This document shows, piece after piece, positions 1-64,000 of a stretch of 64,000 nucleotides of DNA. The DNA is from Nodosilinea sp. E11 (GTDB lineage: Bacteria; Cyanobacteriota; Cyanobacteriia; Phormidesmidales; Phormidesmidaceae): assembly GCF_032813545.1 (NCBI RefSeq), contig NZ_CP136520.1:1172001-1236000 (forward strand), given 5' to 3'. The notes beneath the pieces were generated by a model, which was not told the origin of the DNA, did no database searches, and saw only the letters and a program-made list of their open reading frames with translations. The translations under genes were made by a program, and so were the position numbers. Numbering within the stretch: the first letter of the stretch is position 1; every line of letters begins with the position of its first letter.

Positions 1-1133
1 ATGAACTCAAGGCGCGGGCGCGGGAGCAGGGGCTCGATCTGATTGACCTGGGCATGGGAAACCCCGATGGCCCCACTCCGTCGCCTGTGGTAGAAGCCGC
101 CCGCGAGGCGATCGGCGATGTGTCTACCCACGGCTACCCCCCCTTTGAGGGCACCGCTAGCTTTCGCACCGCCATTACCGACTGGTACGGCCGGCGCTAC
201 GGCGTTGCGCTCGACCCCACTGCCGAGGCTCTGCCGCTGCTGGGCAGTAAAGAGGGCATTACCCACCTAGCAATGGCCTTTATCAACCCCGGCGACCTGG
301 TGCTAGTGCCGACCCCAGCCTACCCGGCCCACTTTCGCGGTCCGGCGATCGCAGGCGCTGAGATCTACAACCTGCACCTCACCGCCGCCAACAACTGGCT
401 AATTGACTTCGACGCCATTCCGGTCGAGGTCGCCCAGCGGGCCAAGGCGCTGTTTTTCAACTACCCCAACAACCCCACCGCCGCCACCGCTCCCCGCGAG
501 TTTTTTGAGCGGGCGGTAGAGTTTGCCCACCAGCACCAGATTTTGCTGGTGCACGATCTCTGCTACGCCGAGCTGGCCTTTGATGGCTACCAGCCCACCA
601 GTCTGCTCGAGATTCCCGGTGGCAAAGAGGTCGGCGTCGAGTTTCACACCTTGTCAAAGACCTACAACATGGCAGGCTGGCGGGTGGGTTTTGTGGTGGG
701 CAACTCCCATATTATTCAGGGGCTGCGCACCCTCAAAACCAACCTCGACTACGGCATCTTTGCGGCACTGCAGCGGGCCGCCGAAAAGGCCCTGTCGCTA
801 CCCGATCACTATCTAGAAGAGGTGCAGCGGCGCTACTCGTCGCGGCGCGATTTTCTAATCGACGAGTTTGCCACCCTGGGCTGGACGGTGGAGAAACCCC
901 AGGCCACCATGTACCTATGGGTGCCCTGCCCCCCCGACACCACCTCCACTGACTTTGCCCTAGGGGTGCTGCAAGAAACCGGAGTCGTGGTCACCCCCGG
1001 CAACGCCTTCGGCCCCGGTGGCGAGGGCTACATTCGCGTCAGCCTAATTGCCGACTGCGATCGCCTAGCCGTCGCCATGGATCGCATTCGCCAGGCAGGC
1101 TTTCGCTTTGCCCCCGAAACAGCCGTGGTATAG
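1..1133 (+). CDS. Class I/II PLP-dependent aminotransferase (LL-DAP aminotransferase/AlaC-like), 5'-truncated
   Basis: The reading frame is open to the left edge of the window (in-frame codons begin at base 3), so the true start lies upstream. The visible 376 residues are a fold-type I aminotransferase. They show the substrate-loop motif GMGNPDGPTP near the N end, NYPNNPTA for cofactor binding, and the PLP-lysine motif SKTYNMAGWRVGF. These enzymes move an amino group between an amino acid and a 2-oxo acid in the cytoplasm. Sequence style fits the LL-diaminopimelate aminotransferase/AlaC group, but substrate cannot be fixed by eye. The internal ATG at 54 lies inside the conserved motif and is not a real start. 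Confidence 0.9.
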   Translation, partial: ELKARAREQGLDLIDLGMGNPDGPTPSPVVEAAREAIGDVSTHGYPPFEGTASFRTAITDWYGRRYGVALDPTAEALPLLGSKEGITHLAMAFINPGDLVLVPTPAYPAHFRGPAIAGAEIYNLHLTAANNWLIDFDAIPVEVAQRAKALFFNYPNNPTAATAPREFFERAVEFAHQHQILLVHDLCYAELAFDGYQPTSLLEIPGGKEVGVEFHTLSKTYNMAGWRVGFVVGNSHIIQGLRTLKTNLDYGIFAALQRAAEKALSLPDHYLEEVQRRYSSRRDFLIDEFATLGWTVEKPQATMYLWVPCPPDTTSTDFALGVLQETGVVVTPGNAFGPGGEGYIRVSLIADCDRLAVAMDRIRQAGFRFAPETAVV

Positions 1134-1256
1134 CCAAAGCAGCAGAATCAGGTCTTGGGCTAGGACCATTCAAGTTGTTGACTAACCAACGACCTGGCGC
1201 TCTGCTGCTTTCGCCCCAGGCTGTATAGTTAAACAAACCTCCAACCCCGTAACGCC

Positions 1257-1454
1257 ATGTTTAACCTCGGCTGGACTGAAGTTGCTCTCGTCATTGGGGT
1301 CGCCGTGCTGATTTTCGGCCCCAAAAAAATTCCTGAGCTGGGCAGCGCTTTGGGTAAAACCCTGCGCGGCTTTAAAGAAGAAATGAGCCAGACCCCCGAT
1401 GAAGGGGCGATCGACACCTACGACGATGCCGAAGATGCCGACGTGTACCGCTAG
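1257..1454 (+). CDS. tatA: Twin-arginine translocase subunit TatA/E
   Basis: This 65-residue protein has one N-terminal membrane helix (about residues 5-20). It is followed by the TatA hinge motif FGPKKIPELGSALGKTLRGF, an amphipathic helix and an acidic tail rich in Asp and Glu. TatA subunits polymerise to form the conducting element of the Tat pathway, which exports folded proteins across thylakoid and plasma membranes. The short tail favours TatA/E over TatB. The gene stands 44 bp upstream of sppA on the same strand, so the two may be cotranscribed. No tatC is present in the window. Confidence 0.93.
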   Translation: MFNLGWTEVALVIGVAVLIFGPKKIPELGSALGKTLRGFKEEMSQTPDEGAIDTYDDAEDADVYR

Positions 1455-1498
1455 ACTGGCAACCTAATCTCCTCACGCCCTAACCCTAAATAACTCCC

Positions 1499-3325
1499 AT
1501 GCGGCAATTTCTGAAGTACACCCTGGCCAGTTTGACCGGGTCGATTTTGTTCTTTTTGCTGGTGGGGTTTTTGCTCGCCCTGGGGGCTGTGGGGCTAGTA
1601 GGGGTGCTCATGGCGGGCCTGTCGCGGGACGATGCCCCCACCGTCGAACGCGACACAGTGCTGGTCTACGACCTGTCTACGGTTATTCCCGATTCGCCCC
1701 AGGCCATTGACCCCGGCGCGATCGTCTTGGGTGGCAACACTCCCAGTGCCCTGACCCTGCGCCAGGCGGTGCTGGCGCTAGAACATGCCGCCACCGACGA
1801 TCGCATTGTGGCTCTCTATCTCAAAGGTGGCGGCGGCCTAGGCACCGGCCTGGCCAGCCAAGGGGAAATTCAGCAGGCGTTGGAGGCCTTTCGCGCCACC
1901 GATAAACCCATCCTGGCCTACAACCTGTCTTGGAGCGAGCGGGAGTATGCCCTGGCCGCTTTGGCCGACACGATCTACCTCAACCCCTTTGGCGAAGTGG
2001 AGATGAATGGCCTCTACGCCGAAACCATGTTCCAGGCCGAGGCGCTGGAGAAGCTGGGAGTGGGGGTACAGGTGACGCGGGTGGGCCGATACAAGTCGGC
2101 GGTTGAGCCCCTCACCCGCAACACCATGAGCCCCGAAGAGCGGGAGCAAACCCAGCGGCTGCTAGGGGAGGTGTGGCAAACCCTGCTAACCAGCGCCGCT
2201 GAACCGCGAGAGCTATCGCCCCAGCAGCTACAAACCATTGCCAACACTCAGGGGTTTTTATTCGGGAGCGAGGCGAAGGATCAGAACCTGGCCGATGCGA
2301 TCGCCTACGAAGATGAAGTGATCGCCGCCCTGCGCGACATCACGGGCGAGCTAGAAGACAGCGACGACAGCCTCGACTTTCGCCAGATTAGCCTGGGCCG
2401 CTACGCCACCACCGTTGACGACCCCCTGCTCAGCCGCCGCTCTGGCAACGAGGTGGCCCTGGTCTATGCCGAAGGCCCCATTGTCGACGGTGGTGACGGC
2501 GACTTTGGCCCCAGCAGTGTGATTGCCGCCAATGCCCTAGCTGGTCAGCTGCGCCAACTGCGCCAGGATGACGATGTCAAAGCCGTGGTGCTGCGGGTCA
2601 ACAGCCCCGGTGGCAGCGCCACCGCCTCAGAGGTAATCTTGCGAGAGATGCAGCTGGTGCAGCAAGCGGGCAAACCCGTGGTGGTGTCGATGGGCAATGT
2701 GGCGGCCTCCGGCGGCTACTGGATCGCCTCCCAAGCCGATGCCATTTTGGCCCAGCCCACCACAATTACCGGCTCCATTGGCGTCTACGGCATCTTTCTC
2801 AACCTCGAAAACTTGGGCACCAAGGTAGGGGTCAACTGGGAGGGAGTCAAAACCGCTGAGCTGGCCGATATTTTTTCTACCACCCGTCCTAAAACCGAGG
2901 CTGAACTAGCCATTTTGCAGCGGGCCGTTGACACCATTTATGACAGCTTTCTCGACCGGGTGGCCACAGGGCGCGACCTAGACCGCCCCGTCGTGGCAGA
3001 GTTGGCCCAGGGGCGCGTGTGGTCGGGGCAGTCGGCCCTAGAACTAGGACTGGTAGATGAATTGGGGGGGTTAAGCCCGGCGATCGCCACCGCTGCCGAG
3101 CTAGCCAACCTCGGCGATGACTGGCGGCTAAAAGAGTACCCCGAGCCAGGGGAATGGCAGCGGTTTTTGCGAATTTTCCTGAGCACCGAAACCACCCAGG
3201 CCACCGCCCAAGACCCCCTCACCACTCAGGTGCTGCGCTTCTTCGACGACACCCAGCTAATTCGCACCCTCAACGACCCCCGGGGTATCTATACCCTAAT
3301 GCCCTATCGGTTTGAGGTGAAGTAG
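1499..3325 (+). CDS. sppA: Signal peptide peptidase SppA, 67-kDa type (protease IV)
   Basis: This is a 608-residue membrane-anchored serine protease with a tandem S49 fold. A hydrophobic helix at residues 8-40 anchors it. The predicted catalytic Lys is K199 in GRYKSAVEPL of the first domain, and the predicted nucleophile is S404 in AASGGYWIA of the second, matching the E. coli Lys/Ser dyad layout. SppA degrades leftover signal peptides in the membrane, and cyanobacterial homologues act in thylakoids, including in light acclimation. Length is typical of the long form. The start ATG at 1499 follows tatA after a short gap. Confidence 0.94.
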   Translation: MRQFLKYTLASLTGSILFFLLVGFLLALGAVGLVGVLMAGLSRDDAPTVERDTVLVYDLSTVIPDSPQAIDPGAIVLGGNTPSALTLRQAVLALEHAATDDRIVALYLKGGGGLGTGLASQGEIQQALEAFRATDKPILAYNLSWSEREYALAALADTIYLNPFGEVEMNGLYAETMFQAEALEKLGVGVQVTRVGRYKSAVEPLTRNTMSPEEREQTQRLLGEVWQTLLTSAAEPRELSPQQLQTIANTQGFLFGSEAKDQNLADAIAYEDEVIAALRDITGELEDSDDSLDFRQISLGRYATTVDDPLLSRRSGNEVALVYAEGPIVDGGDGDFGPSSVIAANALAGQLRQLRQDDDVKAVVLRVNSPGGSATASEVILREMQLVQQAGKPVVVSMGNVAASGGYWIASQADAILAQPTTITGSIGVYGIFLNLENLGTKVGVNWEGVKTAELADIFSTTRPKTEAELAILQRAVDTIYDSFLDRVATGRDLDRPVVAELAQGRVWSGQSALELGLVDELGGLSPAIATAAELANLGDDWRLKEYPEPGEWQRFLRIFLSTETTQATAQDPLTTQVLRFFDDTQLIRTLNDPRGIYTLMPYRFEVK

Positions 3326-3329
3326 CAAA

Positions 3330-4355
3330 TCAGGATCTGATTTTCTTGCTTCGCTTCACCCCGTCAATGCCGTGCACCCGCATCAGGTCTGCCAGGGTTG
3401 AGCAGTAGGGCTCCATGCCAAAGCTGCCAGGGTTAACCGCCCCAGCATAGACAAAGTGGCGGTAGCGCAGACAAAAATAGTCCCACGGGGCCATCTGCAC
3501 GCGAAACACCTTGATCAGCACATCCGCCAGCCACATCGACAGCGGCACGCGAAACCAGATGCGCTGGCCAAAGTAGTCGCTCAGTTGCTCGACTGCCTGG
3601 TTCACCGTCAGCGGCGGGTTGCCCACCACATACTCGCGGTAGCCTTGGGTAGAAGGGTGCTCGACTAGATGGTTAACCACCGTGGCAATGTCTTGGGCAT
3701 GGGCAAAGTGAAACCCTGCGTCGGCTTTAAAGAATCGCACTAGCCACATCCAGCGGGTGACGTCTTGCAACCCAGCCGAAATAAACGAGGCGGGTTTGTC
3801 TTTGTCGCCGCCAAACACCAGGGTAGGAAATACCGTGGTGATTTTGTCATACACCGGCAGATCGCGCAGCCGGTGGTGGCAGTCATATTTAGTGCGAATG
3901 TAATCCGTGCCAATCTCCCCGGCTTCCGGTAGAGGGTCACAGCGCTGGTTCAGAATGCTGGCGGTGGAGAAATAAATCACCTGCTGGCAGCGATCGGGGT
4001 TGAGGTAGCCCATCAATCCCAAATTGGCCCCCACATTGATCGCGTCTACGTAGCCCGGATCGCCCCCCCAGGCGGCGGCAGTAAAAATAGCGATATCGAT
4101 GGTGTCCAGTAGCGCCTCAAACGGGGTGATATCTTCTAGCCCGCCGAGCAGAATGTGCACTCTAGGGTTGTCTTGCACCGGCAACCGCAGCTTCTCGGGG
4201 TGGCGCAGCAGCAAAAACAGCTCGTAGCGATCGCTTTCTAGCAGCAGTTCGAGAATGTAGTGGCCAATACAGCCGCTGGCCCCGGTCATAAAGACACGTA
4301 GGGGAGTAGGGCTGTGGGGGAGAGAGGGCACGGTGTCCAAATCGTTCAGGTTCAA
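3330..4355 (-). CDS. NAD-dependent epimerase/dehydratase family protein
   Basis: This is a 341-residue short-chain dehydrogenase of the extended (epimerase) type. The NAD-binding glycine motif MTGASGCIGHYILELL lies at about residues 23-38, and FSTASIL with a later YIRTKYDCHHRL supplies the Ser and Tyr-x3-Lys active-site elements. The pattern supports a nucleotide-cofactor-dependent oxidoreductase or epimerase acting on a sugar- or steroid-like substrate, which cannot be named from sequence. The N-terminal ~15 residues are not conserved in type and a start near residue 22 is possible. It converges with sppA, leaving only four bases between stops. Confidence 0.85.
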   Translation of the reverse strand: MNLNDLDTVPSLPHSPTPLRVFMTGASGCIGHYILELLLESDRYELFLLLRHPEKLRLPVQDNPRVHILLGGLEDITPFEALLDTIDIAIFTAAAWGGDPGYVDAINVGANLGLMGYLNPDRCQQVIYFSTASILNQRCDPLPEAGEIGTDYIRTKYDCHHRLRDLPVYDKITTVFPTLVFGGDKDKPASFISAGLQDVTRWMWLVRFFKADAGFHFAHAQDIATVVNHLVEHPSTQGYREYVVGNPPLTVNQAVEQLSDYFGQRIWFRVPLSMWLADVLIKVFRVQMAPWDYFCLRYRHFVYAGAVNPGSFGMEPYCSTLADLMRVHGIDGVKRSKKIRS

Positions 4356-4718
4356 TAGGTATAGTCTGTCAGTTTAGACCGTTTTGGCCGAGCTAAGCGG
4401 TTCATCAGGTGCTAAGGCCAGGGCCAAGACTGACGTGCGCCCCCTAAAGCGATCGTCATCAGTAAGACCAGGGTAGCTAATTTAGGCCCTGCTAGGCCTA
4501 GCCGTGATCGAGTAAAGCAAGGTCTAGGGTGGGTTACGCTGCGTTGGCTGTGCGCTCATAGGACAACAAGTCTCTAGCGATATGGGCCTCCCGACTGAGC
4601 TGATGCAGGGTGTATTGGATGTATTTAAAGTCCCGGTGAAGCTAACCCCGAGCGATCCGGGTTTACCCGTAAAACTGCGTAGAAGGAAGGGCGACTTTCC
4701 ATCGGATTTTCCATTGCT
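4356..4718. other. Intergenic region upstream of the pilin-like gene
   Basis: These 363 bp separate the start of the minus-strand epimerase gene from the plus-strand pilin-like gene, so promoters of both should lie here. I see no convincing RNA gene, riboswitch or protein. A possible 69-residue frame at 4582-4791 runs into the pilin gene in another frame and has no family signature. There is no clear Shine-Dalgarno just before the pilin ATG. Confidence 0.5.
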
Positions 4719-5237
4719 ATGGCTAATCACCGCTCCTGGCTCAGGCCCAGTCTTATCTCTGCCGTCCCCAACTCGCAGGGGTTCACGCTGATAGAGTTGT
4801 TGGTGGTGATCGTGATTTTAGGCGCGTTGTCGCTCATTGCTCTACCCAGTTTTTTAAATCAGGTGGCTCGGGCTAAGCAGGCTGGAGCGCTGAAATACAT
4901 TGGCATGGTTAACCGCGCCCAGCAAGCCTTTTTTGTCGAGCATGCCCGCTTTGCCACATCCACCAATGAACTGGGCTTGGCCGCCAACCCAGTCCCAGCC
5001 GACTATACCTACATCGTCACGTCTACGACCACCGGTTTAGCCAGCACCAGCACCCGGGCCATACCGACTAATCCGGCGTTGCGAGGCTATGCGGGGGTCG
5101 TGTTTACGACCCTCAACTCCACAGGCGAGGCTCAGTTAGCGGCGATGATTTGCCAGGGTACGGCAGACACCGCGCCAACGCCAACACCGGAGACGGTGGG
5201 GAATGAGGTACAGATTACCAATTGCCAGCAGATGTAA
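4719..5237 (+). CDS. Type IV pilin-like protein (prepilin)
   Basis: This 172-residue protein has a 21-residue leader ending in Gly, then the prepilin cleavage site G|FTLIELLVVIVILGALSLI with the conserved Glu at mature position 5. Its hydrophobic helix drives pilus assembly. Cleavage by PilD and N-methylation of Phe are expected from the family. The globular part is Ala/Thr-rich and ends with two Cys about 20 residues apart (MICQGTAD and ITNCQQM), which could form the usual C-terminal disulfide. It could be a major pilin (PilA) or a pseudopilin for a type II-like system. No other pilus gene is nearby, so it looks like a solitary pilin locus. Confidence 0.88.
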   Translation: MANHRSWLRPSLISAVPNSQGFTLIELLVVIVILGALSLIALPSFLNQVARAKQAGALKYIGMVNRAQQAFFVEHARFATSTNELGLAANPVPADYTYIVTSTTTGLASTSTRAIPTNPALRGYAGVVFTTLNSTGEAQLAAMICQGTADTAPTPTPETVGNEVQITNCQQM

Positions 5238-5314
5238 CAAACCCTACGGTATACCGTAGCTGAGGGTCAGGGGCAGCGTTACAGTAAAGGTTGATCTTCT
5301 TTAGCTGTACTGCC

Positions 5315-6070
5315 GTGGGACTTGCCCAACCATCATCGCCAACTGCCACCGATATTCAGGGCCTGTTTGATCGCATTGCCCCGGTCTATGACAGCTTGAA
5401 CGAACGCCTGAGCTTTGGCTTACACCGCGTCTGGAAGCGGATGGCCGTGCGCTGGAGCGGCGCAGCCCCAGGGCACACAACCCTAGACCTATGCTGCGGC
5501 AGTGGCGATCTGGCACTCATGCTAGCCCGGGCAGTGGGGTCCACCGGTACCGTTTATGGTCTAGATTTTTCAGCAGAGCTGCTGGGGGTGGCGGCGAAGC
5601 GGTGGTCCAAAATCTGCCCACCGGGGCTTGAGCACCCAACCCAGCTCCCCAACCAGATCCACTGGGTGCGGGGAGATGCTCTGGCCCTGCCCTTTGAGGA
5701 CAGCAGTATCGATGCCGCTACCATGGGGTATGGTCTGCGCAACCTCACCGATATTCCCCAGGGGCTAGCCGAGTTACGGCGAGTGCTCAAGTCTGGGGCC
5801 AGTGCTGCTATTCTCGACTTTCATCGTCCCCAAGGAGGGCTAGCCCAGCAATTTCAGCGCTGGTACCTCGATACGCTGGTCGTGCCTACGGCCCAGTCGA
5901 TGGGTCTCTCCGATGAATATGCCTACATTGGCCCCAGCGTTGAGCGGTTCCCCACTGGGCCTGAGCAGGTTGAGCTGGCCCATCAGGCTGGGTTTGCGCG
6001 GGCCATTCACTACCCCATTGCCGGTGGGCTGATGGGCGTGCTTGTGGTTGGCTGCCATGACCGGGTCTGA
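5315..6070 (+). CDS. menG: Demethyl(phyllo/mena)quinone methyltransferase MenG/UbiE family
   Basis: This 251-residue class I SAM-dependent methyltransferase has [20 protein letters not shown] near the N end, the SAM-binding [15 protein letters not shown] and GYGLRNL, all UbiE/MenG signatures. In cyanobacteria the family member methylates 2-phytyl-1,4-naphthoquinone in the last step of phylloquinone synthesis, supplying the photosystem I A1 cofactor. The frame opens at TTG 5291. I prefer GTG 5315, because the extra residues are not family-like, though neither has a strong ribosome site. The 3' end overlaps the next gene by 14 bp, implying translational coupling. Confidence 0.9.
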
Positions 6071-7301
6071 TCTGTGGCTACTGCTGGCTCCACCTGTGGT
6101 GGGGGGTGTGATTGGCTATTTCACCAATGACATCGCCATCAAAATGCTGTTTCGCCCCTATCGGGCGCTATATCTGGGCAAGCGGCGGCTGCCCTTTACC
6201 CCAGGGCTAATACCTAGCAACCAGGAGCGGTTGGCCCAACGCATCTCTGACACCATTATGGGGTCGCTGCTCACCCCCGAAGAGCTGCAAAATCTGGCCC
6301 GACGGCTGTTGCAGACCGATCGCACCCAAGCGGCGATCAAGTGGCTGTTGCAGCTGGCCCTTGACCAGGTGCAGAGCCGCGCCCAAGATCGCACCGCTAA
6401 AATTGCTGGGGCCATTCTAAAAGACCTGTTTGGCAAGTCGCTGCCTCGGCTGATTCGCGTCTGGGCGCGACGCGACGACTTTCTCGAACCCCAGCTAAAC
6501 CAGCTGTTTGACCAGGTGCTGATCGACTTTAAGCTCACCCCCGAGCAGGCCGACCAGATTGCCACCTGGCTACTCAGCGGCGTGTTTCCGCCCGATAAAA
6601 TGCGGCAGCTGGTGGTCGATTTTCTCACCGATCGCAACATTCAAGTGATCGACACGATCTTTCGGGAGCGCACCAGCGGCACCTACTGGGTAGTGGCCAA
6701 CCTGTTTGGGGTGCGCAATGCTCTGAGCCGCCTGCGGGCCTTTTGCCTAGACGAGCGCGAGGTGAGCAATGCCCGCATTTCAGAATTGATTGTGGCGCTA
6801 CAGCTTAAAAAACGCATGCAAGAGTCACTGCAACGGGTGTCGCTGCAAAACCTGCCGGTGTCGACGGTGCGTCAGGTGCGCGGCAATCTGCGCGAGTCAG
6901 TGCAGGGCTACATTCGCACCCTGGGGCCAGAGTTTGTGCGCGGCATGGGGGCTTCGATCAATTGGGAAATGCTGGCCACTCAGCTGCTTAACCGTCTACA
7001 AAATTCAGATGTAATTACTCAATCCTTAGACCCGGTGAGCGAAGAACTGGCGCTAATTTTAGAGCGCTACCTGGAGCGTGATTTAGAATCTCTCGTCGCC
7101 CAAATCATCCCTATTCTCAATATCGATCAGGTGATTATCGACCGGGTGCGCGGCACGTCGCCCCGTGAGCTAGAGATGGCCATTCAAGGGATTGTGCGCA
7201 ACGAACTGCAGGCGATCGTCAACCTAGGCGGCATTTTAGGGTTTACGATCGGGGTGTTTCAGGCGGCGATTTTTTATTGGCAGCGGGCGGGCGGGGTGTA
7301 A
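6057..7301 (+). CDS. DUF445 family membrane protein
   Basis: This is a 414-residue protein. It has an N-terminal membrane helix followed by the DUF445 hallmark [20 protein letters not shown] and [15 protein letters not shown], and a second hydrophobic segment at the extreme C end ([18 protein letters not shown]). The long middle is helical and charged. The family is widespread but of unknown biochemical role. In cyanobacteria it is usually predicted to be membrane-anchored at both ends. The ATG at 6057 overlaps menG by 14 bp. A GTG at 6042 would add five residues. Coupling to menG is seen, but a functional link is only inference. Confidence 0.85.
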
Positions 7302-7306
7302 AAGCG

Positions 7307-7822
7307 TTAGACCTTGGCCGGAACGCCTGCATAGCTGGGTTCGAGGGCAGTGAGTTGAGTGACGAGAGCGGCGATCGCATCGGGATTGGCCGCCTTCTGC
7401 GAGGTGGCAATTACTTCGCGCCCCAGTACGATGCTGCCCAGGTGCGAGAGCTGCTGCCGCATGGCCAGGGTCACTTTGTTGCCGCCGCCGCCGCTGTGGC
7501 TAGCCAAGGCCACCGGGCGACCGTTGAACAGGGCACGAAAGTCATCGGTGCTGACCGACAACCAGGCGATCGCATTGCTGACCACTGGCGGAATGGAGCC
7601 ATTGTACTCGGGCGCGCAGATCACCAGGCCCCGGTGCTGCTTGAGCGCCTGCTCTAGCTTGGCCAACCCTGGGCCAGCTTCGCTCACTAGCGAGTCGTAG
7701 AGAGGCAATTGCAGATCGGGTAGGCTCATCACCTCGGCGGCTAGGCCCTGTTTGGTGGCTTCAGCGGCAAAGGCGTTGGCCAGGTCGAGGTTGGTGCCGT
7801 TGGTGGCAGAGAGAATCAGCAT
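7307..7822 (-). CDS. NADPH-dependent FMN reductase-like flavoprotein
   Basis: This 171-residue flavodoxin-fold protein has the N-terminal phosphate-binding loop LSATNGTNLDLANAFA, then CAPEYNGSIPPVVSNAIAWL, the FMN-contact motif of the NADPH-dependent FMN reductase (SsuE/ArsH/azoreductase-like) family. It probably reduces FMN or quinone-like acceptors with NAD(P)H in the cytoplasm. Substrate is unknown. It converges on the DUF445 gene with a five-base gap and has no operon partner. Confidence 0.88.
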   Translation of the reverse strand: MLILSATNGTNLDLANAFAAEATKQGLAAEVMSLPDLQLPLYDSLVSEAGPGLAKLEQALKQHRGLVICAPEYNGSIPPVVSNAIAWLSVSTDDFRALFNGRPVALASHSGGGGNKVTLAMRQQLSHLGSIVLGREVIATSQKAANPDAIAALVTQLTALEPSYAGVPAKV

Positions 7823-8120
7823 TGGGAAGCAAAAGTTAACGTTAGTTTACAAACGGGTCATGCCTTCAATCTAACATCGATACTGCTTTGGTGCGGGGTG
7901 ACGGTGCATCGATGCACAGATACACCCCACGGTAGCCTTGTTGGCCTAAGCTTTTGGCTGCAACGCATTCAATCGTAGGGGTGCCGTCGCGGCCCCACAT
8001 CGCCCAGCCTTTTGCAAACCCCTTTGCTAGCCGCACCGCACTGCTACCTATGGTCTTCGTGATGGTGCATCGCTGCGCGGGTGCACCCTACGACAGCCTG
8101 ATTTTCTCGTCTTCGCGCGC
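7823..8120. other. Intergenic region with palindromic repeats
   Basis: This spacer lies between two minus-strand genes and has no supported gene. It contains a perfect 14-bp palindrome, GTGCATCGATGCAC, at 7904-7917. It also holds a ~120-bp segment (about 7974-8092) whose ends, CGTAGGGGTGC and the reverse complement of GCACCCTACG, form imperfect terminal inverted repeats. The pattern resembles small non-autonomous repeats (MITE/REP-like) common in cyanobacterial intergenic DNA. Confidence 0.4.
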
Positions 8121-9074
8121 CTACTCTTCGACCCGGTAGCCGAAGTCTTCGAGGCGGCTGCGGGATTGTCGCCACTTGGGTACGACTTTGACAAAGAGTT
8201 CTAGGTAAACCTGGCCCATCACCAGCTTTTGAATCTGCTGGCGGGCGTCGGAGCCGATCACCTTGAGCATGCTGCCCTTTTTGCCGATCAGAATGCCTTT
8301 TTGCGACTCGCGCTCGACGTGGATGGTGGCGAGAATGCGGGTGATGTTGGTGTCTTCTTCCACGCGATCGACGGCGATCGCCACCGAGTGCGGCACTTCT
8401 TCCCGCGTATTCAGCAAAATTTGCTCACGGATGAGTTCGCCCATAATGAAGCGCTCGGGCTGATCGGTGACCAGATCGGGCGGGTAGTAGTAGGGGCCGG
8501 GGTCGAGCTGGTCGATCAGGGTGGCCAGCAGGGTGTCGAGGCTGGTTTCGTGCAGGGCCGAAAATTTGACCAGGGGCCAGCCGTGGGCGTCAGCTAACCC
8601 CTGGTAGCTGGCGTCAAGGGCTGCGATCGCATCCTCATCCTCTGGCTGCTGATCCACTTTGTTCATGCCCAAGATCACCGGGCGGCTGGTGTGGGCCAGC
8701 AGCTCCGCCACAAACTGGTCGCCGCGCCCCATGTCTACGCTGCCATCGACCACGAGCAGGGTGGCATCCACCGAGTCGATCGCCATACGGGCGTTTTTGA
8801 CCAAAATTTTGCCCAGCTCGTGGTGGGGCTTGTGAATGCCGGGGGTATCGACAAAGATAATTTGCGCCTGGTCATTCGTCAAAATGCCGCGCAGACGGTT
8901 GCGGGTGGTCTGGGCGGTGGGGGAAGTAATCGCCACCTTTTGGCCCACCAGGGCATTCATCAGGGTCGATTTACCCACGTTGGGACGGCCCACAATGCCC
9001 ACAAATCCCGACTTAAACCCCTCCGGCGGGGTAGGAATAGCGCTGTAGCCAACCGGGTCAAAGGAATCCACCAT
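8121..9074 (-). CDS. era: GTPase Era, ribosome assembly factor
   Basis: This 317-residue Ras-like GTPase carries all expected motifs: G1 GRPNVGKST, switch QTTRNRLRGI, G3 DTPGIHKP and G4 NKVD. A C-terminal KH RNA-binding domain includes LIGKKGSMLKVIGSDARQQI. Era binds the 3' end of 16S rRNA and helps 30S maturation. Upstream in-frame ATGs at 9098 and 9092 overlap the yjbQ gene. The ATG at 9074 leaves a one-base gap after the yjbQ stop and gives a normal N terminus, so I chose it. The gene pair is probably cotranscribed with yjbQ. Confidence 0.95.
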   Translation of the reverse strand: MVDSFDPVGYSAIPTPPEGFKSGFVGIVGRPNVGKSTLMNALVGQKVAITSPTAQTTRNRLRGILTNDQAQIIFVDTPGIHKPHHELGKILVKNARMAIDSVDATLLVVDGSVDMGRGDQFVAELLAHTSRPVILGMNKVDQQPEDEDAIAALDASYQGLADAHGWPLVKFSALHETSLDTLLATLIDQLDPGPYYYPPDLVTDQPERFIMGELIREQILLNTREEVPHSVAIAVDRVEEDTNITRILATIHVERESQKGILIGKKGSMLKVIGSDARQQIQKLVMGQVYLELFVKVVPKWRQSRSRLEDFGYRVEE

Positions 9075-9075
9075 A

Positions 9076-9513
9076 CTAATAGCCCGTGACATGAACAATG
9101 ACCTCGCGGGCCGAACCCCGCGCCCGGTGTTCCCACAGGTAAAGGCCCTGCCAGGTGCCCAGGCCCAGCCGCCCCCCCACCACCGGAATCGTTTCGCTGG
9201 TGTGGGTTAGCACCGTGCGAATATGGGCAGGCATATCGTCGGGGCCTTCGGTGCTGTGGATGTAGTGGTTGCCCTCAGGCACCAGCTTAGCCAAGAAGTT
9301 TTCCAGATCGACCAGCACGTCGGGATCGGCGTTTTCTTGAATGATCAAACTGGCGGAGGTGTGGCGCAAAAACACCGTACAGAGGCCAGTTTCAACCCCC
9401 GAAGCCCGCACGACCTGCTCTACCTCGGCAGTGAAGCGCTGGAGCGACTTGCCCCGCGATCGCAGGGTCAGCTGCTGCTGATAGTGGCGGGTGGTAGCGG
9501 TAGGAGGTGTCAT
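9076..9513 (-). CDS. YjbQ family protein (UPF0047)
   Basis: This 145-residue single-domain protein matches the UPF0047/YjbQ fold: CTVFLRHTSASLIIQENADP, then an HIRTVL stretch and LGTWQGLYLWEHRARGS near the C end. Conserved His and Glu residues line a putative metal/phosphate site. Some members show weak thiamin-phosphate synthase activity, so databases call it a secondary thiamine-phosphate synthase, but the physiological role is unsettled. It sits immediately upstream of era on the same strand with essentially no spacer. Confidence 0.9.
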   Translation of the reverse strand: MTPPTATTRHYQQQLTLRSRGKSLQRFTAEVEQVVRASGVETGLCTVFLRHTSASLIIQENADPDVLVDLENFLAKLVPEGNHYIHSTEGPDDMPAHIRTVLTHTSETIPVVGGRLGLGTWQGLYLWEHRARGSAREVIVHVTGY

Positions 9514-9660
9514 TGACCAACGCTCAGAATAGACCGGTTTCTATTCTGTCAGAATTAATCCCTCTATGAAAAATTACCTGATGTTTCTACACCTAAGGGG
9601 GATCTGAGGGCAAAGTCAGACTGTCCAACACCACACCCCCAGACCGGCCCCTAACGCTCT

Positions 9661-9990
9661 CTACAGATTATCTACGCTCAGCGGCACCAGGCGGCCCTGG
9701 GTGGTCAGCCCTAAGCGCATAGGGGCATGAAGGGGAATGGGCTGGCCCGTCAGCGCACAGACCTGGTCTTGTTCGGCTACGGCCCCAAAGCTAGCGCAGA
9801 TATCGCTGGGCTGAAGCTGGGTTTCGCCTTCGGTGGGGCTGTGCTCGACATACTGCCAAAGCACATCGCGAATCAACGCCTGATAGCCCCGGCTACCGGC
9901 CAGGGCTTTAAGTTTTTCCTTCAGCGATCGCTCTAGGCGAATGCTGGTAACTTCCATTTCAGTGGTTGATACGCGAGTTAGGGTTGGCAT
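9661..9990 (-). CDS. Ribbon-helix-helix (CopG/MetJ-like) domain protein
   Basis: This 109-residue protein contains a strand TSIRLERS followed by two helices (LKEKLKALAG and YQALIRDVLWQYVE), the ribbon-helix-helix arrangement used for DNA binding by small regulators. The C-terminal half includes CALTGQPIPLHAPMRLGLTT, which is not a family I recognise. ATG 9990 is preceded by GGAGG about 12 bases upstream on its strand. A TTG at 10008 would lengthen it by six residues. There is no toxin partner next to it, so it is more likely a stand-alone regulator than an antitoxin. Its target is unknown. Confidence 0.6.
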   Translation of the reverse strand: MPTLTRVSTTEMEVTSIRLERSLKEKLKALAGSRGYQALIRDVLWQYVEHSPTEGETQLQPSDICASFGAVAEQDQVCALTGQPIPLHAPMRLGLTTQGRLVPLSVDNL

Positions 9991-10969
9991 CGGCGGGCAC
10001 ACCTCCAAAAAGAACGGGGAACAACGGGGGCCGAGTCGGTCATTGCGGGTCGTGACGACGAATTGAACTCACGATTGCTTACAGCCTGTCATCTTTGGAC
10101 CTATCACAACGGAACCCGCTCAGTCACTAACTAACAGTTTAGACAGACTAGACACGTTTGTATTACGAGTGTAGTATTAACGTTATTCGAGCGTATCCGT
10201 CAAGCCTCAGCGTTGGATCGTCTTAAAACCAACATGTGACTGTTAAACGCTGCTGAGCTAGACCATACCCTCGATTTCTCCCTAAGCCTTGCTGTTTTAC
10301 GCTTGAGGAACTCCGCCATGGTACGGAACATGTCTACTGGCACCGCATTTAATACTGCCGCCGCTTCCGGCAATGCTGGCCAGCTAAGCATGGTGGCGGG
10401 GTTCGATGGGTTGATGGGCCGAATTAGTCGACTAATTCACTTTAGACGTGGAATTGCCCTAGGCAGTTTTCTCACCCCTGATCGAGCCCGGAATAACGCC
10501 CGTAGGAGCGATCATCTCCTGGGGCGAGATCGGTTGGGGTGGCTAGGCGACCGCAGAATCGGCTTCAGAATCGACTTTGTGGGGCAGTATTTTCACCCCT
10601 TTTGCCAGCATTTTGTGTCTCAGGGTTAACCCGACAGCCGCACTGGTCTACGGCCTTGGAGGTTAAAGCCTCAAGGGTTGCCGCCTGGGGACGGCCATTG
10701 TTGGCCGATCCCGCTATTTAGAGGCTCTAGGTTTGGGTTGACAGCGGTCTGGCCGCTGCCATTGGTGTCTTGTCAGAAAACCAAGGGCAGGCGGCAACGA
10801 TCGCCGACAGCAGGCCCGATCGCACCTCTAGCCCGAGCGCCGCCTAGCGCAGCGCTAGACCCACCCTGGGGGCGATCGCCGCCCCGGCACAACCGCACTT
10901 AAACGCAACGCTAATTTAATTCGCAACTCATTCGCAACTCATTCACAAGTACTCAAGGCATGAGGGATC
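9991..10969. other. Long gene-poor gap with an 18-bp palindrome
   Basis: Nearly 1 kb separates divergent genes. A perfect 18-bp palindrome, GAATTAGTCGACTAATTC, lies at 10421-10438. AT-rich, promoter-like DNA occurs at about 10130-10200. The tandem TTCGCAACTCA repeats at 10920-10945 precede the next gene. No RNA gene is recognised. One weak small reading frame is listed separately. Confidence 0.45.
10318..10629 (+). CDS. Possible small hypothetical protein (weak)
   Basis: This 103-codon frame begins at an ATG with GAGG about nine bases upstream. Its first ~35 codons look plausible (Ala/Gly/Ser-rich, then a basic stretch RISRLIHFRRG). The second half is Arg-rich with poor codon choice, as expected for chance reading. 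It contains the 18-bp palindrome at 10421-10438. I recognise no family. It may be a real short protein, a decayed gene or noise. Conservation in relatives would decide. Confidence 0.18.
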   Translation: MVRNMSTGTAFNTAAASGNAGQLSMVAGFDGLMGRISRLIHFRRGIALGSFLTPDRARNNARRSDHLLGRDRLGWLGDRRIGFRIDFVGQYFHPFCQHFVSQG

Positions 10970-11341
10970 ATGTTGAAACTGACCTATTCCGATGCAGATT
11001 TATTAATTGAACAATTAAACCTCAGCGTAGAAGCGATGGTAGCCCAGCGCAGCATTGTGGCTCTGCGGGCCGGGCGGCCCCTGATGGTGCAACCCGGCGC
11101 GGGGTCGTTTGCGCTCCCGGCTATCCTGGCCTCGCCCCTGGCCGAGAGCGGGCTAGAGATGGCCCCCTGCGACTATGGCTGGCTAGAGATCACGTTGCAA
11201 GGCACCTGGCTCAGCGACGACAGCGCCTGTGCCGAGGGCATTTTGGTCGTTGAGCTAGGCGCTGCCCTAGAGCGGCAAATCGCGGCCCTTTGGCAACGAA
11301 GCCTCAGTTGGGTAGCGGCTCCCTGCTCCCAGGGAGGTTGA
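10970..11341 (+). CDS. Alr0857-like cyanobacterial conserved protein
   Basis: This 123-residue protein opens with MLKLTYSDADLLIEQL and has AQRSIVALRAGRPLMVQPG and WLEITLQGTWLSDD. That order matches, from memory, a small cyanobacteria-restricted family typified by Anabaena Alr0857. No signal peptide, membrane helix or catalytic motif is visible, so it is probably a cytoplasmic protein of unknown function. It lies 120 bp upstream of thioredoxin on the same strand, with its own spacer. Confidence 0.6.
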   Translation: MLKLTYSDADLLIEQLNLSVEAMVAQRSIVALRAGRPLMVQPGAGSFALPAILASPLAESGLEMAPCDYGWLEITLQGTWLSDDSACAEGILVVELGAALERQIAALWQRSLSWVAAPCSQGG

Positions 11342-11460
11342 ATTTGGGTTCCTGATGTCTCTATCGCCCAGCCTTTGCAGTACCGTAGACATCAGGGGCC
11401 AATCGCTTTTCTCAATCTTTTTTGCAACCTAAACCTCGACTAGACAAGGAGACATTCACC

Positions 11461-11808
11461 ATGGCTGATGCAACCTACCTCACCCTTACCGCCGACAACT
11501 TTGAGGCCGAGGTGCTGCAAAGTGATGTGCCAGTGCTAGTCGATTTTTGGGCGGCCTGGTGTGGCCCCTGCCGCATCATGAACCCGATTGTCGAAGAACT
11601 GGCTGAAACCTTTGCGGGTCGAGCCAAGGTCGCCAAGCTCAACGTTGACGAAGAAGACGCTCTGGCGCTTCAGTTCCACGTTATGGCCATTCCCACCCTG
11701 ATCTTTTTTCAGCATGGGGAGCGGGTTGACACCATTGAAGGCGTTGTCGCCAAAGACGACCTGGTGGCCCGGCTAGAGTCGCTGGTGACGGCCAACTCAG
11801 CCGCATAG
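11461..11808 (+). CDS. trxA: Thioredoxin
   Basis: This 115-residue protein has the active-site motif WAAWCGPCRIM (C34 and C37) and the cis-proline loop AIPTLIFF, and reduces target disulfides using electrons from thioredoxin reductases. Thioredoxin would activate Calvin-cycle enzymes such as the phosphoribulokinase encoded at 34977. ATG 11461 is chosen because AAGGAGA stands about nine bases upstream. The frame extends to 11422 but without family residues. Ala replaces the commoner Pro or Glu two residues before the first active-site Cys. An intrinsic terminator follows. Confidence 0.95.
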   Translation: MADATYLTLTADNFEAEVLQSDVPVLVDFWAAWCGPCRIMNPIVEELAETFAGRAKVAKLNVDEEDALALQFHVMAIPTLIFFQHGERVDTIEGVVAKDDLVARLESLVTANSAA

Positions 11809-11823
11809 ACGACGGTTCTTTTC

Positions 11824-11855
11824 TGGGCCTTGGCACCGCTGAGGCCCAATTTTTT
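11824..11855 (+). terminator. Intrinsic terminator after trxA
   Basis: The inverted repeat TGGGCCT/AGGCCCA (7-bp arms, 11-base loop) starts 16 bases after the trxA stop and is followed by a run of six T. It sits between converging genes, and the A-poor left flank suggests it works mainly for trxA. Confidence 0.8.
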
Positions 11856-11858
11856 GGT

Positions 11859-12365
11859 TTAGGGTTTGAGCGACCCCAGACGCTGCAAAATCAAGGCTAG
11901 GTCGTGGGCCAGTAGGGGCTGGGTCACCGGGGTTAGCGGGGGAATGTGCACAAATAGCGCCTGGGTAGGCCAGTGGTACTGGGCGATCGCCCCCAGCAGC
12001 CGGTAATACAAGTGGTTGCAGACGTAGGTGCCTGCACAGTCACTGATGGCCGTCACGTGCGTATCTACTAGCAGTGAGTCTAGGGGTAAAGACGTCTCTA
12101 AAGCCCCATCCTCGCCTTTGCCGTAGCGCTCTAGGTGCAGATACGAGCGCTTTTCGGCCATACCGCAGCACACCACTACTGGGGGCCGCAGCTCAACCAG
12201 CTTAGCCATCACCCGCAGCGGAGCCAGCTCAAAGCTGACCGGAATCTGACGCAGCACAGTGGTGCCAGCCGGAATTTGCTGCTGTCGCTGAAGATGAACA
12301 ATCAAGTCATCGGCAGCATTAGAGATCTGGTGGGCACGCCAGGGAGCAAAGGTGGTAAGCAGCAT
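11859..12365 (-). CDS. Pyroglutamyl-peptidase I-like (peptidase C15) family protein
   Basis: This 168-residue protein has the C15 landmarks. The nucleophile motif SDCAGTYVCNHLYYRLL contains the predicted catalytic Cys in YVCN, an upstream CCGMAEKRSYLHLERYG includes the likely Glu, and the late FVHIPPL carries the His. Pyroglutamyl peptidases remove N-terminal pyroglutamate from peptides. It is shorter than classical Pcp (about 200-215 residues) and its N-terminal part is divergent, so the exact substrate is uncertain. It is divergent from hisH, 64 bp apart. Confidence 0.75.
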   Translation of the reverse strand: MLLTTFAPWRAHQISNAADDLIVHLQRQQQIPAGTTVLRQIPVSFELAPLRVMAKLVELRPPVVVCCGMAEKRSYLHLERYGKGEDGALETSLPLDSLLVDTHVTAISDCAGTYVCNHLYYRLLGAIAQYHWPTQALFVHIPPLTPVTQPLLAHDLALILQRLGSLKP

Positions 12366-12429
12366 GGGAACGCAGGAGGAAGTAGGATAAAGTCTGGATG
12401 AATTCCGATGCTAGAGGGCTGGAGCGCGT

Positions 12430-13074
12430 ATGGCCAACATCGCCGTGATTGACTACGACATGGGCAACTTGCACTCAGCCTGCAAGGGGTTAGCCCTGGC
12501 CGGGGCTACGCCCACCATTACCGATGTGGTGGCCGACCTGCACGCCGCCGATGCCCTGGTGCTGCCCGGTGATGGAGCCTTTGACCCGGCGATGCGACAC
12601 CTACGCGAAAAAGGGCTGATCGAACCGATCAAGCGAGAGATTGCGGCGGGCAAGCCCTTTTTGGGTATTTGTCTGGGTCTTCAGCTGCTCTTTGAGGGGA
12701 GCGACGAAGGCATCGAGCCAGGGCTGGGACTCATTCCCGGACGCATCAAAAAATTTCGGAAAGAACCCGATATCGCCATTCCCCACATGGGGTGGAATCA
12801 GCTGACGCTGACCCAGCCAGACTGCCTCCTGTGGCAGGGCATTGCCGATGGCGATTGGGTGTACTTTGTGCATTCTTACTATGCTGAACCCAGCGACCCA
12901 GCGGTGAATGCCGCCACGACGACCCACGGGTCTCAGACCGTCACCGCAGCGATCGCATGCGATCACATTATGGCCATGCAGTACCACCCCGAAAAATCGG
13001 CTCCCGCTGGCCTGACCATGCTGGCCAACTTTGTCAATTTGGTCAACGCCCAATCTCCCGTGGCTGTGGCCTAG
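12430..13074 (+). CDS. hisH: Imidazole glycerol phosphate synthase, glutamine amidotransferase subunit HisH
   Basis: This 214-residue class I amidotransferase has nucleophile C81 in GICLGLQLLFEGS and the His/Glu pair H186 and E188 in QYHPEKS. The N terminus reads IAVIDYDMGNLHS, typical of HisH. It hydrolyses glutamine and passes ammonia to HisF, making imidazole glycerol phosphate and AICAR in histidine synthesis. hisF is not in the window, which is normal for cyanobacteria with scattered his genes. The stop is three bases before the rsmD ATG, so the two are probably translationally coupled. Confidence 0.96.
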   Translation: MANIAVIDYDMGNLHSACKGLALAGATPTITDVVADLHAADALVLPGDGAFDPAMRHLREKGLIEPIKREIAAGKPFLGICLGLQLLFEGSDEGIEPGLGLIPGRIKKFRKEPDIAIPHMGWNQLTLTQPDCLLWQGIADGDWVYFVHSYYAEPSDPAVNAATTTHGSQTVTAAIACDHIMAMQYHPEKSAPAGLTMLANFVNLVNAQSPVAVA

Positions 13075-13077
13075 CCT

Positions 13078-13641
13078 ATGCTGCGTATTTACGGCAACCG
13101 CGCGCTCAAAACTCTGCCCGGTTTAGAGACTCGGCCCACCTCGGCGCGGGTACGCGAGGCGCTGTTCAACATTTGGCAGGGGCGCATCGTTGACTGCCGC
13201 TGGCTCGACCTATGCACGGGCAGCGGGGCCATGGGGGCCGAAGCCCTATGTCGAGGAGCCGCAGAGGTCGTGGGCATAGAACTTTCCCCCGATGCCTACA
13301 AAATTACCCGCGAAAACTGGCAGCAGGTAGCCCAGCCCGACCAGGACTTTAGCCTGTTCAGAGGCGATGTGGTCAAACAACTCTCACGATTGCGCGGGCA
13401 ACCCTTCGACTGCATCTACTTCGACCCGCCCTACGACAGTGAGCTCTACAAGCCAGTGCTGGAGCGGGTGGTGAGCCTCAATCTGCTGGCCGAATCGGGC
13501 GAAATTGCCGTCGAGCACCGCCCTGAGTCCTGGGTAGCGGCTTCCATCTCTGGCCTAGAGTTGGTGCGTCAAAAGCAGTACGGCATTAGCCATTTGGCTT
13601 TTTACCAGCTGGCCCCCCAGGCGATCGCCGTTACTCCCTAG
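13078..13641 (+). CDS. rsmD: 16S rRNA (guanine966-N2)-methyltransferase RsmD
   Basis: This 187-residue SAM methyltransferase has the RsmD N-terminal pattern LRIYGNRALKTLPG, TRPTSARVREALFNIW, the SAM loop LDLCTGSGAMGAEALCRGA, and the catalytic FDPPYDS motif for exocyclic amino-group methylation. It modifies G966 of 16S rRNA in the 30S subunit. It follows hisH with a three-base gap, an arrangement suggesting cotranscription without any metabolic link. Confidence 0.95.
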   Translation: MLRIYGNRALKTLPGLETRPTSARVREALFNIWQGRIVDCRWLDLCTGSGAMGAEALCRGAAEVVGIELSPDAYKITRENWQQVAQPDQDFSLFRGDVVKQLSRLRGQPFDCIYFDPPYDSELYKPVLERVVSLNLLAESGEIAVEHRPESWVAASISGLELVRQKQYGISHLAFYQLAPQAIAVTP

Positions 13642-13877
13642 GGCTCAACTGCCCTGGAGACCTTCAGCACCATTGGCAGAGTAATTTTTTGGCGGCTGGG
13701 GGGAACTTGCTGACCCCAGGGGGTGTCCTGTAGCCATGTTTGTTGGGGTTGCCCAAGTGGATCGTCAGGGTCACGCTATCGACAACTTGATAGTAATGGC
13801 GTCAGCACCCTAAACCTCCGCTGGAGGTAGCGATTCAACTGTGGTGCAGTTCACCCCATTTTCCTGGAGATGTCGTC

Positions 13878-14372
13878 ATGGCTATGAAACATCCATCGGC
13901 CCTTGGGGTTGCTCTATTGATTTTGGTAGCCGTTACTGCGGCAGTGGGGCCTTCCTCGGCCAACGGTAATCAGGCGTTTGGGGTCACCTATCAGGCCCTC
14001 AGCACAATTTTGTCTCAGGCCAGCGCTAAGGATGTTATGGATTCGTACCAACGCCAGACCAACACCATTAGTCTAGAGCGCGCCAATTTGGACGAGCCCC
14101 ATCTGCTGTCGGTGAGTGTACCTGCGGGGGCAACTCTCCAGGGATATATTGAGATCGATGGCCATACCCGCGTGCCCTTGAGCAGCACGTCAGAATTTGT
14201 GGATGTCAGCCCCTACCTGAATGAGTCAATTACCCAGGTGACCATCATGGGCAGCTATTCGCCTCCCTCGGCCTCGGTAGCGATCGCCTTCAACGGCCCT
14301 AATACGGTAGTACAGCAACAGACCGTCGGTACCGGCCGCATTAACTACCAGCTCAATTTGTTGGTGCAGTAA
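13878..14372 (+). CDS. Secreted hypothetical protein
   Basis: This 164-residue protein has a clear N-terminal signal sequence (hydrophobic core LGVALLILVAVTAAVG, likely cleavage after SSA). The mature part is rich in Ser, Thr and Val with alternating hydrophobic residues, which suggests a beta-sandwich. I recognise no domain or catalytic motif. The ATG at 13878 has GGAG eight to ten bases upstream. It stands alone between rsmD and the convergent comEC gene and is likely periplasmic or extracellular. Confidence 0.6.
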   Translation: MAMKHPSALGVALLILVAVTAAVGPSSANGNQAFGVTYQALSTILSQASAKDVMDSYQRQTNTISLERANLDEPHLLSVSVPAGATLQGYIEIDGHTRVPLSSTSEFVDVSPYLNESITQVTIMGSYSPPSASVAIAFNGPNTVVQQQTVGTGRINYQLNLLVQ

Positions 14373-14457
14373 GTTGGTGCAGTCAACCAGCTAGAGGTGG
14401 CGAGTCGTTCCCTGTTGACCCCAGACTGGTTGCCCAAACCCTGGTTCTGAACGGCTG

Positions 14458-16785
14458 CTATTCGAGGAACGCAAGGGATGACTGTCGGCCCCTCAGATGA
14501 GCCCGATACCCCTGCCCAGGGGTCCAGGTCACGGCTCCATCGCGTTCGGTGCAAAAAACCTCAATGCCGCGCTGCTTGAGCAGGGCCTCGGTGGCAGGAT
14601 GAATGCGCTGCCCTGATGCGATCGCTACTGTAGGCGCGATCGCATCTAGGACCTCTGTCGTCAGTTCTTCGCCGTGCCACCACAGCACATCATTGGGCAA
14701 CCCCGGCTGAGCCTGCACCCAGGGTTCTTGCTGCGCGGGCGTCAGCCTCGGTAACAGCAGCCAGTGGTCACGATGCAGCAGGCTCAGGTGCAGCCCCCGA
14801 GCCCCCTCCTGCAAATAGTGCACCTGTTGCCGACCCACCGGCTGGCTTTGGCCCGGCGTCAGCGGTTGAAACCGGCCACCGGGAGGCAGTACCCCCAAAG
14901 CCGAACTGGCCCCATAGAACGTGCGAATTGGCGATTTCTCAGCAATGGTGTGCCAGTTGTCGCGATCGCTGTCGTCGCCGTGGATGGCGTGGGGGAGTTG
15001 GTTGATGCCCGCCTGACGCAAAAAGGGCACCACGGTATAGAACGCAGTTTTGTCGGTACCGCTGTTGACGACCAGGGGCGATCGGCGATCTTGCACCACC
15101 ATCACCGCATCTTGCCCAGCAGCCAGCACGGTAACCTGCGACAGCGTGGCCCCGCGATACAGCAACGGCCCCAGGGCGAGAGCCACGATCAGCAGCGTCA
15201 CCATGCCGCGCCGCCGCAACGGTCGCCAGATCTGCTCGCCCCAGCCCCACAAACCGTAGAGACCGTAGAGGCCCAGCATCTGCCCCAGGGAAATATGCCC
15301 CGTGGCCAGGGCGCTGCCGGGCAGGCCAACTTCCCATTTCACCAGGGCAATCAGCAGGTGGGCAGGCAGCCAGAGAAGCCATGCCGCCTGAGCCCCCAGC
15401 CAGGGCCAGACCGCCGCGATCGCCCCGCTGACCATGCCCCCCAGGCTGAGCACCAGCACCAGCGGGGTGGCCGCGATGTTGAGCAGAATGCTGTAGGTGG
15501 TGAGGGTATTGAAATAGTAAAGCGACAAAGGAATGGTCCACAGGTAGGCGGCCAAGGGCACTGCGGCGATCGCCGCCACCGTGGTCGGCAGCCACTCTAG
15601 CCGTTCGGCAATCGGCTTTACCGCCACCATCAGCCCCAGGGTGGCCATCACGCTGAGGCGAAAGCCCACGTCGTCAACCCAGTCGGGGTGCAACAGCAGC
15701 AGCAGGGTCACCGCCAACAGTAGACAACCCAGGGGTTTGACACTGCGCTCTAGGGCTAGCCCGATCAGCACCGCCGCCCCCATGACGGCGGCCCGCATCA
15801 CACTGGGCTGCCCTCCGGTGATCAGCACATACCCCCCCAGGGCCAGCGCTCCAGCGATCACCTTGGCTCTCACCGGGTTGGCGAATCGGGCGGCGATCGC
15901 CTGCTGCCCCATCGCCGCCAGCACCACCCCCAACACCAGCGACACATGAAACCCACTGGCTGCCAGAGTATGGGCCATCCCCGCCTGCACAAAGGCATCC
16001 TGAATCTCGTAGGGTAGGTTGACCGCTTTACGGCCCAGGGCCATAGCGCTCACCAGCGGCCCTGCCGGGGTGCCCAAGCGCTGAGCCTGGGCCTGGGCAA
16101 TGCGTTCTCTCAGCTGCCACAGGGCAAACCGTGGCGGAGACTGCCCTCGGTCTGGAGTGACTGTTTCACCGGCAAGTCCGACAAAACAGCGCTGGCTGGC
16201 CAGATAAGCCCGAAAGTTGAAAGCGTTGGGGTTTTTGGGCAGCGCTGGGACATAGAGTTGGCCCTGCACCTGCACCCGCTGCCCCGGAAACAGACCGGCA
16301 ATCTGGTCGGCAGGCAGGGTGACATAGAGTTTGCCCCGCGCCAGGCTGGGCGCACCCAGCGGATGGTGATTGGCATCGAGCAGACGCACTTGGCTGGTAG
16401 TGAGCCACAGTTGGCCTCGGCCATTGCGGGTGAGGCGAGGTAGTGCTTGCACCTCGCCCCAGACCACCTGGTGCGCCCCCGCGATCTCGGGCTGGGCCAG
16501 TCGATGGCTGAGGTCGAGGGGGCCAGGGGTGGGGTAGCGCAGGCCATAGTTGAGGGCAGCAACGACGGCGATCGCCCCGGCCCCCAGACAAAGCGCCGCG
16601 CTCGGTCCCCTGGGCCACCGTCGGGGCAGCAGCCCAGCGGCCAACCCTGCCACCACCAGCACTCCGACACTAGCGACAGCCACCCCCACCCAAGGGCTCA
16701 GCCCCAGATGACGAACCAAAATACTGACCCAAAGCAGCCCAGCGCAGTAGGCACCCGCCCATAACGAGCCCGCGATCGCACCCAT
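14458..16785 (-). CDS. comEC: ComEC/Rec2 family DNA-uptake channel protein
   Basis: This 775-residue polytopic membrane protein has the expected order: N-terminal membrane helices, a soluble DUF4131-like OB region (about 90-210), then the competence domain with many helices and GMAHTLAASGFHVSLVLGV, a signature of the family. A C-terminal beta-lactamase-like domain follows. ComEC moves single-stranded DNA across the inner membrane during natural transformation. The C-terminal domain keeps the family layout (VVNSGTDKTAFYTVVPFL) but lacks the usual HxxxDH metal motif, having HGDDSDRDNW there. The gene is alone, and other competence genes are not nearby. Confidence 0.9.
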   Translation of the reverse strand: MGAIAGSLWAGAYCAGLLWVSILVRHLGLSPWVGVAVASVGVLVVAGLAAGLLPRRWPRGPSAALCLGAGAIAVVAALNYGLRYPTPGPLDLSHRLAQPEIAGAHQVVWGEVQALPRLTRNGRGQLWLTTSQVRLLDANHHPLGAPSLARGKLYVTLPADQIAGLFPGQRVQVQGQLYVPALPKNPNAFNFRAYLASQRCFVGLAGETVTPDRGQSPPRFALWQLRERIAQAQAQRLGTPAGPLVSAMALGRKAVNLPYEIQDAFVQAGMAHTLAASGFHVSLVLGVVLAAMGQQAIAARFANPVRAKVIAGALALGGYVLITGGQPSVMRAAVMGAAVLIGLALERSVKPLGCLLLAVTLLLLLHPDWVDDVGFRLSVMATLGLMVAVKPIAERLEWLPTTVAAIAAVPLAAYLWTIPLSLYYFNTLTTYSILLNIAATPLVLVLSLGGMVSGAIAAVWPWLGAQAAWLLWLPAHLLIALVKWEVGLPGSALATGHISLGQMLGLYGLYGLWGWGEQIWRPLRRRGMVTLLIVALALGPLLYRGATLSQVTVLAAGQDAVMVVQDRRSPLVVNSGTDKTAFYTVVPFLRQAGINQLPHAIHGDDSDRDNWHTIAEKSPIRTFYGASSALGVLPPGGRFQPLTPGQSQPVGRQQVHYLQEGARGLHLSLLHRDHWLLLPRLTPAQQEPWVQAQPGLPNDVLWWHGEELTTEVLDAIAPTVAIASGQRIHPATEALLKQRGIEVFCTERDGAVTWTPGQGYRAHLRGRQSSLAFLE

Positions 16786-17015
16786 ACCAGTTTTCTACAC
16801 CCTGTGATTAAGCTTAGAAAGCCCGATATCAACGCCTAAATCACAGCACTCCATCCCAGCAATCACCCCGGCGACGAGCCCTATCAACGGCGGCTCTGCC
16901 TAGTCACCCTAGCCTTTGGTAGGTTGCATTTTCTACCGATCTACCCAGTGAACAGTTGCCAACTTGCAAGAAATCAGTAGTATTAATCAGTGCTACATCC
17001 AGGGAGATGATAACC

Positions 17016-18482
17016 ATGACGCAATTGCCCTCTGGTCTATCCACCAGGCCTGAGAGTTTTGCCCCCTCAGGTGAGTCCAGCCTACGCCTGCAACGGGCGA
17101 TAGAAAGTCTCAACCTCAACCTGGATGACGAGCTCTACCGCTATCGTCAAAGTCGCTCTGGTCAAAACCCGCTGCCGGTCACGCCGGCGCGGCTACAGCT
17201 GCGCACCCCCCGCAAACCCATCGATTTAATCTCCATTAAGCCCGCTGCTGCCGCCGCCGCCACCACCGCGACCGCTGCGCCGCCACCACCGCCCAACGCC
17301 CGGCGGCAAGAGCTGACCGGTCAAGCGGCGTTGCCCAACCATCAGACCTACCCGCCTGCCGCCATTAACCAGGTGCGCCTCAGCCATGGCGGCACCCTCA
17401 CCACCTACCGCTCCGCCCCAGAAGACTATTTAGAAAGCACCGAGGCCTTACTGGGCAGTCTGCCCAAGGGAGCGAAAGTCCCCGCCGATCCAGCTTATGC
17501 ACCAACTTTGGTTGAGCGCCTCTCTACCCCCCTGGGGGTAGGGGCGCTGCTGCTGTTGCTGGTCGGTAGCGCCAGCTTTGGCTATTTGGTCACCTCGCCG
17601 CAGTCTGTGCGCCACCTCACCGACAACCCCATTGTCCGGCGCTTGAAGGGTGATCCCCTCCCTGCCGAAGGCGATATTGAAGGGGCCATCGCCCTAGAGG
17701 ACGGGGGTGCCCAGGCCAGTTCTGGGTTTAGGCCCCAGGGGCCAGACCTGTCCGAAAAAGAGTTCATGTCCTTAGACTTGAACAACATCAGCACCTTGCC
17801 CTCAACCAATGCTGCCAGGGCGGGCCAGGGTCGGGTCGTACCGGCTCAGGTTCCAGCCGGTGACGGGCAAAGCCCTGCCCTGACGGGCGATCGCCCCGAC
17901 GACGCCACTCCTCCCCCAAGCCGGCCCGGCGTGCCAACGGCGGCAGGCAACAGCAGCTCCGCCGTTCTCAGGGCCGAGATAGTCGCCGCCCCTAACCCAG
18001 CCGTGCGGCCCGCGCCCACCCCTAGCTCGGCAACCCGGCCCGCACCCAACCCCAGCTCAGCTACACCCACCCCAGCTCCGGCAGCCACCCGCGCCCCAGC
18101 GCCTACCCCAGCGTCCCCGATGGCAGCTCCCCCGGCGTTGCAAATGGCTCCGCCCGCCGCCAACGCTCAGCCGCCCCAGCCCCTGGCCCTCGATCGCGCC
18201 CCCGCTCCGCCCCGCCCCATCGCTCCCCCCGCCGCCGTTGCTCCCCCGGCCCCTATCACCCAGGCCCCGCCCCAGGCAGCCCCCAGCTACTACGTAGTGA
18301 CTGACTACAATGGGGCTCAGTCGCTAGAGTCGGCTCGCAGTGCCGTGGGCGACGCCTACGTGCGCAATTTTTCGAGCGGCACCCGCATCCAAATGGGCGC
18401 ATTTTCCCAGCAGTCAGCCGCTCAAAACCTGGTCAACCAGCTCCAGGGACAGGGAATTCCGGCACAGGTGATTTCGCCCTAG
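17016..18482 (+). CDS. SPOR domain-containing membrane protein
   Basis: This 488-residue bitopic protein has a soluble N part, one membrane helix at about residues 170-190 (VGALLLLLVGSASFGYL), then a long Pro/Ala-rich linker. The SPOR fold is at the C end (TRIQMGAFSQQSAAQNLVNQ and then IPAQVIS). SPOR domains bind peptidoglycan strands lacking stem peptides and target proteins to septa, so a cell-division or wall role is likely. GGAG at 17003-17006 is well spaced for ATG 17016 but too close to ATG 17007. An earlier TTG at 16956 is not credible. The linker is low-complexity and will vary between strains. Confidence 0.8.
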   Translation: MTQLPSGLSTRPESFAPSGESSLRLQRAIESLNLNLDDELYRYRQSRSGQNPLPVTPARLQLRTPRKPIDLISIKPAAAAAATTATAAPPPPPNARRQELTGQAALPNHQTYPPAAINQVRLSHGGTLTTYRSAPEDYLESTEALLGSLPKGAKVPADPAYAPTLVERLSTPLGVGALLLLLVGSASFGYLVTSPQSVRHLTDNPIVRRLKGDPLPAEGDIEGAIALEDGGAQASSGFRPQGPDLSEKEFMSLDLNNISTLPSTNAARAGQGRVVPAQVPAGDGQSPALTGDRPDDATPPPSRPGVPTAAGNSSSAVLRAEIVAAPNPAVRPAPTPSSATRPAPNPSSATPTPAPAATRAPAPTPASPMAAPPALQMAPPAANAQPPQPLALDRAPAPPRPIAPPAAVAPPAPITQAPPQAAPSYYVVTDYNGAQSLESARSAVGDAYVRNFSSGTRIQMGAFSQQSAAQNLVNQLQGQGIPAQVISP

Positions 18483-18634
18483 GGGCAAGCCGAGGGGAGG
18501 GAGAACCGAGCGCCTGGGACATTCAATCGAGGGCTGTGCCCTGCCTCTTGTGGTCTCTACCGCCCCCATGGGCCTCAACACCTCCCTAGCCGCCTGTTAT
18601 GCTGAAGCAGGGCACAGTATTTGGAGATCACTCA

Positions 18635-19330
18635 ATGGGGCTGTTTGATCGGACTTGGCGAGTTCTGCGAGCTAACCTCAGTAGTGCGGTTAACCAGGCT
18701 GAAGATCCTGAAAAAGTGCTGGAGCAGGCCATGGCCGATATGCAGGCCAACCTGATTCAGCTCAGGCAGGCGGTAGCCCAGGCGATCGCCACCCAAAAGC
18801 GCACCGAGCGCCAGAGCGCCCAGGCCAAAGCCACCGCTAACGAGTGGTATAACCGGGCTGAGCTGGCCATTCAAAAGGGCGAAGAAGATCTAGCCCGCCA
18901 GGCTCTAACCCGCCGCCAAACCTATCTGCAATCGGCCCAGGCCATGGATGCCCAGCTGAACCAGCAGCGGGATGTGGTCACAGGGCTCAAAGACAACATG
19001 CGGCGGCTAGAGGCCAAAATTTCCGATGCTCGCACCAAAAAGGATCTCTACATTGCCCGCGCTCGCTCGGCTGAGGCCTCCCAGCGCATTCAAACTATGC
19101 TGGGCCAAACCGGTACAGGGGGCTCTATTGCCGCCTTTGAGCAAATGGAGCAGCGGGTGATGGAGCTAGAGGCGCAGTCAGAAGCCCTCGAAGAACTCAG
19201 CGGCGACCCCCTAGAGCGCCAGTTTGCTGCCCTAGAAGGGGGCTCAGCCACAGTAGATAGCGAGCTGGCCGCGATGAAAAACCGGCTGGCGGGCCAGGGC
19301 GGTAGCCAAGATCGCCTGCCGCCCTCCTAG
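18635..19330 (+). CDS. PspA/IM30 (Vipp1-like) membrane-remodelling protein
   Basis: This 231-residue ESCRT-III-like coiled-coil protein starts MGLFDRTWRVLRANLSSAVN, the amphipathic helix that binds membranes. It continues with AEDPEKVLEQAMADMQANLI and long heptad-rich helices to about residue 190. PspA/Vipp1 proteins form rings and rods that protect or shape the plasma and thylakoid membranes. A short C-terminal helix (DSELAAMKNRLAG) follows a small linker, so it could be Vipp1 or its paralogue PspA, and the length is between the two. The upstream in-frame ATG-less start at 18599 adds residues outside the family. Confidence 0.88.
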   Translation: MGLFDRTWRVLRANLSSAVNQAEDPEKVLEQAMADMQANLIQLRQAVAQAIATQKRTERQSAQAKATANEWYNRAELAIQKGEEDLARQALTRRQTYLQSAQAMDAQLNQQRDVVTGLKDNMRRLEAKISDARTKKDLYIARARSAEASQRIQTMLGQTGTGGSIAAFEQMEQRVMELEAQSEALEELSGDPLERQFAALEGGSATVDSELAAMKNRLAGQGGSQDRLPPS

Positions 19331-19494
19331 CTGGGGGGGTACGGTCATGGCAGCCGCTAGGCGCGCTTCCCATTCAAGCAGGGAACCTGGGGGAAAGCGC
19401 TATCTAGGGGTTAGGGGTTCGTTTGAATGTTTTAAGGAACACTTTTTGCTGGTTAGCGTATCCTTACAATCGGCCCAATGCGCTTTTTGAACCC

Positions 19495-20781
19495 ATGTCT
19501 ACCACTACCGAATCTCCCATCGACACCCCAAGTCGTGGCTCCGAAGACTATCCACTCAGTCCGGTACCCGAGGCGGCGCGGCGATCGCTGATTTCCCTGG
19601 CTCCCATTCTAGTGGGTTTCACCCTCTACTCTGGGACTCTCTTTGCAGGGGGGCTAGTGGGGCCGTCGTTTCAGTTTTGGCCGAACCTGATGGGTCTGAT
19701 TGTAGTTGGCAACTTGATCTTGGGATTGTATGCGGCACTGCTAGGCTACATCGCCGGAGAAACCGGGCTGACTACGGTACTCATGGCGCGGTTCAGCTTT
19801 GGCAATGTGGGGTCGCGCTGGGTCGATTTTATTCTAGGCTTTACCCAAATTGGGTGGTATGCGTGGGGTTCGGCACTGATGGCGCAGTTGCTCAATACCC
19901 TAGCCGGGGTGCCCGAGTCGTGGAATTGGCTGATTATTCTCTTCTTTACCTACGCTTTTTGCTCGACCGCCTACTTTGGCTACCAGGCCATGGATTGGCT
20001 GAGCCGGGTGGCCGTGCCCGCCATGGTGCTACTGATGGCCATGAGCCTGACGGTAGCTTCGCGCGATATTGGCGGCTTTGCGGGCTTGCAGGCGGCGACG
20101 ATCGCCGATCCGCTGCCTCTGGGTGCCGCCATCACCATCATCGTTGGCACCTTTGTATCGGGGGGGACCCAGGCCACCAATTGGAGCCGCTTTGCCAAGA
20201 ATGGGAAGGTTGGGTTTGTTGCTACGCTGATTGCCTTCTTTTTGGGCAACGGGTTTTTAATTTTTTCGGGGGCGTTTTGCGCCAAGGTCTACGGCGAAGC
20301 CGACATCGTGCAGGTGATGGCCCAACAGGGACTGTTGGTCGGCGGTCTGGTGTTGTTCTTCTTGAATATGTGGACCACTCAAGATAACACCATCTACGCT
20401 TTCTCGATCGCCGGGTCCAACATGTTTCGCTCTAGCCGCCGCACCCTGTTCGTCTTGGGCGGCGCGACGATCGCGCTGTTTATGGCCTGGGGCGGCATTT
20501 ACGAAGGGCTGGTGCAGTACCTGATTTTGCTCGGCACCTTTATTCCACCTATTGGCGGCATCATCATGGCCGACTACTGGATCAATCGCCGGGGGCAGTT
20601 TCCAGCCCTGGTAGATTCGCAGCCCGCTTTTAACTGGGCGGGGGTAATCGCCTACGTGGGGGCCTCGGCGATCGCATACTTTACCGGCGAAGCCGATTGG
20701 GGCATTGTGCCGATCAACGGCGTGGTGTCGGCCCTGGTGCTCTACGTGGGGCTAAGCCGGGTGCTACCAGCGCGGGGATAA
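19495..20781 (+). CDS. Cytosine/purine permease family transporter (NCS1, CodB-like)
   Basis: This 428-residue membrane protein has about twelve hydrophobic helices. Family features include GFTQIGWYAWGSALMAQLLN, GGTQATNWSRFAKN and LGTFIPPIGGIIMADYWI, typical of the NCS1 nucleobase:cation symporters, CodB branch. It probably imports cytosine or a related nucleobase. No cytosine deaminase gene is adjacent, so substrate is inferred from family only. I start at ATG 19495 (MSTTTES). The longer frame from 19423 adds an Arg/Tyr-rich stretch that is not family-like. Confidence 0.85.
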   Translation: MSTTTESPIDTPSRGSEDYPLSPVPEAARRSLISLAPILVGFTLYSGTLFAGGLVGPSFQFWPNLMGLIVVGNLILGLYAALLGYIAGETGLTTVLMARFSFGNVGSRWVDFILGFTQIGWYAWGSALMAQLLNTLAGVPESWNWLIILFFTYAFCSTAYFGYQAMDWLSRVAVPAMVLLMAMSLTVASRDIGGFAGLQAATIADPLPLGAAITIIVGTFVSGGTQATNWSRFAKNGKVGFVATLIAFFLGNGFLIFSGAFCAKVYGEADIVQVMAQQGLLVGGLVLFFLNMWTTQDNTIYAFSIAGSNMFRSSRRTLFVLGGATIALFMAWGGIYEGLVQYLILLGTFIPPIGGIIMADYWINRRGQFPALVDSQPAFNWAGVIAYVGASAIAYFTGEADWGIVPINGVVSALVLYVGLSRVLPARG

Positions 20782-20895
20782 GGGGCAGACGCTAGGCACA
20801 ATCATGGCCTAGTGTCATCCCTCCCTCCAGATGGATACCTTTAACCCGGTTGAGAGCTATGCTGGGGCGCTTGCTTGTTCTCTCCTCTGCCGCCC

Positions 20896-22224
20896 ATGGG
20901 TCGTTCTTTTCTGCCTCAAGACAAAGCTAATAAGCGCCAGGCTTCTCCGGTGCCCTGGTTGGTGGGGCTGGCCGGGCTGGTGGGGCTGGTTCTGGGCATC
21001 GGCGGCTTTCTCTACCTGCGGGGGGTATTTCGAGCCGAAGCTGACTATGCGATCGCCAACGTTCCTGCCTTCGACGAACCGGGATTTGACCTCACCCTGG
21101 TGGGGTTGACTAGCTCCATCGCGACTAGCGGACACATGATCGGCTTTTGGCGCGAGGTCGATGCAGTTTATGCGGCCCGCCAAGCCGCCATCGACGGGGC
21201 CGAGCGACTGATTCAGTACGAAACTTACTTTATGACCCCAGGCCGCCGGGCCGACGATTTTGCCGAGGCGCTGGCCCGGCGAGCCCAGGTTGGGGTACGG
21301 GTGCAGCTACTGCTCGACCACCATGGTACCGAGGCCATGCCCGACGACTATTGGCAGCGGCTGCGCGATCTGGGGATTGAGCTTCAGTTTTTTCGCAAAC
21401 CCAACTGGCGCAGGCCGCTGGAGTACAATTCGCGATCGCATCGCAAACTACTGATCATTGACGGAAAACAGGCGCTGATCGGCGGCGCAGGCACCTCTGA
21501 CTATTGGGATGGTACCGAGTTTGACCACGACACCGCCCCCTGGCTGGAGTTTGAAGTGGCCTACGAAGGTGAAGTGGTAAACCTGCTCCAGGGCAAATTT
21601 TTGCAAAACTGGGCCTACTCAGGGGGGCAGCTCAACCTCTCAGACGAAATTCGGCTGGTGCAATCCGACGCCCCGGTTGACCTCTACATTACCGACGATA
21701 CCTCCAGCCTGAATGAATCCTCCATTCGGCTGCTGATGCAGCTCAGTATGCTGACTGCCCAAGAGCGCCTGTGGATTGGCAGCCCCTACTTTGTGCCCGA
21801 CGCCAACACCACTCGGGCCCTGCTCACCGCCCACGGAAACGGCGTGGACGTACGAGTGCTCACCATGAGCGCCGCCACCGACAAGCGCATGGTGCACAGG
21901 GCCAGCCGCGAGCTGTACGGCGACTTGCTAGAGGCAGGCATTGCCATTTGCGAATACCAGCCCAGCATGATGCACGCCAAGCTGGTGCTGGTCGATGACG
22001 CCTGGGTGAGCACCGGCAGCGCCAACTTTGATCCCCGCAGCTACTTCCACAACGACGAGCTAAATATTTCTGGGTCCTACCCCGAACTGGCCCAAGAGAT
22101 CGAACAGTTCTTTACCGATGCCCTAGCTGACAGCAACTGCCTCACCTACGAGGATTGGCAAAATCGCCCCTGGCTCGAAACCGTCAAAGGTCGCGCCGCA
22201 CTGCTATTTAAGAATTTGCTGTAG
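20896..22224 (+). CDS. Phospholipase D-like / cardiolipin synthase family protein
   Basis: This 442-residue protein has one N-terminal membrane helix (about 20-45) and two HKD motifs: HRKLLIIDGKQALIGGAG and HAKLVLVDDAWVSTGSANFD. These are the paired catalytic motifs of the phospholipase D superfamily, as in bacterial cardiolipin synthase, which joins two phosphatidylglycerol molecules. It has a single helix where ClsA has two. It is therefore probably a Cls-type enzyme, but another phosphatidyltransferase is possible. Start ATG 20896 fits the helix position, and an upstream TTG at 20875 is less likely. Confidence 0.85.
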   Translation: MGRSFLPQDKANKRQASPVPWLVGLAGLVGLVLGIGGFLYLRGVFRAEADYAIANVPAFDEPGFDLTLVGLTSSIATSGHMIGFWREVDAVYAARQAAIDGAERLIQYETYFMTPGRRADDFAEALARRAQVGVRVQLLLDHHGTEAMPDDYWQRLRDLGIELQFFRKPNWRRPLEYNSRSHRKLLIIDGKQALIGGAGTSDYWDGTEFDHDTAPWLEFEVAYEGEVVNLLQGKFLQNWAYSGGQLNLSDEIRLVQSDAPVDLYITDDTSSLNESSIRLLMQLSMLTAQERLWIGSPYFVPDANTTRALLTAHGNGVDVRVLTMSAATDKRMVHRASRELYGDLLEAGIAICEYQPSMMHAKLVLVDDAWVSTGSANFDPRSYFHNDELNISGSYPELAQEIEQFFTDALADSNCLTYEDWQNRPWLETVKGRAALLFKNLL

Positions 22225-22236
22225 ATGGCATAGACC

Positions 22237-22299
22237 GATCCCAGGGGTCTAGCGGTAGCCCGCTGCCTAGGGCCAGAGTTGGTGCAGACCCCAGGGATC
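22237..22299. terminator. Hairpin between converging genes
   Basis: A 14-bp inverted repeat (22237-22250 and 22286-22299, one central mismatch) lies between the converging phospholipase-type and ilvE genes. The arms read GATCCCAGGGGTCT and its near reverse complement. There is no T-run, so it may be a factor-assisted or bidirectional terminator. Confidence 0.5.
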
Positions 22300-22303
22300 T
22301 AGG

Positions 22304-23218
22304 CTAGCCAAGCTCGATCGCAAACACCCAGTCTTTGTAGACGGCGTCGCGGCCTTCGGTGATGGCGGTGAGCCGGTCACGCAGTTGGTCAGTCACCGGA
22401 CGATGGGCGGGCAGGCTGTACGACTCAACCCGGCGCACCGGGGTAATTTTGGCCGCTGTGCCGCTGAGGAACACCTCATCGGCGATCAGCAGCTCTGACT
22501 TATCAACCGGACGCTCAACTACCTCAATTCCCAGATCGCGGGCCAGGGTAAGAATGCTGTCGCGGGTGATGCCTTCAAGAATGTCTTGCTCGTAGCCGGG
22601 GGTGATCAGTTTGCCGTTGCGGACAATAAACACGTTCATGCCCGAGGCTTCGCTGACCTTGCCCTGGGCATTCATCAGAATCGATTCGTCAAAGCCCGAC
22701 TCCACCGCCTCGGTTTTGGCCAGCGATGAGGTGATGTAAGCGCCGCTGATTTTGCCGCGCAGGGGCAAGCTGCGGTCTTCTTGTCGGTACCACGAGCTAA
22801 AGCGGCAGGTGACGCCCTCGGGCGAGAGGTAGTCGCCTAGTTCTAGCCCATAGACAAAAAAGCTTTTCTCAACGTTGTGCAGCCGGGGCGAAATACCCAG
22901 GTCTGAGGTATAGACAAAGGGGCGAATGTAAAACGACTTATCGGGGCTGTTTTTACGCACAAAGTCAGTGATCACTGCCTGAATTTTGTCGGCGGGCAGG
23001 TCATAGTTGAGTAAGCGGGCGCTGGTGCTAAGCCGCTGGCAGTGGCGATCGAGGCGAAACAGCAACACGCGATCGCCCCCCGCCGGGTCGGGAATCCCCC
23101 GCAGCCCGCCAAACGCCCCGGTGCCGTAGTGCAGCGCGTGGGTGGCAATGGAGAGTTTGGCGTCGCTAAAGTCGCAAAACTGGCCTTCGAAGTAGGCGAC
23201 GGGTAAAAAGTTGTGCAT
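22304..23218 (-). CDS. ilvE: Branched-chain amino acid aminotransferase
   Basis: This 304-residue fold-type IV PLP enzyme has HALHYGTGAFGGLRG near the N end, KISGAYITSSLAKTEA with the PLP lysine region, and SGMNVFIVRNGKLITPG followed by LEGITRDSILTLA. It catalyses the last step of Leu, Ile and Val synthesis using glutamate. leuC, from the same Leu pathway, is 33 kb away, so the genes are dispersed. I take ATG 23218 (MHNFLPVAY). An earlier GTG at 23239 adds seven atypical residues. Confidence 0.93.
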   Translation of the reverse strand: MHNFLPVAYFEGQFCDFSDAKLSIATHALHYGTGAFGGLRGIPDPAGGDRVLLFRLDRHCQRLSTSARLLNYDLPADKIQAVITDFVRKNSPDKSFYIRPFVYTSDLGISPRLHNVEKSFFVYGLELGDYLSPEGVTCRFSSWYRQEDRSLPLRGKISGAYITSSLAKTEAVESGFDESILMNAQGKVSEASGMNVFIVRNGKLITPGYEQDILEGITRDSILTLARDLGIEVVERPVDKSELLIADEVFLSGTAAKITPVRRVESYSLPAHRPVTDQLRDRLTAITEGRDAVYKDWVFAIELG

Positions 23219-23780
23219 GGCTACGGCTGGGCTGAACACGGCATCCTACAAGAATAGACCGAATAGACAGCCTTATTAAGTTAACGATCTTCAAGTTAGC
23301 TGTCGATGACGTTGACAGAGGCCGGGGGCCGTTGGGTGGTTCGCTCGTTGGCGATCGCCGTTTGGGGCGAAATCTCCTGTTTTTACCACCTCCAAAAAGA
23401 CTTGCCTTGTGGCACCTATAGCTCCTCTCGACGAAGCGATGTGTATCACAAGTGTTTACTAAGTAATAATCATGCCATCGTTCTTGCGGCATCAAAATAG
23501 GGATCAGCAGCTAGCAACCTTACCCTCTACGAACCCCAAAACTTCATCAAGTACGCAGTAAAATCTATACCAGAAATTTGATCTAGCTGAGAATTGCCCT
23601 CCGTTATCAGCATTCTCAGGCTCAAAGTCTTGATGCCCTAGGGCGGCTTTCTGACCGATCATGCCAGATTATTATAGACCAGTTAAAAAACTGACTGACA
23701 GGCAAGATTAAGGGTTGAAATGGGTGGTTAAATTTTCTACAAGCCTGATCTAAGTTTAGTGTTGCTTTCGCTAATTCCTT
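23219..23780. other. Intergenic region upstream of ilvE and of the lipoprotein gene
   Basis: A 562-bp divergent spacer is AT-richer than its surroundings toward the lipoprotein gene and should hold both promoters. Short frames on either strand (for example minus 23166-23495) have unconvincing composition. I see no RNA gene or repeat family here. Confidence 0.45.
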
Positions 23781-24296
23781 ATGAAAACTCGTTTTTATTT
23801 ACTGATTTTAGCTTTGGTGATGGTGAGTTGTGCTGGGCAAAATACTGCCGCAGATAATCAGTCTTCTCTCAGTAGCGAATCCACCCAAGCTCAATGCCAA
23901 CGGTTTAACGCTGGCCTGACAAGCTTTAACGAGCGTTTTACGGCACGGGAAAATGATCGCGATAGTCAGCAGGCGATAGTAGAAAATCTGGTTGCAGTTT
24001 TCGATCAGGAAATTCAGCAGTTAGAAGAGCAGAGCTTTGCAGATACGACGCTCCAAGCTCTCTACCAGCAGGCGCTGGGTAGCATCATATTTACTCGTGA
24101 CAGTATGGTTGACTATCTGGAGGCAACCGAGCGAGGAGATCAGGCAGCAGCAGAGACGGCCTATGGCAATATGCAGGTGATGTCTTACGAAATATCTGAG
24201 GTGGTTGGGCAATTTGAGCAGTATTGCGGATCCCAACAGGTCAATGAAGATTCACCAAGTTCCGGTCTTACTGGCGGCTCGCTGACATCTCCCTAG
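23781..24296 (+). CDS. Predicted lipoprotein, unknown function
   Basis: This 171-residue protein has a lipoprotein signal peptide with the lipobox LVMVSC at residues 12-17, so Cys17 is expected to be lipidated and the protein anchored outside the cytoplasm. The mature part is mostly helical, rich in Gln and Glu, with paired Cys (C39 and a C-terminal one near YCGSQ) that could form a disulfide. I recognise no domain. Its base composition is more AT-rich than its neighbours, and it is flanked by two gene-poor stretches, a possible sign of recent acquisition. Confidence 0.6.
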   Translation: MKTRFYLLILALVMVSCAGQNTAADNQSSLSSESTQAQCQRFNAGLTSFNERFTARENDRDSQQAIVENLVAVFDQEIQQLEEQSFADTTLQALYQQALGSIIFTRDSMVDYLEATERGDQAAAETAYGNMQVMSYEISEVVGQFEQYCGSQQVNEDSPSSGLTGGSLTSP

Positions 24297-24824
24297 CGAT
24301 CGCTGCGGCTCGGCCATCTCTAAGCCGCGTAGCCAAACTGCCGTAGAGCACATGGTGCACTTTTTTGGGGTTTAAGGACCAGGTCCTCAAGCTAAACAGC
24401 CTTAGGCAACCACATGGCTGCATCTTGCTGGAGCACCGATAGCTAGCTGGGCATGCTCTAGCGAAACGACGGCTAGTAGTCTGGGCCTCGGTGTGGAGGG
24501 TGCGCAGCATCGCGATCGGGTTGTCGGCGTGGCCAGACTGTACCTCGGGCAGCTCAAGATAGGGCAGACCAGCTGGGCTGGGCCGCGAACAGTAAGCCGT
24601 TTACAGCTCTCTTCACCGACCCCGAGCTTCTATAGCCATAGTCACTTGGGTTAGGACATCCAGATACCTTAGAAACGTTCAAACGTTTTCCGGGAAAATG
24701 TCTTACCCAGACTGGCTACAACTCTAAGTGCGAAGAATTATTGAGGTATCGTAGATCACACCAAATCGTCTGGGAACCTTGGAGAAGAACCCATTCAGGC
24801 CGCGCGATCGCGCCCTTAATTGCT
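24297..24824. other. Gene-poor spacer before the solitary phycobiliprotein-like gene
   Basis: These 528 bp carry no supported gene. A possible 80-codon frame on the minus strand (24268-24510) overlaps the lipoprotein gene and looks accidental. The small palindrome GGACCAGGTCC lies near 24376-24386. The composition is uneven, as in decayed DNA, but I cannot identify the source. Confidence 0.4.
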
Positions 24825-25292
24825 ATGAACAACGCTCTACTCGCTTCTATCCGCGAAGCCGACGGTCGCTACCTAACCGATGCCGAACTGCGCCCCTTCA
24901 ACACCATGATGGATGCGTTTCAGGTTCGCATGACCCTCTACAACCAGATTAGGGATCACGGCAAAGAGTTGGTGCTCAATGCGCTGCGGCGGCTAATGCA
25001 AACCCCCCACCGGCAAGTGGTGCAAGAGCATGGCCAGCAATGTCAGCGCGACATGCTGTTTACCCTGGAATACGTGTCTAAGGGCATCTTGCTCCAAGAC
25101 GAAGATGGGTTTATGGAAGAGTACCTGGTGTGGATGCAAAATATCATTCGGGCCTTTCATCACCAAAATGCCTGCGTCGCCGCCTATCGCATGCTCAAAG
25201 AAGAAGTGCGCACCACCCTACCTAGCGACCAGAGCAACTTGATGATGATCTATCTCGACAAGTTAACTGAAGCCCTCGATACCGGTCTTTAG
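24825..25292 (+). CDS. Solitary phycobiliprotein-like (globin-fold) protein with candidate bilin Cys
   Basis: This 155-residue protein is related to allophycocyanin subunits and to the two phycobiliprotein-like proteins of the 42.9-45.3 kb cluster. All share an N-terminal ADGRYLTDAEL-like helix and the helix around the chromophore. It keeps the canonical pocket CxRD (C73, R75 and D76 in QQCQRDMLFTLEY), whereas the cluster copies have lost the Cys. It may therefore still bind a bilin, or may be a pigment-free structural or signalling relative. ATG 24825 gives a normal N terminus, and the 28 codons upstream are not family-like. It has no phycobilisome gene beside it. Confidence 0.75.
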   Translation: MNNALLASIREADGRYLTDAELRPFNTMMDAFQVRMTLYNQIRDHGKELVLNALRRLMQTPHRQVVQEHGQQCQRDMLFTLEYVSKGILLQDEDGFMEEYLVWMQNIIRAFHHQNACVAAYRMLKEEVRTTLPSDQSNLMMIYLDKLTEALDTGL

Positions 25293-25675
25293 GGCTTTAG
25301 CGCGATCGCCTACCCTAAAGCGTGGGATTAAGCCTGGCGATCATCTTATAGCCACCGCCAGAACGGTGAGGACATGACTGATACGCTTGAAGCGATAGCT
25401 ATACGCCGTTGCGCTGTCTCAATTTTCAACCGTAGCCAGGGTTCGTCCTAGCACAATGGCCACGCTATATATTCCATGGGCGTTATATGTTGAGCGTTGC
25501 CACGCTCAACTTAAAACCTAGGCTAGGGGCTGTAACGACTGCTGCTTGGGCTCTCAGCGGTTACAGCTCCTAGTAACAATTCCTTGCTAAGGCTTTCCAA
25601 CGTTTCCAGCAGCTCGGTTTAAATTTACACTGAGAAGACATACTCGCTTTAAGTTCAATCCAGAGCACCTCACCC
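25293..25675. other. Intergenic region with two strong stem-loops
   Basis: No gene is supported, but two RNA-like hairpins stand close together. 25489-25510 has a 9-bp perfect stem with a 4-base loop. 25523-25573 has a 14-bp stem (one G-U), a small internal loop and four more pairs. Neither is followed by a T-run. They may be part of an untranslated leader of the following small gene, a terminator for the preceding one, or a small RNA. Confidence 0.45.
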
Positions 25676-25861
25676 ATGGGAAAGTCTCGTCTCAGCCCGC
25701 GTCAGCGTTCTTACGAAGCTGACTTGATTAACCGTCTGTCTGATAACCATCAGCTTAACCAGGCCCAACAGCGTATCAGCGGCCTCAGCGACAAAGACCG
25801 CGACCTGGTGTCTGAGCGACTCAGTGGCCGCACCCGAGGTCGACTCCGGCAAAACTATTAG
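25676..25861 (+). CDS. Small basic hypothetical protein
   Basis: This 61-residue protein is rich in Arg, Ser, Gln and Leu and helical throughout (RQRSYEADLINRLSDNHQLN), with a basic C end. There is no membrane helix, signal or Cys. Codon choice is like neighbouring genes, supporting a real product, but I recognise no family. An inverted repeat built on two HIP1 sites follows it. It could be a nucleic-acid- or ribosome-associated small protein, which is only a guess from charge. Confidence 0.5.
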   Translation: MGKSRLSPRQRSYEADLINRLSDNHQLNQAQQRISGLSDKDRDLVSERLSGRTRGRLRQNY

Positions 25862-25900
25862 ATTCCCCGGTTTGGCCCCCACGGCCTTTCATGTCAGATG

Positions 25901-25951
25901 GAGCGATCGCAGAACCGGGCAGGCCCAAGTCCGTGACTTTTGCGATCGCTC
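25901..25951. terminator. HIP1-based inverted repeat
   Basis: The arms GAGCGATCGCA (25901-25911) and TGCGATCGCTC (25941-25951) are perfect complements flanking a 29-base loop, each containing a HIP1 octamer. It lies between converging genes, so it may end both transcripts. HIP1 is itself a palindrome, so some of the pairing is coincidental. Confidence 0.4.
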
Positions 25952-26003
25952 TATTCAACCTACCTAGACCTCATTAATTAGGGGGAGACCCTAGCACCTA
26001 CCT

Positions 26004-26240
26004 CTACAGCTTGGTGTGGCTACCGTCGCAGAAGGGGGCGTTTTGGGTGTACTTGCAGGCGCATAGGGCTACCTGTTTGTTCTCCTCCAAAGTAAATTTC
26101 AACGGCACAAATTCGGTGCCTTTGTGGGCACCATTACAGAAGGGCTGGTTGGTTGACTGACCGCAGGTGCACCAGTAGTGGTCGCCCGCCTCCAACTCCA
26201 TCACCACGGGCTTGGTATCGGCAATTATCGGTTCAGCCAT
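26004..26240 (-). CDS. CDGSH iron-sulfur domain protein
   Basis: This 78-residue protein has two CDGSH-type clusters in tandem: CTCGQSTNQPFCNGAH and CACKYTQNAPFCDGSH. Each supplies three Cys and one His to coordinate a 2Fe-2S cluster. Such small proteins work in the cytoplasm as redox or Fe-S transfer proteins. ATG 26240 gives the compact family form (MAEPIIADTKP). The longer frame to 26354 reads a Cys/Arg-rich stretch with no resemblance. Confidence 0.93.
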   Translation of the reverse strand: MAEPIIADTKPVVMELEAGDHYWCTCGQSTNQPFCNGAHKGTEFVPLKFTLEENKQVALCACKYTQNAPFCDGSHTKL

Positions 26241-26442
26241 CGATCGATCCTCTCTTAGGTTATTTCGTAGCACGGACATCCAGCGGCGGCAGGACAACAC
26301 CTGCCGCCGCAAGCTTGTGTAGTTGATATTGGCGGCTAACGTGCATTGCTGCACGGATATACCGTAGCCGTCAAATCCGCATCACATCCCCCCATTTCCC
26401 TCAGGGGTCATCAAACAGGATTCAGTGTTAGCTATCTCTGGC

Positions 26443-27147
26443 TTAAGCCGCCATGTCGAACACCAGCACCTCGGCGGCATCGGCAGTCCCGCGTAGGCTC
26501 AGGGTATCGAGATCGCGAATAGCGGCCCCGTCGCCAGCGGTGAGGGCATGGCCATTGAGGTCAACAGCACCCCGCACCACCTGCACCCAGGCCACCCGGC
26601 TAGCGGCCAGGGTGTGTTCAACGCGATCGCCAGCAGCCAAACTTGTGGTGTAGAGACTCACATCCTGGTGGATGGTGACCGAGCCATCTCGGCCATCGCG
26701 AGAGCCCACCAGGCGCAGTTGCCCCTGCTTGGCCGCTGCTGCGATCGCAATTTGTTCATAGCCAGGTTCAAGGCCTTCAGCCTCAGGCAAAATCCAAATT
26801 TGCAGAAAGTGCACCGAGTCTTGCTCTGAAGCATTGAACTCGCTGTGACGAATGCCCGTACCCGCTGTCATTCGCTGCACATCGCCAGAGCGAATTACCG
26901 ACCCCGTGCCCAGGCTGTCTTTGTGCTCCAGTGCGCCATCCAGCACGTAGGTGATGATTTCCATATCGCGGTGGCCGTGGGTGCCAAACCCTGCACTCGG
27001 TGTCACTTTGTCTTCGTTGATCACCCGCAGGCTGGCAAAGCCCATGTGGCGAGGGTCATAGTAGTTGCCAAACGAAAAGGTGTGACGAGAATCGAGCCAG
27101 CCAAAGTTGGCGGCACCGCGTTCATGGGCAGGACGAATCGTAATCAT
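26443..27147 (-). CDS. Pirin family protein (YhaK-like bicupin)
   Basis: This 234-residue protein carries the pirin signature: ITIRPAHERGAANFGWLDSR, then FGTHGHRDMEIITYVLDGAL with metal-binding His and Glu residues, and TAGTGIRHSEFN. Pirins are metal-binding double cupins. Some oxidise quercetin, others modulate regulators. The gene is divergent from a LysR-type regulator, a pairing that commonly means the regulator controls the pirin gene. ATG 27147 starts the family sequence and has AGGAGGTGTC a few bases upstream on its strand. Confidence 0.93.
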   Translation of the reverse strand: MITIRPAHERGAANFGWLDSRHTFSFGNYYDPRHMGFASLRVINEDKVTPSAGFGTHGHRDMEIITYVLDGALEHKDSLGTGSVIRSGDVQRMTAGTGIRHSEFNASEQDSVHFLQIWILPEAEGLEPGYEQIAIAAAAKQGQLRLVGSRDGRDGSVTIHQDVSLYTTSLAAGDRVEHTLAASRVAWVQVVRGAVDLNGHALTAGDGAAIRDLDTLSLRGTADAAEVLVFDMAA

Positions 27148-27220
27148 TAGAGACACCTCCTGAAGTGTCGGTGGATGAGAAACATCCGAATACACTCACG
27201 ATATACTGGCTTGAATAAAA

Positions 27221-27252
27221 CGACAATAATCAGTTTAATAGACACATTGTCG
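27221..27252. promoter_or_regulatory. Candidate LysR-type operator between pirin and LysR genes
   Basis: The inverted repeat CGACAAT (27221-27227) and ATTGTCG (27246-27252), with an 18-base spacer, lies in the divergent promoter region. LysR regulators usually bind interrupted dyads there, so this is a reasonable but untested operator. Confidence 0.35.
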
Positions 27253-27316
27253 CCCAAATAAAGACAGTACTGTGGCGATGCCCGGAAAGCGCCCCCTTCT
27301 CCCCAGCCCCCTCACT

Positions 27317-28213
27317 ATGGACAAACTCGAAAGTATGCGTGCCTTTACCCAGGTGGTGGAAGCTGGGGGCTTTGCCGCCGCCGCCCGCCAGATGGGTCTG
27401 TCGCGATCGCAGGTCAACAAGCTGGTGTTGACTCTCGAAGATCATCTGCAAACCCAGCTCTTGCACCGCACTACCCGCAAAGTCTCCCCCACCGATGCGG
27501 GCCGGGCCTACTACGATCGCTGCCTGGCCATCCTGGCCGATCTCGAAGAGGCCGAGCTAGCCCTCACCCGCCTCCAGCAAGAGCCGCGCGGCAGCCTGCG
27601 AATTAACGCGCCGATGACCTTTGGCACCCTGCATCTGGCTCCCCTGGTGGTGGAGTTTATGGCCCAGTATCGCGATCTCTACGTCGAGCTAGTGCTCAAC
27701 GATCGCCTCATCGACCCCATTGAAGAAGGCTTTGATCTCACCCTTCGCATTGCCGCTGAGACCTCTGGCCAAGGGCTCATTGCCCACCCCCTGGCCCCCT
27801 GCCCGCTGGTGGTGTGCGCGGCTCCCGCTTATCTACAGCGCCAAGGCACCCCCACCCATCCCGACCAGCTCACCCACCACGCCTGCCTGCACTACGGCCA
27901 CCGTGCCCAAGACAACAGATGGACTTTGGTGGGCGATGAACCGCACACCGTTACGGTTAAAGGGCCGCTGTGCTGCAACAACGGCGAAGTGCTAAGGGCA
28001 GCGGCGATCGCGGGCCTAGGTATTGTCATCCTGCCCAATTTCATGGTGGCAAAAGATTTAGCGGCAGAGCGCTTGCATCCCATCCTCGCTGACTATCCGC
28101 CTCCAGCGATCACTATCTATGCCCTATACCCCGTCAATCGCCATCTGTCAGCCAAGGTGACGCGGCTAGTAGAGTTTTTAACGGAGAAAATTGCGGTGCA
28201 GGCTAATACCTAA
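27317..28213 (+). CDS. LysR family transcriptional regulator
   Basis: This 298-residue protein has an N-terminal winged helix-turn-helix (MDKLESMRAFTQVVEAGGFA, then SRSQVNKLVLTLEDHL) and a periplasmic-binding-like effector domain from about residue 90 (GSLRINAPMTFG). Its closest style is the subgroup often paired with pirin or quinone-related genes. The effector is unknown. It is divergent from the pirin gene and probably controls it and itself. I use ATG 27317. The frame opens earlier but without family residues. Confidence 0.93.
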   Translation: MDKLESMRAFTQVVEAGGFAAAARQMGLSRSQVNKLVLTLEDHLQTQLLHRTTRKVSPTDAGRAYYDRCLAILADLEEAELALTRLQQEPRGSLRINAPMTFGTLHLAPLVVEFMAQYRDLYVELVLNDRLIDPIEEGFDLTLRIAAETSGQGLIAHPLAPCPLVVCAAPAYLQRQGTPTHPDQLTHHACLHYGHRAQDNRWTLVGDEPHTVTVKGPLCCNNGEVLRAAAIAGLGIVILPNFMVAKDLAAERLHPILADYPPPAITIYALYPVNRHLSAKVTRLVEFLTEKIAVQANT

Positions 28214-28312
28214 CTGAAGCCACACAGCTAAACCACACAACCCTGGCCATCAGGGTCAACTGTAGGCGCAACTGGCCTTGGCCTAGGGCCATATCAGAGA
28301 GGGGCTAGGCAT

Positions 28313-29032
28313 TTACCGAACGGCGATGGACTGGGCCAAATCTTCGGGGCTGAGGTGGTCATTGAGAATTTCGCCATCTTTGAACCAAATGATGCGCTGA
28401 CTGGCGCGAGCCACGTCGGGCTCGTGGGTGACCATCACCACCGTAATGCCCGCAGCGTGAAGGTCGGCAAAGATACCGAGTACGTCGTCGGTCGTGTGGG
28501 TATCGAGTGCGCCCGTTGGTTCATCGGCCAGCAACAGCAAGGGCTGGTTGACGATCGCGCGGGCGATCGCCACCCGCTGCTGCTGGCCGCCCGAGAGCTG
28601 GGTGGGCTTGTTGTTGATGCGATCGCCCAGTCCCACCCGCTCTAGCGCTTCAGTAGCTCGCTGGCGGCGCAGGTCGCTGCGCACCCCCGCGTAGATCATC
28701 GGCAGTTCTACATTCTCCCGCGCGGTGAGTTGGGGCAGCAGGTGAAACTGCTGGAAGACAAAGCCAATTTTTTGATTGCGGATGTGGGCCAGGGCGTCGT
28801 CCTCTAAGCTGGCAACATTCTGGCTGTCGAAGAAATATTCTCCAGCGGTGGGGCGATCGAGACAGCCGATCATATTCATGGCGGTCGATTTGCCCGAGCC
28901 TGATGGCCCCATAATGGCGCAGTACTCACCGGGGTAAATGGATAGATCCACGTTCCACAGCGCCCGCACCTCGGTGTTGCCTGAGCCGTAGACCTTTTGC
29001 AGCTGGCGAAATTCGATCAGGGGAGTGGGCAT
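28313..29032 (-). CDS. ABC transporter ATP-binding protein (MacB/LolD-like)
   Basis: This 239-residue ATPase is complete: Walker [11 protein letters not shown]-loop [10 protein letters not shown], signature [14 protein letters not shown], Walker [13 protein letters not shown] and switch His in THEPD. The [19 protein letters not shown] segment marks the MacB/LolD/DevA branch, which drives type VII permeases that extract lipoproteins or export drugs and heterocyst glycolipids. No matching permease or adaptor gene is adjacent, so it must work with a partner encoded elsewhere, or it is an orphan. Confidence 0.92.
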
Positions 29033-29050
29033 GAGGGATGAAGGGTGGAT

Positions 29051-29095
29051 GGGTGGAGGGGTGAAGGGTGGAGGGGTGAAGGGTGGAGGGGTGAA
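29051..29095. repeat. 15-bp tandem repeat, three exact copies
   Basis: The unit GGGTGGAGGGGTGAA occurs three times without change at 29051-29065, 29066-29080 and 29081-29095, with a diverged partial copy before them. It lies just upstream of the ABC ATPase start, in its likely leader, and could alter expression by slipping copy number. Confidence 0.85.
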
Positions 29096-29174
29096 GGGGT
29101 GAGCTTAAGTCCAGGTTAGCGTAGGCGTCCAGCGTAAATGCAGGCGATGACACTGACCTAGGAGTTGGGATGCC

Positions 29175-30953
29175 CTACCGCAGGCCTGACTGCACCCGCC
29201 ACAGGCTGGCGTAGATACCGTTTTTCGCTAGCAATTCTTCATGGCGGCCCCGCTCGACGATTTCGCCCTGGGCCATCACGTAGATACAGTGACAGTGGCG
29301 AATGGTAGAAAGGCGGTGGGCGATCGCCAGGGTCGTGCGGTTTTGGGTAATCACCGCTAGCGATCGCTGGATCGCCGCTTCGGTTTCGTTATCTACCGCC
29401 GAGGTCGCTTCGTCCAGCACCAAAATTGGCGGGTCTTTGAGAATGGCGCGGGCGATCGCCAGTCGCTGCCGCTGCCCGCCCGAGAGCTTCTGCCCCCGCT
29501 CGCCCACAATGGTGTCGTAGCCCTCCGGCATCTGCACAATAAACTCGTGGGCCTCCGCTAGTTTGGCCGCGTGGAGGATTTCGTCGAAGGTGGCGTCAAA
29601 GCTGCCGTAGGCAATATTCTCCGCCACCGTACCTGAGAACAAAAATACATCCTGGCTAACCAGGCCAATGCAGCGGCGTAAGTCTTGGGGCAGCAAGTCT
29701 TGAATGGCTTGCCCATCGACCAAAATGCGACCCTGCTGGGGCTGATAAAAGCGCAGCAGCAGCTTCACCAGGGTGCTCTTGCCCGAGCCGGTGGCCCCCA
29801 CCACGCCAATACTCTGCCCAGCCGGAATATGCAGCGAGAGATTTTTCAGCACTGGCTGGCGGTTGGCGTAGGCAAAGCTGACATTCTCGTAGCGGACATC
29901 CCCCCTCACCTGCTCCACCGGTAGCGAGTTGCGCCCCGGCACTAGCTCAATCGGCTCATCCAGCAGGCCCAGCACCCGCCGCACCGAGGCCATCGCCCGC
30001 TGGTACTCATCCATAATTTCGCTCAGCTGGGTAAAGGGCCACAGCAGTCGCTGAATGATAAACACCATAAAGCCGTAGGTGCCCGCCGACAGGGTGCCGT
30101 CGGCCACCGCCATGCCGCCCAAAAATAGCATGGCGGTAAAGCCCACCAAAATGAAAATTCGAATCAGCGGAATGAAAGCGGCGCTGAGGGCGATCGCCCG
30201 ACGGTTGCTGCGGCGGTAGGCATCGCTGTCTTGGGAGACGCGATCGCGCTCATAGCCCTCTGCCGTAAAGCTCTTAATCGTGGCAATACCCGATAGGTTA
30301 TTGGCCAGCCGCCCGCTGATCAACCCCGCCTTATCGCGTACCTCAGCGTAGCGCGGGGCCAGCCGCCGCTGAAAGGCGATCGATCCCCCCAGCACAAAGG
30401 GAATTGGCAGCATCGCCATCCACGACACCCCCGGTGCCAGGATCAAGAACGTCGCCCCCACCCAAAGCACCGTGGTAAAAAACCGCAGCAGGTTGTGGGC
30501 ACCCGTATTCAAAAACCGCTCTAGCTGGTTAATGTCATCGTTGAGAATCGACAGCAAACTGCCCGTGCTGCGGTCCTCAAAATAGCTCAGATCCTGGCTT
30601 TGCAGATGGCTGTAGGTGTCAAGCCGCAGGTCGTGCTGAAGATTCTGAGCCAGGTTGCGCCACAGCTTGGCATAGATATACTCACTCAGCGACTCCAGAC
30701 TCCAGATTAAAAACGTCAGCGCCGACAACACCCCCAACTGCCCCGCAATGCTGGTGATGCCCACCCGAGCAATCAGTGAGCTTTCGTTATTGGTCACCAC
30801 GTCAATGGCGATCCCAATCAGGTAGGGCGGAGCCAGGTCGAAGATGGTATTGAGAATGGAATTGGCGATCGCCCCCCCGATCTGCGGTCGATAGTTGCGC
30901 CCATAGCGCAAGAGCCTCTGTAGGGGATGCCGCGCCGATTGAATACTGGCCAT
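29175..30953 (-). CDS. ABC transporter fusing membrane and ATPase domains (MsbA-like exporter)
   Basis: This 592-residue half-transporter has six membrane helices in the first ~320 residues, followed by an ATPase domain with Walker A VGATGSGKST, signature KLSGGQRQRLAIARAI and Walker B ILVLDEATSAVD. It forms a homodimeric or heterodimeric exporter of lipid or hydrophobic compounds. Substrate cannot be read from sequence. It is on the same strand as the next ABC ATPase but separated by 140 bp including tandem repeats, so linkage is uncertain. ATG 30953 is chosen over 30968, whose first five residues are Cys/Phe-rich. Confidence 0.9.
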   Translation of the reverse strand: MASIQSARHPLQRLLRYGRNYRPQIGGAIANSILNTIFDLAPPYLIGIAIDVVTNNESSLIARVGITSIAGQLGVLSALTFLIWSLESLSEYIYAKLWRNLAQNLQHDLRLDTYSHLQSQDLSYFEDRSTGSLLSILNDDINQLERFLNTGAHNLLRFFTTVLWVGATFLILAPGVSWMAMLPIPFVLGGSIAFQRRLAPRYAEVRDKAGLISGRLANNLSGIATIKSFTAEGYERDRVSQDSDAYRRSNRRAIALSAAFIPLIRIFILVGFTAMLFLGGMAVADGTLSAGTYGFMVFIIQRLLWPFTQLSEIMDEYQRAMASVRRVLGLLDEPIELVPGRNSLPVEQVRGDVRYENVSFAYANRQPVLKNLSLHIPAGQSIGVVGATGSGKSTLVKLLLRFYQPQQGRILVDGQAIQDLLPQDLRRCIGLVSQDVFLFSGTVAENIAYGSFDATFDEILHAAKLAEAHEFIVQMPEGYDTIVGERGQKLSGGQRQRLAIARAILKDPPILVLDEATSAVDNETEAAIQRSLAVITQNRTTLAIAHRLSTIRHCHCIYVMAQGEIVERGRHEELLAKNGIYASLWRVQSGLR

Positions 30954-31474
30954 AAAGCAAAAGCACAAAGGACAAAAAATCAGCAGCCTGATGATCTCAG
31001 GTTAAAGACTGTGCCGCCTATCGGGTAGGCCATGTCCCCTGTGCTGATCACAGGTCGTAGGGTGAAGGGGAAAATTCAACGGCGCAACGAAATGCCCATG
31101 TGGCTAAGCTCAAGGCCATACCCCTTGACTGGTGGGCAATGCCGTAAATAAGGTGGGCAATGCCCACCCTACGATCAGCCAAGGCGCTTGATCAAAGCCG
31201 CCAACCAGTCAATTTGCAGAACAGAGGTTTAAACCGATGATCAGCCAATCCTTTCCGTCGGGTCCAGGGCGGCGGAACGTCCCTGGTCGATGGGGGTCTG
31301 GGGCCAGCGAAATGGCCCCAGCAGCAGATTTGGCCTTGACCTCAATTGTGCGCCGCTTAGCCTATGCGAGATACCCGATATCGTGGATGGTGAATTGCGG
31401 CCCCAAATCTTAGGTCAGCGCCTGGGCAGGATTCCAGCCGCGTAGGCAAAGCCGCGCCCTTGGCGCTATGCGCC
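30954..31474. other. Intergenic region with several short inverted repeats
   Basis: No gene is supported in these 521 bp. Visible structures are GGTGGGCA/TGCCCACC with one central base at 31152-31168, and CTGGGGCCA/TGGCCCCAG with a 6-base loop at 31298-31321. Both resemble dispersed intergenic repeats of cyanobacteria. A 58-codon frame at 31237-31413 is probably accidental. Confidence 0.45.
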
Positions 31475-32785
31475 CTACAGCACTCGCAGCACGCTAGCCA
31501 CGCTGTGAATCTCCGCATACTCCCGCAGCTCATCCAGCGCCGTCTGAAAATTCGCCTCCGTCACCTCGTGGCTCACAATCACAATCTCCGCCCGCGTCCC
31601 ATGCTGGCCAATCTGCACCATCGACTCCAAACTCACCTGGTGACGGCCAAAACAGGTACCCAGCTTGCCAATCACCCCCGGTGCATCCTCCGCCAGCAGC
31701 CGCACGTAGAACCGACTGACGATGTCGGCCATGGGGCTAACCTTGCAGTAGTGCTGATGACTACAGGCTAGCAGTGGGTTGGTAGCTTGAGGCGTCGTCC
31801 CTGCTTGCAGATTCGCCGCCAAATTCAGCAGGTCAGACACCACCGCGCTTGCTGTCGGCCCTTCCCCAGCCCCCGGCCCAAAGAACATCACCTGGCCAAT
31901 CGGGTCGCCCTCAATCAAAATCGCGTTGTAAACATCGTTCACCGAAGCCAACGGATGGCTCACCGGCACCAGGGTGGGATGTACCCGCAGTTGAAGCTGA
32001 TCCAGCGCCTGGTCGGAGGTCTCGTCAAACTCCCCCTCACGACGGGCGATCGCCAGCAGCTTAATCACAAACCCGAGGCGATCGGCATAGGCAATATCCG
32101 CCGCCGTCACCTGGCGAATCCCCTCGCTATAGACCTCAGAGAGTTTTATCCGGCCACCAAAGGCCAGCGACGCCAAAATTGCAATCTTATCAGCCGCATC
32201 CAGTCCGTCCACATCGGCACTGGGGTCAGCCTCGGCGTAGCCCAACCGCTGGGCATCGGCCAAAATCGGCTCAAAGTCGCCCCCCTCCCGCTGCATGCGA
32301 GTCAGGATGTAGTTGGTGGTGCCGTTGATAATCCCCGTCACCGCATGGATGCGATTCACCCCCAGGGCCTGCTTTAGCGGCTGAATCACCGGAATGCCCC
32401 CTGCCACCGCCGCCTCCAGCAGCACATAGACCCCCGCCTCATTGGCAGCGGTAAAGATCTCGTCGCCGTAGCGGGCGATCACCGCTTTATTAGCGGTAAC
32501 CACGTGCTTGCCGTGGGCGATCGCCTTGAGAATCAGCGATCGCGCCGGCTCTAGCCCTCCCATCACCTCCACCACCGCGTCAATGGTGGGGTCAGCCACA
32601 ATGCTTTCTAGATCGGTAGTGAGGCGATCCGGCTCAATGGCGATCGATCGGGGCTTATCTAAACTGCGCACCCCCACCCGAGCCAACTCAATCTGCCCCA
32701 CCAGCGGGTGGCGATGGGCCGGATCGAGCAAAATCTTAGCCGTCCCCGACCCCACCGTTCCCAGCCCCAGCAAACCGACACGCAT
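31475..32785 (-). CDS. hom: Homoserine dehydrogenase
   Basis: This 436-residue protein has an N-terminal NAD(P)-binding Rossmann motif VGLLGLGTVGSGTAKIL and the family segment GKHVVTANKAVIARYG. The catalytic-domain stretch FEPILADAQRLGYAEADPS is also present, followed by DGLDAADK. A C-terminal ACT domain (FYVRLLAEDAPGVIGKLGTCF) likely mediates feedback regulation by threonine. It reduces aspartate semialdehyde to homoserine for Thr and Met synthesis. I begin at ATG 32785, since the upstream frame has no homologous residues. Confidence 0.95.
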   Translation of the reverse strand: MRVGLLGLGTVGSGTAKILLDPAHRHPLVGQIELARVGVRSLDKPRSIAIEPDRLTTDLESIVADPTIDAVVEVMGGLEPARSLILKAIAHGKHVVTANKAVIARYGDEIFTAANEAGVYVLLEAAVAGGIPVIQPLKQALGVNRIHAVTGIINGTTNYILTRMQREGGDFEPILADAQRLGYAEADPSADVDGLDAADKIAILASLAFGGRIKLSEVYSEGIRQVTAADIAYADRLGFVIKLLAIARREGEFDETSDQALDQLQLRVHPTLVPVSHPLASVNDVYNAILIEGDPIGQVMFFGPGAGEGPTASAVVSDLLNLAANLQAGTTPQATNPLLACSHQHYCKVSPMADIVSRFYVRLLAEDAPGVIGKLGTCFGRHQVSLESMVQIGQHGTRAEIVIVSHEVTEANFQTALDELREYAEIHSVASVLRVL

Positions 32786-32873
32786 AAACAATGGCCTGAC
32801 TTCCTTAACTGCGATCGCTATGCCCAATTGTAAAGGGTATTGTTGCTCACCCCAGTCACCGATACCGATGGCT

Positions 32874-32904
32874 ACAAAAAAGGAAGGGCCAAAACCCTTC
32901 CTTC
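32874..32904 (-). terminator. Intrinsic terminator after petH
   Basis: On the minus strand a 9-bp perfect stem (arms AAGGAAGGG and CCCTTCCTT, 6-base loop) is followed by a T-run. A second 9-bp hairpin stands just upstream at 32912-32939. Together they close the petH transcript about 60 bases past its stop. Confidence 0.8.
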
Positions 32905-32966
32905 TCTAAACGTCAGAGCGAACAATAGCCCGCTCTGACCCGATATTTTCCGTCAGCAGCTCAACC

Positions 32967-34976
<2,010 letters not shown>

Positions 34977-35981
34977 ATGATCAGCAAGCCAGATAAGGTA
35001 GTTCTAATTGGTGTCGCCGGCGACTCTGGGTGTGGCAAATCGACATTTCTACGGCGACTGAGCGACTTGTTCGGCGCTGAATTCATGACCGTTATCTGTC
35101 TAGATGACTACCACAGCCTCGATCGCAAGCAGCGTAAGGTTGCCGGAGTCACGGCCCTCAACCCCAAGGCCAACAACTTTGATCTGATGTACGAACAGAT
35201 CAAGGCTTTGAAGGAAGGCAACAGCATCGATAAGCCAATCTACAACCACGAAACTGGCGAGCTCGACCCTCCCGAACGCGTTGACCCCAACCGCATCATT
35301 GTGATCGAAGGGCTACACCCCCTCTACGACGAGCGCGTACGTGGCCTGCTTGACTTCAGCGTCTATCTCGATATCAGTGACGAAGTCAAAATTGCCTGGA
35401 AAATTCAGCGCGATATGGCCGAGCGTGGCCACACCTACGAAGATGTGCTGGCTTCCATCAACGCCCGCCGGCCCGACTTTGAAGCCTATATCGACATCCA
35501 AAAGCAGTACGCCGATGTCGTTATTCAAATTCTGCCCACCCAGCTAATCCCCAACGACGAAGAGAAAAAGGTGCTACGAGTGCGCCTCATGCAGCGGGAG
35601 GGCATCGAAGGCTTCGATCCCGTCTACCTCTTCGACGAAGGCTCCACCATCGACTGGATTCCCTGTGGTCGGAAGCTTACCTGCTCTTACCCCGGCATTC
35701 GCATGCACTACGGCCCCGATTCTTACTATGGCCATGAGGTCTCAGTACTAGAGGTTGACGGTCAGTTCGATCGCCTCGAAGAGCTGATCTACATCGAAAG
35801 CCACCTCAGCAACACCTCCACCAAGTACTACGGTGAAATGACCGAGCTACTGCTCAAGCACCGTGAGTATCCCGGCTCTACCAACGGTAGTGGCTTGTTC
35901 CAGGTATTGGTGGGCCTCAAAATGCGCGCTACCTATGAGCGGCTAATCTCTGCCGATCGCGAAGTGGCAACCACAGCCTAG
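34977..35981 (+). CDS. prk: Phosphoribulokinase
   Basis: This 334-residue Calvin-cycle kinase makes ribulose-1,5-bisphosphate from ribulose-5-phosphate and ATP. The P-loop GDSGCGKSTF holds regulatory Cys19, and Cys41 stands in VICLDDYH, the pair oxidised to a disulfide and reduced by thioredoxin. That pair also governs binding to CP12 and GAPDH. Other family motifs are VIEGLHPLYDERV and GYHRS-like active-site loops. ATG 34977 is the natural start, giving MISKPDK. An earlier GTG-type opening at 34944 is not homologous. A 19-bp hairpin and then a T-run terminator follow. Confidence 0.97.
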   Translation: MISKPDKVVLIGVAGDSGCGKSTFLRRLSDLFGAEFMTVICLDDYHSLDRKQRKVAGVTALNPKANNFDLMYEQIKALKEGNSIDKPIYNHETGELDPPERVDPNRIIVIEGLHPLYDERVRGLLDFSVYLDISDEVKIAWKIQRDMAERGHTYEDVLASINARRPDFEAYIDIQKQYADVVIQILPTQLIPNDEEKKVLRVRLMQREGIEGFDPVYLFDEGSTIDWIPCGRKLTCSYPGIRMHYGPDSYYGHEVSVLEVDGQFDRLEELIYIESHLSNTSTKYYGEMTELLLKHREYPGSTNGSGLFQVLVGLKMRATYERLISADREVATTA

Positions 35982-36000
35982 GGAACAAAGCCGGCATTAA

Positions 36001-36049
36001 GACTTCAGGTTTTGAATTCGAGCTAGGCCTGAATTCAAAACCTGAAGTC
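36001..36049 (+). terminator. 19-bp perfect inverted repeat downstream of prk
   Basis: The arms GACTTCAGGTTTTGAATTC and its exact complement flank an 11-base loop, twenty bases past the prk stop. No T-run follows directly, so it is either a transcript-stabilising 3' hairpin or a factor-dependent terminator, with the intrinsic terminator at 36088 next. Confidence 0.7.
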
Positions 36050-36087
36050 AAACCCCGGTTCCATCAAATCTATCTGGCTTAACCAGG

Positions 36088-36121
36088 GAGAGGGTATCGA
36101 GTTAGATATTCTCTCTTTTTT
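36088..36121 (+). terminator. Intrinsic terminator of prk
   Basis: An 11-bp stem (GAGAGGGTATC with GATATTCTCTC, two G-U pairs) with a 6-base loop is followed by six T. Confidence 0.78.
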
Positions 36122-36314
36122 GTGGCAATACTTATCGCAGCTGCTGACGAGGCTACGGCTAACATCATTTGATAAATGTGACGCCGGCAATCCGGCGATC
36201 GCAGCAAAACTGGCCAACCTTGCCGCACACGCACCCTCTCAAAGACCACGCCAGGGAGATAGAACAAGTTCTCGCCAGCGCAGTCATGCATCCAGAGACA
36301 CCCAGAGGGCAGCG

Positions 36315-36866
36315 TTAGCGAGAGGTCAACGTCAGGGTTTGGTTAGGCTCAACCACGACCACCCGCTGGGCCGTCGTATTGCCAATAATGGCCCCAGCTG
36401 CGGCCCCGCCGATAATACTACCCACCGAAACGCGACCTCGTAAAATGCCGTCTATAGCCGCGCCCCCCGCAGCCCCAATGCCAGCATCGGTCAGAATAGC
36501 CCCTGTGGTAGTTTGGCGAGGATCTTTAATGTCGCGCAGCAACTCGGATACGGCATTAACTGCATAGACTTGGTTACCGACTTCAACAGCCGTAGCCACA
36601 TAGCGTATACCGCCCTCTGCAGGCTCAAATCGACCTCGCAACACAGCCCCAGCAGGAATACTCCGACCATTGAGGTTGGTGGCGGCCCCCACTTGAAGCG
36701 TCTGCTCCACGGTAGCGTCCGTGTTAAGGTACAGCGTTTCGCTATTGGGAGTAATAGCCTGAATCGGCAACGACACAAACAGCTGAGCCTGAGCACTAGG
36801 GGCCAGGGCAAAGCCAGCCGTCGGCATCAGGGTGATGGCTAGAGCGGCCAAAGGAGTTACTTTCAT
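36315..36866 (-). CDS. Secreted protein with C-terminal glycine-zipper segment
   Basis: This 183-residue protein has an N-terminal signal peptide (hydrophobic core LAALAITLMPTAGFALA, cleavage after AQA). A middle domain follows of about 90 residues that looks beta-rich. A Gly/Ala-rich stretch (DAGIGAAGGAAIDGIL, then VGSIIGGAAAGAIIG) resembles the glycine-zipper motif of outer-membrane-associated proteins. ATG 36866 is preceded by GGAGGTCGTG. Function is unknown, and a cell-envelope role is inferred from the signal and zipper. Confidence 0.7.
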   Translation of the reverse strand: MKVTPLAALAITLMPTAGFALAPSAQAQLFVSLPIQAITPNSETLYLNTDATVEQTLQVGAATNLNGRSIPAGAVLRGRFEPAEGGIRYVATAVEVGNQVYAVNAVSELLRDIKDPRQTTTGAILTDAGIGAAGGAAIDGILRGRVSVGSIIGGAAAGAIIGNTTAQRVVVVEPNQTLTLTSR

Positions 36867-37084
36867 CACGACCTCCGGAGGGATACAATCAGCTGTTCGA
36901 AGGAACAGAGCTAATCTGAGGGTTAGGGTAAAGGCGCAAGCCAAGCTTGTCGTCAATGGTGATGTACTGGCCTAATACGCCTACTCTAGAGTTTCGCCTA
37001 CTCAGAGCCGCTCTCCAGCTTTCACCCATCAAAGATGAAGACGGGCTGAGTATTTGAATGTTCCTGCCTGAGTTGGGCACTACT

Positions 37085-37273
37085 ATGCAATCTACCGCTG
37101 ACTACACCTGTGCGTTTTGTGGCGAAACCAGCACCACATTCATTGATATTTCAGCCGGGCTAACCCAGACCTACATCGAAGACTGCCAGGTATGCTGTCG
37201 CCCTAACCAGCTCTACATCGCGATCGATGACATTTCTCTTGATATTGAAATTGCCACTGACTATCTGGAGTAA
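37085..37273 (+). CDS. CPXCG motif-containing cysteine-rich protein
   Basis: This 62-residue protein has two Cys pairs, CAFCGE near residue 9 and CQVCCRPN near residue 35, making a zinc-ribbon. Between them lie FIDISAG and the strongly conserved YIEDCQVCCRPN. It matches the CPXCG small-protein family seen in bacteria and cyanobacteria, with unknown function. ATG 37085 begins the family sequence, and the nine-residue upstream extension is not conserved in type. Confidence 0.82.
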   Translation: MQSTADYTCAFCGETSTTFIDISAGLTQTYIEDCQVCCRPNQLYIAIDDISLDIEIATDYLE

Positions 37274-37423
37274 ATACTGCCATCATAGTCTGTTTTTTCT
37301 TGGGCACTTCTATCTCGTAGTCTCAGTAAACTACGGGGTATGAAAAAAATCTGAGCTGTCGGGAGCTAGCTTCCCTGGACAGCCTTGGGGCTTTTCTCTG
37401 CTCAAAGTCTTGGCTTGTGACCC

Positions 37424-38860
37424 ATGCCTGATTCTTCCCCATCTCGGCCCGCCTTTAAAGCCCAATTGAGCAAATTGCTCTATGCTCCAACCACAGAATT
37501 TGTGCTGATTGGGCTGATTTTGCTGTCGGTGCTGCTGATTTTTATGGAGGTGGGTACTAGTAGCGATCGCCTTTTTCACCAGCGAATACTGCATCTGCAA
37601 ACAGGACTCACCACGATTTTTTGGCTAGAGCTAGCGGCCCGCTGCTGGGTCGCCAGCAACCGACGACGATTTTTGAGTCTGTACTGGGTCGATATTTTGT
37701 CGGTAGTGCCGTTTCCATCACAGTTGACGGTGCTGCGGCTGCTGCGGCTGCTGCGACTGCTGCGAGTTAGCACGCTGATGAACCGTAACCTAGCGCGGTT
37801 TTCACCCGCTCTGGCCCTGGGGGTGAGGGCCCAAATCGGCCTGCTGTCGAGCCTAGGGGTCATTGTTCTCACCGGAACCCTAGGGCTTTACCTCATTGAA
37901 GGCAGTGAGAACCCCGATGCCGATACCCTGACGAAAACCTTTTGGTGGAGTCTGTTGACCTTAGTAGCAGCCGAACCCATTGGGGCTGAGCCTGAAACCC
38001 CGATTGGGCGTGGCTTAACCCTAATGTTGATGTTGGGAGGATTGACGCTGTTTGCAGTAGTGACCGGTCTAGTCTCTGCCATTATGGTGCAGCGGCTGGG
38101 TTCTACAAGGGAGTTTCGCTCAATGGAATTAGATGAATTATCGGGCCACACGGTGATCTGCGGCTGGAACCGCAACGGTGCCCACGTGGTAGAAGAGATG
38201 CTGCTTGATCCTGACATGCAAAACCACCCCATAGTCGTTGTGGCAGAGTTTACTGAAACTCCTGAGCAGGCCTTACACCACCTCAATCTATCAAATCTAT
38301 ACTTTCACACCGCCGACTACACTCGCATTGATGTGCTGCAAACTATCAATATTGTGCACGCTGCCCGGGCCATCTTACTAGCTGACACCTCGCGCCCCCG
38401 TAGCGACCAAGACATCGATGCCCGCACGGTGCTGGCAGCCCTCACCATAGAAAAGCTCAATCCGGCGGTATACACCTGCGCCCAACTGCTCGATCGCCTC
38501 AATGACGTGCAGCTCAAGGTAGCCGGAGTCGACGATGTGATCGTAGCCGATGAGATCACCAGCCACATGATCGCCGCCTCGGCCCGCACCCAGGGATCGA
38601 TTGAGGTGCTGGCCGAGTTGCTAACGGTGCAGGTAGGCAACCAGATCTACAAAATACCGATACCGCCCAGCTGGGTCGATCTGCCTTTTTGGCAAGCAGT
38701 CGATCGCCTTAAGCAACAGCAAGACGCCTTGCCCATCGCGGTGGAAGTGGGTCAGCCCCAGCGTCGTACCCTGGTTAACCCCCCATCCGACTACCGGTTG
38801 GCCAGTAAAGATCAGCTCGTGGTAATCGCACGAAGGATGCCAAAAATTACCGAAAACTGA
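37424..38860 (+). CDS. Voltage-sensor/RCK ion channel with non-canonical pore filter
   Basis: This 478-residue protein has six membrane helices. Helix 4 (residues 102-116) carries four Arg at every third position, as in a voltage sensor (R105, R108, R111 and R114). It is followed by an intracellular TrkA-N/RCK domain starting HTVICGWNRNGA (about 246). The pore loop reads TLVAAEPIGAEPET at about 179-192, where potassium channels have TVGYGD. The fold is therefore clear but ion selectivity is not. Neighbours give no hint. The frame starts at ATG 37424. Confidence 0.8.
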   Translation: MPDSSPSRPAFKAQLSKLLYAPTTEFVLIGLILLSVLLIFMEVGTSSDRLFHQRILHLQTGLTTIFWLELAARCWVASNRRRFLSLYWVDILSVVPFPSQLTVLRLLRLLRLLRVSTLMNRNLARFSPALALGVRAQIGLLSSLGVIVLTGTLGLYLIEGSENPDADTLTKTFWWSLLTLVAAEPIGAEPETPIGRGLTLMLMLGGLTLFAVVTGLVSAIMVQRLGSTREFRSMELDELSGHTVICGWNRNGAHVVEEMLLDPDMQNHPIVVVAEFTETPEQALHHLNLSNLYFHTADYTRIDVLQTINIVHAARAILLADTSRPRSDQDIDARTVLAALTIEKLNPAVYTCAQLLDRLNDVQLKVAGVDDVIVADEITSHMIAASARTQGSIEVLAELLTVQVGNQIYKIPIPPSWVDLPFWQAVDRLKQQQDALPIAVEVGQPQRRTLVNPPSDYRLASKDQLVVIARRMPKITEN

Positions 38861-39279
38861 ATGAGCCAGATCTCGGATAGGTAGCCCTGAAAGCCTGAAA
38901 TCACGATACGGAGAGGGAGGGATTCGAACCCTCGGTGCTTGCGCACACCCGATTTCAAGTCGGGCGCATTCGACCACTCTGCCACCTCTCCAAAGGGGGA
39001 TGACTGCCATAGCAGCAGCGTCCTTCACTGTTATATCACCCCAGCGACCCCACCTGACAGGGGATCTACCTGCCTATAGCTAGACCACCTGCCCGCTGAC
39101 GGTGTGCCAGACAATTCACAGGCACAAGGGGGAGCAAAGAAGGTAAGGCTCTTCGTCACAATGTTTCACATTAACCACGCGTTTCTTTGGAGCCACAGCG
39201 CCACCTCTATACAAGTTTTTGAGGGTTGCCTCAGAGGTTTGTTGGTGGTCATGAGATATCGGCCTACTACATAGAAGTT
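38861..39279. other. Intergenic region with tRNA-Ser
   Basis: A 419-bp spacer holds only the tRNA-Ser gene on the minus strand. The rest, 39000-39279, contains the promoter region of sigG and nothing else recognised. Confidence 0.6.
38909..38991 (-). tRNA. tRNA-Ser, anticodon UGA
   Basis: This 83-base sequence folds as a class II tRNA. The acceptor stem is GGAGAGG with CCTCTCC, the D arm is GCAGAGTGGTCGAATGC-like, and the anticodon stem-loop CCCGA-CTTGAAA-TCGGG has TGA. A long variable arm and a GGTTCGAATCC T-arm follow. The CCA end is not encoded. Serine identity rests on the anticodon and the long variable arm. Confidence 0.95.
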
Positions 39280-39933
39280 ATGAGTCAATCCATGTTCTCG
39301 ACCTGGCCTGTTTCCCTTAGTGCCCCTAAGTCTGCTGTCAAGCCTGAACAGTTGACCAGCACAGAACTGGTAGCCCTTTGCCAGCAACGGCTACGGCCTG
39401 AGCGAATAATGTTTGCTGAACTTCTGCGTCGCTACCAAAGCCATGTAGATAAACTGCTCTACCACCTGGCTCCCGACTGGCCCGATCGCGCCGATCTGGC
39501 CCAAGAGGTGTGGATTCGGGTCTATCGCAACATGCGTCGTTTAAACGACCCCGCTAAATTCAAAGGCTGGCTAGGGCGCATCACCACCAACCTGTTCTAC
39601 GATGAACTGCGGCGACGCAAGCGCAACCGCGCCACCCTGTCTCTCGATGCCCCTCTGACCCTAGAGGATGGCACCATTGATTGGGATGTTCCGGCCAATG
39701 CTCCCGGTCCGGTAGACACCATGATGACTCGGGAGTTTTACGATCAACTCCATCGCGCTATTGCAGACCTCCCGGAAGTCTTTCGCACCACTATTGTGTT
39801 GCGCGAGATTCAAGGGCTGTCCTACGAGGAGATTGCCGATATGACCGGCGTCTCTTTGGGTACGGTCAAGTCTCGAATTGCCCGTGCTCGACAACGCTTG
39901 CAGACCGACCTCCAACCCTATTTGGGCCACTAA
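39280..39933 (+). CDS. sigG: ECF (group 3) RNA polymerase sigma factor SigG
   Basis: This 217-residue sigma factor has region 2 (DLAQEVWIRVYRNM and KFKGWLGRITTNLFYDELRR) and region 4 (LSYEEIADMTGVSLGTVKSR, the helix-turn-helix for the -35 box). It has no regions 1 or 3, as in extracytoplasmic-function sigma factors. Order with the next gene matches Synechocystis slr1545-slr1546, where SigG has a cognate anti-sigma factor and responds to envelope or light stress. I use ATG 39280; a frame opening at 39226 adds unlikely residues. Confidence 0.93.
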   Translation: MSQSMFSTWPVSLSAPKSAVKPEQLTSTELVALCQQRLRPERIMFAELLRRYQSHVDKLLYHLAPDWPDRADLAQEVWIRVYRNMRRLNDPAKFKGWLGRITTNLFYDELRRRKRNRATLSLDAPLTLEDGTIDWDVPANAPGPVDTMMTREFYDQLHRAIADLPEVFRTTIVLREIQGLSYEEIADMTGVSLGTVKSRIARARQRLQTDLQPYLGH

Positions 39934-40222
39934 AGCGCTAGGTAAAAGTCATACAGAGGGTGCTCTGCCAACCCTACATAGGGGGAATGAACCAAGTGAC
40001 TCAGAAATTTTGTGCTGAATCGCCCCTTTGTGTAAATCCTTGAGCCTCTCTCAGGGGACGTATGTTTTATTGATTATAAATACCCCTAAGAGGATACCGA
40101 TTTTAAGGCGTTGGCATTATGATCAGTAGCGGCAGTGAAAATACCTGATCTAGCGATTGCCCGATCAGGCCATTGGCTGCCTCGGTCGTTGTTTAGTTGC
40201 TTACTCAGGTGTTGTTTCTGGT

Positions 40223-40795
40223 ATGACTACCTTTCCTTACACGCCTAATCAGGTTCAGCAATTTTCTTCTGAACATTTTAAGGACAACGGCGAAGTATTT
40301 CGGCCTGTTGCGCCTCGGGATCGTGACTTAGATGCGACTAAGCGCGATCGCTTCGAACTTTTGAGCGCCTACTTAGACGGTGAAGTCACTCCTGACGAGC
40401 GCCAGCAAGTGTTGTGCTGGTTAAAGGATAGTGACGATGCCCGTTGCCTCTACAACCGGTTGCTAAATTTACGTCAGGGGATGCGAACTCAGGTTTGCCC
40501 TCCGGCTTGTCCACCCGAAGACACGCTGGTAGGCGTGTTTCACTCACTCAATCACCGTCTCAGATTGGTCACCATGGCCAGTGCTGGAGTTGCTGCCATT
40601 GGTGTGATTAACTTACTATCTGGCGGTGCTGGCACTGGCTATAGTCCCTGGCGCATAGCCGCCTTGTCACAACCCGATACGTTGCAGATTGCTTTAGATA
40701 GACCTGCGTTTCCAATTCCTGAAAATGCAGCTTTTTTGAATGAGGCTGGTAACGCCCTTGATCAAGGGGGTCTACCTATCGACTCTGAGCTATAG
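40223..40795 (+). CDS. Anti-sigma factor, Slr1546-like
   Basis: This 190-residue protein has a cytoplasmic N-terminal anti-sigma-like part (ELLSAYLDGEVTPDERQQVL with a C-terminal helix of the domain, to about residue 90). One membrane helix follows near residues 112-132 (TMASAGVAAIGVINLLSGG), then a short outside tail. Such proteins hold an ECF sigma factor at the membrane until a signal arrives. Position after sigG supports the pair. The zinc-binding HxxxCxxC motif of ZAS proteins is absent. Its last codons form one arm of the hairpin at 40780-40820. Confidence 0.85.
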   Translation: MTTFPYTPNQVQQFSSEHFKDNGEVFRPVAPRDRDLDATKRDRFELLSAYLDGEVTPDERQQVLCWLKDSDDARCLYNRLLNLRQGMRTQVCPPACPPEDTLVGVFHSLNHRLRLVTMASAGVAAIGVINLLSGGAGTGYSPWRIAALSQPDTLQIALDRPAFPIPENAAFLNEAGNALDQGGLPIDSEL

Positions 40796-40820
40796 CTAGC
40801 ATAGTGCTAGCTCAGAGTCG
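40780..40820 (+). terminator. Hairpin overlapping the stop codon of the anti-sigma gene
   Basis: A 13-bp inverted repeat (CGACTCTGAGCTA at 40780-40792 with its complement at 40808-40820) begins in the last four codons. The 15-base loop contains the stop codon. It could stabilise the transcript end or tie termination to completion of translation. Confidence 0.6.
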
Positions 40821-40831
40821 AATAAACCTAC

Positions 40832-40885
40832 CCCAACACTCCATTAGCAGGCGGTCTTAAGACCGCCTGCTAATGGAGTGTTGGG
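40832..40885. terminator. 54-bp perfect palindrome between converging genes
   Basis: The two 27-bp arms are exact complements with no spacer (40832-40858 and 40859-40885, centre TTAA). It lies between the sigG/anti-sigma pair (plus) and ndhO (minus), 25 bases from the ndhO stop, and is therefore a likely bidirectional terminator. It is unusually long and perfect for one. Confidence 0.75.
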
Positions 40886-40910
40886 TATGTGTGTCTGTCT
40901 AGGCGCAAGC

Positions 40911-41129
40911 CTAAAATTTCTCAAGCTGATCCAGGCGCAGCCACATATTGGGGGTAGGTACTTCGCCAAATTTGACTAGGGCGTAGTCGTCATTGGTATC
41001 GACAATCTCTCCTCGGGTTTCGAAGAGATACGAGGGAAACCGGGTGTCACTGGCGGTTGCTTCCACGCTGTTTTCTAGTTTTTCGCGTACGGCCCGGACT
41101 AGGTCGCCCCGCTTTAAAGTTGCTGCCAT
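40911..41129 (-). CDS. ndhO: NDH-1 complex subunit O
   Basis: This 72-residue protein is the cyanobacterial/plant-specific NdhO subunit of the type I NADPH (ferredoxin-plastoquinone) oxidoreductase, which carries out cyclic electron flow and respiration in thylakoids. It begins [20 protein letters not shown], has [20 protein letters not shown], and ends [10 protein letters not shown]. The soluble arm subunit is known to modulate complex stability. ATG 41129 gives the standard N terminus. It is separated from mutM by 113 bp. Confidence 0.95.
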
Positions 41130-41242
41130 AGATCTGTTCGCTATCAACCTCAGCCTTACTGTACACGAAATCCCTTGTTCAAGGCCGCTGGCGTAGCCTT
41201 TACCAAACCCCCTCTAAGGCAGGCAATCTTCGGGCAAACGCA

Positions 41243-42091
41243 CTAACACTGACAACGGGGGCAGTAGTGGGCCGATCGCCCCGCTAGCTTCAAACGCAGA
41301 ATAGGTGTCTGGCAGACCCGGCAGGGTTCACCGTCGCGATTATAAACCCAGGCTACGCCACCATAGTTGCCGTTAATGCCATAGATGTCACGATAGTCGC
41401 TAAAGGTAGTTCCCCCTGACTCAATGCTGGTGGTTAGCACCTCACAGATAGCCCTATGTAACCGCTGGATCTGATCAGGATCAAGGCGATCGCTTGGGGT
41501 AAGCGGGCGCAGACCACTGATAAACAGGGCTTCATCGGCGTAGATATTGCCTAGGCCTGCCACCAACCGCTGGTCGAGCAGTGCATTTTTAATCGGGCGA
41601 TGACTGCGGCTCAGATGCTGGTGCAGGTAGGTGACCGAAAATGCCTCATCAAAGGGCTCTGGCCCCAGATTTTTGAGCCCAGTCATGACGGTTTCAGGGG
41701 GCACCCCAGGGGGAACCCACCAAAGGCGACCAAAGGTACGCTGATCGACAAAGCGCAGTTCGTGGCGATCGCTGAGCCAAAGCCGTACCCGGCAATGGCT
41801 CTGTACCGGGGTCTTAGGGTCGAGCCATAGCAGCTGACCAGTCATGCGTAGATGCACCCCTAGGTAGCCACCGGGGCGACCATTGAGCCGGGTCAACTCA
41901 CCTAGCAGATACTTGCCTCGGCGGTGCCAGGCGCTCAGAGTAGCCCCCGTTAACCCCGCCCAAAATTCGGTTTCGGTAGCCGGGTGGGCAATCGATCGCG
42001 CTAGCAGCACCTGCCCCCCCTCTAACGGGTGACCCGGTGTTACCCGTTCGAGCCCCCGTCTTACGGTTTCAACTTCAGGTAATTCTGGCAC
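41243..42091 (-). CDS. mutM: Formamidopyrimidine-DNA glycosylase
   Basis: This 282-residue protein begins MPELPEVETVRRGLE, exposing catalytic Pro2 and Glu3. It has the zinc finger CRVCQT...CPRC at the C end, and the HLRMTGQLLW stretch of the family. It excises 8-oxoguanine and formamidopyrimidines from oxidised DNA. It lies about 200 bp downstream of psaE on the same strand. That pairing is frequent in cyanobacteria, but a terminator for psaE stands between the two. Confidence 0.96.
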   Translation of the reverse strand: MPELPEVETVRRGLERVTPGHPLEGGQVLLARSIAHPATETEFWAGLTGATLSAWHRRGKYLLGELTRLNGRPGGYLGVHLRMTGQLLWLDPKTPVQSHCRVRLWLSDRHELRFVDQRTFGRLWWVPPGVPPETVMTGLKNLGPEPFDEAFSVTYLHQHLSRSHRPIKNALLDQRLVAGLGNIYADEALFISGLRPLTPSDRLDPDQIQRLHRAICEVLTTSIESGGTTFSDYRDIYGINGNYGGVAWVYNRDGEPCRVCQTPILRLKLAGRSAHYCPRCQC

Positions 42092-42175
42092 TACTTAGCC
42101 CTGGGCCTTTGACCCTGTCTACGGTGTGTCCCTGAACTATAACAATCGCCTGAGGCAATCCGTATCTTGAAGCTG

Positions 42176-42214
42176 CAAAAACAGCCAAGGCCCATGCCGA
42201 AGCACAGGCCTTGG
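42176..42214 (-). terminator. Intrinsic terminator of psaE
   Basis: On the minus strand an 8-bp stem (GGCCTTGG region, arms 42185-42192 and 42207-42214, 14-base loop) is followed by a T-run (five T) at 42176-42181. Confidence 0.75.
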
Positions 42215-42295
42215 AAACTAAGCGAACAGAACCGGGCAGACCAGAATAACTATGCCAGAACGCTGAAGGCAGTGTCGGCACACTGATTGAATGCC

Positions 42296-42520
42296 TTAGC
42301 CACCAGTAGCGGCAGGCTTTTTGGCCTTAGGAGCTTCAACCTCTTGCAGTTCAGACACCGCGAAGTTGTTAGTGTTGATGCCAGCGTAGTTAACCTTGTC
42401 AAAGCGCACTACCGCAGGGTATTTGATGCCGCTTTGGTCGATGGTGGCTACAGTACCGACTTCCCGATACCAGTAAGACTCTTTGCGCAGGATGCGAACT
42501 TTAGAACCACGTTGAACCAT
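42296..42520 (-). CDS. psaE: Photosystem I reaction center subunit IV (PsaE)
   Basis: This 74-residue protein sits on the stromal face of photosystem I, where it helps dock ferredoxin and its reductase. It starts [20 protein letters not shown], has [20 protein letters not shown], and [18 protein letters not shown], an SH3-like barrel typical of the family. The Ala/Pro/Lys tail is variable. ATG 42520 is the family start. The divergent neighbour is the light-response cluster at 42896. Confidence 0.97.
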
Positions 42521-42895
42521 GAACAATGCCCTCTTGAAAAATCAATATTAATGGCAGCTTGCCCAGGCCAAACCCCAGTCATGGCTAATCGCATAAAGCC
42601 CATGACCAAGCTTGGATAGGGGGTTATTCCATGTCCACCAGATTACTACGAGACCTTCAGCTTCATGGCAGCAGAGGGTTTAAGTTTTATTGCAGAACCA
42701 CCAAATGGATCCATAATTTTCCGCAATACTTAAAGGAGCTACTTTTCAGAAGGCTGGCAAACAACAAGCGGCGGGGTAGACGGACATAAAGACAGCCAAT
42801 CAGCTGACATCAATATTATTCAGCAATGATTTTATTTACATTTGGTAACATATGGGCATAATAATCTTAACCTTCCTTCCCTTGAGAGCTGATCC
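42521..42895. promoter_or_regulatory. psaE / Pap-like cluster divergent promoter region
   Basis: This 375-bp divergent spacer carries the promoters for both sides. The only strong element seen is the HLR1 match at 42835-42852, listed separately. The stretch 42810-42860 is AT-rich. No gene is supported. Confidence 0.6.
42835..42852 (+). promoter_or_regulatory. HLR1 light-response element (RpaB-type)
   Basis: The sequence TTTACATTTGGTAACATA fits the HLR1 consensus (K)TTACAWWNN(K)TTACAWW with one mismatch in the second half. HLR1 binds RpaB and links transcription to light and redox state. It is 43 bases upstream of the first cluster gene, a position that could activate or block initiation, depending on the promoter. 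It also faces psaE, so its target could be either side. Confidence 0.6.
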
Positions 42896-43372
42896 ATGCT
42901 GACCAAAGTTGAGGCCTTAGTACACGCGACTGATGGCCGCTATGCCTCTGATCAAGAACTGATGTTTTTTCAGAGCTATCTCTCCTCAGTAGGCCCTCGG
43001 CTACGGGCCTACCAAAAGATACAAAAAGCTGAGCAGCAAATCATTGCCCAGGTAATGGCTAAGCTCAACGCACAAAAGCCGAGTATCTTTTTGGTAGGCG
43101 GGCAAGATTTGACGGCCAAATGGCAGCGAGACACCGTGCGGGTACTGCGCTATAGCGCTATTGCTCTGCTGCTCGACGATCCAGAGCGGTTCAAAGAAGG
43201 GCTGCTGATGTGGTTTCAAACCATCATGCGTGCGTTTGGTGCCCAAGAAAGCTGCAATCTTACCTACACTGCTATGCAAGAGGTAATTGCCCAGCACCTC
43301 AATACGGAAGAACTTAGAATGTTCCTGCCCATCCTCGAGCTAAGCCGTGTCACCTTAGGTGAGCTTGTATAG
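42896..43372 (+). CDS. Phycobiliprotein-like protein (pocket Cys replaced), Pap-like cluster gene 1
   Basis: This 158-residue globin-fold protein resembles allophycocyanin subunits and the other two phycobiliprotein-like proteins in the window. The chromophore pocket motif reads KWQRDTVRVLRY, so the bilin-attaching Cys position is W76 while R78 and D79 remain. A covalently bound bilin is therefore unlikely, and it may serve as a pigment-free adaptor or a non-covalent binder. It opens the cluster and lies just downstream of the HLR1 element. A 316-bp gap with one hairpin separates it from the V4R gene. Confidence 0.8.
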   Translation: MLTKVEALVHATDGRYASDQELMFFQSYLSSVGPRLRAYQKIQKAEQQIIAQVMAKLNAQKPSIFLVGGQDLTAKWQRDTVRVLRYSAIALLLDDPERFKEGLLMWFQTIMRAFGAQESCNLTYTAMQEVIAQHLNTEELRMFLPILELSRVTLGELV

Positions 43373-43688
43373 CACCAGGGTGAGTTCTCTGAAGCCGATG
43401 CTTAGACGAGGCTGATTATGCCCCAACCAGTTATAAGTCTGCGTAATTTTTCTTTGACCCAGGGAGCCCCATTTGCTCACCTGGGTCATCACGTTAGCAG
43501 CGAATTACTACGTTTTATGTCGTTTTAGGATATCGGGTGGCGGGCTCAAGTTCCTTAGTCATAGTAGTTTTGGGAATGAGCCTGTGGCTAACTTATAGTT
43601 ACAATCGCTCCAAGGCGATGTTAATTCTGGGTAGGCTTGGGCACATTACACCTATCACTGAAAACAGTCTTACAAGGCTTGTTCGACC
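43373..43688. other. Intergenic region inside the Pap-like cluster, with hairpin
   Basis: An inverted repeat with 9-bp arms (TGACCCAGG at 43455-43463, complement at 43480-43488, 16-base loop) lies 80 bases past the first gene's stop. It could partly terminate or process the transcript. The second promoter for the following five genes may be here. No gene is seen. Confidence 0.5.
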
Positions 43689-44372
43689 ATGGTTATGACT
43701 ACAGAGACCGCCCACCGTCTGAACCAAAAATTTCCCAAGAAGCATAACCACTATGCCCTGCGGGATTTCTTCCAGTTTGATGGGGACTACGGCACCATCA
43801 CTGACTGGAACAACACCCGCAATGTGCTCACCAGTGAAGACTTCATCATTGGCCTGCTAGAAGGCTTGCAAGAAGAGGTCGGCGATGCCTCAGCCGCCAT
43901 CATGTATACGGTAGGTCTGGAGTGGGGCAAACACGACTCGCTGATATTTGAGGCCTGGTTTGAGCGCGAGTTTGCCATGAGCCCTCGCCGTGCCAACCTG
44001 ATGTTTTTACTCGAAACCTGGTGGTGGCCCTTCATTTCCCAGGGCTGGGGCCGGTGGGAGGTCGACATGAGCGATCGCAAACAGGGCTTCATGTTCATCA
44101 ACGTGTTTGACTCCGCTGTGGCCCGCACCCTAGGCGATGTGGGCAAACCGGTATGTCACCTCTACGCCGGTCTGTTTGCGGGCTTCTTTACCGAAATGGT
44201 GCGCAAGCAGCTGAGCTGCATTGAAATTCAATGCTATTCCATGGGTGAAACCTACTGCAAATTTTTGCTAGGTGGCCGAGAGCGCATCGATGCTGCCGCC
44301 TTTTGGATGAATGAAGGGGCTAACGCCCGCGACATTGAGAAGCGGCTGCGGGCTGGGGAAGGTGGCCAATGA
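43689..44372 (+). CDS. V4R domain protein 1 (Slr0144/Slr0147-like), Pap-like cluster gene 2
   Basis: This 227-residue protein carries a C-terminal V4R domain (about 140-196), a small-molecule-binding fold. It has conserved Cys C177, C182 and C190 in CIEIQCYSMGETYC, preceded by C156. The N-terminal region is helical and Trp-rich around residue 110. In Synechocystis the V4R genes slr0144 and slr0147 belong to the operon needed for efficient photosystem II assembly. The stop overlaps the next start (ATGA, four bases), so translation is coupled. Confidence 0.8.
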   Translation: MVMTTETAHRLNQKFPKKHNHYALRDFFQFDGDYGTITDWNNTRNVLTSEDFIIGLLEGLQEEVGDASAAIMYTVGLEWGKHDSLIFEAWFEREFAMSPRRANLMFLLETWWWPFISQGWGRWEVDMSDRKQGFMFINVFDSAVARTLGDVGKPVCHLYAGLFAGFFTEMVRKQLSCIEIQCYSMGETYCKFLLGGRERIDAAAFWMNEGANARDIEKRLRAGEGGQ

Positions 44373-44677
44373 GCATTTCTTTAGCTCCTATGGCCGACTC
44401 TCAGACCCCTCAGCTCTGGCTGAGAGAAACTGTGCAGGTCTTTTTTGAAGGCGTGGCCTGGGACGGACGGGTAGCGGCTGCGGCTTCAGGGCTAGGAGAA
44501 AGTAGCCAGACAGGGTCAACGATGACCATGACCGTCGGCGACTTCTTTCAAAATATTGCCTGGGACGGCCAACCCACGATTGGGGTGCCGATTACACCCC
44601 TAGCCGCCGCCGCTGACCCCACGCCAAACTCTGACCTAGATTTGACCCTAGACGGCTTTTCTGACCTGTTTGGTTAA
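44369..44677 (+). CDS. Short WDG-repeat protein (Slr0145-like), Pap-like cluster gene 3
   Basis: This 102-residue protein has two copies of a motif, FFEGVAWDGR (FF25-26, WDG31-33) and FFQNIAWDGQ (FF59-60, WDG65-67). They are separated by a Gly/Ser/Thr-rich linker, with an acidic LDGFSDLFG ending. No membrane helix or catalytic motif exists. The repeated FF-x4-WDG look suggests two short docking peptides, perhaps for the V4R or phycobiliprotein-like neighbours; that is inference. The start overlaps the V4R gene by four bases. Confidence 0.7.
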   Translation: MSISLAPMADSQTPQLWLRETVQVFFEGVAWDGRVAAAASGLGESSQTGSTMTMTVGDFFQNIAWDGQPTIGVPITPLAAAADPTPNSDLDLTLDGFSDLFG

Positions 44678-44779
44678 ACTCAGCCAGGTCGTCAAAGCTC
44701 GTTCACGGCGGCTGCCATCGGCTTTTTAGCCGCCAACTCTCGGCCCCTTGACCGCCCTAGATATTCGGAGGATTTTGCC

Positions 44780-45268
44780 ATGACCTTTAAGCTCGACGCC
44801 CTATTTGACTCGCCCGAGAAACAATACCTTGACGCCAACGACCTCAGCCTCTTGAGTCAGTACGTCAGCTCGATTCCTGAACGCATGACGGTCTATCGTA
44901 CCCTACGCGATCAAGAGATTGCCATTATGCAGCCCATTGCCGATGCCCTGCAACAGCAGGGGGGCCATGCTGAAGCCCTAGTTGAGCGCAGTGTGCGCAA
45001 CGGGCTAATGGTGCTGCGCTACGTCGCCATGGCCATGCTGTTAGACGACGATGCCTTTGTGGAGGAGCGCCTGCGAGGTTGGCTGCCCGAAATGGTAAAA
45101 GCCTACGACACTCAAGCTGTTGATCAGCAATTATTTCAACTCTTGCAGCAGCAGTTGGCCAAGGTGTTTTCCCCCGCTCAGGTCAACCTGCTCAAGCCCA
45201 ACCTAGAGAAAGCCCAAGATCTCATACTCAACACCCGCGAAACTGTCACTCTGGCTGGATTGCTTTAG
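44780..45268 (+). CDS. Phycobiliprotein-like protein (pocket Cys replaced by Ser), Pap-like cluster gene 4
   Basis: This 162-residue relative of the gene-1 product and of Synechocystis Slr0146 has the pocket helix ERSVRNGLMVLRY. The Cys position is S71 and the Asp is Asn (R73, N74), so both key chromophore-contact residues are changed. It should be pigment-free. A good AGGA ribosome site lies eight to ten bases upstream of the ATG at 44780. It is 102 bp after the WDG gene and 87 bp before the next V4R gene. Confidence 0.78.
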   Translation: MTFKLDALFDSPEKQYLDANDLSLLSQYVSSIPERMTVYRTLRDQEIAIMQPIADALQQQGGHAEALVERSVRNGLMVLRYVAMAMLLDDDAFVEERLRGWLPEMVKAYDTQAVDQQLFQLLQQQLAKVFSPAQVNLLKPNLEKAQDLILNTRETVTLAGLL

Positions 45269-45355
45269 CTGAACTGCTACGGAGACCCCTGGCTCCACCT
45301 GAAATCCTCAGTGGGTATGACCACCCCCATCCCTATCCTGTGAAGGACGTTAACT

Positions 45356-46018
45356 ATGGTTTCTGTTGCCGATTTGCTCACTGATGGCCGGTTACCCGGC
45401 AACTACTTTGCTCAAGATCTCTACGTGCGGGGGTCAACAGAGCTAGGATTACTGGAAAACCGCCGTGGCGATCGCCTGCTGGCCATTCCTAACCCACTAT
45501 TACAAGCGATTTACTCTGGACTAGAAAAAGAAACCGGCCAGGCATCAGGGTTAGTGCTCTATAACTGTGGCCGCTGGTGGGGCAAAAACTTTTACGCTCG
45601 CTTTTGTGAAGAGCTGTCTGACTACTACAAGCAACCTTTAGCTAGCCTGTCGATGGCTGAATTTTTGCAGTCGCTTCAGCAGTGCTGGAAAACCCACGGC
45701 TGGGGACAGATTCACCTCGATATCACCTATCGCGATCGCGGTTTTTTAGGCGTAGAAATTTGGCATTCTCCCTTCACGGCAGCCGCTCCCCAGGGCCAAA
45801 AACCCTCCGGCGATCTAGAGCGCGGCATTGTTGAAATTTTCTTTACCCAGCTCACCGGGCGTGAGCTCCGCTGCATGCAGACCAGTTGCACCACCAAAGG
45901 CGACGACTGCAACCGCTTCATTTTGGGTTTAGAAAAGCGGCTCCAACCCGTAGGAGCTATGGTAGCCAACGGCCAGGCCCACCAAGCGATTATGCAAACC
46001 CTCATGCAGCAGGGGTAA
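45356..46018 (+). CDS. V4R domain protein 2 (Slr0147-like), Pap-like cluster gene 5
   Basis: This 220-residue V4R protein is homologous to gene 2, with the conserved Cys trio C173, C178 and C185 in CMQTSCTTKGDDC of the V4R domain. The spacing C-x4-C matches the other V4R protein exactly and the next Cys is one residue closer. GAAGGA precedes the ATG at 45356. The stop is seven bases before the GTG start of the kinase, so the pair is likely cotranslated. V4R proteins can bind hydrophobic ligands or metals, and a pigment or lipid ligand is possible. Confidence 0.78.
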   Translation: MVSVADLLTDGRLPGNYFAQDLYVRGSTELGLLENRRGDRLLAIPNPLLQAIYSGLEKETGQASGLVLYNCGRWWGKNFYARFCEELSDYYKQPLASLSMAEFLQSLQQCWKTHGWGQIHLDITYRDRGFLGVEIWHSPFTAAAPQGQKPSGDLERGIVEIFFTQLTGRELRCMQTSCTTKGDDCNRFILGLEKRLQPVGAMVANGQAHQAIMQTLMQQG

Positions 46019-46025
46019 CCGAACG

Positions 46026-47855
46026 GTGGCCCTAACCCGGCAGATTCGACGATCACAGTATTACACCCTGGGACTGGTGGGGCATGGGCAGTTTGGCCGA
46101 GTCTACTGCGCCATTCACCGCAAAACTGGGGAACTCATGGCCATTAAGGATCTCCACAAAGATCGCTTTCCCACCCACAAGTTTTTGCGGGAGCTGCGCT
46201 TTCTAATTAGCCTAGAGCACCCAAGTATTGTTACCTGTCACGCCCTGGAGCATTCCATCAGTGGTCGGCAGCTCGTGCTTGACTACTGCGAAGGGGGCAC
46301 GCTGCGATCGCTGCTCGACAGTGACACCATCCTGACCGTGCAGGAGGTGCTGGGATTTGTGCTAGATATACTGGCGGCCCTAGACTGTGCCCACCGGCAG
46401 GGCATTGTGCACTGCGATATCAAACCCGAAAACATTCTCATGGAGCTGACCCCCGGCGGTTGGGTGGCGCGGGTGTCTGACCTAGGCATTGCTCGTCTGA
46501 GTCAAGAGGCAAAACAGGCTGATATGGGGCATACAGGATCACCTGCCTATATGGCTCCGGAGCGGTTTTATAATCAGCACCCGCCCGCTGCCGACCTCTA
46601 CGCCGTAGGGATTATTTTATACGAGTTGCTACTAGATCAGCGGCCCTTCTCAGGCACTCCGATGGAGCTGATGGTGGCCCATCTGAACCGGCCCCCCATC
46701 CTGCCTACCCATTTGCCAGATCCGTTAGGCAGGGTGATTTATAAGGCCCTGCAAAAACTGTTAGCCAAGCGCTACGCCACCGCTAGCGAAATGCGCACTG
46801 AACTGATGGCGGTATACCAAACCTATCAAGCTCAGGGAGCACTCACCCAGCCCGCCTGCCTAAAGCAATTGCCTGAGATCGATCTGGCCCCTGATCTAGC
46901 CTCGGTGACGTTACCCCACCCTACGACCGTCATGGGGCTAGTGCCAATGCCTCACCAGGGCCATTTGCTAGTGACCTGTAGCCAGCAGATGGTCTGGTTT
47001 TATCACTGGCCCCAGGACGGGGGTATCAGTGCTCCCAATGACAGCCAAGGCTTTGCCCTGCCGGCCCCGGTACAAAGTTTTTTACCCACTCCCCAGGGGG
47101 GCATACTGGTGACGACAGAGTCTGTGCACCTGCTGTCAACAACCCACGGGTTAGGCTGCATTGCTAAGGATACGATTGCTGAAGGAGTGGCGATTTCACC
47201 CGACGGGCGCTGGTTTGCCACAGCTTCAAGGCTTGACCAAGCGACATTTAGCGTGGCTGTGCGCCAGCTCACCATGCCGCTAGAGCATGAGGTCAAGATA
47301 TCGGCTCCGCTCGCTGTAATGATTCCGGCTGAACCAGGCGATCGCTTGGTTACCCTACTGACCGTGGACACCCGTCACGCAGTGCTGGTGGTGCGTCGGG
47401 GCAGCCGTACGCTGTTCCACGCAGTCACTCGCCGAGGCCACTATCTAGGGGCCATTGTGGCCTCGCTGCCCATTTATAACTTGACACCTACCCGCTCTCC
47501 CTACCGCTATCTAGCGCTAGAAGAGAACTGCCCCAGTGCGGTACTGATTGTCGACTTGAAACCCTTTAAAATTCTGCGTCACCGAGTTGATATTGTTCCT
47601 GACTGGCTGTTTGAAACTGCGGTGGGCTACGGCCTATTGAGTCAAGACGGCAAGTTCTCGTTGATCAACGATGAGGGGCGCATATTGAATCGGATGGCCG
47701 GGCTGCCGCGACCTGAGATGATGGTGACCTGGGGGCCTAAGGCAGGAGTTGGGAGGCCTTTGCCAACCCAGTACCTATGGGGCATGAATGAGGGCGATCG
47801 CAGCCGTATTTACAGCGTTGGCCTGACCGACTTGGCTCCCGATGTTTTGTTCTAG
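46026..47855 (+). CDS. Serine/threonine protein kinase (SpkG-like), Pap-like cluster gene 6
   Basis: This 609-residue protein has a Hanks-type kinase domain (about 12-265). The Gly loop is GHGQFG (19-24), the ATP lysine K41 in MAIKDL, the helix-C Glu E56, the catalytic HCDIKPEN (129-136), DLG (152-154) and APE (177-179). All needed residues are present, with HCD instead of HRD. The remaining ~300 residues lack a membrane helix and look beta-propeller-like. In Synechocystis the operon ends with SpkG (slr0152), so this is the probable counterpart. GTG is the only sensible start. Confidence 0.82.
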   Translation: MALTRQIRRSQYYTLGLVGHGQFGRVYCAIHRKTGELMAIKDLHKDRFPTHKFLRELRFLISLEHPSIVTCHALEHSISGRQLVLDYCEGGTLRSLLDSDTILTVQEVLGFVLDILAALDCAHRQGIVHCDIKPENILMELTPGGWVARVSDLGIARLSQEAKQADMGHTGSPAYMAPERFYNQHPPAADLYAVGIILYELLLDQRPFSGTPMELMVAHLNRPPILPTHLPDPLGRVIYKALQKLLAKRYATASEMRTELMAVYQTYQAQGALTQPACLKQLPEIDLAPDLASVTLPHPTTVMGLVPMPHQGHLLVTCSQQMVWFYHWPQDGGISAPNDSQGFALPAPVQSFLPTPQGGILVTTESVHLLSTTHGLGCIAKDTIAEGVAISPDGRWFATASRLDQATFSVAVRQLTMPLEHEVKISAPLAVMIPAEPGDRLVTLLTVDTRHAVLVVRRGSRTLFHAVTRRGHYLGAIVASLPIYNLTPTRSPYRYLALEENCPSAVLIVDLKPFKILRHRVDIVPDWLFETAVGYGLLSQDGKFSLINDEGRILNRMAGLPRPEMMVTWGPKAGVGRPLPTQYLWGMNEGDRSRIYSVGLTDLAPDVLF

Positions 47856-48007
47856 CTTTGGTGTCCCGCAAGCTACGCATTGGGCCCAATCAACCGTGGA
47901 CGCCCTCATCTACCGGGTGCTCAAGCTGGTGGCCTGCGCTGCCCATGGGCCTGGTGCTAGCCCCATGGGCTTTTCTAGGCATAGCCCCTAGGCCTCCGCG
48001 ACGAACC

Positions 48008-49624
48008 TTAGAGCTCGCGGCTCAGGGATGGTGGCCTGATGGTTTCTGCCTCAAACACCTCAGGAATACCGCCATTGAGCACCGTAATTACCTGGGGCGG
48101 AGTTGCATCGGGGGGATATACCAGGTCAATTTCCAGGTCTTGGCGAGCTTCGGCAGGAATATTTAGCCGCAGCAAGGCCTCGGCCTCCTGACCCCGTCGC
48201 TGCACCAGGTGGACGTAGTGAGTGCGCTCTAGGCCCATCTGATTTTTAAACTTCAGCCGCACGGTGCCCCGAAAGAAAATCCTGTCTTCAGGAGGACGAC
48301 GAAACCGCAGCCCCGAAGCCAGATCTTCGTCTCGCATGGGTGTTTGAAACTTTAGCGTAATGGCCTGCTCAGTCCCCCGGTTGTTGTATAGCGGCAGTTT
48401 AAGGTTATAGCGCACGCCGTAGTTGCCGTGGGCGCGGTAGGCAGTGTCGGGGTAGCGAGCGACCATGGGTGCGCTCTGAATTTGTCCCGTGCCAAAGGTA
48501 TTGCGATCGACAGAGCTAATCACGTAGGAAAAGGCGTTGCCCGGTGCCGGAATAGTCAGCACATCGGCATCAGACGAATCGGTGAGGGTAGCCCTCCAGC
48601 TCGACCCCTTGGCGACCCCAGCCACTCGCCCGTAGTAAAAGCGGCCGAAGCGATGGGTCTCAGGATCTGAGGGCGGAATATCACGAGGCCCAGCTAGGTT
48701 CCCCTGCTTTAGCACCTGGAGCCAGTCTTGGAGAGAGGGCACCCGCTCATTGCCGTTGGGCAGCAGGTCAGCATAGCGGGCTAGGCTAGCCACATGGACA
48801 GGGCCACTGCTGGAGAGATACATCATAGCCGTGCGACCATTGCTGGGAATGGGGCGCGGGGCGACTGGCCGGGGTGGAACAGTACCATTTTCGCCAGTTT
48901 CTACGTTGATTTGGGCATCAGCGGCGGTGAGGGTAACGGGACGCACTGGCGGTTTAGGAATGACACCGCCCTGGGGGTGACTGCCATTGACGGGCACCGT
49001 CAGCTGGCGCAGGGGAATAGGGGTGTTCATCAGCACCTGCACATGGCCAGGCGGAATGGTAATTCGGTTGGGCCAGTGGGGTTGGTTGGCACCGCGCAAA
49101 ATATCGGTGGTGGTACGGCTGCCAGGGCCAGCAAAAACGTTACCGTTGCTGCTCAGTCGAGCATCGGGCAAGTTGATAAAGGGAGCCTCTTGGCTGAGGT
49201 AGCTCACCCCTTGGTGAATGGTGACATCTACAGGTTCGCTGCCGGGGTTATAGACTACGACTCCTAAGAACAGCGTGCGCCGATCGTCGGGGTTGACGCC
49301 GCGGGCAATGTGATGGGCGAAGATATCAAAGCGACCATTAAATGCGTAGTCGAGATGAGCATTGGGGGAGGCCATGCCATCTTTGGGAAATGTGGATAGC
49401 AGAATGCCATTCTGCTGGACCACCTCAGGGCTGTTGCTGTTAAAGACGGGAATGTCATCAAGGCTGCCGGGAAGCGGACGGACTTCCTGGTAACGGATGA
49501 CTTCCGCATAGGTCCCATCGCGGGGAATAACCACCGTTTTAGCCTCGGTGGGAGGGGGAGCTTCACCCTGGGGCAGTTGAGCAAACAGCGAAGAAAGGGT
49601 GATAGCGGCTAACGCACTCAGCAT
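48008..49624 (-). CDS. DUF3370 domain-containing secreted protein
   Basis: This 538-residue protein has a short N-terminal signal peptide (MLSALAAITLSSLFA, cleavage near residue 15-18). A long beta-rich domain of the DUF3370 type then starts around VIPRDGTYAEVIRYQEVRPL. Members are cyanobacteria-specific, exported and of unknown function. The start ATG lies 309 bp downstream of the metalloprotease gene on the same strand. Adjacent exported proteins could work together outside the cell, but this is only proximity. Confidence 0.75.
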   Translation of the reverse strand: MLSALAAITLSSLFAQLPQGEAPPPTEAKTVVIPRDGTYAEVIRYQEVRPLPGSLDDIPVFNSNSPEVVQQNGILLSTFPKDGMASPNAHLDYAFNGRFDIFAHHIARGVNPDDRRTLFLGVVVYNPGSEPVDVTIHQGVSYLSQEAPFINLPDARLSSNGNVFAGPGSRTTTDILRGANQPHWPNRITIPPGHVQVLMNTPIPLRQLTVPVNGSHPQGGVIPKPPVRPVTLTAADAQINVETGENGTVPPRPVAPRPIPSNGRTAMMYLSSSGPVHVASLARYADLLPNGNERVPSLQDWLQVLKQGNLAGPRDIPPSDPETHRFGRFYYGRVAGVAKGSSWRATLTDSSDADVLTIPAPGNAFSYVISSVDRNTFGTGQIQSAPMVARYPDTAYRAHGNYGVRYNLKLPLYNNRGTEQAITLKFQTPMRDEDLASGLRFRRPPEDRIFFRGTVRLKFKNQMGLERTHYVHLVQRRGQEAEALLRLNIPAEARQDLEIDLVYPPDATPPQVITVLNGGIPEVFEAETIRPPSLSREL

Positions 49625-49933
49625 GGATAACCCGTGGAACGACCAAAATACTCACGTGAATTCAGTGTGCCCAGGTAAAACAAGCCTGAAGCAGTAGAGT
49701 AGATGAGACCCTCGTAACGAGCAGTCTTTGGCATAACGGCTCAGTTTACAACACCTCTAGAATGACAGGCTAGAGAGACCAGCAAATACCCGATATGACA
49801 GAACGGCTCTCCTAGCTTTCCGTGAGGATAACTGACTTTCAGATCAGCCCGATCCACAATAGCACCTTGGAGGACAGGGTATTTCGTCCCGTTTTGGGGG
49901 AAATCATTGAATCTTTATAGATTTGCCCCAACT
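49625..49933. other. Intergenic region between metalloprotease and DUF3370 gene
   Basis: These 309 bp separate the metalloprotease stop from the DUF3370 start, both on the minus strand. Its promoter is expected here. I see no gene, repeat family or T-run terminator. Confidence 0.45.
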
Positions 49934-52840
49934 TTATTGTCCCCGTAGAGGAGCATCGAGCACCTTGGCAATGCGATCGCCCACGTCGTCTAAGTAGGCC
50001 ATTGTCGCAGTGTCGAGGTGACGGCCCTGGCGATTGACATAGCGGGCGATCGCGCCTTGCAGTTGGCGCAGCTGGTAGCGGGCCAACACTCGCGCTTCTT
50101 CAGGCGCACCAAAGGTAAACTCCTGGGCGACAAATCCCAACAGGTCGGTCACCCCTTCCCCCGAGCCGTGGTTGCGCAGTACCAGGCTCGTGAGGGTATT
50201 GAGGTGGTGTCGCTGTAGCCCCTGTCGCAGGGTTGAGATGGGCTTAGGGTCTGTGGGTGGGGTTAGCACCTCAGCCCAGATCGACTGACCCACCGTGTCG
50301 AACAGTTCGGCCAGAGTAAAGCTATCGGACGCCCCGCGTTGATTAAACTCACTGTCGCGCAGACGCAGCAAGCGGTAACCGTCGAGCAAGTTGGTCAGGG
50401 TAAAGGCCTGGGTGAACAAAATCCGATCGAAAATCGGGTAGTCGATGCGATCGACGAAGGGGTTTTGCCCCCAGTGCAGCCAGCGATTGGGGGCCAATCG
50501 ATTGACTAATTCTGGCGATAGGGTCAGGGCATCGGGGGCAAACACCTGCTGGTTAAGTACCGCCAAGGCGCGCCGTTGATCGGTGGCCGCCACCGGGGCA
50601 AAGGCCGCCTGTCCGCGAGAACTCCAGGGGTCGGTGCGGTTAAAGTACTGCCCACCAATGTAGTTGGCGATCGTGTTTGTTTGCGTATCGTAGTGAAAAA
50701 AGACCAGATCTACCCGCTGCCGTAGCTGACTATAGCCCTCGCCAGGGTCAACCGAAAACCAGTCGAGCCGATCCCAAATCGCTTTAGCGATCGCCATTTG
50801 GCCTTCGGCGTAGCTCAGCGGGTCATTGCTCAGGTCCCAGGCATTGGCCCTGGGGTCAAGCAGGGCATAGGCGTCTTCATCGGGGGCATAGGCCAGTTCG
50901 GGGGCACCAGACCGATTAGCGATCGCCTGCAATTCTTGTCGCGCCGTCATGCGATCGGTAACAGGACGATACCCATACTCAATGGCCCACCGATCGTAGG
51001 GGCCTAGCTGGGTGGGAAAGTAGTCGCCCTGGGGTTGCTCGGGCGGGGCTAGGTTAGGGGGGAGGTAGTCCATCACCGAGCTGGCCATGCCCTGGGCTTG
51101 AGTCGTCGTCGGGTCATTGAGGTCAGCTGGCGACAGCAGAGTGCTGCCTACAAAGTTGTGCCGTAGACCCAGTACGTGCCCAACCTCATGGGCTGTTAGC
51201 ACTCGCAGGTACTGCTGAATGTAGTCGGCCTTGGCGTCACGGGTAGAGAAGGGCGGTGCCAGGCTGGTGATTGCCAGGTTGCCAAAGGCATTGACTTGGG
51301 AAGACCGCACACCGGCACAGTAGTCGACCGCATCTAGACGTTGGAGGACCGAGCCCGATCTGCCGGGGCCCGATCTGCCGGACTCGAATCTACCGGGGAT
51401 AGCCCTGGCACTCAGCCGCGCCATTAATCGATCGCTCAGGGGATGCCCGCAGGGGGTAAGTTGCTCTACTGCTGTGAGTCCCCCTGACACCAGGGTGTCG
51501 TACTCTTGGCTCAGGTTACTGACAACGCTGGCATCGAGCACCACATCGGCATCGAGAATTTCGCCCGTCAGCGGGTTGACCCGCGATGGCCCCAGACCAC
51601 TGGCCCAGGGGTATAGCGAATCGGACCAGCGAATTACGTTGTAGCGCACATCGGCGGGGTCCCAGTCAGCCTGATTGGGCATTTGACGCACTTCGATCGC
51701 ATCGGTAAATCCGGCCTGTTCAAAGGCAGCATTCCACCAGTCAACACCGTCGCGAATCGCGGCTCGATACTCCTGGGGAGTAGTATTCTCAATCCAAAAG
51801 ACCAGGGGTTGCTTGGGAGGAGAAAGGGCCGCAGTGGGATCTTGTTTTTCTAGGTGCCAGCGGTGAATAAAGCGCACAAAGGGGTCTGAGATGCCCGGTC
51901 GGCTGGGGGCGCGGTAGGCGGTGAGAAAGTAGCCCACGCGATCGTCGGCAGAACGGGGCAGAAAAGTGGGGTGATTGGGGATGGCCGACAGACTGTAGCG
52001 CACCCGCAGATTAAACCCTCGGCTATCGGGAATGCTAGTTAACCCGAAGGAAAAGGGCGATGCCGACCCGGCCCCACCCGAGAACCCCAACACCGCCTCT
52101 AGCTCCACATTCTCGGGAAAGGCCTGCACTGGCCCCATGTAAGAGGCATCGCCACTGATGGTATAGCTGCCTAGCACCCAGGGAAACTGACCCGAGAGGT
52201 TTGCTGGATCACGGCTGATCAAAAAGTCTTTAAGGTCAATTAAAATTTCGCCTGTGTCGGCATGAATGGCCTGGATTGGTAGGGTAGTCAGCACCGAGTC
52301 ACCAAAAGATTCTCGCAGCAGCTGTTGGGCCTGGGGCTGAGGATTGCGAACGTAGAGGTTGGGAACCGCCACCTGAAGCCGGTTGTCAGGAATTTGGCGA
52401 AACTGAATCATCAAGTCGTTGACGGGCCACCCCCGAAACAGGCCTAGCTCTCCCAACCCCGACTCTAGGTTGGCCATGAACAATAGATTTTGGTTGAGCT
52501 GGTTAGGGTTTATGCCCATCAGGGCGCGGTTGCGCTGATGGTCGTGATACAGCGTGAACAGGCCACGGGAAACTGTCAGGCCCTTAACCACCTCTTCAAA
52601 CGATTTAAGACTGCTGGCGTCTGGGGGGGCGATCGCCTCAGATAGGGTGGTTTCGGGGTTAGAGTTGCCCGCAGCAGGCCCGTCGGCCTGAGCATAGAGG
52701 GCTGGAAAAGCACTATCAGGTGATAGGGTAGCGTCACTGGCTATTACCCGATTGCCGTGGCCTAGGGAGAGAGCGGCGGCGATCGCCAGCCCCCAGAGAA
52801 ATATCAGTCCTAGTCGCCCACTTAGCTTCACTAACTGCAC
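49934..52840 (-). CDS. Secreted zinc-dependent metalloprotease (DUF5117/DUF4953 type)
   Basis: This 968-residue exported protease has a signal peptide (LGLIFLWGLAIAAALSLG). The metzincin zinc motif HEVGHVLGLRH lies near residue 551, where three His and the catalytic Glu are complete. Nearby regions read ITSLAPPFSTRD and SSVMDYLPPN, the latter giving the Met-turn. It fits the large bacterial zinc metalloproteases (DUF5117/DUF4953) with a C-terminal helical domain. A Gly/Arg/Ser low-complexity insert at 51353-51397 is tandemly repeated. The start is GTG at 52840, or GTG at 52831 which sits better behind GAGGG. Confidence 0.85.
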   Translation of the reverse strand: MQLVKLSGRLGLIFLWGLAIAAALSLGHGNRVIASDATLSPDSAFPALYAQADGPAAGNSNPETTLSEAIAPPDASSLKSFEEVVKGLTVSRGLFTLYHDHQRNRALMGINPNQLNQNLLFMANLESGLGELGLFRGWPVNDLMIQFRQIPDNRLQVAVPNLYVRNPQPQAQQLLRESFGDSVLTTLPIQAIHADTGEILIDLKDFLISRDPANLSGQFPWVLGSYTISGDASYMGPVQAFPENVELEAVLGFSGGAGSASPFSFGLTSIPDSRGFNLRVRYSLSAIPNHPTFLPRSADDRVGYFLTAYRAPSRPGISDPFVRFIHRWHLEKQDPTAALSPPKQPLVFWIENTTPQEYRAAIRDGVDWWNAAFEQAGFTDAIEVRQMPNQADWDPADVRYNVIRWSDSLYPWASGLGPSRVNPLTGEILDADVVLDASVVSNLSQEYDTLVSGGLTAVEQLTPCGHPLSDRLMARLSARAIPGRFESGRSGPGRSGSVLQRLDAVDYCAGVRSSQVNAFGNLAITSLAPPFSTRDAKADYIQQYLRVLTAHEVGHVLGLRHNFVGSTLLSPADLNDPTTTQAQGMASSVMDYLPPNLAPPEQPQGDYFPTQLGPYDRWAIEYGYRPVTDRMTARQELQAIANRSGAPELAYAPDEDAYALLDPRANAWDLSNDPLSYAEGQMAIAKAIWDRLDWFSVDPGEGYSQLRQRVDLVFFHYDTQTNTIANYIGGQYFNRTDPWSSRGQAAFAPVAATDQRRALAVLNQQVFAPDALTLSPELVNRLAPNRWLHWGQNPFVDRIDYPIFDRILFTQAFTLTNLLDGYRLLRLRDSEFNQRGASDSFTLAELFDTVGQSIWAEVLTPPTDPKPISTLRQGLQRHHLNTLTSLVLRNHGSGEGVTDLLGFVAQEFTFGAPEEARVLARYQLRQLQGAIARYVNRQGRHLDTATMAYLDDVGDRIAKVLDAPLRGQ

Positions 52841-52878
52841 TCCCTCACCCCTAAGTTAGAGGTTTTTCGTGTTGTCAT

Positions 52879-53544
52879 ATGATAGACCTCATTTCTCCAT
52901 TTGCTGCCACCATGCCTGAGACTGCCACTGCCATCATTGCTCCACCTTTACCGACCGTTTGGCCCCAGTTTGGGCAGCCGTTGCAGTTAGGGGTGATGGC
53001 CTCGGGCAACGGTAGCAATTTAGAGGCGATCGCCCAGGCGATCCACCGGGGCGATCTGCACGCTGAAATTCGAGCAGTGATATACAACAACCCTGGGGCC
53101 AAGGTGGCCGATCGCGCCCGTCGACTGGGGCTTCCTACCGTGCTGCTCAACCATCGCCAGTACCCCAGCCGCGAAGCCCTAGATAAAGAGATTGTCGAGA
53201 CCCTACGGCGGCACGGAGTCGAGTGGGTGATTATGGCGGGCTGGATGCGCTGCGTTACCAGCGTGCTCATTGACGCCTTTCCCCGGCAAGTACTCAACAT
53301 TCACCCTAGCCTGCTGCCCAGCTTTCCAGGCCTTAGGGCAGTCGATCAAGCCCTGGCAGCGGGGGTAAAACTGGCGGGCTGCACAGTGCACCATGTGGAG
53401 CTAGCCGTGGATAGCGGCCCGGTGATTATGCAGGCGGCAGTGCCGGTGGAGCCAGATGACAGTACCGAGACTCTCCAGGCTCGGATTCAGCAGCAGGAGC
53501 ATGTGATCTATCCAGCGGCGATCGCCCTGGCGGCGATCGCCTAA
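52879..53544 (+). CDS. purN: Phosphoribosylglycinamide formyltransferase
   Basis: This 221-residue enzyme transfers a formyl group from 10-formyl-THF to GAR in purine synthesis. Motifs are LGVMASGNGSNLEAIAQAI (phosphate loop), VLNIHPSLLPSFPG with the catalytic His and Asn (N-x-HPS), and VELAVDSGPVI with the folate Asp. The N-terminal ~30 residues are an Ala/Thr/Pro-rich extension. Starts at ATG 52879 or ATG 52912 are both possible. It is divergent from the metalloprotease. Confidence 0.95.
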   Translation: MIDLISPFAATMPETATAIIAPPLPTVWPQFGQPLQLGVMASGNGSNLEAIAQAIHRGDLHAEIRAVIYNNPGAKVADRARRLGLPTVLLNHRQYPSREALDKEIVETLRRHGVEWVIMAGWMRCVTSVLIDAFPRQVLNIHPSLLPSFPGLRAVDQALAAGVKLAGCTVHHVELAVDSGPVIMQAAVPVEPDDSTETLQARIQQQEHVIYPAAIALAAIA

Positions 53545-53690
53545 GGTTTGCCGCAGAATGTACCCGCGCGGGTGACGGCAAGGGCCGGGCGGCCTGAGGA
53601 CAATGGGGACAACCCAACGGTAAGCGGCTCGGCCCCCATTGGCCGCCCACACCAGCGGGACATCCTATTACCTCCGGTAAGAAAAGCCCT

Positions 53691-54524
53691 ATGGAAATCA
53701 CAACCTTTGAGCTCCTTGTCAAACGTATTGCCCCACCCCCCGCAAACTCGACCCTCGCCCGACGGGTGATTCAGGGCTACTTTCTGACAATCTCGAATCT
53801 GGAAGACCGCGACTTGACCTACCAGCTCGAGTTCACCGTCAGCCGCCCCAACCCCGCTAACCCCAACCGCAATTTGCCAGGTAATGCAGTAGTTGCCTTT
53901 GACGTAGCCGGTGCCAACAGTTTCTTGGCCCTGACCCCAGTAATGCCCAGCCCAGTGACGCCAGTGTTTACCACTCGCTTTCGGGTGCCTGCCAAACAAA
54001 CGGCCTCCCTGCAACTGCTCCCTGACCTCTCAAAGCCAGGCCTGATCAATGAGGCCAACCCCGATATTGAAATTCGCGGTTACGTGCGCTTGAGCGTGCC
54101 GGCCCTGCGCCAGGGTGTGTTTTTGCGGCCCCAGGGCAATACCCCGGTCAAAGTACTGTTGAACCCTGAAATTCGCGGTACTTTCCTACCCAACACCTTC
54201 CCCGGCAGCGGCGGTGATTTTGACCAGATCAACTATCCGCTCCAGTTGGCCAGCGGCAAGGGGCTGAATGAAATTGCCCCAGACCCCGGTTCCTTCGTGA
54301 TTGACCCCATCTTTGTGGGCAATGTCGGGCTAGAACGGCCCGTACTGCCTGAGTTGACTAATCCACCAGCCATTGATCTGTCATTGCTCAGCCCAGCGGC
54401 CCGAGCCGAAGTGCTGGCCGAAACCCTGGCCCAGGTAGACCCCAGCCCTGAGAACCTCAGCACCGTGAGTGAGCTGCTCTCGCGGTTAGAAATTCCTATC
54501 CGCATGGAGTCAGTGAATCGATAA
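53691..54524 (+). CDS. Hypothetical protein, beta-rich, family unknown
   Basis: This 277-residue protein lacks a signal peptide or membrane helix. It is rich in Pro, Asn and Val with alternating hydrophobic residues (LVKRIAPPPANSTLARRVIQ). That suggests beta-sandwich folds in the first ~190 residues, followed by a helical, acidic tail (LSPAARAEVLAETLAQVDPS). I recognise no family. It stands alone between purN and the DUF1350 gene, and codon use matches its neighbours. Confidence 0.6.
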   Translation: MEITTFELLVKRIAPPPANSTLARRVIQGYFLTISNLEDRDLTYQLEFTVSRPNPANPNRNLPGNAVVAFDVAGANSFLALTPVMPSPVTPVFTTRFRVPAKQTASLQLLPDLSKPGLINEANPDIEIRGYVRLSVPALRQGVFLRPQGNTPVKVLLNPEIRGTFLPNTFPGSGGDFDQINYPLQLASGKGLNEIAPDPGSFVIDPIFVGNVGLERPVLPELTNPPAIDLSLLSPAARAEVLAETLAQVDPSPENLSTVSELLSRLEIPIRMESVNR

Positions 54525-54781
54525 TGCCGCTGCGGGTATGGGGCACCCAACCAAACATCGTTAGCGCCCCAATACCCGCAGCGCTCAAAAAAGCTAACAC
54601 CCAATCCGAGTTCCATACCCCCGATACCCAACCGGTCAACCTGTAGGGGCGTTGGCATAGCCTGGCCAGAGGCCTTACGGTGGTTCGCCCAGTGGCATCG
54701 GGGGTAGAGGATTCGGATTCAATATTAGCTATGGGCTCATGCCTGAGGTTGATTTAGCCTGCCTTAATCTCGAACATTGCT

Positions 54782-55750
54782 ATGCATAAACCTAAATTTG
54801 AACCGGTGTCTTTTAGCTGGGTGGCGCTGCACCCGCAGCCTCGGGGAGTGATTCAGTTTATGGGAGGGGCGTTTTTTGGCTCGTTTCCCACCCTGAGCTA
54901 TCGCCACCTGTTGCAAGAATTGTACCGGGCGGGCTACACCGTGGTGGCGCTGCCCTTTCGATTTAGCTTTCGCCACTGGAGCATTGCCCTGAACCTGCTG
55001 GAGGAACAGCGACGGCTACGAAAGCTACTGCCGGGGCTGGCCGAGCAAGCCGGTTACGAGAGCGCCATCTATGAACAAGACGATCGCTACGCCTGGCTAG
55101 GCCACAGTCTAGGTTGCAAGTACATTGCCCTGCTTGAGCTGCTCTGCGGGGTGGAGTTAGCCCCAGACGATCGCACGCTAGACGCCGTGATTGGCCCTAA
55201 ACAGGCCCAGTGGCTGCGCGATCGCCTGGCGAATGTTCCCACAATTTGGAATCAGCCCAGCCAGCTGCTGGCCCCCGATATTAGCGATACCACCAGCGCC
55301 GTGCCCGTCAAAGCCCTGGCACACCTGCTCGATGCTCTGGGGTTGGGGGTACAACCGACGCGATCGCAGACCCTGGCCCTGATCGATCACAGCCGTCTGT
55401 TCAACCTGACAGCGATAATTTCCTTTGCCCAAGACACGGTGGCAGGCAGTATTCAAGACCCCTGCCCAGAGACCAGCGACGTGCGTTGGCTCTACCAGCA
55501 CCTACAATCTAAAGGGCTCATTCACCAAGAGCTGGCGGGCAAGCATTTGGAGCCTTTGGGGGTAAAGGTTGGCCCTTGGCTGGTTGATCTCAACCCGCTA
55601 GACAAATTTCTTAAGCCCGTAGGCCAGTGGCCTACGGGTGACCGGGTGCTAGAGAACTGGCATGGCCTGCAAACCAAGGAAATTGTCTTAGAGACAGCTC
55701 TTGCCCCTGCCCGCGAGCCCGAGGTAGTCGCCGCCTTAGTAGACCCCTAG
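54782..55750 (+). CDS. DUF1350 family protein (alpha/beta-hydrolase fold)
   Basis: This 322-residue protein has the nucleophile-elbow-like GHSLGCK (residues ~110-116) and FMGGAFFGSFPTLSYRHLLQ near the start. Both are typical of DUF1350, a family shared by cyanobacteria and chloroplasts. The elbow Ser supports hydrolase chemistry, but activity has not been assigned. The reading frame contains a palindromic 23-bp stretch (55616-55638). Its stop shares four bases (CTAG) with the stop of the converging CRP gene. Confidence 0.85.
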   Translation: MHKPKFEPVSFSWVALHPQPRGVIQFMGGAFFGSFPTLSYRHLLQELYRAGYTVVALPFRFSFRHWSIALNLLEEQRRLRKLLPGLAEQAGYESAIYEQDDRYAWLGHSLGCKYIALLELLCGVELAPDDRTLDAVIGPKQAQWLRDRLANVPTIWNQPSQLLAPDISDTTSAVPVKALAHLLDALGLGVQPTRSQTLALIDHSRLFNLTAIISFAQDTVAGSIQDPCPETSDVRWLYQHLQSKGLIHQELAGKHLEPLGVKVGPWLVDLNPLDKFLKPVGQWPTGDRVLENWHGLQTKEIVLETALAPAREPEVVAALVDP

Positions 55751-56433
55751 GGCCGAGCCAGGGGGGCGAGCAGCTGGTTGGCTGGAAACCGAGGGTCTAG
55801 CTGAAGCACCACCTGGCGCTGGTCGATGGTCAGCCACCCCTCGGATTTGAAGTCCTTGAGCAGCCGAGTGACGGTGACGCGGGTAGTCCCAATGGCCGCT
55901 GCCAGCTGGTGATGGGTTAACCGAATGGGAATGCGAATGCCGCTGGGTTCTACCTGGCCAAAATCTTTAGCTAGCAACAGCAAAAAGTGCTTCAGGCGAT
56001 CGGCCACCAGCCGCTTACCCGAGAGGGCCAGCCACGCCTCCGCCTGCTGCATCCGCAGGGTGACATTGCGAAACATGCCCGCCATCAGCACCGACGAACT
56101 CTCAATCTCAGCCATCGGTAGCGCCAGCACATCGACATCGGTAAGGGCGGTGGCCCAGTAGGGGTCAACGATAGTGAGCGGCAAGCCCAGGGGCATGGAG
56201 GGGCCAACTAAGCCCAGCAGGGTTTCGCTGCCGTCTTGTTGCAGGGTGAAGAGCTGCACGATGCCTCGACAAATCACCAAAATCTCGTTGTCTCGTAGGG
56301 GCAGCGGCCGGCCTGCTGCATAGGGCAAGAGCGCCCGTTCTCGATATAGCTGCTCTAGCAGTTGAATGAAGGTCTGGTGGCTGCGGGGGGCGATCGCCGC
56401 ATTGCGGGCCGTAGAGGTTGCGGTTACAGACAC
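55747..56433 (-). CDS. CRP/FNR family transcriptional regulator (NtcA-like)
   Basis: This 228-residue protein has an N-terminal cyclic-nucleotide-binding-like domain. The C-terminal helix-turn-helix LTHHQLAAAIGTTRVTVTRL is very close to the NtcA DNA-recognition helix (AEAIGSTRVTVTRLLG). The effector part is divergent from NtcA (it contains LSGKRLVADRLKHFLLLLAK), so it is a paralogue rather than NtcA. It starts at GTG 56433, and no ATG is available in the frame. Stops of this gene and DUF1350 overlap. Confidence 0.87.
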   Translation of the reverse strand: MSVTATSTARNAAIAPRSHQTFIQLLEQLYRERALLPYAAGRPLPLRDNEILVICRGIVQLFTLQQDGSETLLGLVGPSMPLGLPLTIVDPYWATALTDVDVLALPMAEIESSSVLMAGMFRNVTLRMQQAEAWLALSGKRLVADRLKHFLLLLAKDFGQVEPSGIRIPIRLTHHQLAAAIGTTRVTVTRLLKDFKSEGWLTIDQRQVVLQLDPRFPANQLLAPLARP

Positions 56434-56720
56434 TAAAGTACCTAGAGTGCTTCTGGGTAGGTTGCCAGCCTTGGCTAAAGGCTCAAACCATCAACGACAC
56501 CCTAGAGAACTACAGCTAGCCTGTTTTCAAGCCCTAAGCCTGCTAGATGCTGATGAAGCTAAGCCTGCGATCGATAACCTACCCAGCCCCATCTTCAACG
56601 GCCTAAATTAAGGAATTCCCCAGGTTAAGTTAAGCCCAGGGAAATGGTTCGTTAACGTTTGTGATCTACCGCACTAATTAGTCTCTATCTGGCAATCTGC
56701 AATACCTTTTGCAGCAGGCC

Positions 56721-58133
56721 CTAGGCGATCGGTAGGTACTCACGCACATCGGTGACCTGGCCCGCCACCGCCGCCGCCGCCACCATAGCCGGGCTCATCA
56801 GCAGGGTACGCCCCGAGGCCGACCCCTGCCGCCCCTTAAAGTTGCGATTCGATGACGAGGCACTGATCTGCCGCCCCTGAAGCTTGTCGGGGTTCATGGC
56901 CAAACACATTGAGCAGCCCGCCTCTCGCCACTCAAAGCCAGCAGCGGTGAAGATTTGGTCGAGGCCTTCGGCTTCAGCCTGCTGTTTCACCCGTTCAGAC
57001 CCAGGCACCACAAACGCTTTTACCCCTTCGGCCACGGTACGGCCCTGGGCCACTTTGGCCGCCTCTCGCAGGTCGCTAATGCGTCCATTGGTGCAGCTAC
57101 CGATAAAACATACGTCAATAGCAGTGCCCTTCAGGCTTTGGCCAGGGGCAAAATCCATATAGGCGAAGGCGTCTTGGGCCAATACTTGCTCTTCGTCGGG
57201 CAGGCTGTCGGGGGTCGGCAAGGTTTCGTTGATGGCGATTCCCTGGCCGGGGGTAATGCCCCAGGTCACCGTAGGGGCAATGGCAGCGGCGTCAAACACC
57301 ACTACGTCGTCGTACTCGGCGTCGGTGTCGCTGCGTAGGGTATCCCACCAGGTCACAGCTTGGTCCCAGGCCTCGCCTTTGGGGGCAAAGTCGCGTCCGT
57401 TTAAGTAGTCGTAGGTGGTTTGATCGGGGTTGACGTAGCCGCAGCGGGCTCCCCCTTCGATCGCCATATTGCAGAGGGTCATGCGCTCTTCCATCGACAT
57501 GGCTTCGATCGCAGTGCCGGCATACTCGTAGGCATAGCCCACGCCGCCTTTGACCCCCAGCTTGCGAATAATGTGCAGCACCACGTCTTTGGCATAGACT
57601 CCGGCGGGCAGAGCGCCATTGACCTCAATGCGGCGCACCTTGAGCTTGCCGAGGGCCAGGGTTTGAGAGGCTAGCACATCGCGCACCTGGCTGGTGCCAA
57701 TGCCAAAGGCGATCGCCCCAAAGGCTCCATGGGTAGAGGTGTGGCTATCCCCACAGGCAATGGTCATGCCCGGCTGGGTCAGCCCTTGCTCTGGCGCAAT
57801 CACGTGCACAATGCCCTGACTGCCCGAGCCAATGTTGTAGAACCGAATGCCATGCGCTTGGCAATTTTGCTCCAGCGCTTGCATCATGGCTTCGGCCAAG
57901 GGGTCAGCAAAGGGGCGGGCCTGGCTCTCGGTAGGCACAATGTGATCGACAGTGGCTACCGTGCGATCTGGGTACATGACCGTCAGCTGGCGCTCGCGCA
58001 CCATGGCAAAGGCTTGAGGACTGGTGACTTCATGCACCAGGTGCAACCCAATGAATAGCTGGGTCTGCCCCGAAGGTAGCGTACCTACGGTGTGTAGATC
58101 CCAAACTTTGTCGAACAGCGTACCCTTACTCAT
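56721..58133 (-). CDS. leuC: 3-isopropylmalate dehydratase large subunit
   Basis: This 470-residue aconitase-family enzyme has Fe-S cysteines in [13 protein letters not shown] and [13 protein letters not shown]. Substrate-binding segments include [16 protein letters not shown]. Together with LeuD it isomerises 2- to 3-isopropylmalate in leucine synthesis. leuD is not adjacent. ATG 58133 gives [17 protein letters not shown], the family start. The earlier frame to 58172 is not homologous. Confidence 0.96.
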
Positions 58134-58431
58134 GGCAGACCTGTAGGCAATATGCAGTAGTGATGAAAACAATGGCGAATGCGTTGCCAGTGTTTTATCT
58201 TAGCCCAAAGCCTCTACCCCATTGCTTTATCCCTACCTCCAAAGGCCGAGGCTGCAACTGTACCCAGCGGTGCTTGCTGTCCCTTTATCGATTCTTTACC
58301 ATCTGCTGGTAGGTTTCGACATGGTGTTTCCACATGGTGTGGTTTCAGCCTTGGGTAAACGCCGCAGGCTCTGACTAAAACCATGCCCTCCAACGAGGAA
58401 CCAACCAATTTAATTCACCAGGAGATAGATC

Positions 58432-58767
58432 ATGGGTTTTCTAGGCAAATTGTTTGGCAAAAAAGAAGAGGAGAAAGCTAAGTCCTCCCCCAAAGTCAAC
58501 GTCAGGCAAGCCGCTACTACCGCTAAGGTCGACGCAGCTAAGGTCGGTATCGACGGTCAGTTCGACGAGAGCGGCTTGGCAAAGCGGGTGGCACTGGCCT
58601 TTGACCAGGCGGGGCTGTCTGACAATGTGGGCCTTTGGGTGGCCCAAACTGGCTCCACCGTGGTGCTGAAATATAACCCCGATGCCCAGGGCGTGCTAGA
58701 GCAAGCCAAGAAAATTGCGATGACTGTAGACGGAGCTACCGCCGTTAATGCCCAGCCTAACGCTTAA
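58432..58767 (+). CDS. Small BON-like domain protein
   Basis: This 111-residue protein has a basic/acidic N terminus (FLGKLFGKKEEEKA). A compact alpha/beta domain then runs FDESGLAKRVALAFDQAG and VLEQAKKIAMTVDGATAVNA, with the Gly/Val pattern of BON (osmotic and nodulation) domains. BON proteins bind phospholipid surfaces. There is no signal peptide or transmembrane helix. The ATG at 58432 has AGGAGA nine bases upstream. A very strong terminator follows. Confidence 0.65.
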   Translation: MGFLGKLFGKKEEEKAKSSPKVNVRQAATTAKVDAAKVGIDGQFDESGLAKRVALAFDQAGLSDNVGLWVAQTGSTVVLKYNPDAQGVLEQAKKIAMTVDGATAVNAQPNA

Positions 58768-58837
58768 GGTTGAGCCTGCCCCCTTGTCCCTTCTGACCTA
58801 AGACGGGAGTTAGCTAGGGTGAAACCCCTTCTATTAG

Positions 58838-58874
58838 CGCCAAGCCCCCAGGTCCTAAGGGGGCTTGGCGTTTT
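58838..58874 (+). terminator. Intrinsic terminator after BON-like gene
   Basis: Perfect 12-bp arms (CGCCAAGCCCCC and GGGGGCTTGGCG, 9-base loop) are followed by TTTT, 70 bases after the stop. This is the strongest plus-strand terminator in the window. Confidence 0.9.
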
Positions 58875-58918
58875 GATGATTAAAATTTTTAAGAAAACAG
58901 CTAACCTGACTGACTCCA

Positions 58919-58958
58919 AACCCTGTAGGGGCGTAGCATGCTACACCCCTACAGGGTT
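58919..58958. repeat. 40-bp near-perfect palindrome (REP/MITE-like)
   Basis: The arms AACCCTGTAGGGGCGTAGCA and TGCTACACCCCTACAGGGTT are complementary except for one mismatch, with no loop. The core TGTAGGGGCGT recurs once more near 54642 (with different flank), so it is likely a dispersed repeat. It also lies just past the BON terminator and upstream of mnmH's end. Confidence 0.6.
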
Positions 58959-59038
58959 CCTGGTTTTGAAGCGGGGTTTTTCCAACTCGGATTTCGTCTG
59001 ACTCTCCGTTTTTCTGGAAATGTTTTAACTAACTTAAT

Positions 59039-60115
59039 TTAGCCAGACTGGCTACAGCTATAGGGTTTAGTCCCAGCAGCAGTATTCAGTTGAGGGGCTT
59101 GGTCAAGCTGTACCTGTTCTAGTAAGCGACAGGCGCTGGCCACCGGAGAAAGACCGCTGATATCTACCTGAGGAATGCTCTTGGGGTGACGCTCTAGGTC
59201 ATGGCGGTAAGCGCGATCGTAGTAGTCGAGAATGATGGTGCAGGCCCCTCGCAAGTTGCCCGATCGAATATGCTGAATCGCCGCTTGGGTGCGATCGCCC
59301 CCTAACCGCTTACGAATACGTTCTGTCGCGGCTACCAAGCTATCTGGGGAAGCAGCCCCGTAGATGTCTACCAACAGATCAAGGCGTTCATCGAGCGATC
59401 GCACCACCTCCACCGCCGGAGCCGCCTCCATTTGCTCAAACAGTTCCTGGGGAATGCGGCAGGTGCCCACCCGACGGCTTTCTGCCTCTAGCCAGATCGG
59501 ACGGTGGTGGGCAAAGGCTGCCCACTGCGCCGCCAGCAAGTTTTCGTAATGCTCTGTAGAGGGCTGTGGGGGCAGCAATAAGGCCCCAAAGCTGCTGCCT
59601 CGGTGGTTAGCCAGCGCTTCAAGATCGAGTACGGATTCGCCTAGAGCAGCTAGCTCCTGCAAAATGAGGGTCTTGCCACTGCCGGTCATACCCCCTAGCA
59701 CCACAATCGGTTTCGCGATCGCCAAGGTTTCGCGCACCCAGCGCCGGTAAGATTTGTACCCTCCAGCCAAGCTCTGTACCGTAAACCCGGCCAGTTCTAA
59801 AATCCAGCCGATGCCGCCACTGCGCATACCCCCGCGCCAGCAATGCACTCGCAATTGGCGATCGGGAGCCAGCGACTTCGCTAGGCGGACAAACTCGCCG
59901 CACTTAGGTCCAGCCAGGTCAAACCCCAGCTCCACGGCAGCTTCGCGCCCCACTTGCTTATAGCAGGTGCCCACCTGTGCCCGTTCTGAATCGGTAAAGA
60001 GAGGAAAACTGACTGCGCCAGGAATATGGCCCTGGGCATATTCTCCAGGGCTACGCACGTCAAGAATTGGGCCTGAGCCTTGCAAAAAATCGTCAATGCT
60101 GAGGGGCGTTGGCAT
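59039..60115 (-). CDS. mnmH: tRNA 2-selenouridine synthase MnmH (SelU)
   Basis: This 358-residue protein has an N-terminal rhodanese domain with catalytic C92 in RVHCWRGGMRSGG and a P-loop domain, GGMTGSGKT (141-149). In E. coli MnmH geranylates and then selenates 2-thiouridine at the tRNA wobble base. Cyanobacterial copies are often kept without a visible selenium pathway. ATG 60115 starts with the rhodanese fold. Two exact 10-bp repeats lie upstream (60171-60190). There is no adjacent selD. Confidence 0.93.
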   Translation of the reverse strand: MPTPLSIDDFLQGSGPILDVRSPGEYAQGHIPGAVSFPLFTDSERAQVGTCYKQVGREAAVELGFDLAGPKCGEFVRLAKSLAPDRQLRVHCWRGGMRSGGIGWILELAGFTVQSLAGGYKSYRRWVRETLAIAKPIVVLGGMTGSGKTLILQELAALGESVLDLEALANHRGSSFGALLLPPQPSTEHYENLLAAQWAAFAHHRPIWLEAESRRVGTCRIPQELFEQMEAAPAVEVVRSLDERLDLLVDIYGAASPDSLVAATERIRKRLGGDRTQAAIQHIRSGNLRGACTIILDYYDRAYRHDLERHPKSIPQVDISGLSPVASACRLLEQVQLDQAPQLNTAAGTKPYSCSQSG

Positions 60116-60170
60116 GGGCAGACAGGCAAAACTCCCAGAGGTGGCTAGGCCAGGGCGGGTAAAACCAGCC

Positions 60171-60190
60171 TAAGTCTTTATAAGTCTTTA
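60171..60190. repeat. Exact 10-bp tandem repeat upstream of mnmH
   Basis: The unit TAAGTCTTTA is duplicated with no spacer at 60171-60180 and 60181-60190, 56-75 bases upstream of the mnmH start. It may be a regulator-binding direct repeat or chance. Confidence 0.6.
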
Positions 60191-60330
60191 GTGTAATGGG
60201 GTTTAGCCTAGTGGAGGTTGAGACAACAGGCTGGAGCGGCGCATAAGCTGGGGCAGATACCACCTACTCCCGTTGCGATCGCCCCTCAAATGCGCGTTGC
60301 CAGACCGTGATCCAGCGCCGTGCATTGGGT

Positions 60331-60795
60331 TCATGCGTCTAGCACCTCATACTCCCGTTGCTCGCCCCGGCGGTAGAGGCGAGTCTTCACCTTGGGGTAG
60401 TCACAGATATCAAAATCCAGCCGCAGGCCGCCGACCAGGTAAACTAGATCTTCCTCAAACGGATTGCTCAGACTGTGGGCTAGGCCACCAGCCGCAAAGC
60501 CCATAAAATCGCCGGGGCCAACCTCAACCGTGCTTTCACCGATTTCTGCCACTCCCCGACCCGAGAGAATGTACAAAAACTCTTCTTCGGCTTGGTGGCG
60601 GTGGTACTGGGTAGAGTCATGTCCTGGTTCTATCCGTACTCGGTGAATACCGAGGTGCTGGAATCCTACTGCGTCGCCCAAAGCTTTGCTGTGGCGGATT
60701 GCCCTAGGATTGAGAGGATGGACAACGATCGCTTCGGGCAAGGCTGCGATCGCGCTGTCTGTCAACAACGGCCCAGGTGTTTGTGAGCTAGTCAT
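60331..60795 (-). CDS. Cupin domain protein
   Basis: This 154-residue single-cupin protein has the two cupin motifs STQYHRHQAEEEFLYILSGR (His, His, Glu ligands) and DFMGFAAGGLAHSLSN (late His). It therefore likely binds a metal and acts as an isomerase or dioxygenase-like enzyme or a ligand sensor. The fold alone does not give the substrate. I take ATG 60795, since the earlier TTG (60801) adds two residues. Confidence 0.85.
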   Translation of the reverse strand: MTSSQTPGPLLTDSAIAALPEAIVVHPLNPRAIRHSKALGDAVGFQHLGIHRVRIEPGHDSTQYHRHQAEEEFLYILSGRGVAEIGESTVEVGPGDFMGFAAGGLAHSLSNPFEEDLVYLVGGLRLDFDICDYPKVKTRLYRRGEQREYEVLDA

Positions 60796-60863
60796 AGGCA
60801 ATCCATAGAACTTAAGGTTTTTTGCAGCTATCCGGGAGTTAGAGGGGTTAGGGTAAACACATC

Positions 60864-62621
60864 ATGAAGTCTACACTTGCACAACTTACCGCCCGGTTTG
60901 ACCAGGCCCTCGTCGCTGCCTTTGGCGAAGAGTTAGCGGGCACTGACCCTATGCTAGTGCCCACCAGCAACCCCAAGTTTGGCGATTACCAGGCCAACTT
61001 AGCCATGTCGCTGGCCAAGCCGTTGAAGGGAAATCCCAGGGCGATCGCTGCTCAAATCGTCGAAAAACTTGACCTCAGCGACTTCTGTGAGCCTCCCGAA
61101 ATCGCCGGCCCCGGCTTCATCAACCTGCGCTTTAAAACCGCGTATTTAGAAGATCAGCTGCGAGCCATCCAAGCCGATCCGCGCCTAGGGGTCGCCCTCG
61201 CCGAACAGCCCCAACGGGTGATTGTCGATTTCTCTAGCCCTAACATTGCCAAAGAAATGCACGTGGGCCACCTACGCTCTACCATCATTGGCGACTCCAT
61301 CGCTCGGGTGCAGGAGTTCATGGGCCACAACGTGCTACGCCTCAACCACGTGGGTGACTGGGGCACCCAGTTTGGCATGCTGATTACCCATCTCACAGAA
61401 GCCTGTCCTGAGGCCCTAGAAACTGGCTCTAGGGTCGATATTGGTGACCTGGTCGCTTTCTACAAACAGGCTAAGCAACGCTTCGATGTAGACGATAACT
61501 TCAAAGCCCGCTCCCGAGAGGCTGTGGTCGATTTGCAATCGGGTAAAGATATTGCCACTAAAGCTTGGAAAGCTCTCTGTGAGCAGTCTCGTCAAGCCTT
61601 CCAAAAGCTCTACGATCGCCTCGATATTACTATCCAAGAGCGGGGCGAATCCTTCTACAACCCCCTGCTGGCCAACGTCGTCAATGACTTAGAGAGCCAA
61701 GGGCTCTTGGTCGAAGACCAGGGGGCCAAAGTAGTCTTTGTCGATGGCTTTACCAACAAAGACGGCGATCCCCTACCGCTGATCATTCAAAAAACCGACG
61801 GCGGCTATAACTACGCCACCACTGACCTGGCCGCCATTCGCTATCGCACCCAGCAGGACAGGGCTGAGCGCGTGCTCTACGTGGTAGACGCGGGCCAAGG
61901 TAACCACTTTGCCCAGGTATTTCAGGTAGCTGCCAAAGCTGGGTGGATTCCTGACGGAGTAGAGCTCACCCATGTGCCCTTTGGCGTGGTGCAGGGGGAA
62001 GACGGCAAAAAGTTTAAGACCCGCGCCGGCGATACGGTAAAACTCAAAGATTTGCTAGATGAAGCGGTCAGTCGCGCCCGCACCGACCTAGAAGCCCGCA
62101 TTCAAACCGAATCACGACAAGAAACCGAGACCTTTATTCAAGACGTGGCCGAAGCCGTCGGCATCGGTGCCGTCAAGTATGCCGACCTCAGCCAAAATCG
62201 CACCAGCAACTACATCTTTAGCTTCGACAAAATGCTGGCGCTGACGGGCAACACGGCCCCCTATATGCTCTATGCCTACGTACGAGTGCAGGGCATTGGC
62301 CGCAAGGGTGAGATTGATTTAGACAACTTGCCCACCGACGCCCGCATCCATCTCGAAGACGACAGTGAGTTTGCCCTGGCCCGCCACCTGCTCCAGCTCG
62401 ACGAAGTGCTCGGGGAGGTAGCACAAGAGCTCTACCCCAACCGCCTCTGCCAGTACCTGTTTGAGCTAAGCCAAAAGTTCAATCAGTTCTACGATCGCTG
62501 TGCCGTGCTTCAGGCCGCTGAACCTCAGCGTACCTCACGACTACTGCTATGCGATCTGACCGCTAAAACGCTTAAGTTGGGTCTTTCCCTCCTCGGCATT
62601 CGTGTCTTGGAACGTATGTAG
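60864..62621 (+). CDS. argS: Arginyl-tRNA synthetase
   Basis: This 585-residue class I synthetase has the HIGH-like HVGHLRST with upstream SPNIAKEM, as in ArgRS, and the KMSKS equivalent [14 protein letters not shown]. It has an N-terminal add-1 domain and an anticodon-binding C-terminal DALR domain ([19 protein letters not shown]). It charges tRNA-Arg. The ATG at 60864 gives the full-length form. The cupin gene is divergent, 68 bp apart. Confidence 0.97.
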
Positions 62622-62996
62622 CCTGTGTGTCACGACTAAATCAGTCTAAAGAGAGACGTTATTCGACTTAAACCATGTTTTGCTCAAGATAAGTGCCTAA
62701 TAGTGGCAAGGCTGTAAAATTTACAAGCCTATTTGATCGGGTGTGCTTCTATAGCTAGAACTGAGTTTTTCAATCCTACAGCTAGTAGTTTTTCTTTCTA
62801 CAAAAAGTGCTCAAAGTCCTATTTTTGCAGGACTTTACACTATCTTGAGGATTTATTTAAAGCTTCATTCCCAGAAATAATGAAATACCAAAAAGCTGGT
62901 AACTCCTGATACTCTTCTTGTTGAAAGGAATCGCTTTTTGGGAATGCTAGCGTTGCATCTAGAATCAGTTATTTAGTCTAGAGTTGAACGATCACC
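62622..62996. other. Intergenic region downstream of argS
   Basis: These 375 bp are AT-rich. A perfect 8-bp inverted repeat, AAAGTCCT (62813-62820) and AGGACTTT (62829-62836), has an 8-base loop but no following T-run. The segment just before 62997 should hold the promoter of the next gene. No other gene is seen. Confidence 0.5.
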
Positions 62997-64000
62997 ATGG
63001 CCTACGCGGTAGTTGGTCACTACAATGCTGGCTTAGTCGGCCTATCGTTTGGTGTAGCGATTTTGGCGTCTTACACTACTTTGAGTTTGGGTCGTCAGAT
63101 CTTAGCGACAACCGGTTGGCGGCAGTGGCCATGGCTCATCGGTGGTGCGTTAGCTATGGGAACAGGCATTTGGGCAACCCACTTCATTGCCATGCTAGCG
63201 CTGGAGATGTCTATGCCAGTCAGCTATGACCTACTGCTGACCGTTCGATCCTTAGTGTATGGAGTGCTGACCGCAGGGGTGGCTTTGGCGGTGGTCAGCC
63301 GTTCAGGCGTGAGTAAGTTAAGTCTGGGCGCTGGGGGTACAATTATGGGCTTGGCCATTGCCTGGATGCACTATACAGGCATGGGAGCTTTGGAGATGGC
63401 CGCTCAAATTAGCTATCAGTGGTGGTTGGTGGCGCTCTCAGTAGCCGTTGCGATGGTAGCCTCTACGATAGCCCTGGGGGTGACGCTGCGCTCTCAGCAA
63501 AGTCCTCTCCAGGGAAAGAGTTGGTCAGCCAACCTGGCCGTGCCCGCCTTGGGAATTGCCGTTGGTGGCCTGCACTACACAGGGATGGCGGGCACGCTAT
63601 TTCAGCCTAGCGCGTTACCGGTATCGGCTATGGGCCTAGAGGCCAACCTGGATACGCGCTGGCTGGCCGTAGCGGTTGGGCTAGGGGCGGGCGTCATTTT
63701 GGTCATCACGCTCATCGTGTTGAAAGTGAATCAACGCCTGGCCCAGCGGCAGCTAGAGGAAGAAGCTCTAGCTCATAGCGAACAGCGGTTTCGCAGTCTA
63801 ATTCGCGAGATGGGTGTGGGGGTCTTGCTGCTCAATGCCAACGCCGAAATTTTAATTAGCAACCAGGCCGCCCGACAGTTTTTGGGCCTTCCTGAAACAA
63901 GCCACTCTGATCTAAGGTTTGGTCAGACAGGCATTATTTGCCAAGACGACGGTTCGCCATTTTTGGCTACAGAGTTGCCGGTACAGCGAGCCATTTGCCA
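62997..64000 (+). CDS. MHYT-domain sensor protein, C terminus beyond window (PAS domain follows)
   Basis: An ATG at 62997 opens a frame that continues unbroken to the right edge (334 codons). The first ~235 residues have about seven membrane helices with the three MHYT repeats: THFIAMLAL, then MHYTGMGAL and LHYTGMAG. The His and Met residues of those repeats are thought to bind metal for gas or redox sensing. A PAS domain begins near residue 265 (SEQRFRSLIREMGVGVLLLN). Usually a GGDEF, EAL or kinase domain follows, and it would lie in the next sequence. Confidence 0.85.
   Translation, partial: MAYAVVGHYNAGLVGLSFGVAILASYTTLSLGRQILATTGWRQWPWLIGGALAMGTGIWATHFIAMLALEMSMPVSYDLLLTVRSLVYGVLTAGVALAVVSRSGVSKLSLGAGGTIMGLAIAWMHYTGMGALEMAAQISYQWWLVALSVAVAMVASTIALGVTLRSQQSPLQGKSWSANLAVPALGIAVGGLHYTGMAGTLFQPSALPVSAMGLEANLDTRWLAVAVGLGAGVILVITLIVLKVNQRLAQRQLEEEALAHSEQRFRSLIREMGVGVLLLNANAEILISNQAARQFLGLPETSHSDLRFGQTGIICQDDGSPFLATELPVQRAIC

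Follow-up and report, generated by a model that had tools for sequence, protein, structure and literature searches.

In Synechocystis, the proteins Slr0144 to Slr0149 are located at the thylakoid, and the interactions among them are backed by co-fractionation and by AP-MS with Slr0149-GFP (PMC9880817). Slr0148 is Fed5, or Fd5 (PMC4284462); its phosphorylation is gone in an spkG mutant, the activity of SpkG itself never having been shown directly (PMC11863333). The slr0144-slr0152 operon has been connected with the optimal functioning of photosystem II (PMC9145668), a link that is also made in PMC4853703. Some data connect the operon with photosystem I as well, and its deletion barely affects growth in the conditions tested (PMC5970561). 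The cyanobacterial set has its ancestry in bilin-synthesis-associated clusters from other bacteria, according to work on the BBAG lineage and its bilin binding (PMC10151467).

The window, as we call the whole 64,000-nucleotide stretch of DNA analysed here, comes from a genome that is Nodosilinea-like by its closest named relatives. It contains the common, widespread head-order form of the Slr0144-Slr0152 (Pap/BBAG) set, which is not a reduced form. The gene set and its order were already known; what is new is a lineage-wide Cys/Trp difference in its biliprotein subunit, of which no description was found in the literature consulted.

Organization of the gene cluster

The cluster comprises six open reading frames, all on the forward strand. 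The first encodes a phycobiliprotein-fold protein of 158 residues (PBP1, 42896-43372; PF00502, 6.4e-19). It is followed by a Slr0144-type V4R protein of 227 residues (V4R-A, 43689-44372; PF02830, 5.6e-21), a WDG-repeat protein of 102 residues in the Slr0145 position (44369-44677), a second phycobiliprotein-fold protein, of 162 residues, in the Slr0146 position (PBP2, 44780-45268; PF00502, 2e-8), a Slr0147-type V4R protein of 220 residues (V4R-B, 45356-46018; PF02830, 7e-12) and a SpkG-type Ser/Thr kinase of 609 residues with a GTG start (46026-47855; PF00069, 6.3e-45). Reading frames and Pfam matches confirm the six genes and the domain families named for them in the original prediction, with the WDG-repeat protein matching no family in Pfam or NCBIfam. 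A psaE-like gene (42296-42520) and a mutM (fpg)-like gene (41243-42091), both on the reverse strand, can be read from the sequence immediately 5' of PBP1.

The V4R-A and WDG genes overlap by 4 bases, and just 7 bases (46019-46025) separate the V4R-B and kinase genes. The spacing between PBP1 and V4R-A is 316 bp and includes, just 5' of V4R-A, a non-coding leader of 48 bp on the forward strand (43639-43686), recognized by its sequence conservation. Because of this spacing and of the strong conservation of the leader, a single operon for the six genes is only putative, and PBP1 may have its own transcription. Between 43 and 48 of the 48 leader bases are identical in most Nodosilinea-like genomes, and the first 12 bp (GGGCACATTACA) are more widely conserved than the remainder. 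As a regulon motif the 11-12-bp start was ruled out, with 4 matches in 6.1 Mb against about 3 expected by chance, as estimated from the motif length. A structured RNA was likewise rejected, the predicted fold being no better than those of shuffled sequences for three of four sequences and Rfam giving no match; a promoter scan found no more sites than in shuffles.

V4R-A, WDG, PBP2 and V4R-B are contiguous and in the order of the Slr0144-Slr0149-type core set. The window shares with Synechocystis slr0144-slr0152 (PMC4853703, PMC9145668) the two V4R proteins, the WDG-type protein, the two phycobiliprotein-fold proteins and the SpkG-type kinase, as well as an Fe-S gene in the genome. It differs in having the Slr0149-position gene at the head and not after the Fe-S gene, in the distance of the Fe-S gene (1.1 Mb) and in the lack of a Slr0151-type TPR gene and of an in-cluster PetF. 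None of the reading frames of the cluster is a ferredoxin, PetF or TPR gene, and in place of the Fe-S, PBP1, PetF and TPR genes of the Synechocystis Pap order there is only the 7-base gap, as the original prediction had noted. In Acaryochloris too, a Slr0149-type gene, annotated apcA, adjoins the slr0144-0148 set (PMC6002478), but there the full extended set is present, including slr0151-0152 homologues, whereas the window has the compact head order. The cyanobacterial BBAG clusters of Rockwell et al. (2023; PMC10151467) share with the window the co-occurrence of a BBAG (PBP1), a V4R clade A/B pair and an Fe-S protein, and neither a bilin reductase nor a heme oxygenase is, as there, among the six genes. 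The CXRD cysteine is present in BBAG-1 and BBAG-3, the members that have been characterised, where PBP1 of the window has a tryptophan.

Gene order in other cyanobacteria

Two samples were compared. In the named set, 80 loci of related cyanobacteria that were fetched by similarity and are therefore biased towards relatives of the window, the kinase gene directly follows V4R-B in 73 of the 75 loci with a readable V4R-B neighbourhood. The class-wide set consists of 74 genomes picked for family spread, with 72 primary loci classified by script. V4R-B and the kinase gene are adjacent in 28 of these and have Fe-S, PBP1 and/or TPR genes between them in 10; in the remaining loci the kinase gene is absent, out of range or at another place. 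In head-order clusters, PBP1 lies 5' of V4R-A, not behind V4R-B, and is often paired with the Fe-S gene: among the 80 named loci, the order is Fe-S-PBP1-V4R-A in 18 and PBP1-V4R-A in 28, with neither within reach in 34. One locus (L196) has the full Synechocystis-like order of V4R-A, WDG, PBP2, V4R-B, Fe-S, PBP1, PetF, TPR and kinase.

Synteny with loci of the L196 type, together with the published descriptions, supports the original assignment of the cluster to the Slr0144-Slr0152 (Pap) set. The proposal that it is a compact, minimal version of that set has to be given up: adjacency of V4R-B and kinase is the common order (73 of 75 and 28 versus 10) and no peculiarity of this genome, and most clusters of this kind are without the ferredoxin and TPR genes, an outcome that the original prediction had itself named as refuting compaction. 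V4R matches are present in 206 of 382 high-quality cyanobacterial genomes, and many cyanobacteria are without the gene set. Five loci (L172, L173, L175, L207 and L212) have a shorter set of Fe-S, V4R-A, PBP1 and V4R-B genes, with a Cys-type PBP1 and a diverged Fe-S protein; these are possibly a separate paralogous system.

The Fe-S and TPR genes

A profile search located a Slr0148-type Fe-S gene in the window's own genome at C7:2317213-2317692 (E 1.1e-81; site L219). The set is thus divided between two sites, 1.1 Mb apart, in this genome, and the ferredoxin is not lost. Every one of the 77 V4R-matching genomes examined carries the Fe-S gene (74 with the set and 3 with partial V4R matches, the latter with Fe-S matches of E about 1e-80), as against 0 of 20 that have no such match, counts that come from related genomes and not from independent samples. 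The weakest best match among the 74 has an E-value of 6.9e-45 and belongs to the diverged short sets; in the 20 genomes without V4R-A, the same search yielded only generic ferredoxins, at E about 1e-10 or weaker. G253 and G282, which are among these 20 and belong to the window's own genus, are without both V4R-A and the Fe-S gene; therefore, the set can go missing together. At four loci (L223, L224, L226 and L231), the Fe-S gene and PBP1 are kept together at a separate site. The kinase had been described as having lost its ferredoxin neighbour; its reported substrate is nevertheless still encoded, by a gene that is in trans and tracks the V4R genes. With its presence in trans and complete co-occurrence with V4R, loss of the ferredoxin is also ruled out as a cause of compaction. 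At L219, the Fe-S gene is flanked by an HrcA-like gene on one side and by a 266-residue reading frame (L219:6301-7101) on the other. Many of the other genomes encode a second Hanks-type kinase on the opposite strand, about 3 kb 5' of the Fe-S gene.

Of the two genes sought elsewhere in the genome, only the ferredoxin-like one was recovered. A search of the window's own genome for a full-length Slr0151-type TPR gene gave, as its best match (E 7.7e-18), a generic TPR only, and this gene is really missing here. Its full-length form is essentially limited to tail-order genomes; among the matches listed for head-order genomes, with the exception of G148, there are only generic TPRs that align over the repeats. 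This sets the conserved core, consisting of the two V4R, the WDG, the two phycobiliprotein-fold and the Fe-S proteins and the kinase, apart from a lineage-limited Slr0151-type TPR protein. To take the gap in the operon as a loss is a misreading, as the partner gene is encoded at another site and accompanies the set throughout the genomes examined.

The kinase, V4R and WDG proteins

The kinase has an N-terminal Hanks domain in which the catalytic residues Lys41, Asp131, Asn136 and Asp152 are invariant in the alignment. In the structure model, its C-terminal half is strand-rich and propeller-like, suggesting a docking or sensing domain. The Hanks kinase fold, the conserved C-terminal domain and a single accompanying ortholog, present in single copy in 66 of the 74 genomes, place it in the SpkG type. 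Thr18 and Thr72, which we take to be the phosphorylated residues of Fd5, are kept in the Fe-S protein of the window's own genome and lost in several kinase-less genomes. These losses are mostly on distant branches and the phosphosites are our assumption, and coevolution of the two threonines with the kinase was set aside as evidence.

V4R-A, with a 4-vinyl-reductase (V4R) domain, is better conserved than any other protein of the set, with a median identity of 77% among 63 related loci, compared to 62% for V4R-B. A search of PDB sequences with V4R-A gave no more than a weak match, to 5fru, the V4R structure of a phenol sensor. In an alignment of 13 homologues, the WDG protein, a single copy in the genome, shows the repeat V..FF...W.G.P twice and, at its C-terminus, the motif LTLD.FSDLF.

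The phycobiliprotein-fold proteins

Because of the synteny with class I loci, which have the full Synechocystis-like order, PBP1 is recognized as the probable ortholog of the Slr0149-position gene, the cyanobacterial BBAG; its phycobiliprotein fold and the synteny with the V4R pair and the Fe-S gene agree with this. A phycobiliprotein-like gene does open the cluster, as originally described, but it appears to be this ortholog, relocated, and not an additional gene. The AlphaFold model of PBP1 (pLDDT 86) has an allophycocyanin-like globin fold (TM ~0.8). Where phycobiliproteins have the motif Cys-X-Arg-Asp, PBP1 has Trp-Gln-Arg-Asp, with Trp76 in the place of the cysteine and with Asp79 and Arg85 kept; the PBP2 site is degenerate, Ser-Val-Arg-Asn. 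The bilin cysteine of covalent biliproteins is missing in both, in line with the earlier description of two pigment-lost homologues, but the two cases are not alike. In PBP1 the tryptophan is fixed beside the retained Asp and Arg, whereas the PBP2 site drifts freely (Ser, Ala, Cys, Gly or Val among 144 homologues), which looks like released constraint. Elsewhere in the window, at 24825-25292 on the forward strand, a phycobilisome-domain protein on a long branch has an intact CQRD motif; a similar protein is encoded in the same genome at L220:6424-6891.

PBP1 was found in most of the 74 class-wide genomes. When the best-scoring PBP1 of each of 67 genomes is considered, the site is Trp in 41, Cys in 23 and Phe, Ser or Gly in three. 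The tryptophan follows gene order, occurring in 17 of 19 head-order clusters versus 1 of 18 tail-order clusters. Trp-type proteins share Lys75, Thr80 and Arg82, mostly missing from Cys types, and Asp79 and Arg85 are present in both; the signature KWxRDTxR is co-conserved across diverse genomes. Invariance of Trp76 in the Trp set is given by construction; what is informative is how cleanly the two types separate, how the neighbouring residues change with them and how widely the pattern is spread. A link between the tryptophan and absence of the Fe-S gene was ruled out, the latter being present in all 74 genomes. On a 67-row tree of V4R-A, V4R-B and Fe-S proteins, at least six changes between Trp and non-Trp are needed; six Trp/Cys changes are likewise needed on a tree of PBP1 sequences from which the trait column had been blanked out. 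The two trees were built by a quick method and contain open forks, and they do not fix the direction of change. Because the f16 outgroup branch carries Cys, an early gain of Trp may have been followed by reversion in the tail-order group. The Cys-to-Trp change suggests that the complex here works without covalently bound pigment; judging from the motif, the biliprotein subunit of this lineage most likely no longer holds bilin covalently.

Proposed function and alternatives

We consider it probable that the locus is a head-order Slr0144-Slr0152 form with the genes for a SpkG-type kinase and for five subunits of a six-subunit, thylakoid-associated complex, with Fd5 in trans, with PBP1 either bilin-free or binding non-covalently, and without the TPR protein. 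From the identity, order and co-occurrence of the genes and the Cys-to-Trp change, all observed directly, we infer the following mechanism. The subunits encoded in the window would be V4R-A, the WDG protein as adaptor, PBP2, V4R-B and PBP1, with the Fe-S protein Fd5 as the sixth. The V4R pair would bind a small hydrophobic, tetrapyrrole-like ligand and would share with the two phycobiliprotein-fold subunits a scaffold that the WDG protein holds. Fd5 would supply or sense electrons and would be phosphorylated by the kinase. PBP1, with its tryptophan, would function free of bilin or with a non-covalently held tetrapyrrole, and the whole complex, working without a Slr0151-type TPR protein, would support photosystem II assembly and repair. 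The latter function is transferred from the Synechocystis literature and the association of the subunits on thylakoids from Synechocystis only, an organism in which the gene order and, judging from synteny with L196, also the motif type of PBP1 are unlike those of the window.

A sharper version of this explanation, not exclusive of it, is that the Trp form of PBP1 binds a tetrapyrrole (bilin or chlorophyll precursor) non-covalently, the indole stacking on the ring, and that the complex serves the assembly of chlorophyll proteins by carrying or sensing tetrapyrroles. Asp79 and Arg85, which align with bilin-contacting residues of phycobiliproteins, are kept beside Trp76, and the modelled allophycocyanin-like fold is consistent with such binding; a bulky tryptophan could equally fill the pocket, leaving this version possible but doubtful. 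That PBP1 and PBP2 are decaying biliprotein relics with little function would account for the free variation of the PBP2 site, the small growth effect of the Synechocystis deletion (PMC5970561) and the absence of the set from many cyanobacteria. It is very improbable in view of a tryptophan common to diverse genomes, its KWxRDTxR signature, the few changes on the trees and the membership of Slr0149 in the complex (PMC9880817). A minimal module for signalling or for the assembly of photosystem II, having lost ferredoxin and TPR protein and left with a kinase lacking its substrate, would fit the lack of any ferredoxin, PetF or TPR gene from V4R-B to the kinase and the missing full-length Slr0151-type TPR gene in the genome; the Fe-S gene in trans, its complete co-occurrence with V4R and the spread of the compact order over many families make this unlikely, and of its claims the TPR loss alone survives.

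Returning to the favoured head-order complex, we tentatively extend it to most core cyanobacteria, in which, given the fixed Cys/Trp difference and the co-changed neighbours, the biliprotein subunit may be bilin-free or a non-covalent tetrapyrrole binder, Synechocystis-like lineages having the Cys form. The Trp/Cys split makes bilin use by cyanobacterial BBAG a two-sided question that turns on a single residue. If the extension is true, results from Synechocystis, the source of nearly all experiments, would not be transferable to the majority form.
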